Shown here: one piece after another, positions 1 through 64,000 of the stretch | Layout: every line of letters begins with the position of its first letter | Numbering within the stretch: position 1 is the first letter of the stretch | From: Plantactinospora sp. BC1 | GTDB taxonomy: Bacteria > Actinomycetota > Actinomycetes > Mycobacteriales > Micromonosporaceae | NCBI RefSeq assembly: GCF_003030345.1 | Contig: NZ_CP028158.1 | Span: forward strand, 2,542,001 to 2,606,000 | Reading direction: 5' to 3' | DNA: 64,000 nucleotides | Made by a program: the position numbers and the translations under genes | Notes under the pieces: generated by a model | Database searches by the model: none | Told to the model about the DNA's origin: nothing | The model's input: the letters and a program-made list of their open reading frames with translations, nothing else

Positions 1-600
1 GGCCGGCGGGGTCATCGGGTAGCTCACCGGCTCCTGGACGTGGTCCGTCGAGAGCGCACCCGGGTTCGTCTGCCGATAGTTGATCACCCCGGAGAGGTCC
101 CCGGCGCTCGCGTCGTCGCGCTGCTGGTACCAGAGGAAGCCGGCCACCCCGCAGACGAGCAGCAGGAGCAACGCCACCCCACCGGCCACGATCCCGATGA
201 TCAGCCCGGTACGCGAACCCGACTTCGCGGGCGGCACCGGCTGGCCGTCCTGGTACGGATACCCGGGCTGGCCGCCCTGGTGCGGATAGCCCGGCTGTCC
301 GTAGCCGGGTGGCTCGCCGTACCCGGGTTGGGGTGCGGGGTAGCCCTGCTGCGGGACCGGCGGCATCCCGTGACCCGGGGGAGCACCGGTGGCCGGTGGT
401 CCATAGCCGGGCTGTGGCTGCTGCGGCGGGGGTCCATAGCCGGGTTGCTGCGGCGGCCCGTACCCGGGCTGTGCGGGTGGCGGTGGTGCCGGATATCCGG
501 GCTGCTGCGGAACCGGCGGCGGTGCGTACCCGGGCTGCGGGGGCAGCGGTCCCGGCGGCGTACTGGGTTGCTGCGGCTGCGGCGGTTCCGGGTTGCCCAT
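1..600 (-). CDS. Pro/Gly-rich single-pass membrane protein, C-terminus outside window
   Basis: An open frame runs from an ATG at 600 to the window edge, 200 codons, with GGGAGG upstream. Residues 1-145 are almost entirely Pro, Gln, Gly and Tyr in PGYGPP/QPGYP-type repeats, a cytoplasmic low-complexity region common in actinobacterial membrane proteins. A KSGSRTG segment then leads into one hydrophobic helix (about residues 150-173, ending FLWYQQR), and the visible rest would lie outside the cell. Function is unknown; the architecture resembles DUF4190/DUF4352-like or sensor-type proteins, but the diagnostic C-terminal domain is cut off. Confidence 0.8.
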   Translation of the reverse strand, partial: MGNPEPPQPQQPSTPPGPLPPQPGYAPPPVPQQPGYPAPPPPAQPGYGPPQQPGYGPPPQQPQPGYGPPATGAPPGHGMPPVPQQGYPAPQPGYGEPPGYGQPGYPHQGGQPGYPYQDGQPVPPAKSGSRTGLIIGIVAGGVALLLLLVCGVAGFLWYQQRDDASAGDLSGVINYRQTNPGALSTDHVQEPVSYPMTPPA

Positions 601-752
601 GTCTGTCTACGCCTCCCGGCCAGGGGTGTGGGACCCGATCGTACCGAGACGGCTTCGGTGGACGGCTTCGGTGGTGTCCCGGTATGCCGGTCGGCGGGTC
701 GACGGATTTCGACGGGGCGGCGTACCGGCGCGATTGGCGACAGGGGCTCGCG

Positions 753-956
753 TCACTGCTCCTCGTCGCCCTCGCCGATCAGTTCCGGGCGGTGCTTGGC
801 GATCCACTTCTCGACGTCGGAGGCGCGCCACACCTTGCCCTGCTGCAACTCGGCGATCGGCGCCGGGAACGACCGGTGGGACGTGATGGCGTACACGCGT
901 TGCCGGCTGATTCCACCCAGTCGCATCCGGATCTCGTGTGCGCCCATCAGTCGCAT
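753..956 (-). CDS. AlpA/excisionase-like helix-turn-helix protein
   Basis: A 67-residue protein. MGAHEIRMRLGGISRQRVYAI is a winged-helix/MerR-like DNA-binding unit, followed by FPAPIAEL, GKVWRASDVEKWI, the usual layout of AlpA/excisionase-like HTH_17 proteins. It is expected to bind DNA as a small regulator or recombination directionality factor. No integrase lies nearby, so a chromosomal regulatory role is more likely than excision. The ATG at 956 keeps the whole domain. The DNA just upstream (976-1051) holds several CGTCAA repeats that could be its targets. Confidence 0.8.
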   Translation of the reverse strand: MRLMGAHEIRMRLGGISRQRVYAITSHRSFPAPIAELQQGKVWRASDVEKWIAKHRPELIGEGDEEQ

Positions 957-975
957 GAACGCGACCGTAGGCGCC

Positions 976-1051
976 CGTCAAGAGGCATGCGTCAACTTGT
1001 CGCACGTCAACATGCTGTGCGCTCTTGACTAGTACTGTAGTCATGCGTCAA
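976..1051. repeat. Four CGTCAA repeats upstream of the AlpA-like gene
   Basis: CGTCAA occurs at 976-981, 990-995, 1005-1010 and 1046-1051. The first three are 14-15 bp apart, and ATGCGTCAA is shared by the second and fourth. On the minus strand these read TTGACG, so some may be -35 elements, but repetition at this spacing suggests binding sites for a small HTH protein such as the divergent AlpA-like product. Confidence 0.45.
1026..1043. promoter_or_regulatory. Inverted repeat TGACTA-N6-TAGTCA
   Basis: A perfect 6-bp inverted repeat with a 6-bp spacer lies in the divergent region between the AlpA-like gene and the gene at 1092. Its placement fits an operator controlling one or both genes. No experimentally known site is recognised. 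Confidence 0.4.
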
Positions 1052-1091
1052 GGTGGTTCGAGTCGGTTGATCGGCTAGCGGGAGGCTTTCG

Positions 1092-1691
1092 ATGTTCAGT
1101 GCTGATGCGGAACCAGGCCCCACCACGCCGAGTCCAGAAGCGACCCGGGCGGCGGCCGGGGCCCCACCACACGTACCGGTGGATACCCCCGAGGCGAGTG
1201 CGGCGTGGGCGGCGGAGCAGGTCGCGGGTGAGCTGCGGGAGGCGTACCTGACCGTTGCGGCGGCAGCCGCGCTGCTGGAGCGGACCGGGGCCGGCTCAGC
1301 GCACCCGGAGCTGCGGCAGGCCCGCCGCTGCACCGAGGACGCCCTCGACCTGGCCAACCACGCGGAGCAACTGCTCGGCGGCGGGATCCGGCGGGTACAC
1401 GAACGTTTCGGCCGGGACGAGGTGACCAGCATCGGGCAGGTCGCCGGGATGCTGACCGTGTCCCAGACCAAGTTCGCCGAGGTGGCCGAGCGGATCGCCG
1501 GGCTGCCTGACCGGCTGCGCGGCGCCGGGCAGCGGCTCCGGGACGCGGGCGACCCCGACTACTCCACCGACGTGGTGACCGAGCAGTGGTCGCAGGCCGC
1601 CGAGCAGCTCGGCTCGATGACGGCCAGCCTGACCGAGGCGGCCGGCGCGCTGGCGACGTACACCGATCGGCTGACCGGCGCGACCAGCTAG
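1092..1691 (+). CDS. Hypothetical Ala/Glu-rich helical protein
   Basis: A 199-residue protein with a good ribosome site (GGGAGG, 1080s) before ATG 1092. After a Pro/Ala-rich N-terminus (1-30) it is almost wholly predicted alpha-helical, with amphipathic stretches such as QARRCTEDALDLANHAEQLL and AGLPDRLRGAGQRLRDAG, suggesting a helical bundle or coiled coil. There is no signal peptide and no catalytic motif. I do not recognise the family. It may be co-expressed with the DivIVA-type gene that follows. Confidence 0.7.
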   Translation: MFSADAEPGPTTPSPEATRAAAGAPPHVPVDTPEASAAWAAEQVAGELREAYLTVAAAAALLERTGAGSAHPELRQARRCTEDALDLANHAEQLLGGGIRRVHERFGRDEVTSIGQVAGMLTVSQTKFAEVAERIAGLPDRLRGAGQRLRDAGDPDYSTDVVTEQWSQAAEQLGSMTASLTEAAGALATYTDRLTGATS

Positions 1692-1883
1692 AGCCTCTCT
1701 CGGACGCTGTGGGGCACGGCGGCCGGGAGTGGGAAAGGGCCCGGGGCGGATGCCGGGCTCCGGCCGCCGGCTGTCCGGATGGTCGGCGGCCGACCCCGTC
1801 CGCCTCGGCGCCGCCCCCTCGCACCCCTGACGGAGGACCGACGTGCAAGGAATCCATCTGCCGGCGCCGGCCCGAGGGCCGCG

Positions 1884-2150
1884 ATGACCTATCGAGCCGG
1901 GCGGCGCAGCCAGCCGTCCCAGGTCCGCGCGACCACGTTCCGTTCGCGGTGGCGCGGCCTCGACCCCGAAGAGGTGTACGCCTACCTGCGCCGCCTCGCC
2001 GACGAACTGGAGAACCTGCGGCGGGCGGAGCGGATCGCCCACGCCGAGGCGGAACGGATCCGGCAGGATCTGCGGCAGTGGCAGACCCGGCACGCCCGCT
2101 GCTGGTGCGTCGCCTCGTCCCGGCGCACGCCCAACCGGGGACCATGGTGA
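1884..2150 (+). CDS. Small DivIVA-domain protein
   Basis: From ATG 1884 this gives 88 residues. Residues 10-60 match the DivIVA N-terminal lipid-binding/coiled-coil motif (TTFRSRWRGLDPEEVYAYLRR, then LADELENLRRAERIAHAEAERI). In actinobacteria full DivIVA (Wag31) organises polar growth; short single-domain copies like this are common and of unknown role. The tail after QWQTRHA (Cys/Arg/Ser-rich) carries no recognisable domain. An in-frame ATG at 1779 would add a Pro/Arg-rich N-terminus that looks non-coding, so 1884 is preferred. Confidence 0.65.
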   Translation: MTYRAGRRSQPSQVRATTFRSRWRGLDPEEVYAYLRRLADELENLRRAERIAHAEAERIRQDLRQWQTRHARCWCVASSRRTPNRGPW

Positions 2151-2229
2151 GCGAGATCGGGCCTGCGAGGATTCCGAATCCGTTGGCTGGTCGGGTGCAC
2201 TGGGCTAACCCCTTAGCCAAGGAGGGAAC

Positions 2230-2310
2230 GTGTCGAGCGAATCCGCCCAGTTCAACATCCACGACGCCAAAACGAACCTGTCGCGGATCATCGATCGAGT
2301 CTCCGCCTGA
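2230..2310 (+). pseudogene. Truncated Phd/YefM-type antitoxin remnant
   Basis: GTG 2230 follows a perfect AAGGAGG ribosome site and opens a 26-codon frame ending in TGA at 2308-2310. The product contains FNIHDAKTNLSRIIDRV, which matches the first helix of Phd/YefM antitoxins (consensus xNIHEAKTxLSRLLxRV). The family normally runs 75-90 residues, with a conserved GEEVVIARxGKPVARL region that is missing here. No PIN or Doc toxin frame follows. It is best read as the intact 5' end of an antitoxin gene whose remainder, with its toxin, has been lost. Confidence 0.6.
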
Positions 2311-2481
2311 GTGTGCCGCACTCCACTTCGGACGGTTCGCGTCCGGGGCAGGCCGACATCGACGGACCCGCGTGGACCGGTGGCCGGATTCTGTCGGTGC
2401 CGGCGGCTACCGTCTCGTCCGTCGCCACCGCTGGTGTTCCTGCCGGCGGCTGTCACCCCCACCCCGGAGGCGCAGACCCCC

Positions 2482-3903
2482 ATGGCACAGGAAACGACCT
2501 ACCTCGAACTGTCCGAAGCGGACGGTGGCTCGCACAAGTTCTACGAGGTGACCGTCGACGGCCCGGAGCTGACCATTCGCTACGGCCGGATCGGTGACTC
2601 GGGCCAGGTGAAGCGGAACGTCTTCACCAATGTGGACAGAGCACGGAAGGAGGCGGCCAAGAAGATCGGCGAGAAGGTGCGCAAGGGCTACGCACCGGCC
2701 GTGCCCGGGGTGCGGCAGAAGCGCGCGGTCTCCCGGCGGCAGATCGTCAGCACCCGCTCCACCGCCCGCCGGGCACCGGTGCTCTGGCGCTACGAATCGG
2801 GCGCCCCGGCGTTCGGCATCTTCGTCGACCGGCAGGGCTGCATGGTCGGCAACGAGTACGGCGTGATCACCACGCTCAGCCACGACGCCGAGGTGGTGCA
2901 GCAGTACCGACTGCCCGACGGGGTCAAGTGCATCGTCGCCGACGACGACTGGCGCTACGCCGGCTGCGACGACGGCAACGTCTACGACATCTCCGGCAAG
3001 GTGCCCCGGTTGGCCTACCGGATCGCGCCGGACATCGACATCTACTGGCTCGACATCCACGACGGTGTGCTCGGGGTCTCCGACTCCGGCGGCGGGGTCG
3101 CGGCGATCGACCACGAGGACGAGTTCATCTGGCGTCGCCAGGGCCACGGCCGGGCCGGCTGGATGGTGCGCTGTGACGCGGACGCCATCTACCACGGCGC
3201 CTCGAAGGGAGTGACCAGCTACGACTGGCGTACCGGGCAGCCGCAGTGGCACCGGCCGACCAGTGCGGTGCTGTTCGGCTGGCAGGAGCCGGGCGCGGTC
3301 TACGCCGGTACGGTGGCCAACCAGGTGACCCGGCTGAGCAAGCAGGGCCAGTCGGAGCGGATCTACCGGTGCGACGCCCCGATCTACTCCTGCGCCACCG
3401 CCCCCGGCGGCGAGTACGTCTTCGCCGGGGACAGCTCGTCCTCGGTCTACTGCTTCGACGCCGCCGGCAACCGGCTCTGGAAGCTCGGCACCGGATGCGG
3501 CTCGGCCTACTCCATGCAATACCACGAGCAGCGGCTCTACATCGTCACCACCACCGGCGCGCTGGCCTGCATCGACGCCAGCGAGCCGGCGATCCGCGCG
3601 GCCGAGCAGGGCAGTGTGCCGGACGTGCTGGACGTGAAGGCGCCGCCCCGGCTGCCGACGGTGGTGCCATCCACCACGGTCGAGATCACCCACGACCCGG
3701 GCGACGGCGTGCTGGTGGAGTGCGTCGAGGACGGCGGCCGGCTGCGGATCCGGGTGCTCTCCGACGGGTACCGCCGGGACTGGCTGGTGCAGTTCCCCAA
3801 GGGCATTCGCGAGCCGAGGGCCCGCTACCTGGTCAGCGAGGTGCGCGAGGCGGGGCGGGGCGGCTTCTACCGGGCGTACGGCGACATCCGCCGGCTCGTC
3901 TGA
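2482..3903 (+). CDS. WGR-domain protein with beta-propeller repeats
   Basis: A 473-residue protein. Residues 4-75 form a WGR domain (FYEVTVDGPELTIRYGRIG), a nucleic-acid-associated fold known from PARPs and bacterial MolR-type proteins. Residues 95-400 are repeated beta-rich units with WD40/PQQ-like spacing (GVITTLSHD, GNVYDISG, GVAAIDHE, YSCATAPGGEYVFAG, GALACIDASE), suggesting a propeller. No signal peptide is present. ATG 2482 with GGAGG upstream is chosen because longer frames add only low-complexity sequence. Its 3' end overlaps the convergent flippase gene by 37 bp. Molecular function is unknown. Confidence 0.85.
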   Translation: MAQETTYLELSEADGGSHKFYEVTVDGPELTIRYGRIGDSGQVKRNVFTNVDRARKEAAKKIGEKVRKGYAPAVPGVRQKRAVSRRQIVSTRSTARRAPVLWRYESGAPAFGIFVDRQGCMVGNEYGVITTLSHDAEVVQQYRLPDGVKCIVADDDWRYAGCDDGNVYDISGKVPRLAYRIAPDIDIYWLDIHDGVLGVSDSGGGVAAIDHEDEFIWRRQGHGRAGWMVRCDADAIYHGASKGVTSYDWRTGQPQWHRPTSAVLFGWQEPGAVYAGTVANQVTRLSKQGQSERIYRCDAPIYSCATAPGGEYVFAGDSSSSVYCFDAAGNRLWKLGTGCGSAYSMQYHEQRLYIVTTTGALACIDASEPAIRAAEQGSVPDVLDVKAPPRLPTVVPSTTVEITHDPGDGVLVECVEDGGRLRIRVLSDGYRRDWLVQFPKGIREPRARYLVSEVREAGRGGFYRAYGDIRRLV

Positions 3904-5072
3904 CCCCGGCGGGTTGCGGCTGCGGTGAGCGCGAGTGCCACCGCGGCCGTGCCGACCGCGCACCACAGGATCGCGGTGAAGGTGTGCGGCGCCAGCCACT
4001 CGGTGACCACGAGCAGGCCGACCGCTGCCGCCCACAGCGGTGCCGACGGCCACCTGGCGCCCGCCGCCACCTGGGCGTTGACCAGCACGAAGACCAGCGC
4101 GTAGAGGCCGCCGGTGGCGGCGAAGACCGGCGCGTAGCGGCCGAGGTCGACGTAGTCGGCGCCACCCGCCAGGCGGAACGCGAGCCCACCGGCGAGCGCC
4201 GACGCCCCCACCAGCGACGCGCCGCAGCCGGTCACCAGCCCGAGGGCGATCATGAGGGCCCGCCGGTTGCCGCGCGCCAGGCGTGGAAGCGCCAGCACCG
4301 TGACCACCTGCGGCGCCCACAGCGCGCCCTTGGTGAGGACCGTGCCGACCGCGTAGGCGCCCGAGGCGTCCGCGGGTAGCAGATGGCGGGCCAGGAGCAG
4401 GTCGGCGTAGGAGACGACGAGCATCGCGAGCGTCGCCGAGCAGGCGGTGACGACCTGCCGGGTGGCGATGCCGGTGCCGCCGGACGCGTCGGCCCGCGAC
4501 CGGGCCAGTCGGGCCAGGATCGGCGGGATCAGCAGCGCGACGGCCGTACCCGCCAGGACCGACCCGATCAGGCCGGCGCCGATCAGCAGGCCGGCGACCA
4601 GGCCCCCGTACCGGCAGACGGCCAACACCGCCATGCCGGCCGCCAGGCGCAGGAAGCGCTCGTCGCCCTGTAGCTCGCCCAGCCACCTGCCGGCCACCAC
4701 CACGGCGCCGGTGTAGCCGGCGAGCAGCGGCGACACGACCGGCGGAAGGTCCAGCAGCGCACTCGCCACCGGCGTGAGGACCAGCACGACGCCGGCACAG
4801 ACGGCCGCGGTCAGCCAGCCGATCCGGCCGCTCGCCGCGCCCGGCGTACGGGCCCGGTGGATCGCGACCGCGATCTGCAGCCCCGTTCCGGGTACGCCGG
4901 CGATCGCCGCGATCGCGAGGACGGTGGCCAGCGCGCCCAGGTCGCCGGGGCCGAGATGTCGGGCGCCCAGGACGGGTACCAGATAGCCGAGGCCGCTGGT
5001 CAGCGCACCTGCCATCGCCACCGCGAGCCCGGACACGCCGACGCGCCGCGGGGCGGAGGTCGTCACGGTCAT
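3867..5072 (-). CDS. Polysaccharide/lipid-linked sugar flippase-like membrane protein
   Basis: A 401-residue, highly hydrophobic protein with about 12 membrane segments, beginning with a short basic N-terminus and GVSGLAVAMAGALTSGLGYLVPVLGARHLGPGDLGAL, the typical first helix pair of the PST/MOP (Wzx-like) flippase family. It would move an undecaprenyl- or decaprenyl-linked sugar across the inner membrane. It is last in the operon dehydrogenase-GT2-epimerase-flippase, 67 bp after the epimerase, which supports a glycan-export role. The substrate cannot be inferred. Confidence 0.8.
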   Translation of the reverse strand: MTVTTSAPRRVGVSGLAVAMAGALTSGLGYLVPVLGARHLGPGDLGALATVLAIAAIAGVPGTGLQIAVAIHRARTPGAASGRIGWLTAAVCAGVVLVLTPVASALLDLPPVVSPLLAGYTGAVVVAGRWLGELQGDERFLRLAAGMAVLAVCRYGGLVAGLLIGAGLIGSVLAGTAVALLIPPILARLARSRADASGGTGIATRQVVTACSATLAMLVVSYADLLLARHLLPADASGAYAVGTVLTKGALWAPQVVTVLALPRLARGNRRALMIALGLVTGCGASLVGASALAGGLAFRLAGGADYVDLGRYAPVFAATGGLYALVFVLVNAQVAAGARWPSAPLWAAAVGLLVVTEWLAPHTFTAILWCAVGTAAVALALTAAATRRGQTSRRMSPYAR

Positions 5073-5139
5073 GGCCTCAACTGTCCGGGAGATGGGTCGC
5101 TTGGTGGCCCCGCGCCAGGGCCGGCGGGTCCGGCCCGCT

Positions 5140-6165
5140 CTAGAGGCGGCCGTCGTGCACGGCCCGGGTCACCCACGGGATCACCTCGTCGAGCATGGCG
5201 TCGAGGCCGGTCGTCGCGGTGAAGCCGAGCACCTCGCGGGCCTTGGCGACGTCCGGCACCCGCCGGAGCACGTCGTGCGCGAACGGCTCGTCGCTGACGT
5301 ACCGGAACGGCACGTCCGGGCCCTTGATCTTGCGCCAGATCAGCTCGGCCAGCTCCAGCACCGTCGTCGACTCGGCGGTCGAGAGGTTGAAGTCCTCGTT
5401 GTACGCCGCCTCGTGCTCCATCGCCACCGCGATCCCGCGCGCCAGGTCGCCGCCGTAGGTGTAGTGGCGCACCTGCTCGCCGCTGCCGAGGATGCGCAGC
5501 GGGTCCTGCCCCTTGACGACCTTCTGCACCAGGTCGGGGACCACGTGCGACATCGCCAGCTTGACGTTGCCGGAGAGCACCTCCGCTTCGCCGAGCGCCC
5601 GTCCCTCGCCGACGCCGACGCAGTTGAACGGCCGCACGATCGTGTACGGCAGTCGGTACTGGTCCCAGGCCGCCCTCGCGTAGTACTCGACCGCCAACTT
5701 CTGAAAGCCGTACGACGACAGCGGCGGCGGGACCTGCCGCTCGTCGCCCTCCCGGCTGGGCCAACGGTCGGTCGACTCGTACACCATCGACGACGAGAGA
5801 TAGGTGACCTTGCGCAGCCGGCCGGCGCGGTGCGCCGCGATCGCCGCGTCACAGGACGCCGCCATGATCCGCTCGTTGGTGGCGAGGAGGTCGTAGGCGT
5901 ACGTGTGGAAGTAGGAGATTCCGCCGATCATGGCGGCGCCGGCGACGAAGTGGTCGCAGCCGGCGAGCAGGTCGGCGAGGAGCGTGGTGTCGCGGGCGTC
6001 GCCCTCGACGAACCGGAAGCGGGGATGGTTGTCGTAGCTGTGCGCCACCGGACCGTACTTCGAGTGGTTGTCGAGCCCGACCACGTCGTGCCCGCGGCCG
6101 AGCAGTTCCTCGACCAGGTAGCCGCCGATGAAGCCGGCCGAGCCGGTGACCAGCACCGTCGCCAT
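5140..6165 (-). CDS. NAD-dependent nucleotide-sugar epimerase/dehydratase (extended SDR)
   Basis: A 341-residue protein. TGSAGFIGGYL (7-17) is the Rossmann GxxGxxG NAD site. LSSSMVYES and SSYGFQK supply the catalytic Ser/Thr and Y-x3-K of extended short-chain dehydrogenases; the later RPFNCVG and RHYTYGGDLARG segments bind the nucleotide sugar. The family includes UDP-galactose/UDP-glucuronate 4-epimerases and dehydratases, and the exact substrate is not decidable here. Start at ATG 6165 with GGAG upstream, 11 bp after the GT2 gene. With the adjacent dehydrogenase it probably converts a UDP-sugar acid for envelope glycan synthesis. Confidence 0.88.
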   Translation of the reverse strand: MATVLVTGSAGFIGGYLVEELLGRGHDVVGLDNHSKYGPVAHSYDNHPRFRFVEGDARDTTLLADLLAGCDHFVAGAAMIGGISYFHTYAYDLLATNERIMAASCDAAIAAHRAGRLRKVTYLSSSMVYESTDRWPSREGDERQVPPPLSSYGFQKLAVEYYARAAWDQYRLPYTIVRPFNCVGVGEGRALGEAEVLSGNVKLAMSHVVPDLVQKVVKGQDPLRILGSGEQVRHYTYGGDLARGIAVAMEHEAAYNEDFNLSTAESTTVLELAELIWRKIKGPDVPFRYVSDEPFAHDVLRRVPDVAKAREVLGFTATTGLDAMLDEVIPWVTRAVHDGRL

Positions 6166-6176
6166 CCGTATCTCCT

Positions 6177-7010
6177 CTACCGCGCCACGTCGTCGGTCAC
6201 CACGTCGTCGGAGCCCACGCCGTCGGTCGCGGTGTCTGGCGCGGGCGCGGGCGTGGGCGCGGGGGAGGCTGGGCGTCGCGCCTCCCACCGCGCGGCGAGC
6301 TGCTGCGCGGTCAGCCGCCGACCGAACGCGAAAAAGTACCAGCGCAGATAGCTGGGCAGGAACCGCCCCAGGTCGAAGTGCGACTCGCCGAGCTGCCGAT
6401 CCAGCCAGATCGTCGGGATCTCGGCGACCGGGCGGCGCAGCCGGGTCGCCTTCGCGGTCAGCTCGATGCCGATCTCGAACCCGGTCCGGGCCTCGATGCC
6501 GACCTCCCGGACGAAGTCGGTGTCGTACGCCTTGAAGCTGTTGGTCGCGTCGCGGGTGCCGACCCGCGCCAGCAGCCACAGGCTGCGCCCGGCCCACCGG
6601 GAGGCCATCCGCTTGAGCCGTGGCCCGCCGACCTGCTGCCCACCGGGCATGTAACGGGACGCGGCGGCGACCACCACCCCACGGTCGACGAGCCGGGCCA
6701 GCTCGTCGATCTGCCGTGGATCGTCGCAGCCGTCGGCCATCGTCACCACGGCGACCGGCGCCCGTGCCGCGTCGATGCCGAACCGGATCGCGTTCGCCGG
6801 CCCGGACCCGTAGGTGTTGAGCACCGGGCGGACCCGCGGATCGCGGCGAGCGACCTCCAGCGCGTACGGGACGGTGGTGTCCTCCGGCATGTCGTGCACG
6901 ATGAGCACCTCGGCCGGCAGCAACACCTCGCGCAGGATGCGATCGAGGCAGCGGACGACGCCCGCGCCCTCGTTGTAGACCGGGATGACCACCGTGACCT
7001 GGGGCTTCAC
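6177..7010 (-). CDS. Family 2 glycosyltransferase (polyprenyl-phosphate sugar synthase type)
   Basis: A 277-residue GT-A protein. VTVVIPVYNEG at the N-terminus and TMADGCDDP (the DxD-equivalent metal/nucleotide site) are typical of GT2 enzymes of the dolichol-phosphate mannose synthase group, which load a sugar onto a polyprenyl phosphate. SFKAYDTDFV and GFEIGIELTAKA are also conserved in that group. No C-terminal membrane helices are present; the last 40 residues are Pro/Ala/Asp-rich. The GTG start at 7010 overlaps the upstream dehydrogenase stop (GTGA), so translation is coupled. Confidence 0.87.
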   Translation of the reverse strand: MKPQVTVVIPVYNEGAGVVRCLDRILREVLLPAEVLIVHDMPEDTTVPYALEVARRDPRVRPVLNTYGSGPANAIRFGIDAARAPVAVVTMADGCDDPRQIDELARLVDRGVVVAAASRYMPGGQQVGGPRLKRMASRWAGRSLWLLARVGTRDATNSFKAYDTDFVREVGIEARTGFEIGIELTAKATRLRRPVAEIPTIWLDRQLGESHFDLGRFLPSYLRWYFFAFGRRLTAQQLAARWEARRPASPAPTPAPAPDTATDGVGSDDVVTDDVAR

Positions 7011-8209
7011 ACCAGTACGCCCTGCCCGGTCAGGCCCCACATGTCAATGAGCGGCTTGTCGGTGTCGAGGTCGGCGTAGTCGCCGTGCGGCGCGGCGATC
7101 ACCAGCAGGTCGGCGCGCCGGAGCACCTCGTCGAGGGGGAGGAGCCGGTCGTCGACCACGTACGGGTCGGTGCACAGGGTCTGCGCCGCCTTGAGCGTCA
7201 GAATCTTGCGCAGCTTGTAGGCCAGGCTGCTGCGGGTGTCGTCGCTGCCGCCCTTGAACGCCATCCCCAGGATGCCGACGGTCATCGTGGCGAGGTCGAA
7301 CCGGTCCTCCAGCCGGGAGACCAGGTACAGCGGCAGGCCCTCGTTGATCAGCATCGCGGAGTGGCCGAGGACGAAGTTGTTCCGGTTGAACGCCGCCAGC
7401 TGCATGGTGTCCTTGAGCAGGCACGGTCCGGCGGCGAAGCCGGGCATCGGCAGGTCGGCCGCCCGGGGGTAGTCGAACGCGACCGCGTGCCGGATGCGGG
7501 CGAAGTCGAGCCCGAAGTCGTTGGCCATCATCCAGAACTGGTTGGCGGTGGCGAACTTGACGTACCGCCAGGTGTTGGTGAACAGCTTCGCGAGTTCGGC
7601 CTCCTCCGGCTCCAGCGCGACGATCGAGTCGGTGAGCCGGCGGAAGAGCAGCTCGGCCCGTTCTCTGGCCTTCGCCGTCCGCGCGGCGACGATCTGCGGC
7701 AGGGTGAAGAGCTCGGTCATCGCCCGGCCCTCGGCGATCCGCTCCGGACAGAACGCCACGTCGACCGCGAGGCCCCGGCTCGCCAGCAGCTTCTCGGTCA
7801 GCGCCGTCACGCCCGGGTAGACCGTGCTGCGCAGGATCACCAGTTGCCCGTCGTGCAGGTGCTCGATACAGCGTTCCAGAGCCCGGGGCACCGCGCCGAG
7901 GTCGGGGTTGAGGTGTTCGTCCACCGGGGTGCCGACGACCACGACCAGGGTGTCGGCCAGGCCGACGCTCGTCGCCGCGGTGCTCGCGCGCAACCGGCCG
8001 GCGGCCAGCGCCTCGGTCAACAGCTCCGCGGCGCCCGCCTCGGCGAAGGGCAGCGCACCGGAGTTGACCCGGTCGACAGCGGCGGCGTCGATGTCGTACA
8101 GCACGACGCTCAGGCCGCGCGAGGCCAGCGCGATGCCGAGCGGCAGGCCGACCCGCCCGCAGCCGCCCACGACGCAGACGTCGACCGCCGCACCGTCCGC
8201 CTCTGTCAT
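7007..8209 (-). CDS. UDP-glucose/GDP-mannose dehydrogenase family protein
   Basis: A 400-residue protein, first gene of the four-gene glycan operon. VCVVGGCGRVGLPLGIALA is the N-terminal NAD Rossmann motif. GTPVDEHLNPDLGAV, STVYPGVT and CPERIAEG are family signatures, and GPCLLKDT around residue 260 carries the catalytic Cys that forms the thioester during two-step oxidation of a nucleotide sugar to its uronate. Of the group it looks closer to WecC/WbpA-type enzymes than to classical Ugd. Start is ATG 8209, preceded by AAAGGTG. Confidence 0.88.
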   Translation of the reverse strand: MTEADGAAVDVCVVGGCGRVGLPLGIALASRGLSVVLYDIDAAAVDRVNSGALPFAEAGAAELLTEALAAGRLRASTAATSVGLADTLVVVVGTPVDEHLNPDLGAVPRALERCIEHLHDGQLVILRSTVYPGVTALTEKLLASRGLAVDVAFCPERIAEGRAMTELFTLPQIVAARTAKARERAELLFRRLTDSIVALEPEEAELAKLFTNTWRYVKFATANQFWMMANDFGLDFARIRHAVAFDYPRAADLPMPGFAAGPCLLKDTMQLAAFNRNNFVLGHSAMLINEGLPLYLVSRLEDRFDLATMTVGILGMAFKGGSDDTRSSLAYKLRKILTLKAAQTLCTDPYVVDDRLLPLDEVLRRADLLVIAAPHGDYADLDTDKPLIDMWGLTGQGVLV

Positions 8210-8322
8210 CGCCGCACCTTTCCGCCGGCCCGGCGCGGAAATCGTCCGCTGGTCAGTGCAGGTTACTGGTGAGGAAACCTCGGGTCTACCCACCCGTAGG
8301 AAAGGGTCTAAGGTTCCACACC

Positions 8323-9084
8323 ATGGCCAGCACGCTGTCCACGGAACTGAGTTCGCGGTTAGCCGGCAGGCTCCCGGCCCGCGCCGTCGGCGCCACCGTT
8401 CGGCTCGCCTATCCCCGGGTCGAACCAGAACTCGCCCGGCTCTCCTCTTACCTGCCGCGCGGCGGCACCGCCGTGGACGTCGGCGCCTGGTACGGGCCGT
8501 GGACGCGGGGGCTGCGGCGGCTGGCCGACCGGGTCGTGGCGGTGGAGCCGGCCGCCGAACTGGCCCGGTCGGTGGCCGCCGCCTACCCGGACGTGCGGGT
8601 CGTCGAGGCGGTCGCCTCCGACCGGTCCGGCACGGCGGAGCTGTTCGTTCCCGCCGGTGGTCCCGGCATCGGCACCTCGTCCGTGGAGCATGGCGACGGC
8701 CCGTCGGTCACGGTCGAACGGATCACGGTGGACGGCCTCGGCCTGACCGACGTGCGGTTCGTCAAGCTCGACGTCGAGGGCCACGAGTTGCCGGCGCTAC
8801 GCGGCGCCGAGCGCACCATCCGCCGGGATGGTCCGCTGCTGCTCATCGAACTCGAGGAACGGATCCAGCCGATCGAGCCGGTGCTGGCGCTGCTCGACGG
8901 ATGGGGCTACCAGCCGTACGTCATGCCGGACGACCGCTGGGTGCCGCTGGCCGACTTCGACCTGGTCGGGCACCAGCGGGCGGCGGTCCGCCGGGTGACG
9001 CAGAGTCTCGCCCGACGGATCATCGACCCACGGCCCCGCTACGTCAACATGGTCCTGTTTCGCCGGGCGGAGCCGAGCCGATGA
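8323..9084 (+). CDS. FkbM-family SAM-dependent methyltransferase
   Basis: A 253-residue protein. TAVDVGAWYGPWTRGL is SAM motif I, RVVAVEPAAELA motif II, and VRFVKLDVEGHELPALRGAER is the hallmark of FkbM methyltransferases, which O-methylate sugars or polyketides. It is divergent from the nucleotide-sugar operon and overlaps the next gene by ATGA, so sugar methylation of an envelope glycan is the likely role. The in-frame TTA leucine codon at 8359 is rare in high-GC actinomycetes. ATG 8323 is used; an upstream ATG at 8269 is possible but lacks a ribosome site. Confidence 0.82.
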   Translation: MASTLSTELSSRLAGRLPARAVGATVRLAYPRVEPELARLSSYLPRGGTAVDVGAWYGPWTRGLRRLADRVVAVEPAAELARSVAAAYPDVRVVEAVASDRSGTAELFVPAGGPGIGTSSVEHGDGPSVTVERITVDGLGLTDVRFVKLDVEGHELPALRGAERTIRRDGPLLLIELEERIQPIEPVLALLDGWGYQPYVMPDDRWVPLADFDLVGHQRAAVRRVTQSLARRIIDPRPRYVNMVLFRRAEPSR

Positions 9085-11012
9085 CGGAGCCGGGCAGCAC
9101 GGCCGCGTCGAGCGGTGCGACCGCGCCGAAGACCACCGTTGCCAAGGCCGTCGACCCGGTCCACCTCGCCGCCGTCGTGCTGATCACCGCGAGCGTGCTC
9201 TGGCGGGCTTCGATCACCACGCGCGGCTACCTCACCAGCGACGACTTTCCGATCATCGGTCAGGCCGACGCCGGTGGCCTGAGTCCGGAGCACCTCTTCG
9301 GGCTCTACAACAACCACTTCATGCCGGCCGCCCGGCTGCTCACCTGGGCAACCCACCGGCTGACCGAGTACGAGTACTGGCCGTACGCCACGCTCATGGT
9401 GATCGGTCAGGTGGCCGTCAGCATCGCCTTCTACCGACTGCTGCGCCTCCTGCTCCCGGCGGGCTGGGCGATGCTGCTGCCGCTCTGCCTGTTCGTGTTC
9501 AACCCGCTGACGCTGGAGGACAGCGCGTGGTGGGCGGTGGCGATCAACCTGCTGCCGATGCAGTTGGCCATGATCGTGGCCATCGGCGCCCAGGTGCGTT
9601 ACCTCCGTACCGGCCGGCCCCGCCACCTGGTCACGCTCGGCGCCTCGGTCGTCGTCGCCCTGCTCTTCTTCGAGAAGGCACTGCTGGTGGTCGCGGCGGT
9701 CTTCCTGTTGACGCTCTGCCTCTACGCACCGGGCGGGCCGCTGCGGGCGGTGCTGACGACGATTCGCCGCTGGTGGCCCGCCTGGCTGGTGCTCGGCGGG
9801 ATCTCGGTGGTGTACCTGGCCGGGTACCTGTCGATGTCGACCTCGACGCTGCGCGAGCCGGTCTCGGCGGCCGAGGTGAGCACGTTCCTTCAGCAGTTCT
9901 ACGGGCAGTCCCTCCCCACCGGCCTGGTGGGCGGCCCATGGACCTGGCTCGACGCCTCGGACGGTCCCGCCGTCGTCGCCCTGACCCCGACCGCCCAGGT
10001 GGTCTCGTGGGTGGTCGTGGCGGCGTTCGTCGGATGCACGCTGTGGCTGCGCCGCGCGGTGGCGGTCCGGGCGTGGACCCTGCTGCTGCTCTACTCCGCG
10101 CTGGGCGCCGGCCTGATCGGCGCCACCCGGCTCGGGTCCGGGTTCAGTGGTGTGGCCGGCCTGGTGCCGCGGTACTTCGGCGACGTGCTGCTGGTCGCCG
10201 CGCTCTGCGTCGGCGTGGCGCTCTGCGGCCTGCGCCGAACGGAGCCTGCCGAAGCCGTGCAGCCTGCCGAATCTACGCAGCCGGCCGAAGCCGTGCAGCC
10301 GGCCAGAGCCGTGCAGCCGGCCGAGGCCACCGAGCCGGCACCCATCCGCAGGCACCCGCAGGCATTCGCCACCGCGCTCGCTGTCGGCCTGGTCCTGCTG
10401 GTCGGCAGCAGCGTCTACAGCGGCGTCGACTTCGGCACCGACTGGCAGTCCAAGGCCGGGCGCGACTATCTCAACACGGCCCGCGCCGACCTGGCCGCCG
10501 CCGAGCCCGGAACCGTGTTCATGGACCAGCCGGTGCCCGAGATCGTCGTTCCCGGGTTGGCCCACCCGTGGAACCTTCAGTCGCGATTCTTCGCGCCGCT
10601 CGACGAAGAACCGGTCTTCGTCACCAAGGCCCGGAGGCTGTGGGTCTTCGACGCATCCGGCCGCATCCGCCCGGCCTGGGTCAAGGGGGTCAAGGCGGCA
10701 CCCGGGCCGGCGCCCGGCTGCGGCTACAAGGTCACGGGTGGCCAGCCGGCGCGGATTCCCCTGGCCGGCACGGTCGTCGACTACTGGCAGGCGGTGCGGA
10801 TCGCCTACCTCAGCGACCGGGACACCACCGCCATGTTCCAACTCGGCGACAGCGAGGTGGTGCCGTTCGAGGTACACCGCGGGCTCAACGCGATGTTCCT
10901 GCTCGTGTCGGGCGGCGGCAATGCCGTGCAGTTGACGGTGGCCGACCCGGCGGCCACGTTCTGCACCGACGAGATCGAGATCGGCGCGCTGGTGCCACAG
11001 CCGGTCGGGTAG
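9081..11012 (+). CDS. Polytopic membrane protein, possible GT-C-type glycosyltransferase
   Basis: A 643-residue protein with about 10 predicted membrane helices in residues 30-420 and a large C-terminal extracytoplasmic domain (about 450-643). Near the N-terminus TSDDFPIIGQAD and NNHFMPAARL resemble the acidic first loop of GT-C enzymes that use lipid-linked sugar donors, but I cannot assign a family firmly. Residues 389-418 are a hexapeptide (PAEAVQ) repeat encoded by five 18-bp units. The ATGA overlap with the FkbM gene and the 3-bp gap to the next gene show co-transcription with envelope glycan genes. Confidence 0.72.
   Translation: MTEPGSTAASSGATAPKTTVAKAVDPVHLAAVVLITASVLWRASITTRGYLTSDDFPIIGQADAGGLSPEHLFGLYNNHFMPAARLLTWATHRLTEYEYWPYATLMVIGQVAVSIAFYRLLRLLLPAGWAMLLPLCLFVFNPLTLEDSAWWAVAINLLPMQLAMIVAIGAQVRYLRTGRPRHLVTLGASVVVALLFFEKALLVVAAVFLLTLCLYAPGGPLRAVLTTIRRWWPAWLVLGGISVVYLAGYLSMSTSTLREPVSAAEVSTFLQQFYGQSLPTGLVGGPWTWLDASDGPAVVALTPTAQVVSWVVVAAFVGCTLWLRRAVAVRAWTLLLLYSALGAGLIGATRLGSGFSGVAGLVPRYFGDVLLVAALCVGVALCGLRRTEPAEAVQPAESTQPAEAVQPARAVQPAEATEPAPIRRHPQAFATALAVGLVLLVGSSVYSGVDFGTDWQSKAGRDYLNTARADLAAAEPGTVFMDQPVPEIVVPGLAHPWNLQSRFFAPLDEEPVFVTKARRLWVFDASGRIRPAWVKGVKAAPGPAPGCGYKVTGGQPARIPLAGTVVDYWQAVRIAYLSDRDTTAMFQLGDSEVVPFEVHRGLNAMFLLVSGGGNAVQLTVADPAATFCTDEIEIGALVPQPVG
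10245..10334 (+). repeat. Five tandem 18-bp units inside the membrane protein gene
   Basis: Five consecutive 18-bp units start at 10245, 10263, 10281, 10299 and 10317, encoding PAEAVQ, PAESTQ, PAEAVQ, PARAVQ and PAEATE. The DNA repeat keeps the reading frame and lies in a cytoplasmic or hinge loop between membrane helices. Copy number is probably variable between strains. Confidence 0.85.
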
Positions 11013-11015
11013 CCG

Positions 11016-12821
11016 GTGCGCCGCCGGCTGATCTCGCGCGCCGTGCCGCACGCCGTCGCGGCGGCGATCACCGCCGTGGTACTCGCCCCGCTGGCCCTGC
11101 CCGGCTACGTGCTGCGCTACGACATGGTCTTCGTACCGCACCAGCCGATGAGCTGGGAGATGGTCGCGCCGGCCGACGCCCTGCCGCGCGCCGTGCCGCT
11201 GGACGCGCTGGTGTCGGCCGCCAACCTCGTCGCGCCGGGCTGGTTGGTGCAGCGGGTCGCGCTGGTCGCGATCGTCTACCTGGCGGCGCTCGGGATGGCC
11301 CGGCTGATGCCGACCGGGCGGACGCTCACCCGAGTGGCCGGCGCGTTCGCCTACGCCTGGACGCCGTACCTCGCCGAGCGGCTGCTGCTCGGGCAGTGGG
11401 GCCTGCTGCTCGCGTACGCGGCCCTGCCCTGGCTGGTCGCAGCGGTTCGGGACGTACGCACCGGTCGGCCCGGCGGGCTGGCCCGCCTGGTGCTGGCGGC
11501 GGCGCCGGCCGCGGTGACCCCGACCGGCGGCGTGATCGCGCTGGGCACCGTGGCGGTGCTGCTGCCCGGTGGTTTCCCGGGCTGGCGCCGGGCCACCGCC
11601 GCCGCCCTCGGCGCTGTCGCCGCGCTCAACGCGCCCTGGCTCGTCGCGGCCGCGACGAGCGCCGCCGACGGCCGGTCTGACCCGGAGGGCGTCGCCGCGT
11701 TCGCCGCGCGGTCCGAGAACTGGGGCGGCTCGTGGACCGCGCTGGCCGGCACCGGCGGCATCTGGAACGCGCAGACGGTTCCCGTCAGCCGGGCCTCGCC
11801 GCTCGTGCCGGTCGCGACCCTGGTGCTGCTCGCGGTGGCCCTGCTCGGGTTGCGAGAACTGCGTCGGCGGTGGCCGGGCGGGGCCGGCCGGCTGGGGCTG
11901 CTCGCGGCCGGCGCGTTCCTGCTCGCCGCGGCGGGCACCGGGCCCGGCGCGCCAATCCTGGAACGGCTCGTCGGCACGGTTCCCGGCGCCGGGCTGCTGC
12001 GCGACGGCCAGAAGTTCCTGATCCCGTACGCGCTCCTGCTGGCGGTGGGAGTGGCCCTCGGCGCCGAGGTGCTGGCCGGCCGGCTGGCTCGCCGCCTCGA
12101 CGCCGCAGCGGGCCGGATCGTGCTGGTCGCGGCCGCGCTGCTGCCGGTGGCAATCCTGCCCGACCTGGCCTTCGGTGCCGCCGGGCAGCTCCGGCCGGTG
12201 ACCTACCCGGCCGACTGGGACGCGGTGGCGGCCCGGGTCGCCGACACCCCCGGCGAGGTGCTCTCGCTGCCGTTCGAGGGCTACCAGCGGTACGACTGGG
12301 CCCGCGGCATCGTGGTCCGCGACCCCGCGCCGCGCTACCTGGACGCGCCGGTACTGATGAACGACGCGCTGCGGGTCGGCGACGTGACGGTCGACGGCGA
12401 GAATCCCCGGGCGGCGCGGGTCCGGGCCGTTCTCGACGCCGACGGCCCGCTCGCCGGGCTGGGGATCCGGTGGGTGCTGATCCGGCGCGAACCCGGCGTC
12501 GAGTGGCCCGCGACGGCCCTCGCCGGCCTGCGTCCGGTGCACACCGGCCCGCACCTCGAGCTGTGGGAAAACCCGGCTGCCGTCCCGCCGCCGCCCGCCG
12601 CCGGACGCTGGCCCGTGGCCGCCGCGCACCTGCTCGCCGCGGCGGTCGTGGTTCTCGCTCTCCTGGCGCTACTGCTCAATCGGCGTAGATCGTGGTATGG
12701 TCCGCGCACTTGCGAACCCGGGGAGGTAGAGCCATGGCCAAGCTGGCCACGTTCGCCGTCGCTGCCGTCCTCGGCGCGGCACTGGGATTCATCAGCCTCC
12801 TCGCGACGGTCGGAGCGGTGA
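11016..12821 (+). CDS. Polytopic membrane protein resembling mycobacterial Rv0226c
   Basis: A 601-residue frame from GTG 11016, 3 bp after the preceding stop. It has about 12 hydrophobic helices with motifs such as FAYAWTPYLAERLLLGQWGLLLAYAALPWLVA split over residues 110-145, which I recall as typical of the Rv0226c-type integral membrane proteins of the mycobacterial arabinogalactan region. The later GAGLLRDGQKFLIPYALLLAVG and the extracytoplasmic C-terminal part also fit a GT-C-like architecture. The last ~45 residues after LLLNRRRS are read through the start of the next gene in another frame and look unlike protein, so the true end or a frameshift near 12690 should be checked. Confidence 0.72.
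   Translation: MRRRLISRAVPHAVAAAITAVVLAPLALPGYVLRYDMVFVPHQPMSWEMVAPADALPRAVPLDALVSAANLVAPGWLVQRVALVAIVYLAALGMARLMPTGRTLTRVAGAFAYAWTPYLAERLLLGQWGLLLAYAALPWLVAAVRDVRTGRPGGLARLVLAAAPAAVTPTGGVIALGTVAVLLPGGFPGWRRATAAALGAVAALNAPWLVAAATSAADGRSDPEGVAAFAARSENWGGSWTALAGTGGIWNAQTVPVSRASPLVPVATLVLLAVALLGLRELRRRWPGGAGRLGLLAAGAFLLAAAGTGPGAPILERLVGTVPGAGLLRDGQKFLIPYALLLAVGVALGAEVLAGRLARRLDAAAGRIVLVAAALLPVAILPDLAFGAAGQLRPVTYPADWDAVAARVADTPGEVLSLPFEGYQRYDWARGIVVRDPAPRYLDAPVLMNDALRVGDVTVDGENPRAARVRAVLDADGPLAGLGIRWVLIRREPGVEWPATALAGLRPVHTGPHLELWENPAAVPPPPAAGRWPVAAAHLLAAAVVVLALLALLLNRRRSWYGPRTCEPGEVEPWPSWPRSPSLPSSARHWDSSASSRRSER
12696..12701 (+). promoter_or_regulatory. Possible -10 box for the DUF2613 gene
   Basis: TATGGT lies 38 bp before the DUF2613 ATG, inside the 3' end of the preceding gene. 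No good -35 box is visible. It would allow separate transcription of the small protein. Confidence 0.3.
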
Positions 12822-12892
12822 GTCCGTCCGCCGACCACGTCGCCGAGGAGACCGCCGACACCGCTGTCAGCAACGTCTACGGCACCCGCTGA
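12734..12892 (+). CDS. DUF2613 small secreted/membrane protein
   Basis: A 52-residue protein with a GGGAGG ribosome site 8 bp before ATG 12734. One N-terminal hydrophobic helix (ATFAVAAVLGAALGFISLLA) is followed by a short polar tail (DHVAEETADTAVSNVYGTR), the standard DUF2613 layout. The mycobacterial member Rv0236A sits next to the arabinofuranosyltransferase gene aftD (Rv0236c), and an AftD-like gene is also close by here. Function is unknown. It overlaps the previous frame by 88 bp and the convergent GT4 gene by 16 bp. Confidence 0.85.
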   Translation: MAKLATFAVAAVLGAALGFISLLATVGAVSPSADHVAEETADTAVSNVYGTR

Positions 12893-14052
12893 TCCGCTAG
12901 CTCCGACGTGGCTGCCGGCAACTGCCCGGCAACCACCTCCGCGAATGCCGCCCCCGACACCGACCAGGTGAAGCGGCGCGCATAGGCCGCCGCCGCCGTG
13001 CCCATCTCCGCGCGCCGGTCCGGATCCAACAGCAACGCCCGGACCGCGTGAAAGAACTGGGCCTCGTCGTTCACCAGGATGCCGGTCTGCCCGTCGGCCA
13101 TCGCCTCGGCGACGCCGCCGGCGGCGCGGAACGCGACGGACGGAGTGCCCCGGGCGCCGGCCTCCACGATCGTCAGCCCCCAACCCTCCTTGAGCGACGG
13201 CAGCAGCGACACCCACGAGCGGCACAGCAGCTCGTGCTTCTGACCCTCGGGGACAAAGCCGGTGAACCGGACGCGCTCGGTGATGTCGAGGTCGGCGGCG
13301 AGCTGCCGCAGCGGCTCGTTCCACCAGCCCTGACCGGCCACCACCAGCTCCAGCCCTGGCAGCTCCGCCGCGAGCAGCGCGGTGGCGCGCAGCGCCAGCT
13401 CCACCCGCTTGTGCGGAACGAGCCGGCCGAGCACCACCAGGCTCGGGTGGGCGGTACGCGGCACCGGCGGGCCGACGACGTCCGGCGTTCCGTTGTGGAT
13501 GACCGCGACGCGGCCCGGGTCCACGCCGAGCCCGGCCAGTTCCCGGCGGGTCGACTCGGACACGGTGACGTACCGGCAGGTCCGGTAGACCCGTACCGCC
13601 AGCCGGGACTCGATCCACCAGCCGATCCGGGCCACCCGGGGGCCGAAGACCACCGGCCACTGCTCACGGTGCACGTGGTGGACCAGCACGATGACCGGGC
13701 GGCGGGCGTAGACCCGGCTGAGGAACGGCATGCCGTTGCACACGTCGACGATCACGTCCGGCCGGCCGAGCCGCCGCCGGGCGAGCGGGCCGATGCCGAT
13801 GGTGCCCGCCAGGTAGATCAGGGCCGCGTACAGGTAGACCGTGTGGCGGCCACCGCGGCGTAGGATGTGGGCCCCCTCGGCCATCGCCTCCAACGCGGGG
13901 CCGTTCTCGTGCGACTGGCAGAACAGGGTCACCCGGTAACCGCGCGCGGCCAGCTCGGCTGCGACCCGTTCGAGGAAGACCTCCGAACCGCCGCCCTCTG
14001 GATGGCGGGTGTCCCGCCAGCTCAGGAAGAGGACGTGCGGACCGGAGGTCAT
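12877..14052 (-). CDS. Family 4 glycosyltransferase (Rv0225-like)
   Basis: A 391-residue GT-B protein. The N-terminus HVLFLSWRDTRHPEGGGSE is the glycine-rich acceptor loop, VVLGRLVPHKRVELAL opens the C-terminal nucleotide-sugar domain, and KEGWGLTIVEAGARG supplies the E-x7-E motif of retaining GT4 enzymes. From memory the N-terminus, the VLVHHVHREQWPVVFG segment and the context match the mycobacterial Rv0225 type, encoded beside an Rv0226c-like and a DUF3068 gene as here. A role in envelope mannan/arabinan or glycolipid synthesis is inferred; donor and acceptor are unknown. Confidence 0.87.
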   Translation of the reverse strand: MTSGPHVLFLSWRDTRHPEGGGSEVFLERVAAELAARGYRVTLFCQSHENGPALEAMAEGAHILRRGGRHTVYLYAALIYLAGTIGIGPLARRRLGRPDVIVDVCNGMPFLSRVYARRPVIVLVHHVHREQWPVVFGPRVARIGWWIESRLAVRVYRTCRYVTVSESTRRELAGLGVDPGRVAVIHNGTPDVVGPPVPRTAHPSLVVLGRLVPHKRVELALRATALLAAELPGLELVVAGQGWWNEPLRQLAADLDITERVRFTGFVPEGQKHELLCRSWVSLLPSLKEGWGLTIVEAGARGTPSVAFRAAGGVAEAMADGQTGILVNDEAQFFHAVRALLLDPDRRAEMGTAAAAYARRFTWSVSGAAFAEVVAGQLPAATSELADQRVP

Positions 14053-14130
14053 GGCCTACTCATCCACCCCTACTAGCGAGTACGGTTCGCGGTTGGGTCA
14101 CACTAGGGCGCTCTGCAGACATCCGCAACG

Positions 14131-14140
14131 GTGACGTCAC
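14131..14140. promoter_or_regulatory. Perfect 10-bp palindrome in leader of VWA gene
   Basis: GTGACGTCAC is a perfect palindrome directly before the ribosome site (GAGGAGG) of the gene at 14153, in the divergent region with the GT4 gene. A short palindrome here could be an operator half or coincidence; no known regulator site is matched. Confidence 0.25.
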
Positions 14141-14152
14141 TGAGGAGGACGC

Positions 14153-15859
14153 GTGGCGAACGGCGGCCTGCGGACCCGGCCGGAGTTCTGGCCGGTCCTG
14201 CTCCTGAGCGGCGCGCTGGTCGCGGTGCTCGGCGGTTGGGGTGCGAGCACATATCTGGAGCGGACCCGGCAGGAACCGCCCTGCGCGAAACGGACCACCC
14301 TCCGGATCGCGGTGGCGCCGAGCGTCGAGCCGCCCGCCCGACAGGTCGCGCGCGACCTGGTCGCCCGGGAACGCTGCCTCGACGTCCTGGTGCAGCCACG
14401 CGAGTCCGCGGACGTGCTGCGCGACCTCACGACGCGGGCGGCCGACGCTGCCGTACCCGGCACACCGACGAACCCGCCGCCCAGCACGGCCACGGCGACG
14501 GCCACCGCTCCCCCCGACGCCTGGTTGCCGGAGTCGACCCTGTGGCTGCGCCGGGCGCGCGCCGCCGGGGCCTTCCAGGTGCCGGCAGAGGGCGTCTCCG
14601 TGGCGAGTACCCCGGTCGTGCTGTCGCTCGACGTGCGGTCCCACGCGCGGCTCAGCCGCGACCGTACCCTCGGCTGGGCCACGCTGGTCGCCGCCGAACG
14701 ACCACCGCTGCCCGTCGCGCTGCCCGACCCGACGGCCAGCCCGCTCGGCTTCGGCGCGCTGGTGGCCGTCCGGGCGCTCGCCGACACCGCCCAACCGTCC
14801 GCCGGCGCGGCGGCGATCATGCGTCGACTGGCGGCCCGTACCGTGCCGTTCCCCGGTGCGCACCCCGTGCCCACCGGCCCCGGTGCGGCCGAATCCGCTG
14901 TCGTCAGCACCGAGCAGGACGTCCTGCTGGCCGCCGTCGAGGGCGGCACGCGCCAGGTCGCCGTCTACCCGCCTCGGCCCGTGCCCGGCCCGGACTACCC
15001 GTACGCGATCCTCACCGCCGGTGCGGCCCGCGAGGGCGCCGCCGCCTTCCTGCGCGGGATGCTCGCCGCCGAGGGTGCGGCGGCGGTGACCGGCCACGGC
15101 CTGCGTACCCCGAGCGGCGGGCCGCCGGCCGGCATCACCGCAGGCAACGGGATCCGCACCGGGACGTACCCGCCGGTGCCCCTGCCCGCCGAGGCGGACG
15201 CGACCGCGCTGATCAACGCGTGGGGCGGGGTGCACATCAGCGCCCGGATGCTGGCGGTCCTGGACATCTCCGGTTCGATGGCCGCACGGTTGCCGGGTTC
15301 GGCGGAGACCCGGATCTCCGCCACGATCAAGGCCGCCCAGGACGGTGCTGAACTGCTTCTCGGCACCACCGAACTCGGCGTCTGGGAGTTCTCCACCAAC
15401 CTGGACGGCGAGCGTGACTACCGCGAGGTGATACCGGTGGGTCCGGTCGGCCCGCGCCGCGCGGAGATCGCGAAGGCGCTCGACCGGGTACGCGTCAAGC
15501 CGAACGGCGCGACCGGACTCTACGACACGACTCTCGCCGCGTACCGCGACGCGACCCGGAACTGGACCGCCGGGCGGATCAACATGGTGCTGGTCCTGAC
15601 CGACGGCAAGGACGACAACGCGAGCGGGATCAGCCGCGCCAAGCTGCTGGACGAGCTGGCCAGGTTGCGCGACAAGCGCCGTCCCCTGCCGATCCTGTTC
15701 ATCGGCGTCGGCCCGGAGATCGATCCGGACGAACTCCGACAGATCGCCCGCGCCACGGGTGGCCGGGTGGCACTGACCCCGCGACCGTCCGGCATCCAGC
15801 AGATCTTCTTCTCCGCGCTGGCCGAGTTCAGCTGCCTGCCGCCGAAGTGCCGCCGATGA
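14153..15859 (+). CDS. Membrane-anchored VWA-domain protein with substrate-binding-like region
   Basis: A 568-residue protein starting at GTG 14153 behind GAGGAGG. Residues 14-33 form one N-terminal membrane anchor. Residues 45-330 resemble an extracellular solute-binding-type domain (TTLRIAVAPSVEPPARQVA, GAAAFLRGML). Residues 365-560 are a von Willebrand A domain with a complete MIDAS: DISGS near 370, the Thr in GATGLYD and LTDGKDD. Such proteins bind partners extracellularly through a metal. An ATGA overlap couples it to the AftD-like gene, so it may organise or sense the arabinan machinery at the surface. Confidence 0.85.
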   Translation: MANGGLRTRPEFWPVLLLSGALVAVLGGWGASTYLERTRQEPPCAKRTTLRIAVAPSVEPPARQVARDLVARERCLDVLVQPRESADVLRDLTTRAADAAVPGTPTNPPPSTATATATAPPDAWLPESTLWLRRARAAGAFQVPAEGVSVASTPVVLSLDVRSHARLSRDRTLGWATLVAAERPPLPVALPDPTASPLGFGALVAVRALADTAQPSAGAAAIMRRLAARTVPFPGAHPVPTGPGAAESAVVSTEQDVLLAAVEGGTRQVAVYPPRPVPGPDYPYAILTAGAAREGAAAFLRGMLAAEGAAAVTGHGLRTPSGGPPAGITAGNGIRTGTYPPVPLPAEADATALINAWGGVHISARMLAVLDISGSMAARLPGSAETRISATIKAAQDGAELLLGTTELGVWEFSTNLDGERDYREVIPVGPVGPRRAEIAKALDRVRVKPNGATGLYDTTLAAYRDATRNWTAGRINMVLVLTDGKDDNASGISRAKLLDELARLRDKRRPLPILFIGVGPEIDPDELRQIARATGGRVALTPRPSGIQQIFFSALAEFSCLPPKCRR

Positions 15860-18800
15860 CGGCCAGCACGCGGGACCGCGTCTCCCGGCCGACCCCGGCC
15901 CGACCGGCAGACGCGACCGGCGGGGCCGATCCGGTGGGCCGTCGCCGGCGGCGTCTCGCGACCTCGGCGGGCGCGCTCCTCCTCGTGGTGCTCGCCGTGG
16001 TGCAGCGCCCCGGCCGGACCACCTTCGACACCAAGCTGGACCTGGCCGTCGACCCGATCGGGTTCATGGCCCGGGCGCTGCACCTGTGGAACCCGGAGGC
16101 GGCCTCGGGGGAGCTGCAGCAGCAGGCGTACGGCTACCTGTTCCCGATGGGCCCGTTCTTCGCCGCCGGTGACCTGCTCGGCCTGCCCCCGTGGGTGACC
16201 CAGCGAGCCTGGAGCGCGCTCCTGCTCTGCGCCGGATACCTCGGCGTGGTGCTGCTCGCCCGGGCGCTGCGGATCGGTACGGAGCCCGGGCGGCTGCTGG
16301 CCGGGCTGGCCTACGCGCTCGCACCCCGGATGCTGACCGAGATCGGCCCCCTCTCCGCGGAGATGCTGCCGGTGGTCGCGCTGCCATGGGTGTTGCTGCC
16401 GTTGGTGGCGGTGCGCCGCATCGGCTCGGCCCGGCGTGCGGCGGCCCTCTCCGGGCTGGCCGTGCTCTTCATGGGCGGAATCAACGCCGCCGCCACCGTG
16501 ATGGCGCTGGTGCTGCCCGTCCTCTGGCTGGCGACCCGGCGCTGGGACCGGCACCTGGCGGTGCTCGGCGCCTGGTGGTGCGTCTTCGTGGCGGGCGCGA
16601 CCCTCTGGTGGGTGGTGCCGCTGCTGCTCTTCGGGCAGTACAGCCTGCCGTTCCTGGACTACATCGAGTCGTCTGTGACGACCACCGCGGTGACCTCGCT
16701 CTTCCAGGCCGTACGCGGCACCAACCAGTGGGTCGGCTACATCGTCCAGGGCGAACCGTGGTGGCCGGCCGGCTGGATGCTCGTCGACAACCCCGTACTG
16801 ATGGTCACGACCGCGCTGGTCGCGTTGGTCGGCCTGGTCGGGCTCGCGCTGCGCGGCCTGCCCGAGCGCCGGTTCCTCGTCCTCGGCGTGCTGACCGGGC
16901 TGACCCTGCTGACCGTCGGCTACCTCGGCACCCTGGACAGCCCGTTCGCCCCGTTCGTCCGCGACCTGCTCGACGGGCCACTCGCGCCGCTGCGCAACGT
17001 GCACAAGTTCGAGCCGGTGCTGCGGCTGCCGCTGCTGCTCGGCCTCGCGCACGCGGCCAGCCGCCGGATCGCCCGACCCCGGGTACGGATCCCGGTGGCG
17101 CCGGTCGTGGCGGCCCTGCTGATCGTCGCGTCCGCGCCCGCCTGGTTGCTCATGCTGCGGCCGGGTCCGGGCTGGACGGACCTGCCCGGGCACTGGCGGC
17201 AGGCGGCCGACTGGCTCGCCGCCCAGGATTCCCGGGCGCGCACGCTGGTCGTCCCCGGATCAGGGTTCGCGCAGCACACCTGGGGCCGGACGGTCGACGA
17301 GCCGATCCAGCCGCTGGCCGGCGCCCCCTGGGCGACCCGGCACCAGATCCCGCTCGGCTCCGAGGGCAACATCCGGGTGATGGACACCGTCGAGGCGGTC
17401 CTCGCGCAGGGCCGTGGCTCACCGGCGCTCGCCGACTTCCTCGCCCGCTCCGGCTACCGCTACCTGCTGGTCCGGCACGACATCGACCGGGCGGCCAGCG
17501 GCGCCCCGCCGGTCGCGGTCATCCGGCAGGCGATCGCGAACTCCCCCGGGCTGCGGCGGGCCGCGTCGTTCGGTCCGACGGTGGGCGTCGACGATCCGCA
17601 ACGCAGTCCCGTCGACGCGGCCGAGTCCGTACCGGTGATCGAGATCTTCGCCGTTGACCGTGCGGTCCCCACCGTGTCAGCGTCGGCCCGCGCCGACGTG
17701 CCGGTGGTCAGCGGCGGGCCGGAGTCGCTGCTCGGGGTGATCGAGCAGGGGCTGCTCGACCCCCGGCAGCCGGTCCTGCTGACCGGCGACGCGGAGTCCG
17801 CCGACGCGACCGGCCCGCGGATCGTCACCGACGGGCTGCGTCGACGCGAGCTGAACGTGGGCCGGATGCGTGACAACGTCAGCCACACCCTGACCGCCGA
17901 CGAGGCGACCCAGCAGGGACGGCTCCGCAGCGACCTGCTGCCGTTCGCCCCCGCCGGGCATCAGACCGTTGCCGCGTACGAGGGCATCCGTTCGGTGGAC
18001 GCGTCCAGCGGCGCCAGCTTCGCCGACTCGCTCGGCGGCACCGAGCCGTCCTACCTCCCGTTTGCGGCGCTCGACGGCGACCCCACCACCGCCTGGCGTT
18101 CCGACCCGTTCGAACCCGCCCCGGGCCAGTGGCTGGAGGTCACCCTGGACACGCCGCGCCGGGTCACCGAGGTGACCGTGGACTTCTCCGACGACCTGCG
18201 GGCGGCGCTCCCGGTCGGGCTGGTGCGGGTCGGCACCGACCAGGGCGAGGTCGACCGGGCGGTGCCGGACACCCCCGGGCCACACCGGCTCGAGACGCTC
18301 CCCGGCCTGACCACGACCGTACGGGTGACGGTGCTCGCCCTTCGCCAGGGCTACAGCGGCGGCCCGGTGGCACTGCGCGAGCTCGGCGTTCCGGGGCTGA
18401 CGGCCCACCGTGCCCTGCGCGCGCCGGCCGACCTGAGCGGGGGGCCGGCACCGGCGTACGCGTTCGGCCGTGCCCCGCAGGAGCGCGGCGCCTGCTTCAC
18501 CGGCTCGGCCGGCCTCCGCTGCGACCAGTTCCTGGCCCGCTCGGGCGAGGAACCGCTGGGCGTGGACCGGTTCTTCGCCACGCCGGTGCCAGCGAGGTAC
18601 TCGCTGAGCCTGACCGCGCGACCGCGCGTGAACGGGTCGATGCCGGTGCGGCGCCCGGTGACCGCGTCGGCCTCGTCGGTGCTCGCCGGGGACGTCTCGG
18701 TCGGCGCGGGCGCGGCGGTGGACGGCGATCCGGCCACGGCGTGGCTCGCGGAGCCGGTCGACGAACGGCCGACGCTGCGCCTGCGCTGGAACGAGCGTCG

Positions 18801-20913
18801 GACGATCGACCGGCTGCGACTGGTCGCGCCGACGGCGCCGGTCTCCGCCGTGCCCCGGCAGGTCGTGCTGCGTACCGGGACCGGTGCGACCAGCGCGCCG
18901 GTCGGCGCGGACGGCTGGATCCGCTTCCCGAGGTCGACGACCGACCGGCTGGACGTCACGGTGACCGGGTTCGACGGCGCGGTGGCCGACTCCCGAGGCA
19001 GCGCGTGGCCGGCACCGGTCGGCGTCGCCGAGGTCGAGGTTCCCGCGCTCGCCGACCTCCTGGCGCCGGCCGATGCCGACCCACCGGTGTCGGTGCCGTG
19101 CGGCGACGGGCCGACGGTGACGCTCGACGGCGTCGGGTACCCGACGTCGGTCTCCGGCACCCTCGCCGACCTGCGCGCCGGCCGGTCGCTCGCGGTGACC
19201 GTCTGCGACGACTTCGCCAGCGAATGGGTGCAGCTCCCCGCCGGCGAACACCGCCTGCGTACGGCCCCGTCGGCCGAGTTCGTCGTGGACTCGGCGGCGC
19301 TCGTGCCGGCCGGGACCGGCCCGGCGGCGTCCACCCGGTCCCGCGACGTGCGGGTCGACAGGTGGAAGGCCACCGAACGGACGGTCACGATCGGCGCGGG
19401 CGAGGCGGCGCTGCTCGTCGTACCGGAGAACTTCAACGCCGGCTGGACCGCCACGCTGGGCGGAGAGCGGCTGCGGGCCGAACGGGTCGACGGCTGGCAG
19501 CAGGCGTTCGAGGTGCCGGCCGGTGCCGGTGGCACCGTGACGCTGAGCTTCGCCCCGGACCGGCCCTACCGGGTCGGGCTGGCGGCCGGCGCCGCCGCCG
19601 TGCTCCTCGTCGGACTCGCCGCGCTTCCGGTGGCCCGACGCCGCCGACCGGCCGACGGCCCGGCGACGGAACTGTCGTCGGGTGCCGGTGGCTGGTGGAT
19701 CGTGGTGCCGCTGGTGGCGCTCGCGGTCGCCCTCGGCGGTGCGGCCGCGACCGCGCTGCTGCTCGCCGCCATGCTGGTACGCCTGCTGCGCCCGGGTGCA
19801 CTGCCGGGGATAGCCCTGGTCGCCGGTACCGGCGGCATCGTGGCGGCCGTCCTCGGCCGCATGCTGGGGCACGGGCAGGAGTGGGTGCATGGTGCCGTGG
19901 TGCAGACGGCGATGCTCACGGCGGTGTGCGCCGTCGCGGCGACCGTGGCGCCGACCGTCGGCCGCCCGTCCAGGTCCGACACCGGCTCCGACACCGACAC
20001 CGACACCGGCTCCGGCTCTGACACCGACACCGAACTGCGGCCGGAGCCCGGGCCGTCGCCGGACCCGGAGCAGCCGGAGCCGGAGCAGCCGGAGCCGTCG
20101 CCGGAGCAGCCGGACGAGCGGCCGGAGCGGCCGGAGCGGCCGGAGCGGCCGGACGAGCAGCGGCACCGGGCGACGCTCGGTCGGTCGATCGCGCTGTTCC
20201 GGGGGTTCCTGCACGAACAGTCCGACCCCGACCGGTTCTACTCGCTGCTCGCCGACGACTCCGTGCGCCAACTGAGGTCCTATGTGGACCTGGCTGGAGC
20301 GCGGGTCCTCGACGTGGGTGGCGGCCCCGGCTACTTCGCCACCGAATTCCGCAGGGCCGGCGCGGCGTACGTCGGGCTGGACCCGGCCGTCGGTGACTTC
20401 GCCGCGGCCGGTGCCGCCGTGTCGGGCATGGTGCGGGGCAGCGGGACCGCGCTGCCCGTGCGGTCCGGCGGGGTGCAGGTCTGCTACTCGTCCAATGTGC
20501 TCGAACACGTCGCCGAGCCCGAGGCGATGCTGGACGAGATGGTCCGGGTGACCCGGGCGGGCGGCACCGTTTTCGTGTCGTTCACCCCGTGGCTGTCCCC
20601 GTGGGGCGGCCACGAGACGTCGCCGTGGCACTTCCTGGGTGGCGAGCGGGCCCGACGGCGCTACCTGCGCCGTAACGGCCGGGAGCCGAAGAACCGGGTC
20701 GGGCACACCCTCTTCCCGGTCAGCGCCGCGCGGGCGATGCGGTGGGCCAGGGCGGCCCGGCGCGCCGGCGTGATCGAGATCGTCGACGTGCTGCCCCGGT
20801 ACCACCCGGGGTGGGCGCGCTGGGTGGCCCGAGTCCCGGTGTTACGGGAGACGTTCAGCTGGAATTTCACCATCGTGCTGCGCAAGACGGCAAAACCCGA
20901 CGATCGGGAGTAG
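15856..20913 (+). CDS. AftD-like arabinofuranosyltransferase (DUF3367) fused to a class I methyltransferase
   Basis: A single open frame of 1685 codons from ATG 15856. Residues 30-480 are a GT-C membrane domain like AftD (TFDTKLDLAVDPIGFMARAL at the start, LRNVHKFEPVLRLPLLLGLA later). Around 729-800 and 935-1010 are two F5/8-type carbohydrate-binding beta domains (AALDGDPTTAWRSDP, AAVDGDPATAWLAEP). VVPENFNAGWTATLGGE near 1189 precedes C-terminal membrane helices to about 1370. Residues 1374-1437 are a repetitive Asp/Thr/Ser and Pro/Glu/Arg linker, and 1442-1685 form a SAM methyltransferase (VLDVGGGPGYFATEF, SSNVLEHVAEP) resembling Rv0224c. AftD adds alpha-1,3-arabinofuranose to arabinan. A TTA codon lies at 20842. 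Confidence 0.85.
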   Translation: MTASTRDRVSRPTPARPADATGGADPVGRRRRRLATSAGALLLVVLAVVQRPGRTTFDTKLDLAVDPIGFMARALHLWNPEAASGELQQQAYGYLFPMGPFFAAGDLLGLPPWVTQRAWSALLLCAGYLGVVLLARALRIGTEPGRLLAGLAYALAPRMLTEIGPLSAEMLPVVALPWVLLPLVAVRRIGSARRAAALSGLAVLFMGGINAAATVMALVLPVLWLATRRWDRHLAVLGAWWCVFVAGATLWWVVPLLLFGQYSLPFLDYIESSVTTTAVTSLFQAVRGTNQWVGYIVQGEPWWPAGWMLVDNPVLMVTTALVALVGLVGLALRGLPERRFLVLGVLTGLTLLTVGYLGTLDSPFAPFVRDLLDGPLAPLRNVHKFEPVLRLPLLLGLAHAASRRIARPRVRIPVAPVVAALLIVASAPAWLLMLRPGPGWTDLPGHWRQAADWLAAQDSRARTLVVPGSGFAQHTWGRTVDEPIQPLAGAPWATRHQIPLGSEGNIRVMDTVEAVLAQGRGSPALADFLARSGYRYLLVRHDIDRAASGAPPVAVIRQAIANSPGLRRAASFGPTVGVDDPQRSPVDAAESVPVIEIFAVDRAVPTVSASARADVPVVSGGPESLLGVIEQGLLDPRQPVLLTGDAESADATGPRIVTDGLRRRELNVGRMRDNVSHTLTADEATQQGRLRSDLLPFAPAGHQTVAAYEGIRSVDASSGASFADSLGGTEPSYLPFAALDGDPTTAWRSDPFEPAPGQWLEVTLDTPRRVTEVTVDFSDDLRAALPVGLVRVGTDQGEVDRAVPDTPGPHRLETLPGLTTTVRVTVLALRQGYSGGPVALRELGVPGLTAHRALRAPADLSGGPAPAYAFGRAPQERGACFTGSAGLRCDQFLARSGEEPLGVDRFFATPVPARYSLSLTARPRVNGSMPVRRPVTASASSVLAGDVSVGAGAAVDGDPATAWLAEPVDERPTLRLRWNERRTIDRLRLVAPTAPVSAVPRQVVLRTGTGATSAPVGADGWIRFPRSTTDRLDVTVTGFDGAVADSRGSAWPAPVGVAEVEVPALADLLAPADADPPVSVPCGDGPTVTLDGVGYPTSVSGTLADLRAGRSLAVTVCDDFASEWVQLPAGEHRLRTAPSAEFVVDSAALVPAGTGPAASTRSRDVRVDRWKATERTVTIGAGEAALLVVPENFNAGWTATLGGERLRAERVDGWQQAFEVPAGAGGTVTLSFAPDRPYRVGLAAGAAAVLLVGLAALPVARRRRPADGPATELSSGAGGWWIVVPLVALAVALGGAAATALLLAAMLVRLLRPGALPGIALVAGTGGIVAAVLGRMLGHGQEWVHGAVVQTAMLTAVCAVAATVAPTVGRPSRSDTGSDTDTDTGSGSDTDTELRPEPGPSPDPEQPEPEQPEPSPEQPDERPERPERPERPDEQRHRATLGRSIALFRGFLHEQSDPDRFYSLLADDSVRQLRSYVDLAGARVLDVGGGPGYFATEFRRAGAAYVGLDPAVGDFAAAGAAVSGMVRGSGTALPVRSGGVQVCYSSNVLEHVAEPEAMLDEMVRVTRAGGTVFVSFTPWLSPWGGHETSPWHFLGGERARRRYLRRNGREPKNRVGHTLFPVSAARAMRWARAARRAGVIEIVDVLPRYHPGWARWVARVPVLRETFSWNFTIVLRKTAKPDDRE
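20121..20147 (+). repeat. 9-bp tandem repeats in the AftD-methyltransferase linker
   Basis: Three exact 9-bp units (GCCGGAGCG) start at 20121, 20130 and 20139 and encode part of a (ERP)n stretch. Upstream, 19990-20110 holds further Asp-Thr and Pro-Glu-Gln repeats, so the whole inter-domain linker is simple-sequence DNA. Confidence 0.7.
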
Positions 20914-21019
20914 GAACAAGCCGCGCAGGGGTCGCATCCGGATGTGACTCGGTAGTAACCTCTGGCAGCCGGCAAGCAGTCCGCCTGCCGAATATCCGTT
21001 CCTGAATCGTGGAGGCACT

Positions 21020-22108
21020 ATGAGGTCCCGCGTCATCGGCGCGGCGCTGTTCGGCGTCGGTGTTCTCGCGTTGGTCTTCGCTGGCGGTCTCGCGTTCGTC
21101 GTGGCACCCCAGGTGGACCGTCTGCCGTACGACCTGGAACGCACCCAGTCCGTCGCCGAAGCGCCCAACGCCCGATTCCTGCAGATCACCGAGGGTAAGG
21201 CGGAGGTGAACCAGGGCACCCTGCGTTCGACCATCACCGTGCAGCCGGACGCCAAGGAGACCGCGAAACTGGAGGGCCCGCTCGACGGCGACGCCGTGGT
21301 GTGGCTGGTCGGCCAGGAGGTCATCCGCACCGACACCAAGGCCCTGATCAGCGCCTACAGTACGTCGCTGGCACTCGATCGGAAGACCGGCGCCGCCCTG
21401 CCGTGGAACAAGCAGTGGCTCGACACCGGCAACAACCGGCAGAGCGTCAGCTACTCGGGCCAGATCTACAAGTTCCCGTTCGGCACCGAGAAGAAGACGT
21501 ACGACATCTTCGACCGGGACATCAACGCCTCCCAGCCGGCGCGCTTCGTCAAGACCGAGGAGATCAAGGGGCTGGAGACGTACCAGTTCACCCAGGAGAT
21601 CCGCGACGCGACGCAGGAGCTGCCGGCCGACCGCCTCCAGCTCCTGGCGAGTCAGTTGCTGCCCGGCGCCACCACCAGCCAGGTCCGCTACAGCAACACC
21701 CGCTCCGTGTGGGTGGAGCCGACCACCGGCCAGTTCATCAAGGTGCAGGAGGCGCAGCGCAAGAGCCTCGTCGGCAACAACGGGCAGGAGGCGGTCATCC
21801 TCGACGCGGTCTTCACCTACACCGACGACACGATCGCGCGCAGCGCCGAGGCGGCCGGCTCCAACCGGCAGCTGCTCCAGATGGTCAAGCTGTGGGGCCC
21901 GCTCGCGCTCCTGGTCATCGGCCTGGCCCTGGTGATCGTCGGGCTCCTCAAGGCACTGCGCCGTCCCCGCGCGGCGGCGGTCGGCGACACCGTCCCCGAG
22001 CCCCGCTCCGGTCGCCACGCCGCCGACAAGGTGTCGACCGGGGCCGGCAAGCCGGAACGTGCGGCGCCGTCGGCCGATCGCGGCCGGCAGCAGAATTCCG
22101 ACGGGTAG
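21020..22108 (+). CDS. DUF3068 / PorA-family membrane-anchored protein (Rv0227c-like)
   Basis: A 362-residue protein from ATG 21020 with GGAGG upstream. An N-terminal hydrophobic helix (residues 6-31) and a second near 291-312 (GPLALLVIGLALVIVGLL) flank a long extracytoplasmic region, with the DUF3068 pattern (GKAEVNQGTLRSTITVQPD, KTYDIFDRDINASQPARFV, SVWVEPTTGQFIKVQEAQ). The mycobacterial homologue Rv0227c lies in the same gene set. The tail is basic and cytoplasmic. Function is not established; it is probably an envelope component. A strong hairpin follows the stop codon. Confidence 0.85.
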   Translation: MRSRVIGAALFGVGVLALVFAGGLAFVVAPQVDRLPYDLERTQSVAEAPNARFLQITEGKAEVNQGTLRSTITVQPDAKETAKLEGPLDGDAVVWLVGQEVIRTDTKALISAYSTSLALDRKTGAALPWNKQWLDTGNNRQSVSYSGQIYKFPFGTEKKTYDIFDRDINASQPARFVKTEEIKGLETYQFTQEIRDATQELPADRLQLLASQLLPGATTSQVRYSNTRSVWVEPTTGQFIKVQEAQRKSLVGNNGQEAVILDAVFTYTDDTIARSAEAAGSNRQLLQMVKLWGPLALLVIGLALVIVGLLKALRRPRAAAVGDTVPEPRSGRHAADKVSTGAGKPERAAPSADRGRQQNSDG

Positions 22109-22118
22109 CACGCCGGTG

Positions 22119-22156
22119 CCCTGAGGTGCCGACCCGACCGGGACGGCACCTCAGGG
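22119..22156 (+). terminator. Strong hairpin after DUF3068 gene
   Basis: A perfect 13-bp stem (22119-22131 with 22144-22156) encloses a 12-nt loop, 10 bp after the DUF3068 stop. It has no T-run, as is common for GC-rich actinobacterial terminators. Confidence 0.75.
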
Positions 22157-22188
22157 GGCAACCTTCTGAGCGGCCATCGCGCCACCCT

Positions 22189-22236
22189 CGCCGCACCGCC
22201 GCACCGCCGCACCGCCGCACCGCCGCACCGCTGCAC
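22189..22236. repeat. Six tandem 8-bp repeats (CGCCGCAC)
   Basis: Five exact and one single-mismatch copy of CGCCGCAC run head to tail in the intergenic region between the DUF3068 terminator and the convergent nagA gene. It is a simple sequence repeat with no evident function and is probably length-variable. Confidence 0.85.
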
Positions 22237-22377
22237 GGCATGCGCGACCGCGGGCGGGTGGTCGGCCGCGGAGGAAGTCCTTCGCAGCGGTCCCTCGGCG
22301 CCCCGGCCGGGGGCTCCGCGGCAGTCGATGCGGTGTCGATGCACCCGCACCTCGCAGGCAGCGAGGCAAGCAGCGAG

Positions 22378-23499
22378 CTACTCGACCCACTCGCCGCCGC
22401 GCATCACCTGGACGACGTTCAGGTCGTCGTCCAGCACCACCAGGTCGGCCCGCCAGCCGGGCAGCAGCGCACCCCGCCGGTCGCCGAGCCCGATCGCCCG
22501 GGCCGGGGTGGTCGCGGCCATCCGGCAGGCGTCCACCATCGGGATCCCGGCCGCCACCGCCGCGCGCAGCGCCGCGTCCATGGTCAGCACGCTGCCGGCG
22601 ATCGCCCCCGGCGAGGAGTCGGCGGTGGCCAGCCGGACGGTACCCTCGGCCACCACCACCGGCTGGCCGCCCAGCTCGTACTCGCCGTCGGGCATCCCGG
22701 CCGCCGCCATCGCGTCGGTGATCAGGGCGGCCCGGTCCGCGCCGGCCACCCCGGCGGCGAACGCCAGGGTGCCCTGGTGCAGGTGTACGCCGTCGGCGAC
22801 CAGCTCGCAGACCACGTTGGGGGAGCCGAGCAGCGCGAAGACCGGTCCCGGCTCCCGGTGGTGTGCGCTGGGCATGCCGTTGAAGAGATGCGTCGCCACG
22901 GTCGCCCCGGCGATCACCCCGGCACCGGTCTGCTCGTACGTGGCGTCGGTGTGCCCGATCGCCGCGACGACCCGGCGGGAGACGAGCAGCTCGATCGCGG
23001 CCAGCGCGCCGGGCAGCTCGGGGGCGATGGTGACCATCCGGACCGTACCGTCGCCGAGGGCGAGCAGCTCGGTCAGCTCGTCCAGGGAGGGGTCGCGGAG
23101 GAACTTCGGGTTCTGCGCCCCGCAGCGCACCCCGGACAGGTAGGGCCCCTCGTAGTGCACGCCGGCCAGTACGCCCTCCTTGACCAGCGGGGCGAACGCC
23201 TCAGTGGCGTCCCGCATCAGCTCGTACGGCGAGCTGACCAGGCTGGCCAGGATGCTGGTGGTGCCGTGCGAGAGATGGAATCCGGCGGCGGCCCGGGCCT
23301 CGTCGGCGTCCCCGGTGGTGAAGGTGTGCCCGCCGCCCCCGTGGCTGTGCATGTCCACGAAGCCGGGCACGATCCAGTGCCCGTCCCGGATCGACGGATA
23401 TTCGGCGACCGCCGAGATCCGCTCGCCGTCCAGCTCCACACAGCCCTGCCGGATCACGCCGGTCGGGGTTACCACCTTGCCACTGACCCGGACGGTCAT
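22378..23499 (-). CDS. nagA: N-acetylglucosamine-6-phosphate deacetylase
   Basis: A 373-residue amidohydrolase. The conserved metal and catalytic positions are visible: HSH at 51-53, E117 in HYEGPYLSG, H183 in IGHTDAT, H204 in THLFNGM, and catalytic D262 in LITDAMAAAG. GVHLH near 238 also fits. The enzyme removes acetate from GlcNAc-6-P to give GlcN-6-P. It ends the operon SIS isomerase-ROK kinase-nagA. Its ATG 23499 overlaps the stop of a 25-codon leader ORF (ATGA), with AGGAG inside that ORF as its own ribosome site. Confidence 0.93.
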   Translation of the reverse strand: MTVRVSGKVVTPTGVIRQGCVELDGERISAVAEYPSIRDGHWIVPGFVDMHSHGGGGHTFTTGDADEARAAAGFHLSHGTTSILASLVSSPYELMRDATEAFAPLVKEGVLAGVHYEGPYLSGVRCGAQNPKFLRDPSLDELTELLALGDGTVRMVTIAPELPGALAAIELLVSRRVVAAIGHTDATYEQTGAGVIAGATVATHLFNGMPSAHHREPGPVFALLGSPNVVCELVADGVHLHQGTLAFAAGVAGADRAALITDAMAAAGMPDGEYELGGQPVVVAEGTVRLATADSSPGAIAGSVLTMDAALRAAVAAGIPMVDACRMAATTPARAIGLGDRRGALLPGWRADLVVLDDDLNVVQVMRGGEWVE

Positions 23500-23573
23500 G
23501 TCGTCTCCTCGCTGTGCTGGTCGTCGCCATGACGTATCAGACCGATCCGACCGACGACGTCTGGCTCGGTCAT
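23496..23573 (-). CDS. 25-codon leader ORF coupled to nagA
   Basis: ATG 23573 is preceded by GAGAGGA at good spacing and opens a 25-residue frame, MTEPDVVGRIGLIRHGDDQH followed by SEETT, whose TGA overlaps the nagA ATG. It lies in the 148-bp gap between the ROK kinase and nagA. GLIRHG recalls the N-terminal RHG motif of histidine phosphatases, so it could be a gene remnant; alternatively it is a translated coupling leader. The product is unrecognised. Confidence 0.5.
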   Translation of the reverse strand: MTEPDVVGRIGLIRHGDDQHSEETT

Positions 23574-23647
23574 GTCGTCGTTCCTCTCCCGCCCGTCCGG
23601 GCCGGGACGGCTCGCGTCGGGCGGGCCGGGGAGGGCCGCGCGGCCAC

Positions 23648-24628
23648 TCACGGTCGGTTCATCGCGTCGAGGGCGAGCAGGGCGGCGCCGAGGGAGCCGG
23701 CCTCGTCGCCGAGGGCCGCGCGGAGCAGCCGGGGCTCGGTCTGGAACGTCAGTCGTTGCCGCAGCGCCACGCCGAGCGGGTCGAGCAGGTCGGCGCCGGC
23801 CTCGGCCAGCCCGCCACCGAGCACGACGACCTCGGTGTCGTAGAGCGCCTGGGCGATGGCGAGCCCGTCGGCGAGGGCGTCGACCGTCTCCCGCCACACC
23901 AGGCTCGCGGTCTCCTCGCCGCCGGTCGCCCGGGTGACCACCTCGGCGGCGGTCGCCGGAAGACCGGTCAGCGCCGTGTAGCGCCGGCCGACGGCGGCGG
24001 CCGAGGCGACCGCCTCCAGGCAGCCGAGCCGGCCGCAGCCGCAGCGCGGCCCGTCGGGGCGTACGACGACGTGGCCCAGCTCGCCGGCGGCGCCGTGCGC
24101 GCCCGCGAAGGCCGACCCGTCCACCACGTGCGCGGCGGCGATCCCGGTGCCGATGGCGAGGAAGAGCACGTGCCGGGTGCCCCGTCCGGCGCCGAGCCGG
24201 GCCTCGGCGAGGCCGCCGGAGCGCACGTCGTGGCCGAGCGCCGAGGGCAGGCCGAGCCGCGCGGTGACCAGCTCCCGCAGGGGTACGTCCCGGAAGCCCA
24301 GGTTCGCCGACCAGACCGCCCGGCCGGTGGCCTCGTCGACCACCCCGGGCACGGCGAGCCCGACCGCGAGCGGGGTCAGCCCGTCGGCCCGCGCCTTTCC
24401 GGCGAGCCCCTCGGCGACGTCGAGGATGCGCTCCACCACGGCCGCCGGACCGTGCTCGGCCAGGGTGTGGTGCCGTTCGGTGTGCGCGACCCGGCCGTCG
24501 GTCCGGACCAGGGCGCACTTCATCCCGGTCCCGCCGACGTCGAGCGCGACGACCACACTCCCGTCCTGGCCGTTGCCACCGGTCGGTGTGCCGGCGCCGG
24601 TGGTCGCCGGCACGGCGGGGTCGGTCAC
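23648..24628 (-). CDS. ROK-family sugar kinase (probable amino-sugar kinase)
   Basis: A 326-residue protein starting at GTG 24628, which overlaps the SIS gene stop (GTGA). ALDVGGTGMK (28-37) is the phosphate-binding motif 1. GHDVRSGGLAEA carries the catalytic Asp, LAIGTGIAAAHVVDG is the sugar-binding/phosphate-2 region, and CGCGRLGCLE is the ROK zinc-binding Cys cluster. It has no N-terminal HTH, so it is an enzyme rather than a NagC-type repressor. With nagA downstream it probably phosphorylates GlcNAc or a related hexosamine. Confidence 0.88.
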   Translation of the reverse strand: MTDPAVPATTGAGTPTGGNGQDGSVVVALDVGGTGMKCALVRTDGRVAHTERHHTLAEHGPAAVVERILDVAEGLAGKARADGLTPLAVGLAVPGVVDEATGRAVWSANLGFRDVPLRELVTARLGLPSALGHDVRSGGLAEARLGAGRGTRHVLFLAIGTGIAAAHVVDGSAFAGAHGAAGELGHVVVRPDGPRCGCGRLGCLEAVASAAAVGRRYTALTGLPATAAEVVTRATGGEETASLVWRETVDALADGLAIAQALYDTEVVVLGGGLAEAGADLLDPLGVALRQRLTFQTEPRLLRAALGDEAGSLGAALLALDAMNRP

Positions 24629-25554
24629 GCGAGCACCACGGACCGGCGCAGGTGCCGGGGCGCGTCCGGGTCGAGGCCGCGCCCCTCGGCCAGGGCGACC
24701 GCGAAGCGCTGGGCCAGGATCAGGTCGGCCATCGGGTCCAGCGGCGGCCGGCCCGCCGCCCAGCCGCCGATCACGGCGTGCACGTTGCTGGTCCGGCTGT
24801 GCACGAACGCCGCCCCGGTGGCCGCGATGTCCTCGGCCAGCCCGTCGGGGACCTCGCCGAACGCCCAGACCAGCCGGCCCGGTCCGGCGATCGAGATCGG
24901 GCCGTGCCGGTAGTCCATCGCCGGGTACGCCTCGGCCCAGGCACCGGCCGCCTCGCGGCACTTGAGCGCCGCCTCGTGGGCGATCCCGACCGTCCAGCCC
25001 CGGCCGAGGAAGGTGATCTGCTCGACCCGGGCGGGGTCGAACGGCAGCGGGGCGCGTACCGCGACCTCGGCGTCGGCGGCCAGCGCGGTGATGCCGGTGC
25101 CGAGGTGGGCCCGGAGCAGGGCCAGGGCGCTGGTGGCGAACCGGGTCTGCACCACGGAGCGCTCATCGGCGAAGGGCAGCGCGATGCTCTGCTCGGCGAG
25201 TTCCGTGGCCGGGGAGTCCGGATCTCCGACGATCACGGTGCTCGGCCGGCGCCCGCGCAGCGCGGCGAGGACGTCCAGCACCTCGGTGGTGGTGCCGGAG
25301 CGGGTGATCGCCAGGACCCGGTCGTACCGGCGGTCGAGCGGGAACTCGGAGGCCTGGAAGGCGTCGGTCTCGCCGTGTCCGGCGCGCTCGCGCAGGCTGG
25401 CGTAGGCCATCGCCATGAACCAGGAGGTGCCGCAGCCGACCACGGCGACCCGTTCGCCGGGCCGGGGCAGTGCGGCGGTCGAGTCGGCGGCCTGGGTGGC
25501 GGCCTGTCGCCAGCACTCGGGTTGGCTGGCGATCTCCGCGTCGACGTGGCCCAT
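24625..25554 (-). CDS. SIS-domain sugar isomerase/deaminase (GlmS/AgaS-like)
   Basis: A 309-residue protein with two SIS domains: VAVVGCGTSWFMAMAYASLRE (37-57) and AITRSGTTTEVLDVLAAL form the first sugar-phosphate site, and FLGRGWTVGIAHEAALKCREA then AMDYRHGP the second. The pattern matches the isomerase half of GlmS and stand-alone AgaS/FrlB-type proteins without the glutaminase domain. In this operon it would deaminate or isomerise GlcN-6-P or GalN-6-P made by NagA. It is the first gene, divergent from the DeoR regulator. Confidence 0.87.
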   Translation of the reverse strand: MGHVDAEIASQPECWRQAATQAADSTAALPRPGERVAVVGCGTSWFMAMAYASLRERAGHGETDAFQASEFPLDRRYDRVLAITRSGTTTEVLDVLAALRGRRPSTVIVGDPDSPATELAEQSIALPFADERSVVQTRFATSALALLRAHLGTGITALAADAEVAVRAPLPFDPARVEQITFLGRGWTVGIAHEAALKCREAAGAWAEAYPAMDYRHGPISIAGPGRLVWAFGEVPDGLAEDIAATGAAFVHSRTSNVHAVIGGWAAGRPPLDPMADLILAQRFAVALAEGRGLDPDAPRHLRRSVVLA

Positions 25555-25642
25555 CGCAGCTCCTCGCGGGCGGGAGACCGCACCGGCGGGGCGGCGCCAT
25601 GTGACGGCGGACCGGCCTGCGCAATACGGCTCGGTTTGACGA

Positions 25643-25670
25643 TCTTTCGCGCGTCATTCTGCGCGAAAGA
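25643..25670. promoter_or_regulatory. Inverted-repeat operator TCTTTCGCGC-N8-GCGCGAAAGA
   Basis: Perfect 10-bp arms (25643-25652, 25661-25670) separated by 8 bp lie between the divergent amino-sugar operon and its DeoR-type regulator. Further copies of the half-site occur at 25697-25704 (TTTGCGCA) and 25728-25735 (TTTCGCGC), the latter inside the regulator promoter. This fits cooperative binding by an autoregulated DeoR repressor. Confidence 0.6.
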
Positions 25671-25714
25671 CATCGGTCGTGGCAACCGCGCGCAGCTTTG
25701 CGCAGAACAAAGTT

Positions 25715-25743
25715 TTGCGGCTGCGCGTTTCGCGCACTATTGT
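25715..25743 (+). promoter_or_regulatory. Promoter of the DeoR-type regulator
   Basis: TTGCGG (25715-25720) and TATTGT (25738-25743) are separated by 17 bp, giving a transcription start near 25750 and a leader of about 29 nt that contains the GGAGG ribosome site. A TTTCGCGC operator half-site sits in the spacer. Confidence 0.5.
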
Positions 25744-25778
25744 GCACGGAATCTCCGCGACGAAGCTGGAGGCCCGAG

Positions 25779-26564
25779 GTGGACCGCTATGCGAGATGGA
25801 ACGCGCTGCTCGAACTGCTGACCGACACCGGTCGGGTCAGCGTGGAGGACGCCGCCGCCCGGCTGGACGTCTCGCAGGCGACCATCCGGCGTGACTTCGA
25901 CCAGCTCGCCCAACAGCAGATGATCACGCGTACCCGGGGTGGGGCGGTCGCCAACGGCGTCTCGTACGACCTCCCGCTGCGCTACAAGACCGCCAAGCAC
26001 TCGGCCGAGAAGCAGCGGATCGGCGCCGCCGCCGCAGCCCTGGTCGCCCCGGGCATGGTGGTCGGGCTCAACGGCGGTACCACCACCACCGAGGTGGCCC
26101 GGGGGCTGGCCGTACGGCCGGACCTGAACAGCAGCGCCGACGGTGCCCAGTTGACCGTGGTGACCAACGCGCTGAACATCGCCAACGAGCTGCTGGTCCG
26201 GTCCAGGATGAAGATCGTGGTGGCCGGCGGGGTGGTCCGGCCGCAGTCCTTCGAGCTGGTCGGCCCGCTCGGCGGCGCGCTGCTCCGCGAGGTCACCCTG
26301 GACGTGGCGCTGCTCGGGGTTGACGCCATCGACGTGCAGCTCGGCGCGGCGGCGCACCACGAGGGCGAGGCGTCGATGAACAACCTGATGGTGGCCCGGG
26401 CCAAGCGGGTCGTGATCATCGCCGACTCGTCCAAGCTGGGCGGGCACGCCTTCGCCCGGATCTGCCCGATCGAGCGGGTCGAGACCCTGGTCACCGACTC
26501 CGGCGCCGACCCGGCGACCCTCCAGGCGTTCCGGGACGCGGGCGTCAACGTCGTCTGCGCGTGA
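25779..26564 (+). CDS. DeoR/GlpR-family transcriptional repressor
   Basis: A 261-residue protein. Residues 5-58 are the DeoR winged helix (ARWNALLELLTDTGRVSVED, ARLDVSQATIRRDFDQL). The C-terminal DeoRC domain has GMVVGLNGGTTTTEVARGL and VTNALNIANEL, the phosphosugar-binding ISOCOT fold. GTG 25779 with GGAGG 6 bp upstream is chosen; a longer frame from 25698 would start upstream of the predicted promoter. It is divergent from the SIS-ROK-nagA operon and likely represses it until an amino-sugar phosphate binds. Confidence 0.9.
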   Translation: MDRYARWNALLELLTDTGRVSVEDAAARLDVSQATIRRDFDQLAQQQMITRTRGGAVANGVSYDLPLRYKTAKHSAEKQRIGAAAAALVAPGMVVGLNGGTTTTEVARGLAVRPDLNSSADGAQLTVVTNALNIANELLVRSRMKIVVAGGVVRPQSFELVGPLGGALLREVTLDVALLGVDAIDVQLGAAAHHEGEASMNNLMVARAKRVVIIADSSKLGGHAFARICPIERVETLVTDSGADPATLQAFRDAGVNVVCA

Positions 26565-26595
26565 CCCATCGAGGCGGTACCGCTCTTCCGGCCGC

Positions 26596-26625
26596 TTGAC
26601 ACGGTACGGCTAATCTCATTAGCTA
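26596..26625 (+). promoter_or_regulatory. Promoter giving a likely leaderless transcript
   Basis: TTGACA (26596-26601) is followed after 17-18 bp by TTAGCT/TAGCTA (26619-26625). Transcription would start at about 26632, at the ATG 26633 itself, and no Shine-Dalgarno sequence is present. Leaderless mRNAs are frequent in actinobacteria. Confidence 0.55.
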
Positions 26626-26630
26626 GTGAG
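26615..26630. promoter_or_regulatory. 16-bp near-palindrome over the -10 box
   Basis: CTCATTAGCTAGTGAG is palindromic except for one mismatched pair and covers the -10 region and start point of the gene at 26633. This position is typical for a TetR- or MarR-type repressor operator; the regulator is not adjacent. Confidence 0.5.
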
Positions 26631-26632
26631 CT

Positions 26633-27304
26633 ATGAAGCATCCTAATGCTGTCGTACCCCCGGCGCCGGCCGCCGTCCGTACCCGGGCCGGTGCGGTTCT
26701 GTTCGCCGCCACCGGCGTGCTCTTCGTCCTCTATCCGGCCAGCCGGCCCTGGGACGACGAGTCCACCCCCGCCGGGGCGATCGCGGCGATGGGTTCCGCC
26801 GCCTGGGTCGCCTCGCACCTGTTCGCCATGATCGGCTTCATCCTGCTGCCGCTCGGGCTCCTCGCGCTGCGCCGGGCGGTCGACGGCACTCCGGGCGCCC
26901 GGCCCGCCGTCGCCGCGCTGCTGACCGGGTGGGTCGGCGCCGGGCTGGTCCTGCCGTACTACGGCGCCGAGGACTTCGGCCTGCACGCCCTCGCCCGGGC
27001 AGCCGCCGACGGTCAGCGGTTCGACCTGCTCGCCGTGGTCGAGGCCGTACGCTTCGGCCCGGCCGCGAGCACCACCTTCGTGATCGGACTGCTCGCCCTG
27101 GGCGTCGGCGCGGTGCTGGCCGCGATCGCGGTCTGGCGGTCGGGCAGGCTGACCCGGTACGGCGGGATCCCGTTCGCGCTGGGCTTCGCCCTCTTCCTGC
27201 CGCAGTTCTTCACCCCCGCCGAGGTACGGATCGCGCACGGCGTACTCGTCGGGATCGGCTCGGCCTGGCTGGCCTGGGAGCTGTGGCGGGCGGAGACCCG
27301 GTAG
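26633..27304 (+). CDS. Hypothetical polytopic membrane protein
   Basis: A 223-residue protein with six or seven hydrophobic helices (for example GAVLFAATGVLFVLYPASRP, HLFAMIGFILLPLGLLALRR, TTFVIGLLALGVGAVLAAIAV). It has no catalytic motif and no recognised family. It stands alone behind a near-consensus promoter with a palindromic operator, so its expression is probably tightly repressed under standard conditions. Confidence 0.75.
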   Translation: MKHPNAVVPPAPAAVRTRAGAVLFAATGVLFVLYPASRPWDDESTPAGAIAAMGSAAWVASHLFAMIGFILLPLGLLALRRAVDGTPGARPAVAALLTGWVGAGLVLPYYGAEDFGLHALARAAADGQRFDLLAVVEAVRFGPAASTTFVIGLLALGVGAVLAAIAVWRSGRLTRYGGIPFALGFALFLPQFFTPAEVRIAHGVLVGIGSAWLAWELWRAETR

Positions 27305-27366
27305 GCCGGACGACTCAGCCGGACGACTCAGCCGCACGACGTCGCCAGATTCAGCCGGACGACTCA
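27305..27366. repeat. 13-bp direct repeats (GCCGGACGACTCA)
   Basis: Exact copies lie at 27305-27317, 27318-27330 and 27354-27366, with a degenerate copy between. They immediately follow the stop of the membrane protein gene. No function is evident. Confidence 0.7.
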
Positions 27367-27481
27367 GTCGAAGGGTGGGCCGGGAGGGCGGCTCCGACCA
27401 CCAACGGGCGATGTGGACGAACCCGGCATCGCCGTACGGTCGGCTCGGCCAATCCGGGTGAGCGAGGGTGAGGTGTTTCCG

Positions 27482-27997
27482 ATGACCGGAGACGACGACC
27501 GGCGGCGGTTCCTGCGGCGTGCCGCCGGTGCCGGTGCGATGGCGATCGGCGCGGCGGTGACCGCGAGCGGGGTGGCGGTGGGCGCGGGCGGGGCTGCCGA
27601 GGCGTCCGCATCCGGGCGTCGCGGGCCGGACAGCCCGGTCGCGGGTACCTGGCGTGGTGTCGTCACGCTCCCGCACGAGCAGGAGGTGGCACTCTTCACC
27701 TTTCTGCCGGGCGGCTTCTTCCTCTCCTTCGCCCAGGGGATCCACATCGCCACCGGGCGCTGGGAGGCCACCGGGCGGCGTACCGTCACGTTCACCCTCT
27801 GGCAGGTGCTGCCCGAGGACCTGAAGGGGATGCCGCCGCGCTACAACGGCGAGGTCCGGGCGCTGCACCACGCCGAGGTACGCGGTGACACGCTGACCAG
27901 CCGGGGCAGCTACCGGGCCCTCGACATCGACGGCAACGAGCTCGGCCGGGGGCCGGTGACCGCCCGGGCCACCCGCTTCGACATCAGCACCTTCTGA
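27482..27997 (+). CDS. Tat-exported hypothetical protein
   Basis: A 171-residue protein. DDRRRFLRRAAGAGAMAIGAAVTASG is a twin-arginine-type signal with RR and a hydrophobic core (first 20 of these at residues 4-23), ending near residue 42 at an Ala-rich cleavage region. The mature part starts SPVAGTWRGVVTLPHEQEVALF and is beta-rich, with repeated GTW/GRW turns resembling small secreted lipocalin-like domains (compare YVLFTFLPGGFF-type strands), but no family is certain. ATG 27482 has GTGAGG upstream; the longer frame from 27413 would bury the signal. Confidence 0.78.
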   Translation: MTGDDDRRRFLRRAAGAGAMAIGAAVTASGVAVGAGGAAEASASGRRGPDSPVAGTWRGVVTLPHEQEVALFTFLPGGFFLSFAQGIHIATGRWEATGRRTVTFTLWQVLPEDLKGMPPRYNGEVRALHHAEVRGDTLTSRGSYRALDIDGNELGRGPVTARATRFDISTF

Positions 27998-28030
27998 CCG
28001 GACGCACCCCGACCGGACGCACCGGCCGGT

Positions 28031-28681
28031 TCAGCGGACCAGGCCGGCGCGGTGCGCCAGGATCGCCGCCTGCACCCGGTTGCTGAGCTGGAGCTTGGCG
28101 AGGAGCCGACTCACGTGGCTCTTCACGGTGGCCTCGCTGAGGTGGAGCCGCCGGCCGATGTCGCTGTTGGTCAGTCCCTCGCCGAGCGCGACCAGTACCT
28201 CCCGCTCCTTGCCGGTCAGCACGTCGAGCCGGCGGAGGGCGTGCTGGCGGCCAGGGTCGGCCGGCTCGGCGAACCGGTGCAGCAACCTGCGGGTGACCTG
28301 CGGCGAGAGCATCGCGTCACCGGCGGCGGCACTGCGGACCGCGGCGGCCATCTGGTCGGCGGTGGCGTCCTTGAGCAGGAAGCCGACCGCGCCGTGCCGG
28401 AGCGCCGTCGCCACGTACTCGTCGAGGTCGAAGGTGGTCAGCACGACCACCTTCGGCGGCACCGCGAACCGGGCCAGCGCGGCGGTCGCGTCGAGCCCGT
28501 CGGCGCGGGGCATCCGGATGTCCATCAGTACGACGTCGGGGCGCAGGTCGCGCGCCTGGCGTACCGCCTCGTCCCCGTCGCCGGCCTCGCCGACCACCTC
28601 GATGTCGTCGTAGGCGTCCATGATGGTCCGGAGCATCGCCCGGACCATCCACTCGTCGTCCACCACCAGCAGCCGGATCAC
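28031..28681 (-). CDS. NarL/LuxR-type response regulator
   Basis: A 216-residue protein. The receiver domain has the DDE acidic pocket (8-10), phosphoacceptor D54 in VLMDIRMP, and T/K switch residues (VVLTTFD, LLKDAT). The C-terminal LuxR helix-turn-helix (LTGKEREVLVALGEGLTNSD, then IGRRLHLSEATVKSHVSRLL) binds DNA. The GTG start overlaps the histidine kinase stop (GTGA), so the two are made together as a two-component system. The stimulus is unknown. Confidence 0.93.
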   Translation of the reverse strand: MIRLLVVDDEWMVRAMLRTIMDAYDDIEVVGEAGDGDEAVRQARDLRPDVVLMDIRMPRADGLDATAALARFAVPPKVVVLTTFDLDEYVATALRHGAVGFLLKDATADQMAAAVRSAAAGDAMLSPQVTRRLLHRFAEPADPGRQHALRRLDVLTGKEREVLVALGEGLTNSDIGRRLHLSEATVKSHVSRLLAKLQLSNRVQAAILAHRAGLVR

Positions 28682-29826
28682 GCGCTGCCCTCCAGATGTG
28701 CCGCCAGGTCCGGGCCGGGCAGCGGCAGCCGGGCCGAGACCTCGAAGCCGCCGTCGGCGAGTCGACGGGTCTCCAGGGTGCCGCCGACCAGCCGGACGCG
28801 TTCGGCGATGCCGAGCAGCCCGTGCCCGCCGCCCGGCGCCACGGCCGGCGCGCTGGTGCCGCCGTCGTCCCGGACCACCAGCCAGAGTCCGTCGTCGTCC
28901 GAGCCGAGCGCCACCGTGGTGCGGGCGTCGTACGCGTGCTTGTGCACGTTGGTCAGCGCCTCCTGCACCACCCGGTAGACCGCGTGCTGCACCAGGGCCG
29001 GGGCGGTGAGCCCGGCCTCGACGCGGAGTTCGACCGCGTGCCCGAGCGCCCGGGACGCGGCCACCAACTCGGCCAGGTCGTCGAGGCCGGGCTGCGGGTG
29101 CAGCGGCACGGCGGCGCCGTCCCGCAGCACGCCGACCAGGGTACGCAGCTCGGCCAGCGCCTCCCGGCCGATGCCCTGGATCCGGCCGGCGATGCGCACC
29201 GCGTCCCGCCCCTGCGCCGACTCCAGCGCGGTGGCGTGCAGCACCATCAGCGCCACCCGGTGGGTGACCACGTCGTGCATGTCCCGGGCGATCTGGGCCC
29301 GCTCCTCGGCCCGGGCCTGGTCGATCCGGAGCCGCTCCTCCCGCTCGTTGCGCCGGGCGCGTTCCTCCAGGTTCGCCAGCACCTCCCGCCGGGACGACAG
29401 GTAGAGCCCGACCAGCACCGGCAGGATGCAGAGCGCGACGCTGAGCGGGGCGCCCGCGTCGCCGCCGTTGGACCGCCAGATCGGCCAGGCCACCGCGGCC
29501 ACCATGACGGCGGTGAGCGCGACCCGCAGCCGGGCCGAGCGGAGGTGGGCGCCGAGGGAGTACTGCGCCAGAATCGTCGCCGGGTACGCCCCGACGACGG
29601 TCCAGCAGAGCAGCGCGGAGGCGTACAGCAGCAGGGGGCGGTCGCGCCGGACCAGTACGGCGAGCCCGGTGAGCACTCCGAGGGTCGCGTTGACGGCCAG
29701 CGGGGCGCGGTGGTCGACGATCGGGGAGCCCTCGAACAGCCCGGACTGGAACCCGTCCCAGACGCCGGCCAGTACGCAGACCGAGGCGAAGAGCAGGTCC
29801 ACGGCGCGACGCTGGCGGGGACCCAT
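28678..29826 (-). CDS. Sensor histidine kinase (NarL-partner type, HisKA_3)
   Basis: A 382-residue protein. Four or five N-terminal membrane helices (residues 8-150) are followed by a coiled linker (LEERARRNEREERLRIDQAR), the HisKA_3 phosphorylation site (RDMHDVVTH, His at the centre) and an HATPase domain (VVQEALTNVHKHA as the N box, GGGHGLLGIAERV as the G box). It phosphorylates the overlapping response regulator. ATG 29826 is chosen because the longer frame adds 74 residues of disordered sequence before the first membrane helix. Confidence 0.9.
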   Translation of the reverse strand: MGPRQRRAVDLLFASVCVLAGVWDGFQSGLFEGSPIVDHRAPLAVNATLGVLTGLAVLVRRDRPLLLYASALLCWTVVGAYPATILAQYSLGAHLRSARLRVALTAVMVAAVAWPIWRSNGGDAGAPLSVALCILPVLVGLYLSSRREVLANLEERARRNEREERLRIDQARAEERAQIARDMHDVVTHRVALMVLHATALESAQGRDAVRIAGRIQGIGREALAELRTLVGVLRDGAAVPLHPQPGLDDLAELVAASRALGHAVELRVEAGLTAPALVQHAVYRVVQEALTNVHKHAYDARTTVALGSDDDGLWLVVRDDGGTSAPAVAPGGGHGLLGIAERVRLVGGTLETRRLADGGFEVSARLPLPGPDLAAHLEGSA

Positions 29827-29980
29827 GCCGGGGAAGTCTATGCAGCTCTGCTGCGGTGCGCCTCGGCCGTTGGATTCATCCGTTGGTAGCACTCGGCGGT
29901 CGGACCGGGCGACCATCGGCCGGCGAGGTGACTCATCTCGGCCGATGGCGGCCGGCTCCGCCGTACCTAGCGTCGGGGGC

Positions 29981-30868
29981 ATGTCTCTCGATATCCGACC
30001 CGAGTCCACCGGCCCCGCCTCCGGCCGGTCCCGGCCGGCACCGGTCACCGTGCTGCACTGGGTCTTCGCCGGTTTCGCCGTACTGACCGTCGGGTCGCTG
30101 CTCGGCGGCTCCGACGTCGCCGTGCTCCGGGCGGCGGCCCTGGTCGGCTATCCGGTGGCGGCGCTGCTGTCGGTGGCCGCCGCGCTGCGGGGACCGGAGC
30201 GGGGTCGCCGGGTCACCATCGTGCTGCACCTGGTGATGGCGTTGGCGCAGTTCGTCTTCGGCATCCCGGCCCCGGTCGCGCTGCTCGGCATCCCGCTGTC
30301 GCTGACGATCCTGGCGGTGAGCCGGCCGAGGTTTCCCCGGATGTCGCCCCGGACCCGGAAGGTCTGGCTGGTCCTGCACGTCGGCTTCAGCGTCGGCTGG
30401 CTCGGCGTGGCGCTCACGATGACCGTACTGGCGATCGTCGGCAGCGCCGCCGACTCGCACGCGCTCCGGCACGGCGCGTACGAGGTGCTGCACGTCGTCG
30501 ACCTGGCGGCGGCGATCCCGTCGATGTTCCTCGCCATCATCACCGGCCTGGTGGTCTCGCTCGGTACGAAGTGGGGTCTGGTCCGGCACTGGTGGGTGCT
30601 GGTCAAGTTCGCCATCTCGGTGAGCATCCCGCTGGTCGCCGGGACGGTGGAGAGTGCGCTCGCCGACGAGTTGGCGCTGCGTACGGTCGATCCGGCCGCC
30701 GTGCCGGGGTCCACCGGGGTGGCCCTGACGGCGTGTCTGGCCGCGTTCACGGTCGCGCTCTGGGTGGCCACCATCCTCTCCGTACTGAAGCCGTGGCCGC
30801 GTACCCGGTGGGGGCGGTCGGCGGATGCCCGGGAGCGGGCGGCGCGCCGGCAGGGAGCACTTCTCTGA
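29981..30868 (+). CDS. Polytopic membrane protein with DUF2269-like part
   Basis: A 295-residue protein with about eight membrane helices. The second half (RKVWLVLHVGFSVGWLGVAL, DLAAAIPSMFLAIITGLVVS, LVRHWWVLVKFAISVSI) resembles DUF2269-type integral membrane proteins that carry conserved His residues in helices. The function is unknown. ATG 29981 follows GGGGG. It is divergent from the histidine kinase gene, 154 bp away, and could be a target of that system. Confidence 0.72.
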   Translation: MSLDIRPESTGPASGRSRPAPVTVLHWVFAGFAVLTVGSLLGGSDVAVLRAAALVGYPVAALLSVAAALRGPERGRRVTIVLHLVMALAQFVFGIPAPVALLGIPLSLTILAVSRPRFPRMSPRTRKVWLVLHVGFSVGWLGVALTMTVLAIVGSAADSHALRHGAYEVLHVVDLAAAIPSMFLAIITGLVVSLGTKWGLVRHWWVLVKFAISVSIPLVAGTVESALADELALRTVDPAAVPGSTGVALTACLAAFTVALWVATILSVLKPWPRTRWGRSADARERAARRQGALL

Positions 30869-30873
30869 CCGAA

Positions 30874-30898
30874 GTAGCGTGTATAGCGCGGTAGCGTG
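30874..30898. repeat. GTAGCGTG direct repeat before ABC operon
   Basis: GTAGCGTG occurs at 30874-30881 and 30891-30898, 17 bp apart centre to centre, in the 98-bp leader region of the ABC transporter operon. The spacing places both on nearly the same helix face over 1.6 turns; it may be a regulator site. Confidence 0.3.
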
Positions 30899-30966
30899 CA
30901 AAGCGATGGTACGGTGTCGGTCGTTACCGGACGTGAGTGATGCCGGACACGACCAGAGAGGCCGAA

Positions 30967-31980
30967 ATGGCTGCCGTACTGGAGATCGAAGGTCTGCGCA
31001 AGACCTACCGGAGCAGACGTCGGGGCACCCGGCAGGCGTTGGACGGCTTCGACATGCGGGTCGAGGCCGGCCAGGTGCACGGGTTCCTCGGCCCCAACGG
31101 TTCGGGCAAGACGACCACGCTGCGTACGCTGCTCGGGCTGATCCGGCCCAACGGCGGCCGGATGGCGATCCTCGGCCAGGAGGTGCCGGCGGCGCTGCCC
31201 TCGGTCGCCGGCCGGGTCGGCGCGATCGTCGAGAGTCCGCAGTTCTTTCCGCACTTCTCCGCCCGGGACACCCTCTCGCTGCTGGCCGGGGCCGGCGGCG
31301 TGCCGCAGACCCGGGTGATGGAGGTGTTGGAGCTGGTCGGGCTGCGGGAGCGGGCCAAGGACCGGGTCAAGACCTACTCGCTGGGCATGAAGCAGCGGCT
31401 CGCGGTCGCCTCCGCCCTGCTGAAGAACCCGAAGCTGCTGATCCTCGACGAGCCGGCCAACGGGCTCGACCCGGGCGGCATCCGGGAGATGCGCAGCCTG
31501 ATGCGCGACCTCGCCGCCTCCGGCATGACCGTGGTGGTCTCCAGTCACATCCTCGGCGAGGTGCAGCTGATCTGCGACTCCGTCACCATCATCTCGCTGG
31601 GCCGCCGGGTCGCCGCCGGCCCGGTCGCCGAGGTGCTGGCCGAGCACTCCGGCGGCGGGCTGCGGGTCCGGCTGGAGGCGGTGACCGACCTGCCGGCCGC
31701 CGTCGACGTGCTGCGCCGGAGTGGCGCGCGGGTCACCCCGCACGACGACCACCTGCTGGTGTACGAGGTGGACAAGCCGGCCACCGTCACCCGTACCCTC
31801 GCCGCCGCCGACCTCTACGTCAGCGAACTGGCTCCGATCACCGTCGACCTGGAGAGCGTCTTCCTGGAGTTGACCGCCACCGCGCCGGTGCCGGGTCAGC
31901 ACCGCCAGGTCGACCAGTCCGTGGTGGTCGACGGCACCGCCGGGACCGACTCCCGGGCGAACGGGGGGTGGGGAGTGTGA
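30967..31980 (+). CDS. ABC transporter ATP-binding protein (BcrA/DrrA type)
   Basis: A 337-residue ATPase. FLGPNGSGKTTTLRTLLGL is Walker A, YSLGMKQRLAVASALL the ABC signature with degenerate LSGGQ (YSLGMKQR, as in BcrA-type exporters), LLILDEPANGLDP Walker B, and VVVSSHILGEV the H-loop. The C-terminal ~110 residues form the accessory domain seen in drug and lantibiotic exporters, with a Gly-rich tail. Start ATG 30967 after AGAGAGG. The partner permease overlaps by GTGA. Together they likely export a peptide or lipid-active compound. Confidence 0.92.
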   Translation: MAAVLEIEGLRKTYRSRRRGTRQALDGFDMRVEAGQVHGFLGPNGSGKTTTLRTLLGLIRPNGGRMAILGQEVPAALPSVAGRVGAIVESPQFFPHFSARDTLSLLAGAGGVPQTRVMEVLELVGLRERAKDRVKTYSLGMKQRLAVASALLKNPKLLILDEPANGLDPGGIREMRSLMRDLAASGMTVVVSSHILGEVQLICDSVTIISLGRRVAAGPVAEVLAEHSGGGLRVRLEAVTDLPAAVDVLRRSGARVTPHDDHLLVYEVDKPATVTRTLAAADLYVSELAPITVDLESVFLELTATAPVPGQHRQVDQSVVVDGTAGTDSRANGGWGV

Positions 31981-32993
31981 ACCTCTACACCACGGAACTG
32001 CGCCGGCTCGCCAAGCGGCGGTTCGTCCGCTACCTGACCCTGGCCGGGCTGCTGGTGCTGGTCGCCGTCGCGGTCGGGATGTTCTTCACCAACCAGAAGA
32101 TCGGCCCGACCCAGGTCGCCGCGGCGGAACGCGCGGCGGACCGGGACTACCAGCAGAACGTCGCGATGACCGAGCAGTACCGGGAGAACTGCGAGCGGGC
32201 GAAGGCGGCCGGTACCGCCGCCAAGGAGGGCTTCCCGGAGGACTGCGCGAGCATCCAGCCGCCGCCCCGGGAGGCGTTCCAGGGCGACTGGCACCTGCCG
32301 GCCACCTTCGACTTCCGTGAGGAGTTCGCCGCCACCATCACCACGCTCACCGCCGTACTCGCGCTGGTGGCGTTCGTCGGGGGCGCCTCGTTCGTGGGCG
32401 CCGAGTGGAGTACCGGCGGGATGATGAACCTGCTGCTCTGGCGACCGCAGCGGATCCGGGTACTCCTCACCAAGCTGGCCGCGCTGCTCTCCGCGCTGTT
32501 CGGCGTGACCGTGCTGGCCGGCGCACTCTGGACGGCGGCGTTCTGGGCGACCGGCAGCTTCCGGGGCAGCACCTCCGGGATGACCCCCGGGACCTGGGAG
32601 TCGTTCGGGCTGACCGGGCTGCGCGGGCTCACCCTGATCCTGGTGGCCGGGGTGCTCGGCTTCGGCCTGGCCTCGCTCGGCCGGCACACCGCGCTGGCGC
32701 TCGGCGGGGTGCTCGGGGTGATGGTGGTCGGGCAGTTCGGCCTCGGCGTCGTACTCGCGATGGCCCAGGTCAGGTTCATCGAGAGCTGGCTGCTGCCGAC
32801 GTACCTGCTGGCCTGGATGGACAAGAAGGTCACGCTGAAGAACTGGGACGCCTGCCAGGCGTCGTTCAGCGGCGAGTGTGAACCGCTGACCAAGGACATC
32901 ACCTGGCAGAACTCGTCGGTGCTGCTCGCCGTCGGGCTGCTGGTCGTGCTCGGCGGGGCGATCTGGTCGATGCGGCGGCGGGACATCACCTGA
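31977..32993 (+). CDS. ABC transporter permease
   Basis: A 338-residue protein starting at GTG 31977. One helix near the N-terminus (LTLAGLLVLVAVAVGMFF) precedes a ~90-residue extracytoplasmic loop with two Cys (CERAKA, DCASIQ), then five more helices including TLTAVLALVAFVGGASFVGAEW. The GAEWSTGGMMNLLLWRP stretch is typical of ABC-2 type permeases paired with BcrA-like ATPases. A second Cys pair (WDACQASFSGECE) lies in another extracytoplasmic loop and could form disulfides. Confidence 0.9.
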   Translation: MNLYTTELRRLAKRRFVRYLTLAGLLVLVAVAVGMFFTNQKIGPTQVAAAERAADRDYQQNVAMTEQYRENCERAKAAGTAAKEGFPEDCASIQPPPREAFQGDWHLPATFDFREEFAATITTLTAVLALVAFVGGASFVGAEWSTGGMMNLLLWRPQRIRVLLTKLAALLSALFGVTVLAGALWTAAFWATGSFRGSTSGMTPGTWESFGLTGLRGLTLILVAGVLGFGLASLGRHTALALGGVLGVMVVGQFGLGVVLAMAQVRFIESWLLPTYLLAWMDKKVTLKNWDACQASFSGECEPLTKDITWQNSSVLLAVGLLVVLGGAIWSMRRRDIT

Positions 32994-33031
32994 CCCGGCA
33001 CGGCGGCGGGTGACGGGGGTCGGGGGCGGCG

Positions 33032-33052
33032 GCCGGGGGCGCCGCCCCCGGC
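33032..33052 (+). terminator. Hairpin after ABC permease gene
   Basis: An 8-bp GC stem (33032-33039 with 33045-33052) and 5-nt loop lie about 40 bp after the permease stop. No T-run follows. Confidence 0.5.
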
Positions 33053-33224
33053 GGCCCGCCCTCGAAAGGGGTGTCGAACAGCGGTGCGGCGCTGCGGCCG
33101 GGGGCCGGTCGGGGGCCGGTCGGGGGTGACGGTTGTCGCCCGTGCCGACCGGTGCGGTCCCGGCCGGGCGTCGGTAGGCTGGTGAGCCCCAGGTCGTGCC
33201 CTGTTCTACCCCCGGAGGAGCGCC

Positions 33225-33656
33225 ATGCGGAACGCCTCTGCTCCGGCCGACGACGAGGCGGACGACGCCGTCGGGCAGGCTGAGGCGGGCGACGTTGCCG
33301 GGCACACTGAGGCGGACGACGCCGCCGGGCACGCCGAGGTCGCCCACGTCCCGCAGCCACGGTCCGCGCCCGGTGCCGAGGCGCCGGAGGTACCCGGGAT
33401 TCCCGCCCCGGCGCCGCCGGCCGACCCGGCACTGTCCGAGCGGGAGCGTGAGATCCTCGCCTTCGAGCGGCGCTGGTGGAAGCATGCCGGCGCCAAGGAG
33501 CAGGCGATCCGGGACGCCTTCGACCTCTCCGCCACCCGTTACTACCAGATCCTCAACGGGCTGCTGGACAATCCGGCCGCGCTGGAGGCCGAGCCGATGC
33601 TGGTCGCCCGGCTCCGGCGGCTGCGCGCGGCCCGCAGCCGCAACCGCCGCCGCTGA
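33225..33656 (+). CDS. DUF3263-domain putative DNA-binding protein
   Basis: A 143-residue protein with GGAGGAG before ATG 33225. The first 65 residues are an acidic Ala/Asp/Glu/His-rich region made of imperfect repeats (AGDVAGHTEADDAAGHAE). Residues 68-125 are DUF3263: LSEREREILAFERRWWKHAG, then AKEQAIRDAFDLSATRYYQILNGLLD, a helix-turn-helix-like fold found only in actinobacteria. The tail is Arg-rich (RRLRAARSRNRRR). Its role is unknown; a nucleoid or regulatory DNA-binding function is inferred from the fold and charge. Confidence 0.87.
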   Translation: MRNASAPADDEADDAVGQAEAGDVAGHTEADDAAGHAEVAHVPQPRSAPGAEAPEVPGIPAPAPPADPALSEREREILAFERRWWKHAGAKEQAIRDAFDLSATRYYQILNGLLDNPAALEAEPMLVARLRRLRAARSRNRRR

Positions 33657-33692
33657 CCCGCCCCGCCACGGAGGCGGCGCCGCCGCGCCGGA

Positions 33693-33905
33693 CTACTTCT
33701 CGTAGGTACGCAGCCCGTTGCCGAGCGCGATGAAGGTCGGCGCCCACTCGCCGATGAAGATGCCCCAGCGGTCGGCGCGGTCGATACCGGCGCTCTCCAT
33801 CTGCTTCGACAGGCACCAGCTCAGGAACGACAGCCCGATGCTGGCCGCTCCCGCCATGTACATGTGTTCGGCCCGCAGGCCCATCCGGTGCAGGTGTTCC
33901 AACAT
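33693..33905 (-). CDS. Small hypothetical membrane protein
   Basis: A 70-residue protein from ATG 33905 with AGGGGG upstream. A hydrophobic stretch AGAASIGLSFLSWCLS (18-33) could be one membrane helix, and a second weaker one is GIFIGEWAPTFIALGNGL (48-65). The sequence is intact and ends cleanly in LRTYEK. I recall similar 60-75 residue proteins in Micromonosporaceae but no function. Confidence 0.7.
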   Translation of the reverse strand: MLEHLHRMGLRAEHMYMAGAASIGLSFLSWCLSKQMESAGIDRADRWGIFIGEWAPTFIALGNGLRTYEK

Positions 33906-34211
33906 CTGCGTCCCCCCTCGCGTCAAGCCCTCGGTACCGACGCTACCGTCGGTAATCGTCGCTGGTCGGCGAGTTTCCCGGATGAGTCCACGGATCCGGC
34001 ACCGGGTGTTACGCCGGCTGCCTGCCACCGGACCCGGCGCGACGGGGCGGGCGGGTCGAACTGCCCGCCGACCCGTCGATTCCCGCCGGGGCGGGCGTCG
34101 CCGCACGGTAGACAGGAGGGGAGAACCACCCGTCGTACCGCCGGGAGCCGCCGATGACACCGTCAGGCCGCCGATGACACCGCCAGACCGGGGCCGGCCG
34201 GAGCCGGTCCG
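33906..34211. other. 306-bp divergent intergenic region
   Basis: This lies between the small membrane protein gene (minus) and the PP2C gene (plus). It contains a 20-bp tandem duplication (34147-34186) just before the PP2C start and a mildly AT-richer stretch near 33940-33970 (GTCGGTAATCGTCGCTGG). No coding frame with protein-like composition was found on either strand. Confidence 0.6.
34147..34186. repeat. Tandem 20-bp duplication
   Basis: Two adjacent 20-bp units (34147-34166 and 34167-34186) differ at one base and share GCCGCCGATGACACCG. They end 25 bp before the PP2C start codon, so they may affect its leader or be a recent slippage duplication. Confidence 0.75.
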
Positions 34212-35045
34212 ATGATGCTGGTCCGGTCGGCCTCGGCACCCGCGCCGGGGCGGCTGGAGAACGAGGACCACGTCTTCCGGTACGGGGACCTGGTCGGCGT
34301 ACTCGACGGGGCGACGGTGCCGGACGGCTTCGACACCGGCTGCGTACACGGACCGGGCTGGTACGTCCGGCGGCTCGCGGCGCGGCTCGGGCTCGCCGCC
34401 GCCGACCGGCCCGCCGCCGCGCTGACCGGCAACCTCGCCGCCGCGATCCTGGCGGTACGCGCCGACCACGGCGGCGCCTGCGACCTCGACCATCCCGGCA
34501 CCCCGTCGGCGACGGTCTGCCTGCTGCGGCACGGTGCCGATCACGTCGACTACCTGGTGCTCTGCGACAGCCCACTCGTGCTCGACCTCGGCGCGCGGGT
34601 CCAGGTGATCTCCGACGAGCGGTTGCGGACGGCAATGGCCGACCTGCGGCAGAAGGCGGAGCTGGCCCGGGTCGGCGGTGAGCCGGACCCGGCGACCCGG
34701 TTCCGCCGGGCGGTGGCGTTGCAGCGGGAGCAGATGAACCGGACCCACGGCTACTGGGTGGCCGCCGCCAACCCGGACGCGGCGTACCACGCGGTCGCCG
34801 GGAGCCTGCCGCTGCACGGTCCGGAGCGGGTCCGCCGGGCCGCGCTGCTCACCGACGGGGCCTCGGTCGCGGTCGAGCAGTTCGGGCTCTTCGACTGGCG
34901 TGGCCTGCTCGACCTGCTCAGCGAGGCCGGGCCGGGCGAGCTGATCCGCCGGGTCCGGCTGGTCGAGGCCGGTGACGGCCAGCGCCGCAGCGGCTTCAAG
35001 CGGCACGACGACGCGACCGCCGTACTCTGCGAGTTCGAGGACTGA
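34212..35045 (+). CDS. PP2C/PPM-type protein phosphatase-like protein
   Basis: A 277-residue protein. NEDHVFRYGDLVGVLDGAT gives the first metal-binding Asp/Glu residues of PPM phosphatases, LTDGAS the second and KRHDDATAVLCEFED the terminal DD motif. Spacing and length fit a minimal PP2C core that removes phosphate from Ser/Thr using two Mn/Mg ions. It has no membrane segment. It is followed 91 bp later by a DUF4291 gene on the same strand; whether they act together is not known. Confidence 0.82.
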   Translation: MMLVRSASAPAPGRLENEDHVFRYGDLVGVLDGATVPDGFDTGCVHGPGWYVRRLAARLGLAAADRPAAALTGNLAAAILAVRADHGGACDLDHPGTPSATVCLLRHGADHVDYLVLCDSPLVLDLGARVQVISDERLRTAMADLRQKAELARVGGEPDPATRFRRAVALQREQMNRTHGYWVAAANPDAAYHAVAGSLPLHGPERVRRAALLTDGASVAVEQFGLFDWRGLLDLLSEAGPGELIRRVRLVEAGDGQRRSGFKRHDDATAVLCEFED

Positions 35046-35136
35046 GCGCCGGTCCGGGTCGGGCACCGGCTCGGCGGCGCGGGTGCCGGGTGAAACCGGG
35101 TGGCGGCCGGCCTCGGGTACGGCGACGATCGGCGTC

Positions 35137-35733
35137 GTGTCGATTCCACAGCGGCAGGTCCGGGCCGGCTTCACCGACGAGACGATCACGGTCTACCAGG
35201 CGTACCCGCCGTCGATCGCCGAGCCGGCGCTGCTTGCCGGCCGGTTCGTGGCCCCGTTCAAGCGGGAGCGGATGACCTGGATCAAGCCGTCCTTCCGGTG
35301 GATGATGTACCGCTGCGGCTGGGCGGAGAAGCCCGGTCAGGAGCGGGTACTCGCGGTCGAGATCACCCGGGAGGGTTTCGAGTGGGCGCTGGGCCACGCC
35401 TGCCTGAGCCACTACGACCCGGACCGGTACCCGAGCCGGGCGGACTGGGCCGCGCTCCTCAAAACCAGCCCGGTACGCGTGCAGTGGGATCCGGAGCGCT
35501 CGCTGGAGCTGACACCGCTGCCGTACCGGTCCCTCCAGGTCGGGCTGAGCGGCCCGGCCGTCGCCCGGTACGTCGACGAGTGGATCGTCGGCCTTAGCGA
35601 CGTCACCGCGACCGCGCGGGCGATCCGGGCGCACCTGCGGGCCGGCGAGCGGGACGCGGCCGCCGCGCTGCTCCCGGCCGAACGGCCGTACCCGCTGCCG
35701 GAGCCGGTGGCGGCGGTCGTCGGCGCGTCCTGA
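35137..35733 (+). CDS. DUF4291-domain protein
   Basis: A 198-residue protein beginning at GTG 35137. The whole length matches the DUF4291 pattern: RQVRAGFTDETITVYQAYPP, FVAPFKRERMTWIKPSFRWM, then MYRCGWAEKPGQERVLAVEI and LSHYDP. The family is widespread and cytoplasmic, with conserved Trp, Lys, Arg and Tyr residues, and its biochemical role is not known to me. The longer frame from 34972 overlaps the PP2C gene and adds unrelated sequence. Confidence 0.87.
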   Translation: MSIPQRQVRAGFTDETITVYQAYPPSIAEPALLAGRFVAPFKRERMTWIKPSFRWMMYRCGWAEKPGQERVLAVEITREGFEWALGHACLSHYDPDRYPSRADWAALLKTSPVRVQWDPERSLELTPLPYRSLQVGLSGPAVARYVDEWIVGLSDVTATARAIRAHLRAGERDAAAALLPAERPYPLPEPVAAVVGAS

Positions 35734-35931
35734 CCGGAGCGGCACTGATCCGTCCGCCCTTCCGATTCCGTGCCCGATGTCCGAAATGGTGCGGGTCGGC
35801 CGGCCGGCGCCGTGGGCGGCACGACCAGCCAGTCGGTGAGGGGGTCGCCCGGTCGGGTCGGGGTGGTCCGAACGGAGCGGGTCTGCCAAACCAGTGGACG
35901 CGGCGGCGACGCGGCGAGAAACATCGGGTTC

Positions 35932-36450
35932 GTGACCCGTGAGATACGGCTGACGCCGGTAGACGAGCAGAATCTCGAACCGCTGCTGTCGGTGGCGGTC
36001 GCCGAGACCGAACCGGACGAGGTGATGCCGCCGGTCGAGGCTCCCGCCGGCTGGTCGCAGGCCCGGCGCGACGCGTTCCGGGAGTTCCACCGGGCGAACT
36101 TCGGCGGCCTGGGCGGGCCGACCGGCAGCCTGATGTACGCGATCGTCCAGGACGGTGACGTGGTGGGGATGGCCCGGCTGGGCCGGCACGCCGAGCCGGG
36201 CACCCTGGAGACCGGGATATGGCTCGGCAAGTCCAGCCGGGGGCAGGGGATCGGGCTGATCGCACTGCGGCTGCTGCTCGCCGAGGCGGTCGAGGCCGGC
36301 GCCCGGCGGGTGGTGGCCGAGACGCGGGCGGACAACCTGCCGGCGCTGAACCTGCTGCGGCGGTGCGGCGCGGTGCTGGGTCAGGACGGTGTGGCGGTCC
36401 GGGCGGAGATCCGGCTCGGCGTCGGCGAGGACGCCGTCGGGGTCTGGTGA
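35932..36450 (+). CDS. GNAT-family N-acetyltransferase
   Basis: A 172-residue protein. TGIWLGKSSRGQGIGLIALRLLL carries the acetyl-CoA pyrophosphate loop (R/Q-x-x-G-x-G/A as RGQGIG), and ETRADNLPALNLLRRCGAV is the C-terminal GNAT motif, typical of RimJ/RimL-type protein or small-molecule acetylases. GTG 35932 starts a compact domain (VTREIRLTPVDEQNLEPLL); the longer frame adds 54 disordered residues. No clear ribosome site is seen, so the start is uncertain. The substrate is unknown. Confidence 0.83.
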   Translation: MTREIRLTPVDEQNLEPLLSVAVAETEPDEVMPPVEAPAGWSQARRDAFREFHRANFGGLGGPTGSLMYAIVQDGDVVGMARLGRHAEPGTLETGIWLGKSSRGQGIGLIALRLLLAEAVEAGARRVVAETRADNLPALNLLRRCGAVLGQDGVAVRAEIRLGVGEDAVGVW

Positions 36451-36527
36451 CCCGTACCGTCGGCTCGTGCGCCGAACCCCCGGATCGTGCGCCGTACCCG
36501 GCCGGCCGGGACGCCGCGTCGGGCGGA

Positions 36528-36995
36528 TCAGTCGAGCAGCAGCGTGTAGCCCAGGGTCAGCACGATCAGGGTCGCCGGGATCGCCAGCACGTGCGGGGCG
36601 ACGAGGGTACGCCAGTATCCCGGCACCTCGTCCCGGTAGTGCGCCACGCCCATCTCCAGCGGCCGTACGTCGGGCGCCTCGGCACCGTCGAGCAGCCGGC
36701 GGGCGACCGCCGCGTGCAGCCGCCGGAAGAGGCGCTCCTGGCGTAGGTAGTAGGCGTCCAGTCCCCAGAAGATCACGGCGGGCGCCAGTGCCACCACCGC
36801 GAGCAGGCGCAGGTTCTGGCCCTGTGTGCCGAGCACGGTGAAGACGATGGAGACCAGCGTGACGGACCAGCCCCGGATCACGAACGAGTGCTGGGACATC
36901 CGGGCGATCGTCGCCTGCACGTCGGCGAGGTGGCGCAGCCGGAGTTCGTCCTCGTCCGCCAAGTACGCCTCCTGAGGGTCGCCGGCACGCTCCAC
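36528..36995 (-). CDS. Hypothetical membrane protein divergent from XRE regulator
   Basis: A 155-residue protein. A charged N-terminal helix (DEDELRLRHLADVQATIARM) leads into SQHSFVIRGWSVTLVSIVFTVLG, then a second helix (LLAVVALAPAVIFWGLDAYYL), a basic cytoplasmic segment (RQERLFRRLHAAVARRLL) and a final helix at the C-terminus. I have no family name. It shares its promoter region with the XRE-TPR regulator and may belong to the adjacent TIR system. Confidence 0.75.
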   Translation of the reverse strand: MERAGDPQEAYLADEDELRLRHLADVQATIARMSQHSFVIRGWSVTLVSIVFTVLGTQGQNLRLLAVVALAPAVIFWGLDAYYLRQERLFRRLHAAVARRLLDGAEAPDVRPLEMGVAHYRDEVPGYWRTLVAPHVLAIPATLIVLTLGYTLLLD

Positions 36996-37020
36996 CTGGT
37001 GCGCCGGTCCGGGGTGTCAT

Positions 37021-37052
37021 CACAGTAGCGGAGATCCACAGTAGCGGAGATC
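37021..37052. repeat. Perfect 16-bp tandem duplication in divergent promoter
   Basis: CACAGTAGCGGAGATC is repeated exactly at 37021-37036 and 37037-37052, with CACA continuing after. It lies just upstream of the membrane protein gene (minus), between it and the XRE regulator. Confidence 0.85.
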
Positions 37053-37115
37053 CACATCGGTGGTGTGAACAGACGTCGCCTTCGTGGGCGGCGACGTTTG
37101 TGCTCGGCAGATAGT

Positions 37116-37144
37116 GTTGTCCACATCCTTTCGGGCCGGACAAT
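37116..37144. promoter_or_regulatory. Inverted repeat TTGTCC-N15-GGACAA before the XRE regulator
   Basis: Arms at 37117-37122 and 37138-37143 lie directly upstream of the regulator start. TTGTCC and GACAAT (37139-37144, 16 bp spacing) could also serve as -35 and -10 boxes, so a bound dimer would block transcription. The same motif with longer arms precedes the TIR gene. Confidence 0.55.
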
Positions 37145-37153
37145 GGAAACGCG

Positions 37154-38473
37154 GTGGTGGCCATGGTGGGCGAGGTGCCTGGTCCGATAACGTTCGCCGG
37201 AGAACTCCGCCGGCGGCGAACCGGGCAGGGATTCACCCTCACGGAGTTGGCCGGACGGATCAACTACAGCAAGAGCCATCTGAGCAAGATCGAGTCGGGC
37301 GTCAAACGGCCCAGTGTGGACCTGGCACGTCGATGCGATCAGGAACTGAATGCCGATGGTGCCCTCGCCCGTCTGGTCGACGCACCGTCGTACGATCCGC
37401 CGCCGGAGACAGCGACTCCGAGCGAGGTCTGGGTGATGCGGATGAATGCGGACGGCAGTGGTGAATTCACGGCTTTCGACCGGCGTACGGTGTTGACCGC
37501 CGCAGCCTCCATGATGAGTTGGGCGATTATTCCGGCACGGGGGCGCCCGCAGGCGGCGGATTTCGCCCTGCCGACCTTCCGGACCTGGCTCGACCAGATG
37601 CGTCTGCTCGGCCAGGGCGTCGACCCGGCGACGATGATTCACATGCTGGTCGGGGCCACCAACAGCATCCGGGCACTCGCCGCCGAGGCGCGGGGCGAGA
37701 CCCGGGTCGCCGCGCTGCGCCTGGCGGCCCGGTTCGCGGAATACACCGGCTGGATGGCCCAGGAGCAGGGCGACGAGGGTGCGGCGTGGTGGTGGACCCA
37801 GCGCGCCGTCGACCTCGCCACGAGCGGCGGGGACCACGAACTGCCCACCTACGCCCTGGTCCGCCGGGCGGAGCTGGCGCTCTACCGGGACGACTCCCGC
37901 TCGGTGGTGGCCCTCGCCGAGCAGGCGGAGCAGCGGGCGTCCAGCAGCCGGGTCGCCGCCTTCGCCGCCCAGCGCGCCGCCCAGGGGTACGCCCTCGCCG
38001 GTGACGATCGCGCCTGTCGTCAGGCGCTCGACCGGGCGGCGACGCTGATGACGCACGCGGCCGGCGAGACGAGTGCCGAACCGGCGCTGGGCAGCCTCAC
38101 CATGCGCGACCCGGTCGCCTTCACCACCGGCTGGTGCCTGTTCGACCTCGGGCGACCGGCCGAGTCCGCCGAGATCCTCGGTGCCGAACTCGACCGGCTC
38201 CCCGCCACCATGCACCGGACCCGCTCCCGGTACGGTGCCCGCCTCGCACTCGCGCTCGCCAACAGCGGGGAACTCGAACGGGCCTGCGAGGTCCTCCGGT
38301 CGGTGCTGGAGCAGGCCTCTACTGTCGACTCCGCGACTGTCCGGCACGACCTGCGGCACCTCAGCCGAACGTTGCGGCGCTGGCGTACCGAAGGTGCGGT
38401 CAACGAGGCCATGCCGCTCCTTCTGGACGTCCTTCGCAGAGACAATCAGCCACCTTCGGACTACCGGTTGTAA
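37154..38473 (+). CDS. XRE-type regulator with TPR-like C-terminus
   Basis: A 439-residue protein. Residues 10-65 are an XRE helix-turn-helix (FAGELRRRRTGQGFTLTELA, GRINYSKSHLSKIESGVKRP). A spacer with FDRRTVLTAAASM follows, then residues 160-430 are helical TPR-like repeats (for example ALRLAARFAEYTGWMAQEQG, YALVRRAELALYRDDSRS). This layout is common in actinobacterial regulators controlling neighbouring operons, the TPR part sensing a peptide or protein. GTG 37154 is taken as a near-leaderless start; ATG 37163 is an alternative. It likely controls itself and the downstream TIR operon. Confidence 0.87.
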   Translation: MVAMVGEVPGPITFAGELRRRRTGQGFTLTELAGRINYSKSHLSKIESGVKRPSVDLARRCDQELNADGALARLVDAPSYDPPPETATPSEVWVMRMNADGSGEFTAFDRRTVLTAAASMMSWAIIPARGRPQAADFALPTFRTWLDQMRLLGQGVDPATMIHMLVGATNSIRALAAEARGETRVAALRLAARFAEYTGWMAQEQGDEGAAWWWTQRAVDLATSGGDHELPTYALVRRAELALYRDDSRSVVALAEQAEQRASSSRVAAFAAQRAAQGYALAGDDRACRQALDRAATLMTHAAGETSAEPALGSLTMRDPVAFTTGWCLFDLGRPAESAEILGAELDRLPATMHRTRSRYGARLALALANSGELERACEVLRSVLEQASTVDSATVRHDLRHLSRTLRRWRTEGAVNEAMPLLLDVLRRDNQPPSDYRL

Positions 38474-38548
38474 TACGGCGGAGAGGTCGCCCCTGCCGAC
38501 CGGTTCGTGGCCGGGTCGTCCCGGCCACGTCCGCTTCCGCTCGTTCGC

Positions 38549-38578
38549 CGTTGTCCGTCCACAAGGGTGAGGACAACG
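38549..38578. promoter_or_regulatory. Inverted repeat CGTTGTCC-N14-GGACAACG before the TIR operon
   Basis: Perfect 8-bp arms (38549-38556 and 38571-38578) separated by 14 bp lie in the 248-bp leader between the XRE regulator and the TIR gene. The core matches the repeat before the regulator gene. No other structure is evident in this leader, which is AT-richer than flanking DNA. Confidence 0.6.
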
Positions 38579-38721
38579 TATTGCTAGTCCCATGCCGCAC
38601 TGCCAGTCTGAAATGCGGCGGACGGCGTCGGTCCGCTAGTTGTGCATGACGACGCGCAGTTGCGTGCATCCATCGGCAATAGGCGCGACGTTCCCGACCG
38701 CTTCTGCCGAAAGGCGACCCG

Positions 38722-39339
38722 ATGACCGGGATCTTCATCAACTATCGAACCGGTGACGAAACGTTCGCCGCACCGGTGATCGACGAGAGGCTCCGCAGGG
38801 AATTTGGCGACGACCGCGTTTTCCGGGATTCCCGTTCACTCGAACCGGGTCTCGATTTCCCGCCCGAGATCTGGTACCACCTGAAGCGCAGTACGGTGTT
38901 GCTCGCGCTTATCGGCCCCCGATGGCTCACCCTCGCGGACGACTCCGGAAACCGTCGGATCGACCATCCGAAGGACTACGTGCGGCGGGAGATCCGCCGG
39001 GCGCTCAAGCGGGACATCCGAGTCATTCCCGTACTGCTCGACGGGGGGCGGATGCCGACCGAGGAGGAACTGCCGCACGACATCAGGCGACTGGCCCGCC
39101 GTCAGTTCCTGCCGCTGCACACCCGCAACCTGCTGGGCGACCTCCAGCGGCTGGTCGACGAACTGGGCCGGATCGTGCCGCGCGTCGGCTCGGGTCCGGG
39201 CGGCGCGGCCGGCACCGCCGCCGCACCCGGCCAGGCGGCTCCGGCGGCACCGGCGAACGGCCGGCACAGCGCCGTGCACATCACCGGGGACGGTCAGGTC
39301 TTCAACGGGCCGATCACCGGCGGGGACAGCAATGGCTGA
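38722..39339 (+). CDS. TIR-domain protein with GPITGG tail
   Basis: A 205-residue protein. Residues 3-145 are a TIR domain: GIFINYRTGDE (box 1), DRVFRDSRSLEPGLDFPPEI, LLALIGPRWLTL (box 2) and DYVRREIRRALKRDIRVIPV, where E90 is the candidate catalytic Glu of NAD-cleaving TIRs. A Gly/Ala/Pro linker follows, and residues 185-203 (VHITGDGQVFNGPITGGDS) form a beta-like tail. The same tail motif lies in the next protein, pointing to direct association. First gene of a four-gene coupled operon. It probably degrades NAD or makes a cyclic ADP-ribose signal. Confidence 0.88.
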   Translation: MTGIFINYRTGDETFAAPVIDERLRREFGDDRVFRDSRSLEPGLDFPPEIWYHLKRSTVLLALIGPRWLTLADDSGNRRIDHPKDYVRREIRRALKRDIRVIPVLLDGGRMPTEEELPHDIRRLARRQFLPLHTRNLLGDLQRLVDELGRIVPRVGSGPGGAAGTAAAPGQAAPAAPANGRHSAVHITGDGQVFNGPITGGDSNG

Positions 39340-41668
39340 GCAGGCCGAACGGCCCGCGAAACCCTCACAGACTGCCCCGGACGTCTCCGGCAAGGCGTCC
39401 GGGGCGCCAGCCCAGGAAGGCCGGTCGCCCGGCCCGGCCGGTACGCCCGGTGGATCCGGCGCGGACCCGAAGTCCGCGAGCGACGCCACCGGGTCTGCCG
39501 GCGACGCCGCCGAGGGGCTCGCCGCGAGCCTCGGCGGCGCCAGGTCGGCGGCGAAGTCGCCGGGCGAGGGGGCCGGCGACGAGGAGCGGACCTGGCAGCA
39601 GCAGGAGATCCGCAACACCCTGGCGGCGGCGCTCAGTTCCTTCGGCAGCCGCTCCTCCGGCGTCATCGTCGTCGGCGACGGGCACACCTTCAGCGGCCCG
39701 ATCACCGGCGGGGACAGTCGGACCGGCGCGGACCGGTCCAGGGCGGTACTGCGCACCTTCACCGCCGGGTTCGTCGCCGGTACGGCCCGGGTGTACGTCT
39801 CGCCGGACGGCTACGTCGACCTCGCCGAGGCCCTGGAGGACAGCCCGGTACTGCTGATCAGGGCGCGTCGGCGCTGGGGCAGTACGACGACCGCCGTCCG
39901 GCTGCTCTCCGAGATGGAGACCGTGCACGAACTGCGGTTCGCCGACGCGCTCGCCGCACTGCCGATCGAGGACCTGCCCGAGGGGTGCGGCTTCGTCATC
40001 GAACGGCTGAGCAGGAACCAGCTCGGCACCCTGTACGCCCGGGAGCTGCCGATGCTGGAGGAGCGGCTGACTCGGCGCCGGGGCAGACTGGTGGTGATCG
40101 TCGACGACTCGGCGCGCGCTGCCGACCACGCGGTCGACCGGCTCGCCCGGAAGATCGCCGCACCGCCCGCGGCGCTGGAGCTGGTCACCAGCCACCTGGC
40201 GGAACTGCTCGGTTCGGATGCCGAGGCGGAACGGCTGTTGGCGGACGAGAACGTCGGTACCCGGCTGGCCGACATCGCACCGGAGTCGTTCGACGCGCCG
40301 CAGCTGGTGGAACTGGCGAAGGACCTCGCCGAGGTGGCCTCGGGTACGGGCACCGTGGCGGACGCCATGGCGCGGTTCGAGGACCGTTCCCGCCAGGACG
40401 TCGAGGACTGGTACGACGAACTCGGCAGCTTCGACGAGCGGGCGCTGGTCGTCGCGATCGCCGTACTGGACCGGATGTCCTTCGACGCGGTCTCCCGGGC
40501 CGCCACCCTGCTGGAACAGGCGTGGCGGGAGGACGAGGCCGGCAACGGCCAGGCGCCGCCACGGTCCCGGCAGACCCGGCGCAACCGGCTGCGGGCGGCC
40601 CGGGCCCGGATCGACACCGAGGTACGCCGCACCCGGTACGGCTGGGCGGAGCTGGAGGTCGTCTCCTTCGTCGACCCGAACTATCCGGCCCGGTTGCTGC
40701 ACCACCTGTGGCACGAGCACTACTACGACCGGGCTCTGCTGCTGGACTGGCTGCGCCGGGTCGCCGGCGACGTGGAGGGTGCGGTCGGGATCCGGGCGGC
40801 GACGGCGATCGGCTACCTGAGCCAGTTCGCCTTCGACACCATCCGCCGGGACATCGTGACGCCGTGGGCCGGCAGTGGCCGGGGCAACGAACGGGAGTGG
40901 GCGGTGGCCGCCCTCGCGCTGCCCGCCCGGGACCCGGCGACGGCGAGCCGGGTCATCCGGCTGGTGCTGGACTGGGCGGACCGGGACGGTCTCGCGCTCC
41001 GGCTGTCGGCCGCCCGGGCGCTGGGCGCCAGCGTCGGGGCGGTGCTGGACGGCGGCCCCGACGAGCACCTCGCCGAGTTGGCCGACGGCGCCGAGACGCC
41101 GCTCCAGCTCGCCATCGGGGACAGCATCGCCGAGCTGATGGCCGAGGCGACGCTCGACCGGCAGACCGAACTGCTCCGCCTGCTGGAGACCTGGTCGATG
41201 GAGAGTCGTTCGGGCCGGCTCTACGCGGGCGTGGTGGGCTTCCTCGAAGTCGCCGCCACGCTCTGGACCAACCAGCAGACCCCGGACGGCGACGTGGCCT
41301 GGCCGACCCTGCTCTGGCTGGCCGGCGAGGGCGGGCAGCCGGTGACGGTCCCGGACGACGGCGTCGTCCCGGCGGAGGGCCGGTCCGAGGCCGGGCGGAT
41401 CGTCGCCCGGCTCTGGGGGCGGGCGCTGGTCGCCCCCGGTGTGGACACCGCCGTGCACAACGTGCTGCGCAGGTGGGCGCAGGCGGCCGAGGAGGCCCCG
41501 GCGCTGCGTCCGGCCCTGGTCGCCCTGCTGATGGAGGCCGCGGTCACCGACCGGCAGCGGCGACTGCTGACCGCGCACGCCAACCGGTGGCGCGATCCCA
41601 AGCCGCTGGCGCCGGACCTGGCGGCCAGATTGCTGAACGTACTCAGTCGAAGGGTTGGTGTGTGGTGA
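39332..41668 (+). CDS. Large STAND-like protein with degenerate P-loop, TIR-operon partner
   Basis: A 778-residue protein whose ATG overlaps the TIR stop by 8 bp. Residues 1-85 are disordered; 110-129 carry VIVVGDGHTFSGPITGGDS, matching the TIR tail. Residues 170-260 resemble the start of a P-loop NTPase: SPVLLIRARRRWGSTTTAVR sits where Walker A should be but lacks the Gly-Lys pair, and RLVVIVDDS is Walker B-like. Residues 300-778 are helical, HEAT/TPR-like (FDERALVVAIAVLDRMSFDA, AIGYLSQFAFDTIRRDIV), typical of sensor repeats. It likely senses a trigger and relays it to the TIR protein. Confidence 0.75.
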   Translation: MAEQAERPAKPSQTAPDVSGKASGAPAQEGRSPGPAGTPGGSGADPKSASDATGSAGDAAEGLAASLGGARSAAKSPGEGAGDEERTWQQQEIRNTLAAALSSFGSRSSGVIVVGDGHTFSGPITGGDSRTGADRSRAVLRTFTAGFVAGTARVYVSPDGYVDLAEALEDSPVLLIRARRRWGSTTTAVRLLSEMETVHELRFADALAALPIEDLPEGCGFVIERLSRNQLGTLYARELPMLEERLTRRRGRLVVIVDDSARAADHAVDRLARKIAAPPAALELVTSHLAELLGSDAEAERLLADENVGTRLADIAPESFDAPQLVELAKDLAEVASGTGTVADAMARFEDRSRQDVEDWYDELGSFDERALVVAIAVLDRMSFDAVSRAATLLEQAWREDEAGNGQAPPRSRQTRRNRLRAARARIDTEVRRTRYGWAELEVVSFVDPNYPARLLHHLWHEHYYDRALLLDWLRRVAGDVEGAVGIRAATAIGYLSQFAFDTIRRDIVTPWAGSGRGNEREWAVAALALPARDPATASRVIRLVLDWADRDGLALRLSAARALGASVGAVLDGGPDEHLAELADGAETPLQLAIGDSIAELMAEATLDRQTELLRLLETWSMESRSGRLYAGVVGFLEVAATLWTNQQTPDGDVAWPTLLWLAGEGGQPVTVPDDGVVPAEGRSEAGRIVARLWGRALVAPGVDTAVHNVLRRWAQAAEEAPALRPALVALLMEAAVTDRQRRLLTAHANRWRDPKPLAPDLAARLLNVLSRRVGVW

Positions 41669-42645
41669 TCCGTGGCCCCGTCCTCGAACGAAAAGAACTC
41701 CGCCGGCTGCCGTTCCAGCGGCGGCCGATCGCCGAGCCGGGTACCCGGCTGGTGTTCCAGATGTCCAGCGGCCAGTTGGTGGCGCCGACGCACCCGTACA
41801 CCACCGGGGACGTCTGGTGGCGCGGGCCGCGAGCGGTCTACGTGGTCTACACGTCGCCGCAGCCGGCGTACTTCGCCTGCACGCTGCCGTGCGCCGGTGA
41901 CACGCTCTTCTTCGACGCGGCGGTGCGGTTCTCGTTCGCCGTCGCCGATCCGGTGAGTGTGGTCCGGGAGCAGGTTTCCGACCCCGTCGCCGACTGCCGG
42001 CGCTATCTGATGGAACCGCTGCGCGCCGTCACCCGCAGGTTCACGGCGATGCAGCCGGAGGCGGCCGAACGGGCGATCCGGTCGACGCTGGCGGACGCGC
42101 CGACCGACCTCGCCAACGGGCTGCGGATCAGCGAGCTGCGCTGCGAGCTGACCATCAACGCCGAGCAGGGGGGAATCGCCAAGGATCTGGAGATCCAGAC
42201 GTTGCGGCAGCAGTTGGCGATGCGTACCGAGACGGACCGGATCGCCCTGACCAAGCTGAACCAGGACGCCGATCTGGCCCGGCACCAGGAGCGGGCGGCG
42301 TTCCACGAGCGGCTGCTCTCCGGCGGTGGTGCGGCGTTGGCCGGCAGCATCGTGGCGCAGGATCCGACGAAGGCGACCGAGGCCGCCAACTTCATGATCT
42401 CGCTCTACGACCAGGACCAGAAGCTGGCCGTGGAGGCGCTCAAGGTGATCATGGACGGCGACCAGATCCGGCTCGGCGAGATGGACGGCGCCGTGCAGGC
42501 GGTGGTCGAACGCTTCAAGGGGATGATCACGCAGGGCGGCGGCCAGTTGATGCCGAACCGGGCCGTCGGCGAGTTGTCCAACGCGCCGGCCCGGGACGGC
42601 GAGGCCGGGTCACCGCCGGGCGGCGAAGCCGGGGAGCAGCCGTGA
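41665..42645 (+). CDS. SPFH/band-7-like protein with coiled coil
   Basis: A 326-residue protein starting at GTG 41665, which overlaps the previous stop (GTGA). Residues 5-150 are beta-rich and then FDAAVRFSFAVADPVSVVRE and ERAIRSTLADAPTDLANGLR match the SPFH (stomatin/prohibitin) core order. Residues 160-260 are a long coiled coil (LEIQTLRQQLAMRTETDRIA, DQKLAVEALKVIM), as in flotillins. No membrane segment is visible, so membrane attachment may come from the next gene. The tail is Gly/Pro-rich. Such proteins form oligomeric rings or microdomains and could scaffold TIR activation. Confidence 0.72.
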   Translation: MIRGPVLERKELRRLPFQRRPIAEPGTRLVFQMSSGQLVAPTHPYTTGDVWWRGPRAVYVVYTSPQPAYFACTLPCAGDTLFFDAAVRFSFAVADPVSVVREQVSDPVADCRRYLMEPLRAVTRRFTAMQPEAAERAIRSTLADAPTDLANGLRISELRCELTINAEQGGIAKDLEIQTLRQQLAMRTETDRIALTKLNQDADLARHQERAAFHERLLSGGGAALAGSIVAQDPTKATEAANFMISLYDQDQKLAVEALKVIMDGDQIRLGEMDGAVQAVVERFKGMITQGGGQLMPNRAVGELSNAPARDGEAGSPPGGEAGEQP

Positions 42646-43160
42646 ACGGAGCCCGGGGCTTTCCGATGGAGATTCTCGACACGCTGGCCGGGTGGATCCG
42701 GGACCTCCCGCTGATTCCCGTCGAGATTCGCGGAGTGGTCTGGTTCCCCCTGCTCGCCGTGCTGGTGATCGGCGGCCTGCTGCTGCTGGTACGCCGGGTG
42801 CTGCCCTGGCTGGGGCGGCTCGTCGGCCGCGCGCTGGGCGTACTGGCGGTCGCGGTCGGCGCCGTCCTGCTCCTGCCCGACCTGCTGGTCTCGTACCTCT
42901 ACCGGCGCACCGGCGGTGCCCCGCCGGGACTCGCCTACGGCTACGGCGACCTGGTGGCGGAGCTGGCGATCGGGCTGACCCGGGTCTCCGGGCTGGCCGC
43001 ACCGGCCTTCGCCCGCGCGGCCCGGACACCCGCGGTCTTCGTGATCGTTCTCGGTGCGCTCTGGCTCTGGACCTGGAACCACGGCTCCTGCCCCGGCGAG
43101 CAGGCGGTGGACACCTGCGTACGCCCGGTCGTGGAGTGGACCCGGGCCTTCGAGTCCTGA
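42642..43160 (+). CDS. Membrane protein, last gene of TIR operon
   Basis: A 172-residue protein starting at GTG 42642 (GTGA overlap). Three membrane helices are seen: VVWFPLLAVLVIGGLLLLVR, LVGRALGVLAVAVGAVLLLP and TPAVFVIVLGALWLWTW. The N-terminal MEILDTLAGWIRDLPLIP may be an amphipathic helix. The last 30 residues contain two Cys (SCPGEQAVDTC), probably extracytoplasmic. It could anchor the SPFH-like partner or act as the membrane effector; no family is recognised. Confidence 0.72.
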   Translation: MNGARGFPMEILDTLAGWIRDLPLIPVEIRGVVWFPLLAVLVIGGLLLLVRRVLPWLGRLVGRALGVLAVAVGAVLLLPDLLVSYLYRRTGGAPPGLAYGYGDLVAELAIGLTRVSGLAAPAFARAARTPAVFVIVLGALWLWTWNHGSCPGEQAVDTCVRPVVEWTRAFES

Positions 43161-43168
43161 CCGTGCCC

Positions 43169-43199
43169 GGCGGCCGGTCACCGGGTCCGGCCGGCCGCC
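43169..43199. terminator. Bidirectional hairpin between convergent genes
   Basis: A 9-bp perfect stem (43169-43177 with 43191-43199) and 13-nt loop lie between the TIR operon end and the convergent TetR gene. Confidence 0.55.
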
Positions 43200-43234
43200 C
43201 GGGGTACCCGTTGCGTCGGCCGCCGGGTGTCCGG

Positions 43235-43819
43235 TCAGCCGGTCGGGGCCGGGCGCAGGCCGGCGAAGACGATCGCCAGGGTGCGCTGCCGCAGCTTGGC
43301 GTCCCAGTTGCCGCGCAGGGCACCCTGGGTCAGCGCGGCGAGCAGCGCCATCACCTCGGGGAGCTGCACCTGCCGGTCGACCGTGCCGGCGGCCCTTGCC
43401 TGGCGCAGCAGGCCGTGCACGGCCGCGCCCAGCACGTCGAGCACCTCGGGGAGTTGGATCTCGACACCGTCGCGGGCGAGCAGGTCGGCCACGGCCTTCT
43501 TGGTGGCGGCCTGCTCGACGACCCGGGCGAAGAAGGTGAAGAGCCCGGTGCCGGAGCTGTCGTCGCCGCCCAGTGTCGCGGCCTGCTCGACCAGTCCGGC
43601 GAGTACGCCCTTCATGATCGCGGCGAGCAGGTCGTTCTTGGTCGGGAAGTGCCGGAAGACGGTACCGATGGCGACCCCGGCCCGGGCGGCGACCTCCTCG
43701 GTCGACGCCGCGACGCCGTGCTCGGCGAAGACCTCCTCGGCGGCCGCCAGGATCCGGGCGCGGTTGCGCTGCGCGTCGGCGCGCAGCGGCCGGCCGGGTT
43801 CGGCTGTCCGGGGCGTCAT
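43235..43819 (-). CDS. TetR-family transcriptional regulator
   Basis: A 194-residue protein. Residues 14-60 are the TetR HTH: RNRARILAAAEEVFAEHGVA then GVAIGTVFRHFPTKNDLLAA. The C-terminal part is a ligand-binding helical domain of the SbtR/TetR_C type (FFARVVEQAATKKAVADLLA). ATG 43819 follows AGGAG. It is divergent from a SnoaL-like gene, with repeated AGTGAG/CTCACT motifs between them, so it probably represses that gene and itself. Confidence 0.92.
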   Translation of the reverse strand: MTPRTAEPGRPLRADAQRNRARILAAAEEVFAEHGVAASTEEVAARAGVAIGTVFRHFPTKNDLLAAIMKGVLAGLVEQAATLGGDDSSGTGLFTFFARVVEQAATKKAVADLLARDGVEIQLPEVLDVLGAAVHGLLRQARAAGTVDRQVQLPEVMALLAALTQGALRGNWDAKLRQRTLAIVFAGLRPAPTG

Positions 43820-43838
43820 GCGGATCTCTCCTCCTTGC

Positions 43839-43888
43839 AAAGTGAGTCCGGGCTCACTATCTTCATAAGTCGAGTCGTCACTCACTTT
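43839..43888. promoter_or_regulatory. TetR operator region with AGTGAG/CTCACT arms
   Basis: AAAGTGAG (43839-43846), CTCACT (43853-43858) and CTCACTTT (43881-43888) form inverted pairs across the 89-bp divergent region. The outer pair AAAGTGAG/CTCACTTT is a perfect 8-bp inverted repeat. These are good candidate binding sites for the adjacent TetR protein. Confidence 0.6.
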
Positions 43889-43908
43889 ATTCCGGAGGGG
43901 ATGGTCCG

Positions 43909-44316
43909 ATGAGCACGCCCAGCGAAGCGTTCGCCCGGATCCGCGCCAACTTCCTGGCCAACACGGCCGGCTTCACCGAGGACCAACTCGCCGAGGACGT
44001 CGTGGTGGAGATGCCCTTCGCCGCACCCGGCCGGCCCAACCGGATCGAGGGCCGGCGGGAGTTCCTCGAATTCGCCGCCGCCGGCCGGGCCGGGCTGCCG
44101 CTTCGGATCGACGACTGCCGCAACGTGGTCATCCACCAGACCACCGACCCCGAGGTGATCGTCGTCGAGTACGAACTCGCCGCGACCGTCACCACCACCG
44201 GCGTCTCCGCCGCCGCCCCGTTCATCGCGGTGCTCAGGGTCCGCAACGGCCGGGTGGCGCACTGGCGGGAATACCAGAACCCGGCCGCGCTGGCCCTGGC
44301 CACCGGCCAGTCCTGA
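43909..44316 (+). CDS. SnoaL/NTF2-like fold protein
   Basis: A 135-residue protein with the NTF2-like pattern: an N-terminal helix pair (ARIRANFLANTAGFTEDQLA), VVVEMPFAAPGRPNRIEGRR, EFLEFAAAGRAGLP and late beta strands (VIVVEYELAATVTT, PFIAVLRVRNGRVAHWREYQNP). Such cone-shaped domains act as isomerases, hydrolases or ligand binders; the HWREYQNP ending is typical of SnoaL_2/limonene-epoxide-hydrolase relatives. GGAGGGG precedes ATG. It is probably controlled by the divergent TetR protein. Confidence 0.85.
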   Translation: MSTPSEAFARIRANFLANTAGFTEDQLAEDVVVEMPFAAPGRPNRIEGRREFLEFAAAGRAGLPLRIDDCRNVVIHQTTDPEVIVVEYELAATVTTTGVSAAAPFIAVLRVRNGRVAHWREYQNPAALALATGQS

Positions 44317-44347
44317 GCCACCTGGCGGAACCGGACCGGGATCCTGC

Positions 44348-46606
44348 TCACCGCTGCGCGGCGTACGCGGCCAGCCAGGCGACCTGACCCGGATCCAGCG
44401 ACGGCCGGACCCGGGACCGGGCCGTCGCCACATGCCCGGCGTGCACCGTGCTCGCCTCCAGCGACTCCCGCATCGCCGCCAGCGCCGCCTCCCGGACCAG
44501 CGCCGCACAGTCCGCGGCGGAGAAGCCGTCCAACTCCTCGGCCAGCGCCGCCAACTCCACCTCCTCGGCCAGCGGCACCGACCGGGCCGCCGCCCTCAGG
44601 ATCTCGGCCCGGGCGGCGGCGTCCGGCGGCGGCACGTAGACCAGCCGCTCCAACCGGCCCGGCCGCAGCAGCGCCGGATCCACCAGATCCGGCCGGTTCG
44701 TCGCACCGACCACCACCACGTTGCGCAGCGTCTCCACCCCGTCCAGCTCGGTCAGCAGCGCCGCGACCACCCGGTCGGTGGTACCGCCGTCGGTGGCCTG
44801 GCCGCGCACCGGGGCCAGCGCGTCGACCTCGTCGAGGAAGACCAGCGTCGGTGCCGCCTCCCGGGCCCGGCGGAACAGCTCCCGGACCGCCCGCTCGCTC
44901 TCGCCGACCCACTTCGAGAGCAGCTCCGCGCCCTTCACCGACAGCACGTTCGCCCGACCGGTACCGGCCAGCGCGGTGACCAGGAACGTCTTGCCGCACC
45001 CCGGCGGGCCGTAGAGGAGTACGCCGCGCGGCGGCTGCACGCCGAGCCGGGCGAAGGTGTCCGGATAGTTCAGCGGCCAGAGCACCGACTCGGTCAGCAC
45101 CTCCTTGACCTCGGCCATGTCCCCGACGTCGTCCAGGGTCACGTCGGCCAGCTCCAGCACCGACGACTCGGCCATCGAGGTCGGCCGGACCACCTCCAGC
45201 GCCGCCGAGAAGTCCGCCATCGCCACCGTCGGGGCGGTCGCCTCCTTCTGTCGCAGCGCGGCGCGTACCCCGGCCTCCCGGGCCAGCGCGGCCAGGTCGG
45301 CGGCGACGAATCCGGGCGTACGGCCGGCCACCTCGTCCAGCCGGACGTCCTCGTCCAGCGGCATCCCCCGGGTCAGCACCGTCAACTGCTCCCGGCGCAG
45401 CGCGGCGTCCGGCAGCGGGATCGCGATCTCCAGCGAGAGCAGGTCCGGCGCGCGCAGCGCCGGGTCCACCGACTCGGGCCGGCTGGTCGTGCAGACGACG
45501 GCGGCACCGGCGCGTACCGTCTCGGCCAGCAACTGCCGGAAGACCGTACCCACCGGACCGGGCGTGTCGCGCGGCGCCAGCGCCTCGACGTCGGCGACCA
45601 GCAGCACCGCGGGCGGCGCGTCCCGGACCGAGGCGGCGGCCTCGCGGAGCCGCCGGGCGGCGGCGTCGTTGGTCAGCGCGGCGACCTCCGGCGCCCAGAT
45701 CGCGGCGAACCGGGCCCCCACCGACCGGGAGACCGCCCGGACCAGCGCCGACTTGCCGGACCCGGCCGGGCCGGTCAGGAGTACGCCGAGCGAGACCGTC
45801 GTGCCCAGCCGGCCCAGCACCTCCCGGTGGTGGAAGCCGAGGTCGAGCAGCTCGGTCAACTCCTCGGCCTGGGTACGCAGCCCGGGCAGCTCGTCCAGGC
45901 CGGGCGCCGGATCCGGCATCGCCCCGGTCGCCGCCCGCGGACTCTGGCCGCCGGTGACCGCCCGCAGCTCGGCCGAGGTCGTGCCGTGCGTGGCGTGACC
46001 GTCCCGCCAGCCGACCACACTGTCCATGGTCACCAGCACCGAATCGGCCTCGCCGCCGGTGTCGAGCGGCCCGGTCGAGTCGTTCGCCGACTCCGCCGAG
46101 GTCACCGTCAGCAGGGTGCTGGTCCAGGCGTAGCCGACGGTGTTCGCCAGGCTGCGCCGGGCCGCCTCGACCAGGGTCCGCACCGCCGCGTCGGGCAGCA
46201 CGTCCTGGGGGAGCAGGGAGACGTCGTCACCGGCGGTCACCATCTTGCCGAGCAGGGCGAGGCGGAGCATCTCCGGCGAGACCACGGCGACGATCTCCGG
46301 CGGGCCGGTCAGCACCACCCGGCGGGCCGCCACCACCGGGATCGGTGCGACGGTGACCTGGCTGCCGTCGCGTACCCCGAGGTTGCCGAGGACCAGGTCG
46401 TCGGCGTAGAGCAGGGCGCGGCTCGCCGACGGCTCCGCCCGGGCCACGATCCCGGCGGTGCTCCGCCGCCCGGTGAGGCGTACCGGAGCGCCGGGGTGCA
46501 GACCCAGCGCGGTCAGCACCTCCGGATGCAGCCGGACGATGCCCCGGCGGGCGTCCAGCGCGGCCGGACGCAGGCTGGCGGTGAGCGTGAGATCCCGACC
46601 CGTCAC
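44348..46606 (-). CDS. cpa: CDC48-like AAA+ ATPase of actinobacteria (Cpa)
   Basis: A 752-residue protein starting at GTG 46606. Residues 1-180 resemble the CDC48 N domain (double-psi barrel; VRLHPEVLTALGLHPGAPVR). The first AAA domain has Walker A GPAGSGKSA (279-287) but its Walker B reads VLLVADVEAL, without the usual DE. The second has GPPGCGKTF (about 530) and LVFLDEVDALAP, both intact, plus GATNRPDLVDPALLRPGRLE. This matches Cpa, reported as an alternative regulatory particle of the actinobacterial 20S proteasome that unfolds substrates. Confidence 0.9.
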   Translation of the reverse strand: MTGRDLTLTASLRPAALDARRGIVRLHPEVLTALGLHPGAPVRLTGRRSTAGIVARAEPSASRALLYADDLVLGNLGVRDGSQVTVAPIPVVAARRVVLTGPPEIVAVVSPEMLRLALLGKMVTAGDDVSLLPQDVLPDAAVRTLVEAARRSLANTVGYAWTSTLLTVTSAESANDSTGPLDTGGEADSVLVTMDSVVGWRDGHATHGTTSAELRAVTGGQSPRAATGAMPDPAPGLDELPGLRTQAEELTELLDLGFHHREVLGRLGTTVSLGVLLTGPAGSGKSALVRAVSRSVGARFAAIWAPEVAALTNDAAARRLREAAASVRDAPPAVLLVADVEALAPRDTPGPVGTVFRQLLAETVRAGAAVVCTTSRPESVDPALRAPDLLSLEIAIPLPDAALRREQLTVLTRGMPLDEDVRLDEVAGRTPGFVAADLAALAREAGVRAALRQKEATAPTVAMADFSAALEVVRPTSMAESSVLELADVTLDDVGDMAEVKEVLTESVLWPLNYPDTFARLGVQPPRGVLLYGPPGCGKTFLVTALAGTGRANVLSVKGAELLSKWVGESERAVRELFRRAREAAPTLVFLDEVDALAPVRGQATDGGTTDRVVAALLTELDGVETLRNVVVVGATNRPDLVDPALLRPGRLERLVYVPPPDAAARAEILRAAARSVPLAEEVELAALAEELDGFSAADCAALVREAALAAMRESLEASTVHAGHVATARSRVRPSLDPGQVAWLAAYAAQR

Positions 46607-46660
46607 CGGCCGAGAGTACCGGCCGGGAGCGGACCGGCATCCACCCGACGTCCGCGCCGT

Positions 46661-47560
46661 TCAGGAGGAGGTGTCGCCGAACTCGCGTACCCCGTCGACG
46701 TCGAGGGTGATCCGGCCGTTCTCGATCCACCCGCCGGTGGCGCTCCGCCAGCTCCGGTCGTCGCGCTCGTCGATCGCACTCCAGCTCTGCCGGTGGAAGC
46801 GCAGGTAGATCGGCCCGGACGAGGCGCCGGGGGCGAGCACCGCGCCGGGGACGGTCAGCTCCACCCAGCCGGGAATCGGGGTACCCGGTGGCGGGAACAC
46901 GCTCGGGCTCGGCGTCGGCGCGCCGCTCGGCCCGCCGGGCGGTGGCGCCGGCGGCGGGAAGTACTGGAGGGTACGCCGGATCCGGTCGCAGCCGAGCGCC
47001 GCCCAGTCGCACCCCAGCACCAGGTCGGTGTTGCCGCCCTCGAAGGTCAGGTGGTACCGCACCCGGACGTAGTTGAGGTCGAGCGGCTCGTCGCCGGTGT
47101 TGACGATCCGGAGTGCGTAGTGGATCTGGTTGTTCGTCGGGGACCAGTCCAGGTTGAGGTAGCCGACCTTCGCCCGGCCGTACGCGGTGCGGAGGTTGAG
47201 CTCCGGTGAGTTGTCGGAGTACGCGTTGATCGCGTAGGCGCCGATCGCGATCCGGTACTCGGTGCCGGGCGCCAGGTCGGTCACCGTGAGGGTGGTGCTG
47301 CTCGTGCTGCCGAGGTTGCGGTAGACGTTGGTGCCGAGCAGCACCCGTACCTCGTAGGTGATCGGGTCCTCGCCGGCCGGGTCGCTCGCCCAGGTCGCGG
47401 GCGCCCAGGTCAGGGTGAGGGCGTGCGGCTCGTTGGCGAGCACGACCGGGACGCCGGGGGCGGTCAGCCTCGGCGGGTCGTCGGCCCGCGCGACGCCGAC
47501 GGCGAGCAGGCTCAGCAGCGCGGCGAGGAGGCTGACGGCGGTGACGCGGCGGGCACGCAT
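46661..47560 (-). CDS. Secreted FN3 + carbohydrate-binding-like protein
   Basis: A 299-residue protein. Residues 3-26 are a signal peptide (basic RR, then VTAVSLLAALLSLLAVGVARA). Residues 30-125 form a fibronectin type III domain (PHALTLTWAPATW, TLTVTDLAPGTEYRIAIGAY). Residues 130-299 are a beta-sandwich resembling a CBM3-type cellulose-binding module (KVGYLNLDWSPTNNQIHYAL, RIVNTGDEPLDLNYVRVRYH), interrupted by a Pro-rich insert (FPPPAPPPGG). It carries no catalytic domain, so it may tether or sense polysaccharide. ATG 47560 is used; GTG 47581, with GAGGA upstream, would lengthen the signal. Confidence 0.8.
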   Translation of the reverse strand: MRARRVTAVSLLAALLSLLAVGVARADDPPRLTAPGVPVVLANEPHALTLTWAPATWASDPAGEDPITYEVRVLLGTNVYRNLGSTSSTTLTVTDLAPGTEYRIAIGAYAINAYSDNSPELNLRTAYGRAKVGYLNLDWSPTNNQIHYALRIVNTGDEPLDLNYVRVRYHLTFEGGNTDLVLGCDWAALGCDRIRRTLQYFPPPAPPPGGPSGAPTPSPSVFPPPGTPIPGWVELTVPGAVLAPGASSGPIYLRFHRQSWSAIDERDDRSWRSATGGWIENGRITLDVDGVREFGDTSS

Positions 47561-47706
47561 GGCGAGGATGGTATCGATCACATACACAGTCCTCAATGCA
47601 AAATGTCCGACTCCATCGCCCGCCGAGGACGGGACCGACCGGGAGACGGGCGGCAGATTCCCCGAAACCCGGAGGATGTCCGCCGGCACCGCTCCTCGGC
47701 CGGGGA

Positions 47707-48120
47707 TCAGCCGTGGTCGTCGGGGCCGAGCAGCGACGGGTCCCGGCGGATCAGGTCGGCGAGCCGGGCGGCGGCATCCGGGGCCGGCGGATCCTCCGGA
47801 GCCGCCCAGCCCGGCACCGTCCGGACCGACATCGGCCAGGAGTGCGGGGCCTGCCCGGCGACCGGCAACGCCGGCTCGGCGGCGGGCCGCACGGTGACCT
47901 CGCCGTCCGACCAGGCCACGTGCATCGCCGAGATCTTCGGCCCGTCGGCGACCCACATCGTGACCGCCACGTTCGGATGCTGTGCGACCACCCGTTGCAC
48001 GGCCTCGGTCACCTCGTCGACCGGTGATCCGGCCCGGGCGGCCGCCTCCTGGGCCCGTCGTCGTTGCAGCGCCTCCCGGCGCTCCATGCGTGCCAGTGCG
48101 TCGTCCAGTTCGCCCCTCAT
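47707..48120 (-). CDS. Hypothetical protein downstream of conservon
   Basis: A 137-residue protein. A charged helix (LARMERREALQRRRAQEAAA) precedes a beta-rich core (NVAVTMWVADGPKISAMHVAW, GEVTVRP), loosely like YbaB-family DNA-binding proteins, but the match is weak. It lies 53 bp after the conservon GTPase gene on the same strand and may be co-transcribed. No function is assigned. Confidence 0.65.
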   Translation of the reverse strand: MRGELDDALARMERREALQRRRAQEAAARAGSPVDEVTEAVQRVVAQHPNVAVTMWVADGPKISAMHVAWSDGEVTVRPAAEPALPVAGQAPHSWPMSVRTVPGWAAPEDPPAPDAAARLADLIRRDPSLLGPDDHG

Positions 48121-48173
48121 CGTGTCACCCTTCCCGGCCAACCGCCGACCCGTCGCGGCCGGACCGTCGCGGG

Positions 48174-48959
48174 CTAAGTCTCCCGCTCCCGGATCGCTCG
48201 ATCCAGGGCCCGATCCAGCACGATCAGTAAGGCGTCGCGTACCGAAAGTCGATCTCGAGCGTCGAACTGGACCAGTGGAACATGTTCCCCGATTGCCAGC
48301 GCCCAACGGATCGCCGTCAGGTCGTGCGCGATCTGGCCGTCGAACGCGTTGACCGCGACGACGAAGGGTAGACGGGCCCGCTCGAAGTAGTCGATGGCGG
48401 GATAACAGTCGTCGAGCCGGGAGGAGTCCACCACCACCAGCGCCCCGAGCGCACCCCGGGCCAGGTCGTCCCACATGAAGCCGAACCGGGACTGCCCCGG
48501 GGTACCGAAGAGGTAGAGCTTGAGACTGCGGTCGATGGTGACGCAGCCGAAGTCCATCGCCACCGTGGTGGTGGTCTTCTCGGAGCGGATCCCCGGATCG
48601 TCCACCCCGATCCCGGCGGTGGTCATCTCCGCCTCGGTGGTCAGCGGCGCGATCTCCGAGATGGCGCCGACCGTGGTGGTCTTGCCCACCCCGAAACCAC
48701 CGGCGATCAGGATCTTCACCGGGATCGGCGGTGCGCTGCCGCGCCGCTGGTCGGACCGGTGCGCCCCGGCCGGATCGGCGCCGGTTTCCCGGGCGTGCCG
48801 GGGCGGCGCGGAGCGGGCCGGCGGGGCGTACCCGGCGGGCAGCCCGCGACCGGTACCGACACCGTGTCCGGCCGGGCTGCCGTACCGGCCGGGTGCGCTG
48901 TTCGCCAGGGGGCCGGCCGGCGGCGAGGCGGGCCAGTCAGGAGATCGCACGAAGTCCAT
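48174..48959 (-). CDS. cvnD: Conservon GTP-binding protein (CvnD)
   Basis: A 261-residue protein. After a Pro/Gly-rich N-terminus (1-78), IPVKILIAGGFGVGKTTTVG is the G1 P-loop; TTTTVAMDFGCVTID supplies the switch I region, LYLFGTPGQSRFGF switch II and VAVNAFDGQ the base-specificity loop. It matches the small GTPase of conservons, which forms a membrane complex with CvnA-C. Its start lies inside the preceding DUF742 gene (23-bp overlap). A TTA codon occurs at 48228-48230. Confidence 0.92.
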   Translation of the reverse strand: MDFVRSPDWPASPPAGPLANSAPGRYGSPAGHGVGTGRGLPAGYAPPARSAPPRHARETGADPAGAHRSDQRRGSAPPIPVKILIAGGFGVGKTTTVGAISEIAPLTTEAEMTTAGIGVDDPGIRSEKTTTTVAMDFGCVTIDRSLKLYLFGTPGQSRFGFMWDDLARGALGALVVVDSSRLDDCYPAIDYFERARLPFVVAVNAFDGQIAHDLTAIRWALAIGEHVPLVQFDARDRLSVRDALLIVLDRALDRAIRERET

Positions 48960-49440
48960 CGATCACTCGCATAATGAGGTCGGGGTCGTGGGCATCCTCG
49001 ACGGGACAGACGTGTACGTCGAGGTGGCCGGCGGCCCGCAGGTCACCGACCAGGATCTTGGTGACGCCGAGATGCATCCGAAGCCGGGCGGAGATCTCCG
49101 CCACGGACATCGGCTCGACGCACAGCGCGACGATGTCCTGGAGTTCCGAGGAGAGCCGGTTGACCGGTGGGCTGGTCCAGGAGGTGTCGTCGATCCTGGC
49201 GGTCACCTGGGTCTCCAACCCGATCGCCGGATCTGCCCCGGAGACCCGCCCGGAGGTCAGCACGAACGGGCGCAGCCCGGTCGGTGCCGGCTGCACGACC
49301 GGCAGCTCCCCGGTGTCCGCCTCCGGTTGCGCCTGCTCCTCGGCAAGCGCGGCCTGGAGGTAGGGACGGATCCGGACCGTCGGCAACACCTCCGGTTCCG
49401 GCTCCGCGTCCGGCGCCGGCACCTCGCTCCGCTCGGTCAT
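48937..49440 (-). CDS. cvnC: Conservon DUF742 protein (CvnC)
   Basis: A 167-residue protein with an acidic N-terminus (AEPEPEVLPTVRIRPYLQ) and the DUF742 core, SELQDIVALCVEPMSVAEIS, ARLRMHLGVTKILVGDLRAA, which resembles a winged helix and is the standard third conservon protein. It helps couple the CvnA kinase-like receptor to the CvnD GTPase. It overlaps cvnD by 23 bp and follows cvnB by 76 bp. Confidence 0.9.
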   Translation of the reverse strand: MTERSEVPAPDAEPEPEVLPTVRIRPYLQAALAEEQAQPEADTGELPVVQPAPTGLRPFVLTSGRVSGADPAIGLETQVTARIDDTSWTSPPVNRLSSELQDIVALCVEPMSVAEISARLRMHLGVTKILVGDLRAAGHLDVHVCPVEDAHDPDLIMRVIDGLRAIS

Positions 49441-49516
49441 GCGGGTCCCTCACTCCGCCCGGGGGCGCTCCGGGGTGTACGGCGCGGCGGACCGCCGCCC
49501 ACCGCAACACCCGTGG

Positions 49517-49984
49517 TCACGACTGAACGGAGTTCTTCAGTTCGACGATCAGCCGAGGGGTGAGCGCGCCTCCGGCCCGACCGGCGAACAGGGTCATCTC
49601 GTAGGCGACGGTGCCGAGGTTGGCCGACCGGTCGGCGACCACCCCGAGGACCGAGCCGCTGCTGATCGCGCTGACCAGCAGGTAGCCGTCGGTCATGTCC
49701 ACCACCACCCGGTTGAGCGCACCCAGCGTGTACCAGTTCGCGGCGCCACTGGCCAGGCTGGTCATCCCGGAGACCACCGCGGCGAGGCGCTCCGCGTTCG
49801 ACCGGTCCTTGATCGACGACATGGCCATCAGCAGACCGTCGGAGGAGACCGCGATCGCCTCCTGCACACCGGCGGTGCCGGACGTGAACGAGTCCAGCAA
49901 CCAGTTGAAGGTGCGTGCCTCCTGGCTCAGCTCGCCGGTGCCCGCTGCCTGGTCCTGCTCGGTACGGATGAAGGGAGTGCTCAT
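49517..49984 (-). CDS. cvnB: Conservon roadblock/LC7 protein (CvnB)
   Basis: A 155-residue roadblock/LC7 (longin-like) protein: FNWLLDSFTSGTAGVQEAIA, VSSDGLLMAMSSIKDRSNAE, YLLVSAISSGSVLGVVADRS. In conservons it acts as GTPase-activating or scaffold partner of CvnD. ATG 49984 overlaps the cvnA stop (ATGA), showing coupled translation. Confidence 0.92.
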   Translation of the reverse strand: MSTPFIRTEQDQAAGTGELSQEARTFNWLLDSFTSGTAGVQEAIAVSSDGLLMAMSSIKDRSNAERLAAVVSGMTSLASGAANWYTLGALNRVVVDMTDGYLLVSAISSGSVLGVVADRSANLGTVAYEMTLFAGRAGGALTPRLIVELKNSVQS

Positions 49985-52953
49985 CGTGGGGTTCCCTCTT
50001 CGTGGCGGTGTTCTGTTCGGACTTCGCTCAGCGCGCGGGCGACACCGGACTCGAACTGCATCATCAGCTCGCGTACCTGGTCGGGGTCGCCCGGCCCGGC
50101 GGTGGCGACGGCCGGCGCCTGGCCGAGCGGGGTGGTCGGCAGGGGAACGCTCAGGTTGGCTCCGGGGACCCGCCGGTTGAGCCGGGGCGGAGCGCCCGTC
50201 GCGGCGGGGGTCGCCGCTGGGGTGCCGTTGGGCCGGGATGCCGACCCGACCGGCCTGACACTACCGCCCTCCGGACGCGGGGCGTCCCGCTCCGGCGGTG
50301 TGCCGCCCGACGGCGGGTCGGCGGCCGGCTCCGGCCCGGAGGAGACCGGTGGCGGTACCTCCCGGTCCGGCTCCCCGGGCCCGGTACCGAGCTGCTCCGC
50401 CGGGTGGTCGGGGCCGGTCGGCCGGGACTGCTGCTCGCGCTGCGCCCGGCGTACCCCGGCCTCGAACTCCTCGATCAGCGCCCGGACGACGGACGGGTCG
50501 GCCGGGGTCGGTTCGGGGCGGCTCCGGCCGGTGGTGTTCGGCAGTTGGGCGCCCGGGACCCGCTGGCGCAGCCCGGTGCCGGGGCCGGACGAGGCGGGTC
50601 CCGGGCCGCTGTCGGCGGAAGGCGTCGCCGGGGCACCGGAGGTGGCCGGGCCGCTTCCCGCATCGGGGCCGCCGGGAGCGGCGCCGTCGGAGCGTCCCGC
50701 CCGATCCGCGCCGGGCTCGGCGGTGGCGACCGGGCGGGTCAGGAAGGCGTTCCAGGGTTGGCCGGAGGTCAGCGACCGGGTGGCCCGGCGGATCAGCTCC
50801 TCGTCGAAGACCGGGCCGGCCGGTACCGCCACCGGCATCAGCTCGGGCAGCCGGAACACCGGTGCCGGCCCGGCCGCCGCGGGCACCGGCTCCGGGGTCA
50901 CCGGGACCGGCTCGGCGGGCCTGGGTGGTGCCGGCTGGGCGGGCCTGGACGGTACCGGCTCGACGAGTCCGGGCGGGGCCGGCTCGGCGGTGGGTACGGT
51001 GGCCCGGCCGTGCGGGATGGCGCCCTCCGCGACCTTGACCGGACGGACCGGCAGCGGTGCCGACGCGCTCGCCCGGGGTGTCGGCAGTTCGGATTCCGGA
51101 CGCCGGGTGACCAGCAGCCGGTCGGCGATCTCCACCCCGACGGTCACGCCACCGCCGGGGGTGGTCGCCGAGAGGGTGACCCGCCAGCCGTGCCGGCGGG
51201 CCAGCCGGCCCACCACGAACAGCCCGAGCACCTCGGTCGGCACCAGGTCCAGTCGCTCGCGTCGGGTCAGCCGGGCGTTCTCCTCGGCCAGCCGCTCCGG
51301 GGTCATCCCGATGCCGTGGTCGACCAGGTTGAGGCGTACCCCGCCCGGGACGACCTCGGCGAGCACGGTGACCCGGGTGTGCGGCGGGGAGAAGGCCGTG
51401 GCGTTCTCCATCAGTTCGGCCAGGGTCAGCACCAGGTCGCCGATGACCCCGGGCGCCACCGCGACGTCGAGCCGGACCTGCACGTCGACCCGGGTGAAGT
51501 CCTCGATCTCACCGAGCGCCAGCCGGACCACGTCACCGAGCGGCAGCGGGGCGACGTGCCCGTCGCCGCCGGCTCCGCCGGAGAGCACCACCAGGCTGCT
51601 CGCGTTGCGGCGCAGCCGGCTGGAGACGTGGTCGAGCCGGTAGAGGTGCTGGAGCCGGCCCGGGTCCGTCTCCTGGTGTTCCAGCCGGTCGATCAGGGCG
51701 ATCTGCCGGCCGACCAGGTTCTGGGTACGTCGTCCGACGTGCCCGAACATCTGGGCCACGTTGCGCCGGCTGGCGGCCTGCCGCTCCACCAGCCGGGCGG
51801 CCGTACCCTGCACCCGCTCGAAGGCTCGGGCCAGGTCGCCGATCTCGTCGCGGCCGTCCACGTCCACCGGGTCGAGCCGGATCGGGTGGTACGACTCGGA
51901 CTCGTCGTCGACGATCCGGGTCAGTTCCTCCTCGGCGGCCCGGGCCATCCGCTCGGCGGAGACGGTCAGCCGGGTCAGCGGCCGGGCTACGGTACGCGCC
52001 ACCGCCAGGCTGAGCAGCATCATCAGCGCGATGGTCAGCAGCACCAGCAGGCCGACCGTGTACGCCCCGGCGATGGCCCGCTGGCGCTGGTCGGTGACCT
52101 CGGCGACCACGTCGGTGACGATCTTCTTCTCGATGAACTGACCGAGCGTGATCAGGGAGGAGGCCGCCGGAAAGAGGTCCGCCAGGTCCAGCTCGGCGAT
52201 CGCCTCGGTCGGGTCGGCGGCACCGGCGCTGAGGAACTCGGGGCCGGTCCGGGCCGCCGTCGCCCGCTCGATCAGGCTGTAGAGCTCGTTCTGCGCCGGG
52301 GTGGCGAAGCTGCGGAACCGGGCCAGGTTGGCTTCGAGCCGGGCCATGGTGCCGACGTACGCGATGCCGGAGGCCGGGTTCTTCGTCCCGGCGACCAGCA
52401 CGATCAGGCTGGCGGCGGCGCTGATCCCCTCGTCGGTACGGAGTACCGCGTCGAGCGCGATCATCTGGCGGCCCTCGGGCGTACTGGCGTCCGCGGCGTG
52501 GGTCAGCCCCAGCGACCCGATCAGCGCGGTGTGTACCTGGCCGAAGGTGGTGATCACCTGGTCCGGCCTGGCCCGCCGGTTCAGTACGCCGGCCCGCAGG
52601 TCGGTCAGCCGGCCGATGCCGCCGATCGCGGTCTCGATCTCCTCGGTCAGTTGGGCGCCGAGTTCGGCCCGCAGGTCGGCGATCCGGTCGCCCACCTGGG
52701 CGCCCTGCTGGACGAGTTCGGAGCGGTCGACCACGTTGAGCAGGTAGCCGACGGAGAGCAGCCGCTCCCGCTGGAGGTCCTGCACGAGGGTGCCGACCTG
52801 GCCGGCCCGGCGCACCGTTTCGGCGGTCTCGGCCGCCTCCCGGGCCGAGGAGATCCGGTCGACCAGCACCGGGACGGCGAGGCCGATGGTGCTGAGCAGC
52901 GGAAGGATGGCGAGCAGGGCCAGCCGGCCCCGGATCCGGAGCCTACCGAGCAT
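49981..52953 (-). CDS. cvnA: Conservon sensor kinase (CvnA) with duplicated C-terminal peptide
   Basis: A 990-residue protein. A first membrane helix (8-32) and a second near 310-335 flank a NIT-type extracellular sensing domain (GTLVQDLQRERLLSVGYLLN). Then come HAMP, a coiled His-kinase-like linker (GRRTQNLVGRQIALIDRLEH) and an HATPase domain (TLAELMENATAFSPPHTRVT, VDHGIGMTPERL). Residues 620-990 are disordered and carry two copies of a peptide module: RVPGAQL then VRALIEEFEAGVRRA (about 797-843) and RVPGANL then VRELMMQFESGVARA (about 924-980). First canonical gene of the conservon. Confidence 0.92.
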   Translation of the reverse strand: MLGRLRIRGRLALLAILPLLSTIGLAVPVLVDRISSAREAAETAETVRRAGQVGTLVQDLQRERLLSVGYLLNVVDRSELVQQGAQVGDRIADLRAELGAQLTEEIETAIGGIGRLTDLRAGVLNRRARPDQVITTFGQVHTALIGSLGLTHAADASTPEGRQMIALDAVLRTDEGISAAASLIVLVAGTKNPASGIAYVGTMARLEANLARFRSFATPAQNELYSLIERATAARTGPEFLSAGAADPTEAIAELDLADLFPAASSLITLGQFIEKKIVTDVVAEVTDQRQRAIAGAYTVGLLVLLTIALMMLLSLAVARTVARPLTRLTVSAERMARAAEEELTRIVDDESESYHPIRLDPVDVDGRDEIGDLARAFERVQGTAARLVERQAASRRNVAQMFGHVGRRTQNLVGRQIALIDRLEHQETDPGRLQHLYRLDHVSSRLRRNASSLVVLSGGAGGDGHVAPLPLGDVVRLALGEIEDFTRVDVQVRLDVAVAPGVIGDLVLTLAELMENATAFSPPHTRVTVLAEVVPGGVRLNLVDHGIGMTPERLAEENARLTRRERLDLVPTEVLGLFVVGRLARRHGWRVTLSATTPGGGVTVGVEIADRLLVTRRPESELPTPRASASAPLPVRPVKVAEGAIPHGRATVPTAEPAPPGLVEPVPSRPAQPAPPRPAEPVPVTPEPVPAAAGPAPVFRLPELMPVAVPAGPVFDEELIRRATRSLTSGQPWNAFLTRPVATAEPGADRAGRSDGAAPGGPDAGSGPATSGAPATPSADSGPGPASSGPGTGLRQRVPGAQLPNTTGRSRPEPTPADPSVVRALIEEFEAGVRRAQREQQSRPTGPDHPAEQLGTGPGEPDREVPPPVSSGPEPAADPPSGGTPPERDAPRPEGGSVRPVGSASRPNGTPAATPAATGAPPRLNRRVPGANLSVPLPTTPLGQAPAVATAGPGDPDQVRELMMQFESGVARALSEVRTEHRHEEGTPR

Positions 52954-54286
52954 CGGGACGTCCCCACGGCGCCTGGCTGTCCGGAGCGGCCGACGGGGTC
53001 GCCTGGCCGGCGGGTACCGGATCCTGCCAGTCCGCCAGCGGCGAGCGTCGGCCCGGATCGCCCGCCGGGTCCGGCCGGCGCGGCCGGCGCTCGGGCAGCG
53101 GTGGCACGCCGCCGGCCGGCGGCCCGGCCAGCGCCGCCCCGGCCGGCAGCGGCGACTCGATCGGCGGCGGTCCGGACGGCGGCGGCCCGGTCGGCGGAGG
53201 TCCGGACGGGGTACCGACGGCGGAGCCGAGCCCGCCGGTGACCGGGTCCCCGGCCTCGGCCGGGGCGCGGCCGGCCCGGGCGGCGGCCCGGGCCGCCAGC
53301 ACCGGCAGGGCGGCGACGGCGAGCACCAGGAGTACGGCCAGGACCAGCGCGCCGACGATGATCCGCCGTTCGTCGACGCGTGCGTCGGCCCGCTCCCGGA
53401 GCAGGATGTCGAGTTCGGTCAGGATGATCGTGGCCAGGCCGGATCCGGCGAGTTGCGCGGAGGCGCGGGCGGCACCGACCTGGATCGGGTTGGGCGCGGT
53501 CGAGTCGCGGGTGAGGGTGGCGAGATCCTCCACCGCGCGCTGGTAGCCGTCGAGCCGGCTGAGCAGGTTGCCGCCGAGGGTCCGGCTGGCGGTGCTCTCC
53601 ACCGCCGAGCGCAGGTTGTCGACCAGGTCGGCCGTCGGGCCGAGTACGTCGGCGCGGGCCAGGGCCAGTTCGCTGGCGGTACGCAGCCGGTCGCCGCGCG
53701 GGCGGCCCGAGGCCAGTACCGAGCGGTCGGCGAGGCGTCCGGCCGCGACCAGCGCCTCCGGCAGTTCCTCGGCCACCGCGTCCTGGAGGTGGTAGGAGTC
53801 CGAGTCCGGGTCCCGGATCAGCCCGGAACTCTCCCGTACCTTGGCGTAGAGCGCCAGCAGCAGGTCGGTGGTCTCGGTGTAGACCGTGTAGGCGTCCTGC
53901 GGGTTGCCCGGCGGGCGGTCGGGCAGCGCCTCGATCTTTGCGTGCAGCCCGGCCCAGCGCTCGCTGGTACGCAGCTCGGCACCGTACCGGACGTCGATCG
54001 CGCTGGTCTGCTCGACCGCGGTACGCAGTGCCGCGGCGGCCGCCGCCCGACCGGCCACGGCACCGGACTGGGCGTCGACCAGGGCCAGCGTCACCTGTCC
54101 CAGGGCACGCAGGTATTCGACCCCGTGCCGCTCGCGTTCGGTGCCGGCGAGCCGGTCGTCGTTACTGCGCCAGGCCGAGCTGAACAGCACGCCGACCGGG
54201 ATCAGCAGGGCGACCGCGAGCAGCACTCGCAGCGCCGTACCGGTCCGGTTCGGCGCGCGCCGGGACCGTTGCGCGGGAACTGTCAT
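52943..54286 (-). CDS. Sensor-like membrane protein preceding the conservon
   Basis: A 447-residue protein. One membrane helix near the N-terminus (LRVLLAVALLIPVGVLFSSA) and another near 315-340 (IIVGALVLAVLLVLAVAALP) enclose a ~270-residue extracytoplasmic helical domain (GVEYLRALGQVTLALVDAQS, YTVYTETTDLLLALYAKVRE) like those of chemoreceptors or NIT-type sensors. No kinase or HAMP follows; the cytoplasmic tail is a Pro-rich segment (PPPTGPPPSGPPP). It overlaps cvnA by 11 bp and may be a co-receptor. Conservons usually start with cvnA, so this gene is an addition. Confidence 0.75.
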   Translation of the reverse strand: MTVPAQRSRRAPNRTGTALRVLLAVALLIPVGVLFSSAWRSNDDRLAGTERERHGVEYLRALGQVTLALVDAQSGAVAGRAAAAAALRTAVEQTSAIDVRYGAELRTSERWAGLHAKIEALPDRPPGNPQDAYTVYTETTDLLLALYAKVRESSGLIRDPDSDSYHLQDAVAEELPEALVAAGRLADRSVLASGRPRGDRLRTASELALARADVLGPTADLVDNLRSAVESTASRTLGGNLLSRLDGYQRAVEDLATLTRDSTAPNPIQVGAARASAQLAGSGLATIILTELDILLRERADARVDERRIIVGALVLAVLLVLAVAALPVLAARAAARAGRAPAEAGDPVTGGLGSAVGTPSGPPPTGPPPSGPPPIESPLPAGAALAGPPAGGVPPLPERRPRRPDPAGDPGRRSPLADWQDPVPAGQATPSAAPDSQAPWGRPDAR

Positions 54287-54660
54287 CGTCCATCTCCATC
54301 GGCGCGAGGGGTCGATCTGCGTGGCGGGCGTGGGGAGGCCGCCCGGTCCCGTCCACCGGACCGGAAAACTAGTAGACGTCGGAGCCCCTCGATCCGGGCC
54401 GAGCAGTCAGTTATGCGTCACTTGGGTACAGGTAACACCCGGTGAGCAAAATTGTGACTCCTTGTGCATTGTTGCCTAGGTGCATGCATCGATTAGTACG
54501 TCCTGCACCAAAGATCGGAATTCACAGAATCCGAAGTCGTCTCGCCGGATACCCGGTGGCGCGACGCGGACGACCAGTCACGGACACCGAACGGGCCAGC
54601 CGGACGGACGTACGGCGGATCTCAGCCAACGCTCAGCTCCGGCGCCGTACGGTGTGACCC
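54287..54660. other. 374-bp divergent intergenic region
   Basis: This separates the conservon operon (minus) from the hydrolase-ABC gene (plus). The middle (54410-54540) is clearly AT-richer than its surroundings, with GTGCAT motifs at 54465, 54481 and ATGCATCGAT nearby, and probably holds both promoters. No open frame with coding character is seen. TTACCT-N16-TAACTG can be read on the minus strand but is weak. Confidence 0.55.
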
Positions 54661-57579
54661 ATGCCTTCCCGACTGCTGGCGCGGCTGCGCCGTGCCCGGC
54701 CGACCCGGCGCCGGATGGTTGCCGGCTCGACCGTGCTGGTGCTGCTCGCCGCGCTGGTCGGCTGGGCGGCCTGGCCGGAGCGCCCGCCCTACTCCACAAC
54801 GGACTCGACGATCACCGTCCGCTCCGGACCCGGCGGCGACCAGCCGGTCGACCTGGACACCCGGTTCTACCTGCCGGACGGGGCGAGCGCCGACCGGCCG
54901 GTACCGGCGGTGCTGCTGGCGCACGGCTTCGGCGGCACGAAGCGGTCCGTCGAGGACGACGCCGAGGACCTGGCCGGACTCGGTTACGCGGTGTTGACGT
55001 ACACCGCCCGGGGGTTCGGGCGCAGCGGCGGGCAGATCCACCTGGACCACCCCGACTACGAGGTACGCGATGCCGCCCGGCTGCTGGACTGGCTCGCCGC
55101 CCGGCCGGACATCCGCAAGGACGCGGCCGGCGACCCCCGGGTGGGCGTGGTCGGCGGCTCGTACGGCGGCGGCCTGGCCCTGCTGCTCGCCGCGGCGGAC
55201 CAGCGGGTGGACGCCATCGTGCCGATGATCACCTGGAACGACCTGGCCCGCTCCTTCCTGCCCGAGGCGACCGGCCGGGAACCGGTCGACGGCGTCTTCA
55301 AGAAGGGCTGGGCGGGGATCTTCTTCGGCAGCGGCGGCGGTACGGGCAGCCTGGGCGGGCTGGCCGCACCCGGCGCCGCCGGGAACTCCGGCTCGGAGGA
55401 GGCGGACGAGGACGGGCCGGCGGCCGGCCAGGATCCGGTACTCGGCACGGTGCCGGGCGCCGCTCCGGGCGGTACCCCGGCCGACCCGGCCTGTGGACGC
55501 TTCGCCGCCGACGTCTGCGCCGCGTACCTGCGGATCGCCACCGCCGGCCGGGCCGACCCGGCGGCGGTCGAGCTGCTCCGCCGGTCCAGCCCGGCCGGGG
55601 TGCTGGACCGGATCAAGGCGCCCACCCTGCTGATCCAGGGCGCGGCGGACACCCTCTTCCCGCTCGCCGAGGCGGACGCCAACGCCCGGGGCATCGCCGC
55701 CGGCGGCACCCCGGTCCGGGTCGCCTGGTTCACCGGCGGCCACGACGGCGGCGAGGGCCCGCAGACCGACCGGGACCGGCTGCGCTTCCTGATGGCGCAG
55801 TGGCTGGAGCACTACGTCAAGGGGTCCGGCGAGACGCCGTCGGCCAGCTTCACCTGGTCCCGGATCGCCGGCTTCGACGCGCTCGACCGGGGCCTGGTCG
55901 CCACCGGCTTCTCCGTCACCGACTACCCGGGCCTCGGCGGCACGACCAGCGAGTCGATCGCGGTCGCCGGCCCGGCGCAGCGGATCGCGAACCCGCCGGC
56001 CGGCAACCCGGCGGCGATCTCCGCGCTGCCCTTCGGCGGCGGCTTCTCGTCGCTGCTCGACGGGGTCGCCGGTGACCTGCCCGGCCAGCACGCCCGGTTC
56101 GAGTCGGCGCCACTGGACCGGGCCGTCGACGTGGTCGGCTCGCCGACGTTCACCATCCGGGCCGCGTCGCCGACCGGCGAGGCGGTGCTCTTCGTCAAGC
56201 TCTACGACGTCGACCCGAACGGCCCGGCCGCGCTCTCCAACGGACTCGTCGCGCCGGTCCGGCTGACCGGGCTGCCCGCCGACGTCGCCGCCGCGACCCC
56301 GGTCACGGTCACCCTGCCGGCGATCGTGCGCCGGATCGAGGCCGGGCACCGGCTGCGGATCGTGGTCGCCACCTCCGACCAGGGCTTCGCCACCCCGGTC
56401 GAGCCGGCCACCTACACCGTCGCGCTGGCCGGGCCGGCGTCCGGGACCGTACCCGGAATGCCGGCCGGAGCCGCCCTGACCGGCGCCGAGGTGTCGCTGC
56501 CGACCGTGTCCGGCGAGCCGATCGCCACCCCGGCGGTGATCTGGCGCTGGGCGCTCGCCGGCCTGGTCGCGGCGATCGTGCTCGGGCTCGTCGTGGTGGT
56601 GGCCGTGCTGCGCCGCCGGCACCGCCGGCACGACACCTCGGTGCATCCGGAGTACGCCGACACCCCGCTCGTCGTCCGCGACCTGCGCAAGGAGTACGCC
56701 GACGGCTTCGTCGCGGTCTCCCGGATCGACTTCGAGGTGCACCGGGGACAGGTGGTCGGGCTGCTCGGGCCGAACGGCGCCGGCAAGACCACCACCCTGC
56801 GGGTACTGATGGGGCTGACCCAGCCGACCACCGGCGAGATCCACGTCTTCGGCCACCGGCTGGTCCCCGGCTCGCCGGTGCTCTCCCGGATCGGTGCGCT
56901 GGTGGAGGGGCCGGGCTTCCTGCCGCACCTGAGCGGGCTGGAAAACCTGCGGGCGTACTGGCGGGCGACCGGCCGGCCGGAGGCGGACGCGCACTTCGAG
57001 GAGGCGCTGGAGATCGCCGGGCTCGGCGACTCGATCCACCGGAAGACCCGGAAATACAGCCACGGCATGCGGCAGCGGCTGGCCATCGCCCAGGCGATGC
57101 TCGGGCTGCCCGAGTTGCTGGTGCTGGACGAGCCGACCGACGGGCTCGACCCGCCGCAGATCGCCGAGATGCGCCGGGTGCTGCGCCGGTACGCCACCGA
57201 CGGGCGGGCGGTGCTGGTCTCCAGCCACCTGCTGGCCGAGGTGGAACAGACCTGTACGCACGCGGTCGTCGTACACAAGGGGCAGATCGTGGCGTCCGGC
57301 CGGGTGGAGGAGATCGTCGGCGAGTCGCCCTCCACCCAGTTCGACGTCTCCGACGTCGAGGCCGCCCGGGCCGTGCTGGACCGGCTCGACGGTGTCCGGG
57401 TGCTGCCGGAGACGAACGGCGCGCTGGTGGTCGACACCAACGGCACCGCCCGGAGCGAGGTGGTGGCCGAACTCGTCCGGGCCGGCGTCGGGGTGGACCG
57501 GGTGGTGCCGCGCCGCCGCCTGGAGGATGCCTTCCTCGCCCTGGTCGGCGAGAACTCTCGGGGAAGCGGGGACCGCTGA
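54661..57579 (+). CDS. Membrane-anchored alpha/beta-hydrolase (S15-like) fused to ABC ATPase
   Basis: A 972-residue protein. Residue 19-38 is a membrane anchor. Residues 50-400 are an alpha/beta-hydrolase of the X-Pro dipeptidyl-peptidase/CocE type: LLAHGFGGTKRS oxyanion loop, nucleophile S167 in VVGGSYGGG, and TGGHDGGEG with the catalytic His near 361. Residues 410-600 form the jelly-roll C-terminal domain. A second membrane helix (about 627-650) leads to a complete ABC ATPase (669-972): GPNGAGKTT, YSHGMRQRLAIAQAM, LLVLDEPTDGLDP. An ABC-2 permease gene follows with 1-bp overlap. Hydrolase and exporter are physically joined. Confidence 0.88.
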   Translation: MPSRLLARLRRARPTRRRMVAGSTVLVLLAALVGWAAWPERPPYSTTDSTITVRSGPGGDQPVDLDTRFYLPDGASADRPVPAVLLAHGFGGTKRSVEDDAEDLAGLGYAVLTYTARGFGRSGGQIHLDHPDYEVRDAARLLDWLAARPDIRKDAAGDPRVGVVGGSYGGGLALLLAAADQRVDAIVPMITWNDLARSFLPEATGREPVDGVFKKGWAGIFFGSGGGTGSLGGLAAPGAAGNSGSEEADEDGPAAGQDPVLGTVPGAAPGGTPADPACGRFAADVCAAYLRIATAGRADPAAVELLRRSSPAGVLDRIKAPTLLIQGAADTLFPLAEADANARGIAAGGTPVRVAWFTGGHDGGEGPQTDRDRLRFLMAQWLEHYVKGSGETPSASFTWSRIAGFDALDRGLVATGFSVTDYPGLGGTTSESIAVAGPAQRIANPPAGNPAAISALPFGGGFSSLLDGVAGDLPGQHARFESAPLDRAVDVVGSPTFTIRAASPTGEAVLFVKLYDVDPNGPAALSNGLVAPVRLTGLPADVAAATPVTVTLPAIVRRIEAGHRLRIVVATSDQGFATPVEPATYTVALAGPASGTVPGMPAGAALTGAEVSLPTVSGEPIATPAVIWRWALAGLVAAIVLGLVVVVAVLRRRHRRHDTSVHPEYADTPLVVRDLRKEYADGFVAVSRIDFEVHRGQVVGLLGPNGAGKTTTLRVLMGLTQPTTGEIHVFGHRLVPGSPVLSRIGALVEGPGFLPHLSGLENLRAYWRATGRPEADAHFEEALEIAGLGDSIHRKTRKYSHGMRQRLAIAQAMLGLPELLVLDEPTDGLDPPQIAEMRRVLRRYATDGRAVLVSSHLLAEVEQTCTHAVVVHKGQIVASGRVEEIVGESPSTQFDVSDVEAARAVLDRLDGVRVLPETNGALVVDTNGTARSEVVAELVRAGVGVDRVVPRRRLEDAFLALVGENSRGSGDR

Positions 57580-58463
57580 TGACCGCCACGGAAACCAGGG
57601 CACCGGACGCGGCCGGCGGTGCCGCCGGGTACCGCCCCCGGGCCACGCTCTCGATCGCCGCCGAGTGGCGCCGGCAGGCGTCCCGCCGGCGTACCCAGTT
57701 CGCGCTCGGCTTCATGGTGCTGCTGCCGCTGATCATCCTGATCGCGTTCCAGTTCGAGAGCTCCGGCGACGACGACAACGGCGGCGGCGAGTTCGGCAGC
57801 CTGATCGAGCTGGCCACCACGGGCGGGCTGAACTTCACCCTCTTCGCGCTGCTGGTCTCCTCGTCGTTCCTGCTGGTCGTGGTGGTGGCGCTCTTCTGCG
57901 GCGACACGGTGGCCAGCGAGGCGAGCTGGGGCAGCCTGCGCTACCTGCTGGCCGTACCGGTGCCCCGGGCCCGGCTGCTGGCGGTCAAGCTGGTGGTCGC
58001 GCTCGGGTACTCGCTGCTGGCCCTGCTGCTGCTGGCCGGCACCGCGCTGCTCGCCGGCACCCTCCGGTACGGCTGGTCGCCGCTCTCCAGCACGGTGGCC
58101 GCGCAGATCCCGGCCGGGGAGGGGCTGCTGCGACTGCTCGGCATCCTCGGCTATCTGGCGGTGGTACTCCTGGTCGTGGCCGGCCTGGCGTTCCTGCTCT
58201 CGGTGACCACGGACGCGGCACTCGGCGCGGTCGGCGGCGCGGTGCTGCTCTGGATCCTCTCCAGCATCCTCGACCAGATCACCGCGCTGGGGGTGCTCCG
58301 GGACTTCCTGCCGACGCACTACAGCTCGGCCTGGCTCGGCCTGCTCTCCACGCCGGTGCAGACCGACGACATCGTCAAGGGCGCCATCTCGGCGATCTGC
58401 TACGCCACCGTCTTCTGGTCGCTCGCCTTCTGGCGCTTCACCCGCAAGGACGTGGTGTCCTAG
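57579..58463 (+). CDS. ABC-2 type transporter permease
   Basis: A 294-residue protein. The ATG shares its A with the previous stop codon. Six membrane helices are present: FALGFMVLLPLIILIAFQFE, LLVSSSFLLVVVVALFCGDT and four more after the conserved ASWGSLRYLLAVPVPRARLL segment, the usual coupling region. It would be the channel for the hydrolase-fused ATPase. The extracytoplasmic loop after helix 1 contains an acidic patch (SSGDDDNGGGE). Confidence 0.9.
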   Translation: MTATETRAPDAAGGAAGYRPRATLSIAAEWRRQASRRRTQFALGFMVLLPLIILIAFQFESSGDDDNGGGEFGSLIELATTGGLNFTLFALLVSSSFLLVVVVALFCGDTVASEASWGSLRYLLAVPVPRARLLAVKLVVALGYSLLALLLLAGTALLAGTLRYGWSPLSSTVAAQIPAGEGLLRLLGILGYLAVVLLVVAGLAFLLSVTTDAALGAVGGAVLLWILSSILDQITALGVLRDFLPTHYSSAWLGLLSTPVQTDDIVKGAISAICYATVFWSLAFWRFTRKDVVS

Positions 58464-58604
58464 CGGGTCAGGCAGGTGCCCGGCGCCCCGGCGGGCCCTC
58501 GCCGCCGGCCGGTAGCGATATTCTCACTCCCGGTGCCGGCGCGAACGCGGCCGACGGTGCCGCCAGCAGAGCGGCCCCGGTGACTCTGGGACAGGGGGTG
58601 CCCG

Positions 58605-59876
58605 GTGCTGGACCTCGCCACCCGGGTCGGGCGACCGCCCCGGCGGATCAGCCGGTTCCTCGCCGAGGCGCGACTGGGCTGGGTGGACGCTCGGCTGATG
58701 GTCATGATGCCCGGCCGGGAACGGGCGCTGCGCCTCGTCGCGGTGGTGCTCTTCTGCCAGCGGGCCAGCTACATCGTGCCGGCGCTGCTCGGGATGACCA
58801 GCAGCGCGGACCGCTACCACAGCCCGGCGCTGAACGTGGCGCTGCTGTCCGGCGCGGTCGGCTGGAACGTGCTGCTCGGCATGCTGGTGTGGCGGCGCGG
58901 CTGGTTCAGCTACGGCAACGTCGTGGTGGACGTGGCGATCACCTGCGGGCTGCTGGTCCTGGTCAACGCCAACATCCGGTCCGGCTACGAGCTGTCGGCG
59001 GCGAACTGGGCCGGCAAGTTCGCCCTCGGCTCGGCGGCGCTGGTCGGGGCGGTGCTGACCCTGCGGGCGCTGCTGCTCGGCCTCGCGCTGCTGGTGCTGA
59101 CCGCGGTGGCCGCCGCCTCGGTGCAGATCGGCGGGCTGCCGCCCTGGGAGTCGGGTTTCGTCAACCACGTCAACTCCAGCGTCTGGTTCGCGCTGGTGCT
59201 GCACTTCACCCGCCGGTTCCTCTGCGCCCAGGCGGGCGCCGTCGACGAGGCGACCCAGCGCCGGCTCGCCGCCGAGACGGCGACGGCGGCCGGGGCGGCC
59301 CGGTACGCCGAACGGCTGCACCACTACCGCCGGCTGCACGACACCGCGCTGGCGACGCTGACCGCGATCGCCCGGGGCGGGCTGGACCATCGCGCCGAGG
59401 ACGTACGGCGGCGCTGCGGCCGAGAGGCCGACTACATCCGGAGCCTGGTCACCGAGGACCGGGCCGAGGCGGACATCACGCTCGGCGCCAGCCTCGCCGA
59501 GGTGGTGGCCGACGCGACCGGGCTGGGACTGCGGGTGCACCTGCTCTCGGGCAACGTGCCGACCCAGCCGCCCCGGCACGTCGTACGGGCGGTCTGCGAC
59601 GCGGCTCGGGAGGCGCTGAACAACGTGGCCCGGCACGCCGGTACCGGCGAGGCGTGGGTCACCGTCGACTGCTACGAGGGCGTACTCGGGGTACGAATCG
59701 TCGACCGGGGGGTCGGGTTCGACACCGAGGCCGCCGACGGCGGTTTCGGGCTACGCCGCTCGATCGCCGAGCGGATGACCGAGGTCGGCGGCGAGCTGCA
59801 ACTCTTCTCCGAGCCCGGTCACGGCACCAGTGTGGAACTGCTCTGGCCGGCGTCGTCGCCGGAGGCGGACGAGTAG
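58605..59876 (+). CDS. Sensor histidine kinase (DesK-like)
   Basis: A 423-residue protein from GTG 58605. Five membrane helices (residues 45-205) precede a coiled linker (EATQRRLAAETATAAGAARY), the phosphorylation helix RRLHDTALATLTAIARGG (His in LHDT) and an HATPase domain with N box REALNNVARHAG and G1 box DRGVGFD, then GGFGLRRSIAERM. It pairs with the convergent LuxR regulator whose 3' end it overlaps by 58 bp. The signal is unknown. Confidence 0.87.
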   Translation: MLDLATRVGRPPRRISRFLAEARLGWVDARLMVMMPGRERALRLVAVVLFCQRASYIVPALLGMTSSADRYHSPALNVALLSGAVGWNVLLGMLVWRRGWFSYGNVVVDVAITCGLLVLVNANIRSGYELSAANWAGKFALGSAALVGAVLTLRALLLGLALLVLTAVAAASVQIGGLPPWESGFVNHVNSSVWFALVLHFTRRFLCAQAGAVDEATQRRLAAETATAAGAARYAERLHHYRRLHDTALATLTAIARGGLDHRAEDVRRRCGREADYIRSLVTEDRAEADITLGASLAEVVADATGLGLRVHLLSGNVPTQPPRHVVRAVCDAAREALNNVARHAGTGEAWVTVDCYEGVLGVRIVDRGVGFDTEAADGGFGLRRSIAERMTEVGGELQLFSEPGHGTSVELLWPASSPEADE

Positions 59877-60517
59877 CGGTGCAGCCCGTCCTCGCGGACC
59901 CGGTCGGCGAGGTCGAGTTTCGTGTACGTCGGCCGCCCCGCGTCGCAGTACTTCGCCTTGACCCGGTCCAGGTACTGCCGGGCGGTCGTCGGTTGGATGC
60001 CGACCTTGCGGGCCACCGCCGTCAGCGTCATGCCGGAGGCGTAGGCGACCAGGACGGCCCGTTCCCGGGGTGCCAGCTTGGGGCGGTCCGGCCGCTCGTC
60101 ACAGGACCAGGCGAAGGCCAGCTCGGGGGAGTGCGCCACCTCGCCCCGGGCGACCGTACGGATCGCGTCGGCGAGGCTCGGCAGGTCGTGGTCCTTGGTG
60201 AGGTAACCCGACGCGCCGGCCCGGATCACGTCGACGCCGTGCACCACGTGCGGTACGACGCTGACCACCAGCACCGGCCGGCCGGTGCCGACGAGTCGAC
60301 GGACGTTCTCCACCGGCGCGGAGCCGTCCGCCAGCAGCAGGTCGAGCACGACGACGTCGGCCGGTTCCGGTTCGGTGTCGAGGAGTTGGTCGACGGTGGC
60401 CGCCGTGCAGAGCAGCCGGAGGTCGGGGACCGAGCCGAGCCAGGCGGCCATGCCGTCCAGCAGCATCCGGTCGTCGTCGACCACGGAGACCGAGATCGCG
60501 GACACGATGGACAGCAC
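59819..60517 (-). CDS. LuxR-type response regulator
   Basis: A 232-residue protein from GTG 60517 (GGAAGG upstream). The receiver domain has DDD at 14-16, phosphoacceptor D59 in VVVLDLLLADG and GYLTKDHDLPSL; the C-terminal HTH (APRERAVLVAYASGMTLTAV, ARKVGIQPTTARQYLDRVKA) is LuxR-like, with an AGRPTYTKLDL tail typical of YxxxK-type variants. A frame to 60607 exists but starts inside the mapped promoter, so the shorter product is correct. GTG 60505 is an alternative start. Confidence 0.88.
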   Translation of the reverse strand: MLSIVSAISVSVVDDDRMLLDGMAAWLGSVPDLRLLCTAATVDQLLDTEPEPADVVVLDLLLADGSAPVENVRRLVGTGRPVLVVSVVPHVVHGVDVIRAGASGYLTKDHDLPSLADAIRTVARGEVAHSPELAFAWSCDERPDRPKLAPRERAVLVAYASGMTLTAVARKVGIQPTTARQYLDRVKAKYCDAGRPTYTKLDLADRVREDGLHRYSSASGDDAGQSSSTLVP

Positions 60518-60578
60518 CTCGCCTTCCGCCCGGGGTGACGACCCCGGAACCCGGGACGGTGGGGTGGCAGGGACCCGG

Positions 60579-60607
60579 ACATTAGAGCCGGTCGTACGCG
60601 TTGTCAA
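60579..60607 (-). promoter_or_regulatory. Near-consensus sigma-70 promoter of LuxR regulator
   Basis: Read on the minus strand, TTGACA (60607-60602) and TAATGT (60584-60579) are separated by exactly 17 bp. Transcription would begin near 60572, giving a leader of about 55 nt before GTG 60517. Confidence 0.7.
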
Positions 60608-60662
60608 GACGACATTTTTGCTTTCTGGTACCGCTCAATGACTGTCTGTGATTCTTCTGTCA

Positions 60663-60674
60663 GGTTCGAGTCCC
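60663..60674 (+). other. tRNA T-loop-like 12-mer
   Basis: GGTTCGAGTCCC is identical to a typical tRNA T-arm, within an AT-richer stretch before the radical SAM gene. The flanking T-stem pairs at only three of five positions and no acceptor or anticodon arm is found, so this is at most a tRNA fragment or a coincidence. Confidence 0.2.
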
Positions 60675-60756
60675 GTCGGCGAGACCGCCGAGCCGGGCTT
60701 CGGGACAGCGGGGAACCGCTCGACGGCGAGTTCCTCCGGCCGGACGGGGAGTGGTC

Positions 60757-62448
60757 ATGCGGCTGTCGACACTGTGGAGTTCCCTGGTCGTCCCGGACGA
60801 TCTCGGTTACTTCCGGTGCCGGGACCGGTATCTCGTGGAGAATCGGGGCCTGGCCGCCTGGGCGGTGCTCACCGAGGAGGAACTCGGGCTGCTGCGGGCG
60901 CTCGCCGCCGGCACCGCCCCGCCACCCGAGTTCACCGCGCCGCCCGGACCCGGCCTGCCCTCCGGAGCCGCCGCGCCGGACGGGCGGCGCCGGCTCGAAC
61001 GCGTACTCGCCGTCCTGGTGCTGAACTGGCTGGTGTACCTGCCGGGCCAGGTGCCCCGGCTCCGGGCGGCCGAACCGAGGCTGAGGACGGTCCGCTACGC
61101 CATCACGCACGGCTGCCACCCGCCGTGCCGGGACCGCTCCGCCTCCTGCACCCACCGGCTCCCAGACGAGCTGGAGCCGGCGGAGTCCCTCGACCTGGTG
61201 GACCAGATCGCCGACCTCGGCGCCGAACTGCTGGTCCTGACCGGCGGCGAACCCATGCTCCGGCACGACCTCTTCGAGGTGGCCGAGCGGGCCCGCAACC
61301 GGGGAGTACCCGTCAACCTGGTCACCACCGGCAGCCGGATCCGGGACGCCGCCACCGCCCGGCGGATCGCCGACACCTTCGCCGGCATCACCGTCAGCCT
61401 GTACGGCGGCAGCCACGAGACGCCCGGGGCCGCCCCCGGCGAGAACCCGCTCGCCCGGACCGTACGCGGGCTGAGCCTGCTGAACGCGGCCGGGGTGAGG
61501 CCGGCGATCGACCACGTGGTGTCGCCGGAGAACATCGCCGCGCTGGACAGCCTGATGGCGTTCCTGGACGGCATCGAGTTCAGCCGGGTCCGGATGATGA
61601 GCCACACCGCCCTCGACCGGGGCACCCCGGACGGTCTCCACCTCGGCTGGGAACAGCTCGGCGGGGAGCACCCGTCGGCGCGGCGGTCCGCCTGGACGAG
61701 CCCGGTCGCCCGCAGGCTCCTCAGCCGGGGCCCGCTCGCGGCCCGGTCCTGCCCGGTACCGGCCGACTGCGGCCTCGACGGCCTCGACATCCACGTCGAC
61801 CCGCGCGGCGACGTCTATCCCCGCGGGGCGGTCGCCGGCCCGCCGCACCGGGCCGGCAACCTGCGATACCAGCCGTTGCACGAGATGTTCGCCCCGCCCG
61901 TCCCGACCGGTCCGTCGGACGACCCGTCGCCGGCCGGCGCCGTCGAGGACGGGGACCCGGCGGACTGCCGGCGCTGCCGCCTGCACCGGCTCCGGCGGTA
62001 CGCGGCGACGGGGTCGGGCGAGGACGCCGCCCCGCCCGGCCCGGGACGGCCCGGCGTACGACGACCGGCGGGCCCGGGCCCCACCGTCCGGAGAACGCCG
62101 GTGGCTTCCACTGCCGACCACCCGAGGGGAAGGTGTCGCGTGACGGTCGGGATCAACTCCGCAGTCGTCTGGGTAGACGACGACGAGGAGGTCCGGCTCT
62201 ACCACCCGGACGACGGGGAGTTCCAGACGTTCAACGTGAGCGCCGCGCGGATCTGGCGCCGGCTCGCCGCCGGCAGCGACGTGCCGACCGTGGTGCGGGA
62301 GCTGGCCGACGCGTTCGGCGGCGACGACGGGCGGGAACGCGAGGCCGTCGCCCGGGACGTCCGCGAGTTCGTGGCGCTGCTGCACGCCCGCGACCTGCTC
62401 CGGTCGGCCGAGCCGTCCGGACCGGCCGGCGAGGGGGGCCACCGGTGA
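60757..62448 (+). CDS. Radical SAM/SPASM-like protein with C-terminal PqqD-like domain
   Basis: A 563-residue protein; ATG 60757 is preferred over GTG 60751 because GGGGAG is spaced well for it. Residues 112-330 are a radical SAM core: three Cys at 120, 124 and 131 (C-x3-C-x6-C instead of C-x3-C-x2-C) and LTGGEPMLRHD near 164. CPVPADC, HVDPRGDVYPRG and DCRRCRLH near 330-410 resemble an incomplete SPASM region. After a Pro/Arg-rich linker, residues 460-563 form a PqqD-like precursor-binding domain. It likely modifies a ribosomally made peptide. Confidence 0.82.
   Translation: MRLSTLWSSLVVPDDLGYFRCRDRYLVENRGLAAWAVLTEEELGLLRALAAGTAPPPEFTAPPGPGLPSGAAAPDGRRRLERVLAVLVLNWLVYLPGQVPRLRAAEPRLRTVRYAITHGCHPPCRDRSASCTHRLPDELEPAESLDLVDQIADLGAELLVLTGGEPMLRHDLFEVAERARNRGVPVNLVTTGSRIRDAATARRIADTFAGITVSLYGGSHETPGAAPGENPLARTVRGLSLLNAAGVRPAIDHVVSPENIAALDSLMAFLDGIEFSRVRMMSHTALDRGTPDGLHLGWEQLGGEHPSARRSAWTSPVARRLLSRGPLAARSCPVPADCGLDGLDIHVDPRGDVYPRGAVAGPPHRAGNLRYQPLHEMFAPPVPTGPSDDPSPAGAVEDGDPADCRRCRLHRLRRYAATGSGEDAAPPGPGRPGVRRPAGPGPTVRRTPVASTADHPRGRCRVTVGINSAVVWVDDDEEVRLYHPDDGEFQTFNVSAARIWRRLAAGSDVPTVVRELADAFGGDDGREREAVARDVREFVALLHARDLLRSAEPSGPAGEGGHR
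62140..62448 (+). other. Possible separate translation start for the PqqD-like domain
   Basis: GTG 62140 is preceded by GGGGAAGG at good spacing and is in frame with the radical SAM gene. Initiation here would give a free 102-residue PqqD-like peptide-binding protein, the usual separate partner of radical SAM maturases. Both fused and separate forms may be made. Confidence 0.45.
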
Positions 62449-63323
62449 GCGGCTTCGCCGACGGGGTACGGGCGACTCTCGCGGCCGGCGGCCTGGCCCG
62501 GGTACCGGTCACCGGCTCCGGCATGGTGCCGGTGCTCTCCGACGGCACCGTCGTGGTCGAGCCGGTCGAGTTCGACCAGGTCTGCCCGGGCGAGGTGGTC
62601 GCGTACCAGCACGGCGACGGGATCGTGGTGCACCGGGTGGTGGCCCGGCTGCCGGAGCACCTGCTGACCGCCGGTGACAACCTGCCGCTGTACGACCCGC
62701 CGGTGCCCCGGGCGGCACTGCTCGGCCGGGTGCCGCAGGTCCCGGCCCGTGCCCCGGGTGCCCCGGCCGTCGGCGGCCCGCCCCTGCCGCTGCCGGACGG
62801 CGTCACGCTCTGGCTGGTCGGCGCGGCGGCCCGGGCCGTACCGGAGACCGACCACCAGCTTCCGGTGTCGGGGAGCCGCCGAACCCAGGACCTGGTCCGG
62901 GTACGCCACCTCGCCGCCGGCTCCGCCCTGCCGGACCGGGTACGCCGGGCCCTGGACGCCCTCGACGCGCTGGGCGGGGTGACCGTCGGCATCTCCCCGG
63001 CGGCGGTACGCCCGGTGGACGACCTGCGTACCGCCCTGGCCGGCCGGAGCCGCCCGGCCCGGCCGGCACAGCGGCTCGACATCGTGCTCGGCTGCCGGTT
63101 CGGCGCACCGGCCCCGTCCGGCGGCCGGGACGGCGTCGCGCCGGTGGACGGAGCCGACGACGCCCAGCCGGTCATCGCCCCGGACGACGTCGACCACCAC
63201 CTGCGGACCGGCCCGCCACTGTCGGAGACCGGCCCGGTGAGCGCCATCCGGACCATCCTCGCCACGCTCGGCGTACCCCCGCTGCCGGGATTCCCGCAGC
63301 CCGCGCTCGACGGTGCGCCGTGA
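62445..63323 (+). CDS. S24/S26 signal-peptidase-like protein (SipW type)
   Basis: A 292-residue protein starting at GTG 62445 (GTGA overlap). Residues 14-90 form an S26-type core: PVTGSGMVPVL carries the catalytic Ser, DGIVVHRVVARLPEHL a His in place of the usual Lys as in SipW/archaeal signal peptidases, and LTAGDNLPLYDPPVPRAALL the GDN box. No membrane segment is visible. Residues 130-292 are an unrecognised domain with a GITVGISPA-like repeat. In this setting it may cut the leader from a modified peptide. Confidence 0.75.
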   Translation: MSGFADGVRATLAAGGLARVPVTGSGMVPVLSDGTVVVEPVEFDQVCPGEVVAYQHGDGIVVHRVVARLPEHLLTAGDNLPLYDPPVPRAALLGRVPQVPARAPGAPAVGGPPLPLPDGVTLWLVGAAARAVPETDHQLPVSGSRRTQDLVRVRHLAAGSALPDRVRRALDALDALGGVTVGISPAAVRPVDDLRTALAGRSRPARPAQRLDIVLGCRFGAPAPSGGRDGVAPVDGADDAQPVIAPDDVDHHLRTGPPLSETGPVSAIRTILATLGVPPLPGFPQPALDGAP

Positions 63324-64000
63324 CCCCGGCGATCGCCGCGGCCGACCTGGTCAAGGCGTATCCCGGCGCCACCGCCCCGGCGGTCGACGGGCTGACCTTC
63401 GACGTTGCGCCCGGCCAGGCGGTCGGGCTGCTCGGCCCGGCCGGCGCCGGCAAGAGCACCCTGCTCAAACTGGTCTGCGGGGCCTGCCCGGCCAGCTCCG
63501 GACGGCTCCTGGTGCACGGCCGCCAGCCCGACGGCGAGGCGAAGCGGGACGTGGCGGTGGTGCACCAGTCCGGGCCGTTCGACCTGACCCTCTCGGTCCG
63601 GGACAACCTGCGGGTCGCCGCCGCGTTCCGGGGCCTGCCCTGGCGCCGGGCCCGTTCCCGGGCCGACGACCTGCTCGGCGCCTTCGAGCTGGCCGGCAGC
63701 CAGGACCGGCTCGTGCAGGCCCTCTCCGCCGGGCAGCGGCGCCGGCTCCAGCTGGTCCGGGCGCTGCTCCGGGTGCCGAGGATCCTGCTGCTGGACGAGC
63801 CGTCGGTCGGGCTGGACGTCGAGGGCCGGCGTCGGGTCTGGGCCGCCCTGAACGAACTGCGCCGGCAGCACGAGCTGACCATCGTGCTGACCAGCCACTA
63901 CCTCGACGAGGTGGAGCGGAACACCGAACGGGTGCTGGTGCTGCGGCACGGCCGGCTGATCCGGGACGGCAGCCCGGCGGATCTGCGCGACGAACGCGGC
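63320..64000 (+). CDS. ABC transporter ATP-binding protein, 3' end outside window
   Basis: A GTG at 63320 overlaps the peptidase stop (GTGA), and the frame stays open for 227 codons to the window edge. LLGPAGAGKSTLLKLVCGA is Walker A, VHQSG the Q-loop, LSAGQRRRLQLVRALL the signature, ILLLDEPSVGLD Walker B and LTSHYLDEV the H-loop. It belongs with the radical SAM and peptidase genes and would export the product; the permease and any precursor peptide probably lie beyond 64000. Confidence 0.9.
   Translation, partial: MTPAIAAADLVKAYPGATAPAVDGLTFDVAPGQAVGLLGPAGAGKSTLLKLVCGACPASSGRLLVHGRQPDGEAKRDVAVVHQSGPFDLTLSVRDNLRVAAAFRGLPWRRARSRADDLLGAFELAGSQDRLVQALSAGQRRRLQLVRALLRVPRILLLDEPSVGLDVEGRRRVWAALNELRRQHELTIVLTSHYLDEVERNTERVLVLRHGRLIRDGSPADLRDERG

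What the first reader, a model, noticed from the sequence alone, without database searches (positions are those of the whole stretch)
36528..43160. Undescribed TIR - STAND-like - SPFH - membrane protein operon with its own regulator
Seen: four genes at 38722-43160 are joined by 4- or 8-bp overlaps, preceded by an XRE-TPR regulator and a divergent membrane protein. Known: TIR domains are NAD hydrolases or signal makers in Thoeris and other immune systems; STAND proteins are sensors; SPFH proteins form membrane scaffolds. Inference: sensor, NADase and membrane scaffold form one defence or stress-death system, inducible through the regulator. I do not know of a named system with this gene set.
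Basis: partly seen in the sequence, partly recalled or inferred. Interest (0 to 1): 0.88.

Follow-up and report, generated by a model that had tools for sequence, protein, structure and literature searches.

The report
Matched-tail enzyme–receptor signalling operon
A four-gene operon of a high-GC, large-genome bacterium (probably an actinomycete) appears to wire a swappable alarm enzyme to an immune-type receptor through a short matched protein tail that differs from operon to operon, next to a membrane-scaffold protein; it has not been tested in the laboratory.

Summary
Four co-directional genes (38722-43160) overlap by 8, 4 and 4 bp: TIR enzyme, degenerate STAND-like receptor, SPFH protein, small membrane protein. 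The unit recurs with other flanks. The TIR C-terminal tail and the receptor's disordered N-terminus carry nearly the same ~20-residue motif (VHITGDGQVFNGPITGGDS / VIVVGDGHTFSGPITGGDS). Across 45 non-redundant loci, tails match their own receptor far better than others (z = 18, 0 of 20000 permutations); a batch fetched after the idea was formed gives z = 14; four controls are not significant. The enzyme is exchangeable: TIR, a class III cyclase-like protein (commonest) or a purine phosphorylase, with at least four TIR changes on a 62-row receptor tree. The SPFH fold is supported by AlphaFold/Foldseek although Pfam does not see it; elsewhere one protein fuses TIR, SPFH and a CHAT protease. Best reading: a STAND receptor recruits and clusters an NAD+/nucleotide enzyme by homotypic, probably amyloid-type, motif templating, on an SPFH scaffold. 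This is a new variant of NLR amyloid signalosomes and EAD-coupled conflict systems. Amyloid formation, NADase activity and defence are inferred, not shown.

The parts
36528..36995 (-). 155-aa protein with three hydrophobic segments, PADLOC candidate family PDC-M50A; possible accessory membrane component
   Evidence: one copy in G000 and one in G343, within about 2 kb of this operon in both with one gene between; no match in G333, G341, G054
37154..38473 (+). XRE-TPR regulator, NsdA family
   Evidence: relative over 200 bits in 4 of 9 TIR-type loci and 0 of 59 other loci
38722..39339 (+). TIR enzyme (205 aa) with linker and C-terminal motif
   Evidence: TIR_2 1.3e-10; profile of 9 TIR proteins matches SARM1, E 7.7e-13
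38989..38991 (+). codon of Glu90, invariant in all 9 TIR proteins aligned (window included), in line with the glutamate of the SARM1 segment DWVHKE
39268..39330 (+). effector-side copy of the shared motif SAVHITGDGQVFNGPITGGDS
39332..41668 (+). degenerate STAND-like receptor (778 aa): disordered N-terminus, NTPase-like region, HEAT-like repeats
39656..39718 (+). receptor-side copy of the shared motif SGVIVVGDGHTFSGPITGGDS, inside a stretch (residues 105-135) predicted at pLDDT below 50
39860..39895 (+). degenerate P-loop RARRRWGSTTTA
   Evidence: alignment
41665..42645 (+). SPFH protein (326 aa): SPFH domain plus long helical stalk, no predicted transmembrane helix
42642..43160 (+). 172-aa membrane protein, probable partner or anchor of the SPFH protein

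Best explanation
The operon encodes a receptor-controlled enzyme signalosome. A degenerate STAND/HEAT receptor senses an unknown trigger and oligomerises. Its disordered N-terminus carries a short Gly/Asn/beta-residue motif that pairs homotypically, most likely by amyloid-type cross-beta templating, with the nearly identical motif at the C-terminal tail of the TIR enzyme made from the overlapping upstream gene. Clustering of the TIR domains switches on NAD+ cleavage (or signal production). The SPFH protein, held at the membrane by the small membrane protein, forms a ring or cage that carries the complex. The result is growth arrest or death of the affected cell or hyphal compartment, in phage defence or stress. 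Shown by computation: conserved gene set and order, exchange of the enzyme, locus-specific motif matching, predicted SPFH fold, position of the TIR glutamate. Inferred: oligomerisation, amyloid nature, NADase activity, scaffold role, trigger and outcome.
For: Cognate tail/N-terminus matching: 16 loci, one near-duplicate dropped, 0 of 20000 permutations; 45 non-redundant of 55 pairs, z 18.1, and z 7.5 when permuted only within receptor clades; later batch alone, 31 non-redundant of 39 pairs, z 14.2. Controls with other parts of the same proteins z 0.1, 0.7, 0.4, 1.5. In the window, identity is held at protein level: 14 of 21 residues identical, 6 of those 14 by synonymous codons. Matched cores of the 28 pairs scoring 45 or more are enriched in G, N, H, I, V, F, Y and poor in P, E, K, D against the neighbouring linker (the scoring matrix itself favours aromatic, His and Gly matches); the receptor motif of the window lies in a disordered stretch. 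Same architecture as bacterial amyloid signalosomes: motif C-terminal on the effector, N-terminal on the NLR, adjacent or overlapping genes (PMC7889193, passages). TIR, cyclase and PNP alternate in the window's own clade of 6 (100/100 support), with at least 4 TIR changes on the tree. SPFH fold; a fusion of TIR, SPFH and CHAT in one ORF elsewhere links TIR and SPFH directly (L169). SARM1-like catalytic position.
Against: No known amyloid family was matched: the window motifs do not resemble a published BASS3 peptide beyond chance (tail 1133 of 5000 shuffles as good; receptor copy 261 of 5000), and only 2 of 55 tails reach p<0.01. Cognate tails ranked first in only 20 of 45 loci and in the top three in 27 of 45; they beat the nearest relative's receptor in 35 of 45; some pairs, such as L024, L025 and L098, show no match. 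The motif is absent from the SPFH protein in the 34 loci tested, and the TIR-SPFH fusion locus has no receptor match, so SPFH is not tied to the receptor by sequence. The receptor P-loop lacks the Walker A lysine in the window and in most relatives. No experiment exists.
Confidence: 0.55

Rival explanations
1. Folded-adaptor (EAD-like) coupling: the shared segment is a small conventional binding module or a docking peptide, not an amyloid. Enzyme and receptor still pair homotypically, as in EAD-coupled ternary systems.
For: Kaur et al. describe adjacent genes with more closely related EAD copies and the same enzymes (cyclase, phosphorylase, TIR) (passages). Cognate matching does not tell amyloid from docking.
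Against: The matched cores are short and Gly/Asn-rich and predicted disordered in the window receptor, whereas EADs are described as small domains with helical or mixed structure.
Confidence: 0.25
2. Second-messenger system: TIR (or cyclase, or PNP) makes a nucleotide signal that opens a membrane effector (the 172-aa protein or the PDC-M50A protein), as in Thoeris or Pycsar; the receptor only regulates the enzyme.
For: The enzyme classes act on nucleotides. The 3'-end membrane genes of L118 and L119 match PycTM in Pfam (1.3e-8, 9.5e-9), and L118 also in PADLOC (1.2e-17). PDC-M50A gene linked in two genomes.
Against: The 172-aa family stays with TIR (G000, G333, G343), with cyclase (G341) and with SPFH alone (8 loci), so it does not follow the enzyme's product.
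Confidence: 0.3
3. The unit is a developmental or stress regulator (for example of hyphal differentiation), not an immune system.
For: The linked regulator is of the NsdA family, known in actinomycetes for control of differentiation (recalled). Receptor matches in 50 of 111 genomes of the family, which is frequent for a defence system.
Against: Enzyme and 3'-end genes vary between related loci, tails diversify strongly, and matches are patchy: 4 of 100 phylum and 12 of 98 class genomes.
Confidence: 0.25
4. The motif similarity is a by-product of shared low-complexity composition or of recent duplication.
For: Both stretches are Gly-rich.
Against: Permutation across loci keeps composition and gives 0 of 20000; synonymous differences at 6 of 14 identical residues argue against recent duplication in the window (other loci were not checked at codon level).
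Confidence: 0.03

Closest known systems
Bacterial NLR amyloid signalosomes (BASS motif pairs, Dyrka et al. 2020; seen through passages of the review PMC7889193 and of PMC8086366)
   Same: Neighbouring or overlapping genes; short motif at the effector C-terminus and at the receptor N-terminus; pairs also detected there by local alignment; TIR among the less frequent effectors
   Different: Receptor is a degenerate nSTAND3/HEAT-like protein without a NACHT or NB-ARC match; commonest partner is cyclase-like, not Bell; SPFH follows; no significant likeness to one BASS3 peptide; BASS1-10 profiles not on hand
EAD-coupled ternary conflict systems with VMAP or iSTAND (Kaur et al. 2020, PMC7159879; 2021, PMC8195603; passages)
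   Same: Same interchangeable enzymes (cyclase, phosphorylase, TIR), homotypic coupling between adjacent genes; vWA, PP2C and weakly kinase-like genes in long relatives; Band-7-like domains noted there in vWA proteins
   Different: No MoxR match among the scanned genes (5 of L003, 3 of L021, 2 of L024); coupling by a short disordered motif instead of an EAD; SPFH as a core gene
Thoeris and other TIR systems
   Same: TIR enzyme with SARM1-like catalytic glutamate position
   Different: No SIR2-SLOG ThsA match; weak ThsB scores only (2.1e-4)
Pycsar (PycC cyclase with PycTM)
   Same: In relatives (L118, L119) a class III cyclase-like gene (profile) and a PycTM gene flank the same unit
   Different: Receptor and SPFH-like gene between them; the window has TIR and no PycTM match
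SPFH proteins (stomatin, prohibitin, flotillin, HflK/C, vault protein)
   Same: Predicted fold, domain plus helical stalk
   Different: 11-19% identity in the 33 best matches, not seen by Pfam, no own transmembrane helix

Membership tests
[quoted passage not shown]
   8-bp overlap in the window; 32 of 39 second-batch pairs overlap by 1-13 bp, 22 of them by 4 bp, with starts chosen by rule
NLR amyloid signalosome (BASS) | Same short motif at effector C-terminus and receptor N-terminus | tested here: met
   window and the set as a whole; not every single locus
NLR amyloid signalosome (BASS) | Motif belongs to BASS families 1-10 | tested here: inconclusive
   Only one BASS3 peptide could be compared, not significant; profiles not held
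NLR amyloid signalosome (BASS) | Receptor is an NLR (NACHT or NB-ARC NTPase plus repeats) | tested here: inconclusive
   No NACHT or NB-ARC match; nSTAND3 in 6 of 40 and HEAT_2 in 14 of 40 relatives; fold matches are helical repeats first, NLRC4 and AVAST5 at E about 2e-3, all with low TM-scores
NLR amyloid signalosome (BASS) | Motif forms amyloid | not testable with these tools
   needs peptide experiments
MoxR-vWA ternary (VMAP/iSTAND) system | MoxR ATPase and vWA protein as core | tested here: not met
   neither among the six window genes; L003, L021 and L024 have vWA, PP2C and weakly kinase-like genes and no MoxR match in those scanned
Thoeris | ThsA with SIR2-SLOG | tested here: not met
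   no such match among the six genes
TIR NADase | TIR fold with catalytic glutamate position | tested here: met
   by sequence:
TIR NADase | NAD+ hydrolysis | not testable with these tools
   enzyme assay needed
SPFH family | SPFH (Band 7) fold | tested here: met
   predicted model; 33 of 33 Foldseek matches at E<=0.001 come from SPFH-family or vault entries
SPFH family | Pfam Band_7 sequence match | tested here: not met
   0 of 16 members
STAND NTPase | Intact Walker A lysine | tested here: not met
   window S184; R in most of 40 relatives, K in a few such as L021 and L087
Anti-phage defence system | Protection against phage | not testable with these tools
   no experiment

The most novel reading that the evidence does not exclude
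A large, so far unnamed family of bacterial amyloid-coded immune signalosomes: each locus carries its own private templating motif, which insulates parallel systems from each other, while enzymes (TIR, cyclase, PNP and others) are swapped behind a conserved degenerate-STAND receptor mounted on an SPFH membrane cage.
Probability: 0.35. Interest if true: 0.88.

Novelty: new variant of a known kind. Interest (0 to 1): 0.73.

Why it matters
It would give bacterial amyloid signalling a tractable, widespread model outside the Bell-domain cases, with dozens of naturally diversified cognate motif pairs for testing specificity of cross-seeding. It would also bring SPFH scaffolds, the fold of prohibitins, stomatins and vaults, into bacterial immune-type signalling, and it ties TIR, cyclase and phosphorylase enzymes to one receptor type by a short code that can be swapped and tested directly.

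Tried and rejected
Single-protein scan of genome contigs gave 14 pattern hits and no relative. A motif in the SPFH protein was tested and rejected (34 loci, z -0.2 to -2.1). Sequence profiles of the SPFH family found no SPFH protein in the PDB (annexins, E 0.45 or worse); the fold search settled it. The NTPase-region profile found nothing significant in the PDB (best E 0.034). BASS3 membership by sequence: not supported. A single origin of TIR in these loci: TIR needs 6 changes on the tree, at least 4 forced. The long-branch rows L084, L114, L116 and L117 are placed unsurely. The genome-size link (9 of 20 genomes of 6 Mb or more, own genome included, against 1 of 78 smaller ones with E<1e-10; counted by hand, test) is confounded with phylogeny. 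The regulator count (4 of 9 against 0 of 59, over 200 bits) was also made by hand and typed into; L117 and L106 have weaker matches (46 and 19 bits), flank lengths vary, and loci with unknown partner count as non-TIR.

Rows dropped: L027 (near copy of L018) and in the regulator count; 7 of 46 second-batch loci without a clear partner or at a contig edge (L079, L083, L087, L096, L108, L109, L118); 10 of 55 pairs above 55% receptor identity and 8 of 39. SPFH downstream: 16 of 16 first-batch loci by position and alignment, used to build the profile and so not independent; 28 of 46 second-batch loci with a profile match at E<1e-3 in the next gene. In the tree all partners not otherwise identified were labelled cyclase-like; those rows had cyclase-profile matches or were in the profile.

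Full report
Observation. Gene 1 is TIR_2. Gene 2 has no Pfam match of its own; among 40 relatives 6 match nSTAND3 and 14 HEAT_2. Its AlphaFold model (pLDDT 83) has a disordered N-terminus, an alpha/beta region and a helical repeat; Foldseek finds helical-repeat proteins first (an engineered protein, PP2A scaffold; 8 matches at E<=0.001) and, at E 2e-3 to 4e-3, NLRC4, AVAST5 and NLRP9, all with low TM-scores. The P-loop lysine is missing. Gene 3 has no Pfam match, but its model (pLDDT 86) matches entries of prohibitin, HflK/C, erlin, stomatin, vault and flotillin, 33 of 33 matches at E<=0.001, with low whole-chain TM-scores. Gene 4 has two hydrophobic segments.

Recurrence. Receptor matches at E<=0.001, own genome included: 50 of 111 family genomes, 12 of 98 class genomes, 4 of 100 phylum genomes, some of them weak. 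I examined the window and 15 loci first, then 46 more, then 20 chosen by the SPFH gene. In the first 16 the upstream gene is TIR (5), phosphorylase (1) or of the cyclase-like family (10), and the gene downstream is SPFH-like; in the 46, 39 gave a usable upstream partner and 28 an SPFH match in the next gene. Near-orthologues of the whole operon: G333 (L153) and G343 (L157) have TIR, receptor, SPFH and the 172-aa family; G341 (L154) has the same with a cyclase-like gene in place of TIR; G054 (L020) has a phosphorylase, receptor, SPFH and a 2-helix protein of similar size that does not match gene 4 significantly. Flanking genes of L153, L154, L157 and L158 differ. Of the 20 SPFH loci, 7 hold the receptor (L153, L154, L157, L158, L168, L170, L171), 8 (L159-L164, L166, L167) hold an SPFH-membrane pair without receptor, four (L155, L156, L165, L172) hold SPFH without a profile match to the other genes, and one (L169) is a fusion.

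A fusion. In L169 (G311) one ORF of 914 aa holds TIR (residues 28-178, 152 bits), SPFH (186-438, 151 bits) and a CHAT protease domain (Pfam 3.4e-19), with no receptor match at the locus. This is direct evidence that TIR and SPFH work together in conflict-type proteins, and that the receptor can be dispensed with.

Enzymes. The commonest upstream protein is a family whose profile matches class III cyclases (PDB 3mr7, E 5.6e-6), though Pfam sees no cyclase. TIR occurs in 10 of 62 tree rows and needs 6 changes, at least 4 forced by well-supported branches; in the window's clade of 6 (100/100) there are four TIR, one PNP and one cyclase-like. The TIR proteins of L003, L024 and L085 also match the cyclase profile in their second half (66, 64, 35 bits). 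Other partners: BTAD regulator L106, DUF4145 L114. The TIR Glu90 is invariant in 9 of 9 aligned TIR proteins and lines up with the glutamate of SARM1 DWVHKE, which I recall to be catalytic.

The matched motif. TIR residues 183-203 and receptor residues 109-129 share 14 of 21 residues. I formed the idea on the first 16 loci and tested it there (15 after dropping a near copy): summed own-partner score 799 against a permuted mean of 528, 0 of 20000. On all 55 pairs reduced to 45, z 18.1, and z 7.5 within receptor clades. On the later batch alone (31 non-redundant of 39) z 14.2, 16 of 31 rank first. Controls with other parts of the same proteins: z 0.1, 0.7, 0.4, 1.5; SPFH carries no motif. Against the idea: only 20 of 45 rank first overall, and several loci show no match. 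In the own-genome paralogue L003 the best local match lies in the linker, so its motif is unclear and insulation within this genome is not shown. Matched cores are rich in G, N, H, I, V, F, Y, partly an effect of the scoring matrix. This is the architecture of bacterial amyloid signalosomes (PMC7889193, passages); likeness to one BASS3 peptide is not significant.

Accessories. A close relative of the XRE gene lies in 4 of 9 TIR-type loci and 0 of 59 others (Fisher p 1.5e-4, hand count). The divergent PDC-M50A gene is single-copy in G000 and G343 and within about 2 kb of the operon in both, with one gene between (XRE in the window, a HIT-domain gene in L157); no match in G333, G341 and G054. 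Gene 4 has one match per genome, beside SPFH, in G000, G333, G341 and G343. Because gene 4 stays while the enzyme changes, I read it as SPFH partner, not as reader of the enzyme's product. In other loci the 3' gene is PycTM, DUF4407, OmpA or PP2C, and the L003, L021 and L024 type adds vWA (weak to borderline), PP2C and weakly kinase-like genes.

Known or new. Seven literature searches showed, in the 10-20 titles listed by each, no paper that describes this gene set. Dyrka et al. 2020 itself is not held; I know it through PMC7889193 (passages) and PMC8086366 (passages and section 13); PMC12261475 and PMC10907252 were seen in passages. Kaur et al. 2020 and 2021 (passages) describe the parallel EAD principle with the same enzyme types. 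PMC13174449 (abstract and outline) reports TIR-like NADases in a phage-defence protein and in the vault, a possible parallel to TIR plus SPFH here. Hence: new variant of a known kind.

Noticed in passing
L169:3727-6471 (-), G311: One ORF fuses TIR, SPFH and a CHAT protease domain, without a receptor at the locus.
   Followed up: partly
L159-L164, L166, L167: A two-gene SPFH plus small-membrane-protein pair without receptor or enzyme, possibly a separate or ancestral module.
   Followed up: partly
L118:3797-4303, L119:3812-4270: PycTM (Pycsar effector) gene follows receptor operons of the cyclase type; L122 has a similar gene by eye, not scanned.
   Followed up: partly
L003:3804-12270 (own paralogue, G000:C1:218000-237000): Second operon in the same genome: TIR with a cyclase-like second half, receptor, SPFH with a weak vWA match, vWA (weak), PP2C, weakly kinase-like gene.
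   Followed up: partly
L106:8268-9254, L114:7833-8756: Upstream partner is a BTAD-type transcription regulator with a well-matched tail (L106) or a DUF4145 protein (L114), so the tail may also recruit other proteins.
   Followed up: no
window 36528-36995 and L157:3997-4419: PDC-M50A membrane gene, single copy and near the operon in two genomes; may be a further membrane effector.
   Followed up: partly
L081, L082, L110-L113: Receptor operons followed by large membrane genes; the two scanned (L081, L110) are DUF4407.
   Followed up: partly
window 44348-46606 (-): Double AAA ATPase with CDC48 N-domain close to the operon, apparently unrelated.
   Followed up: no
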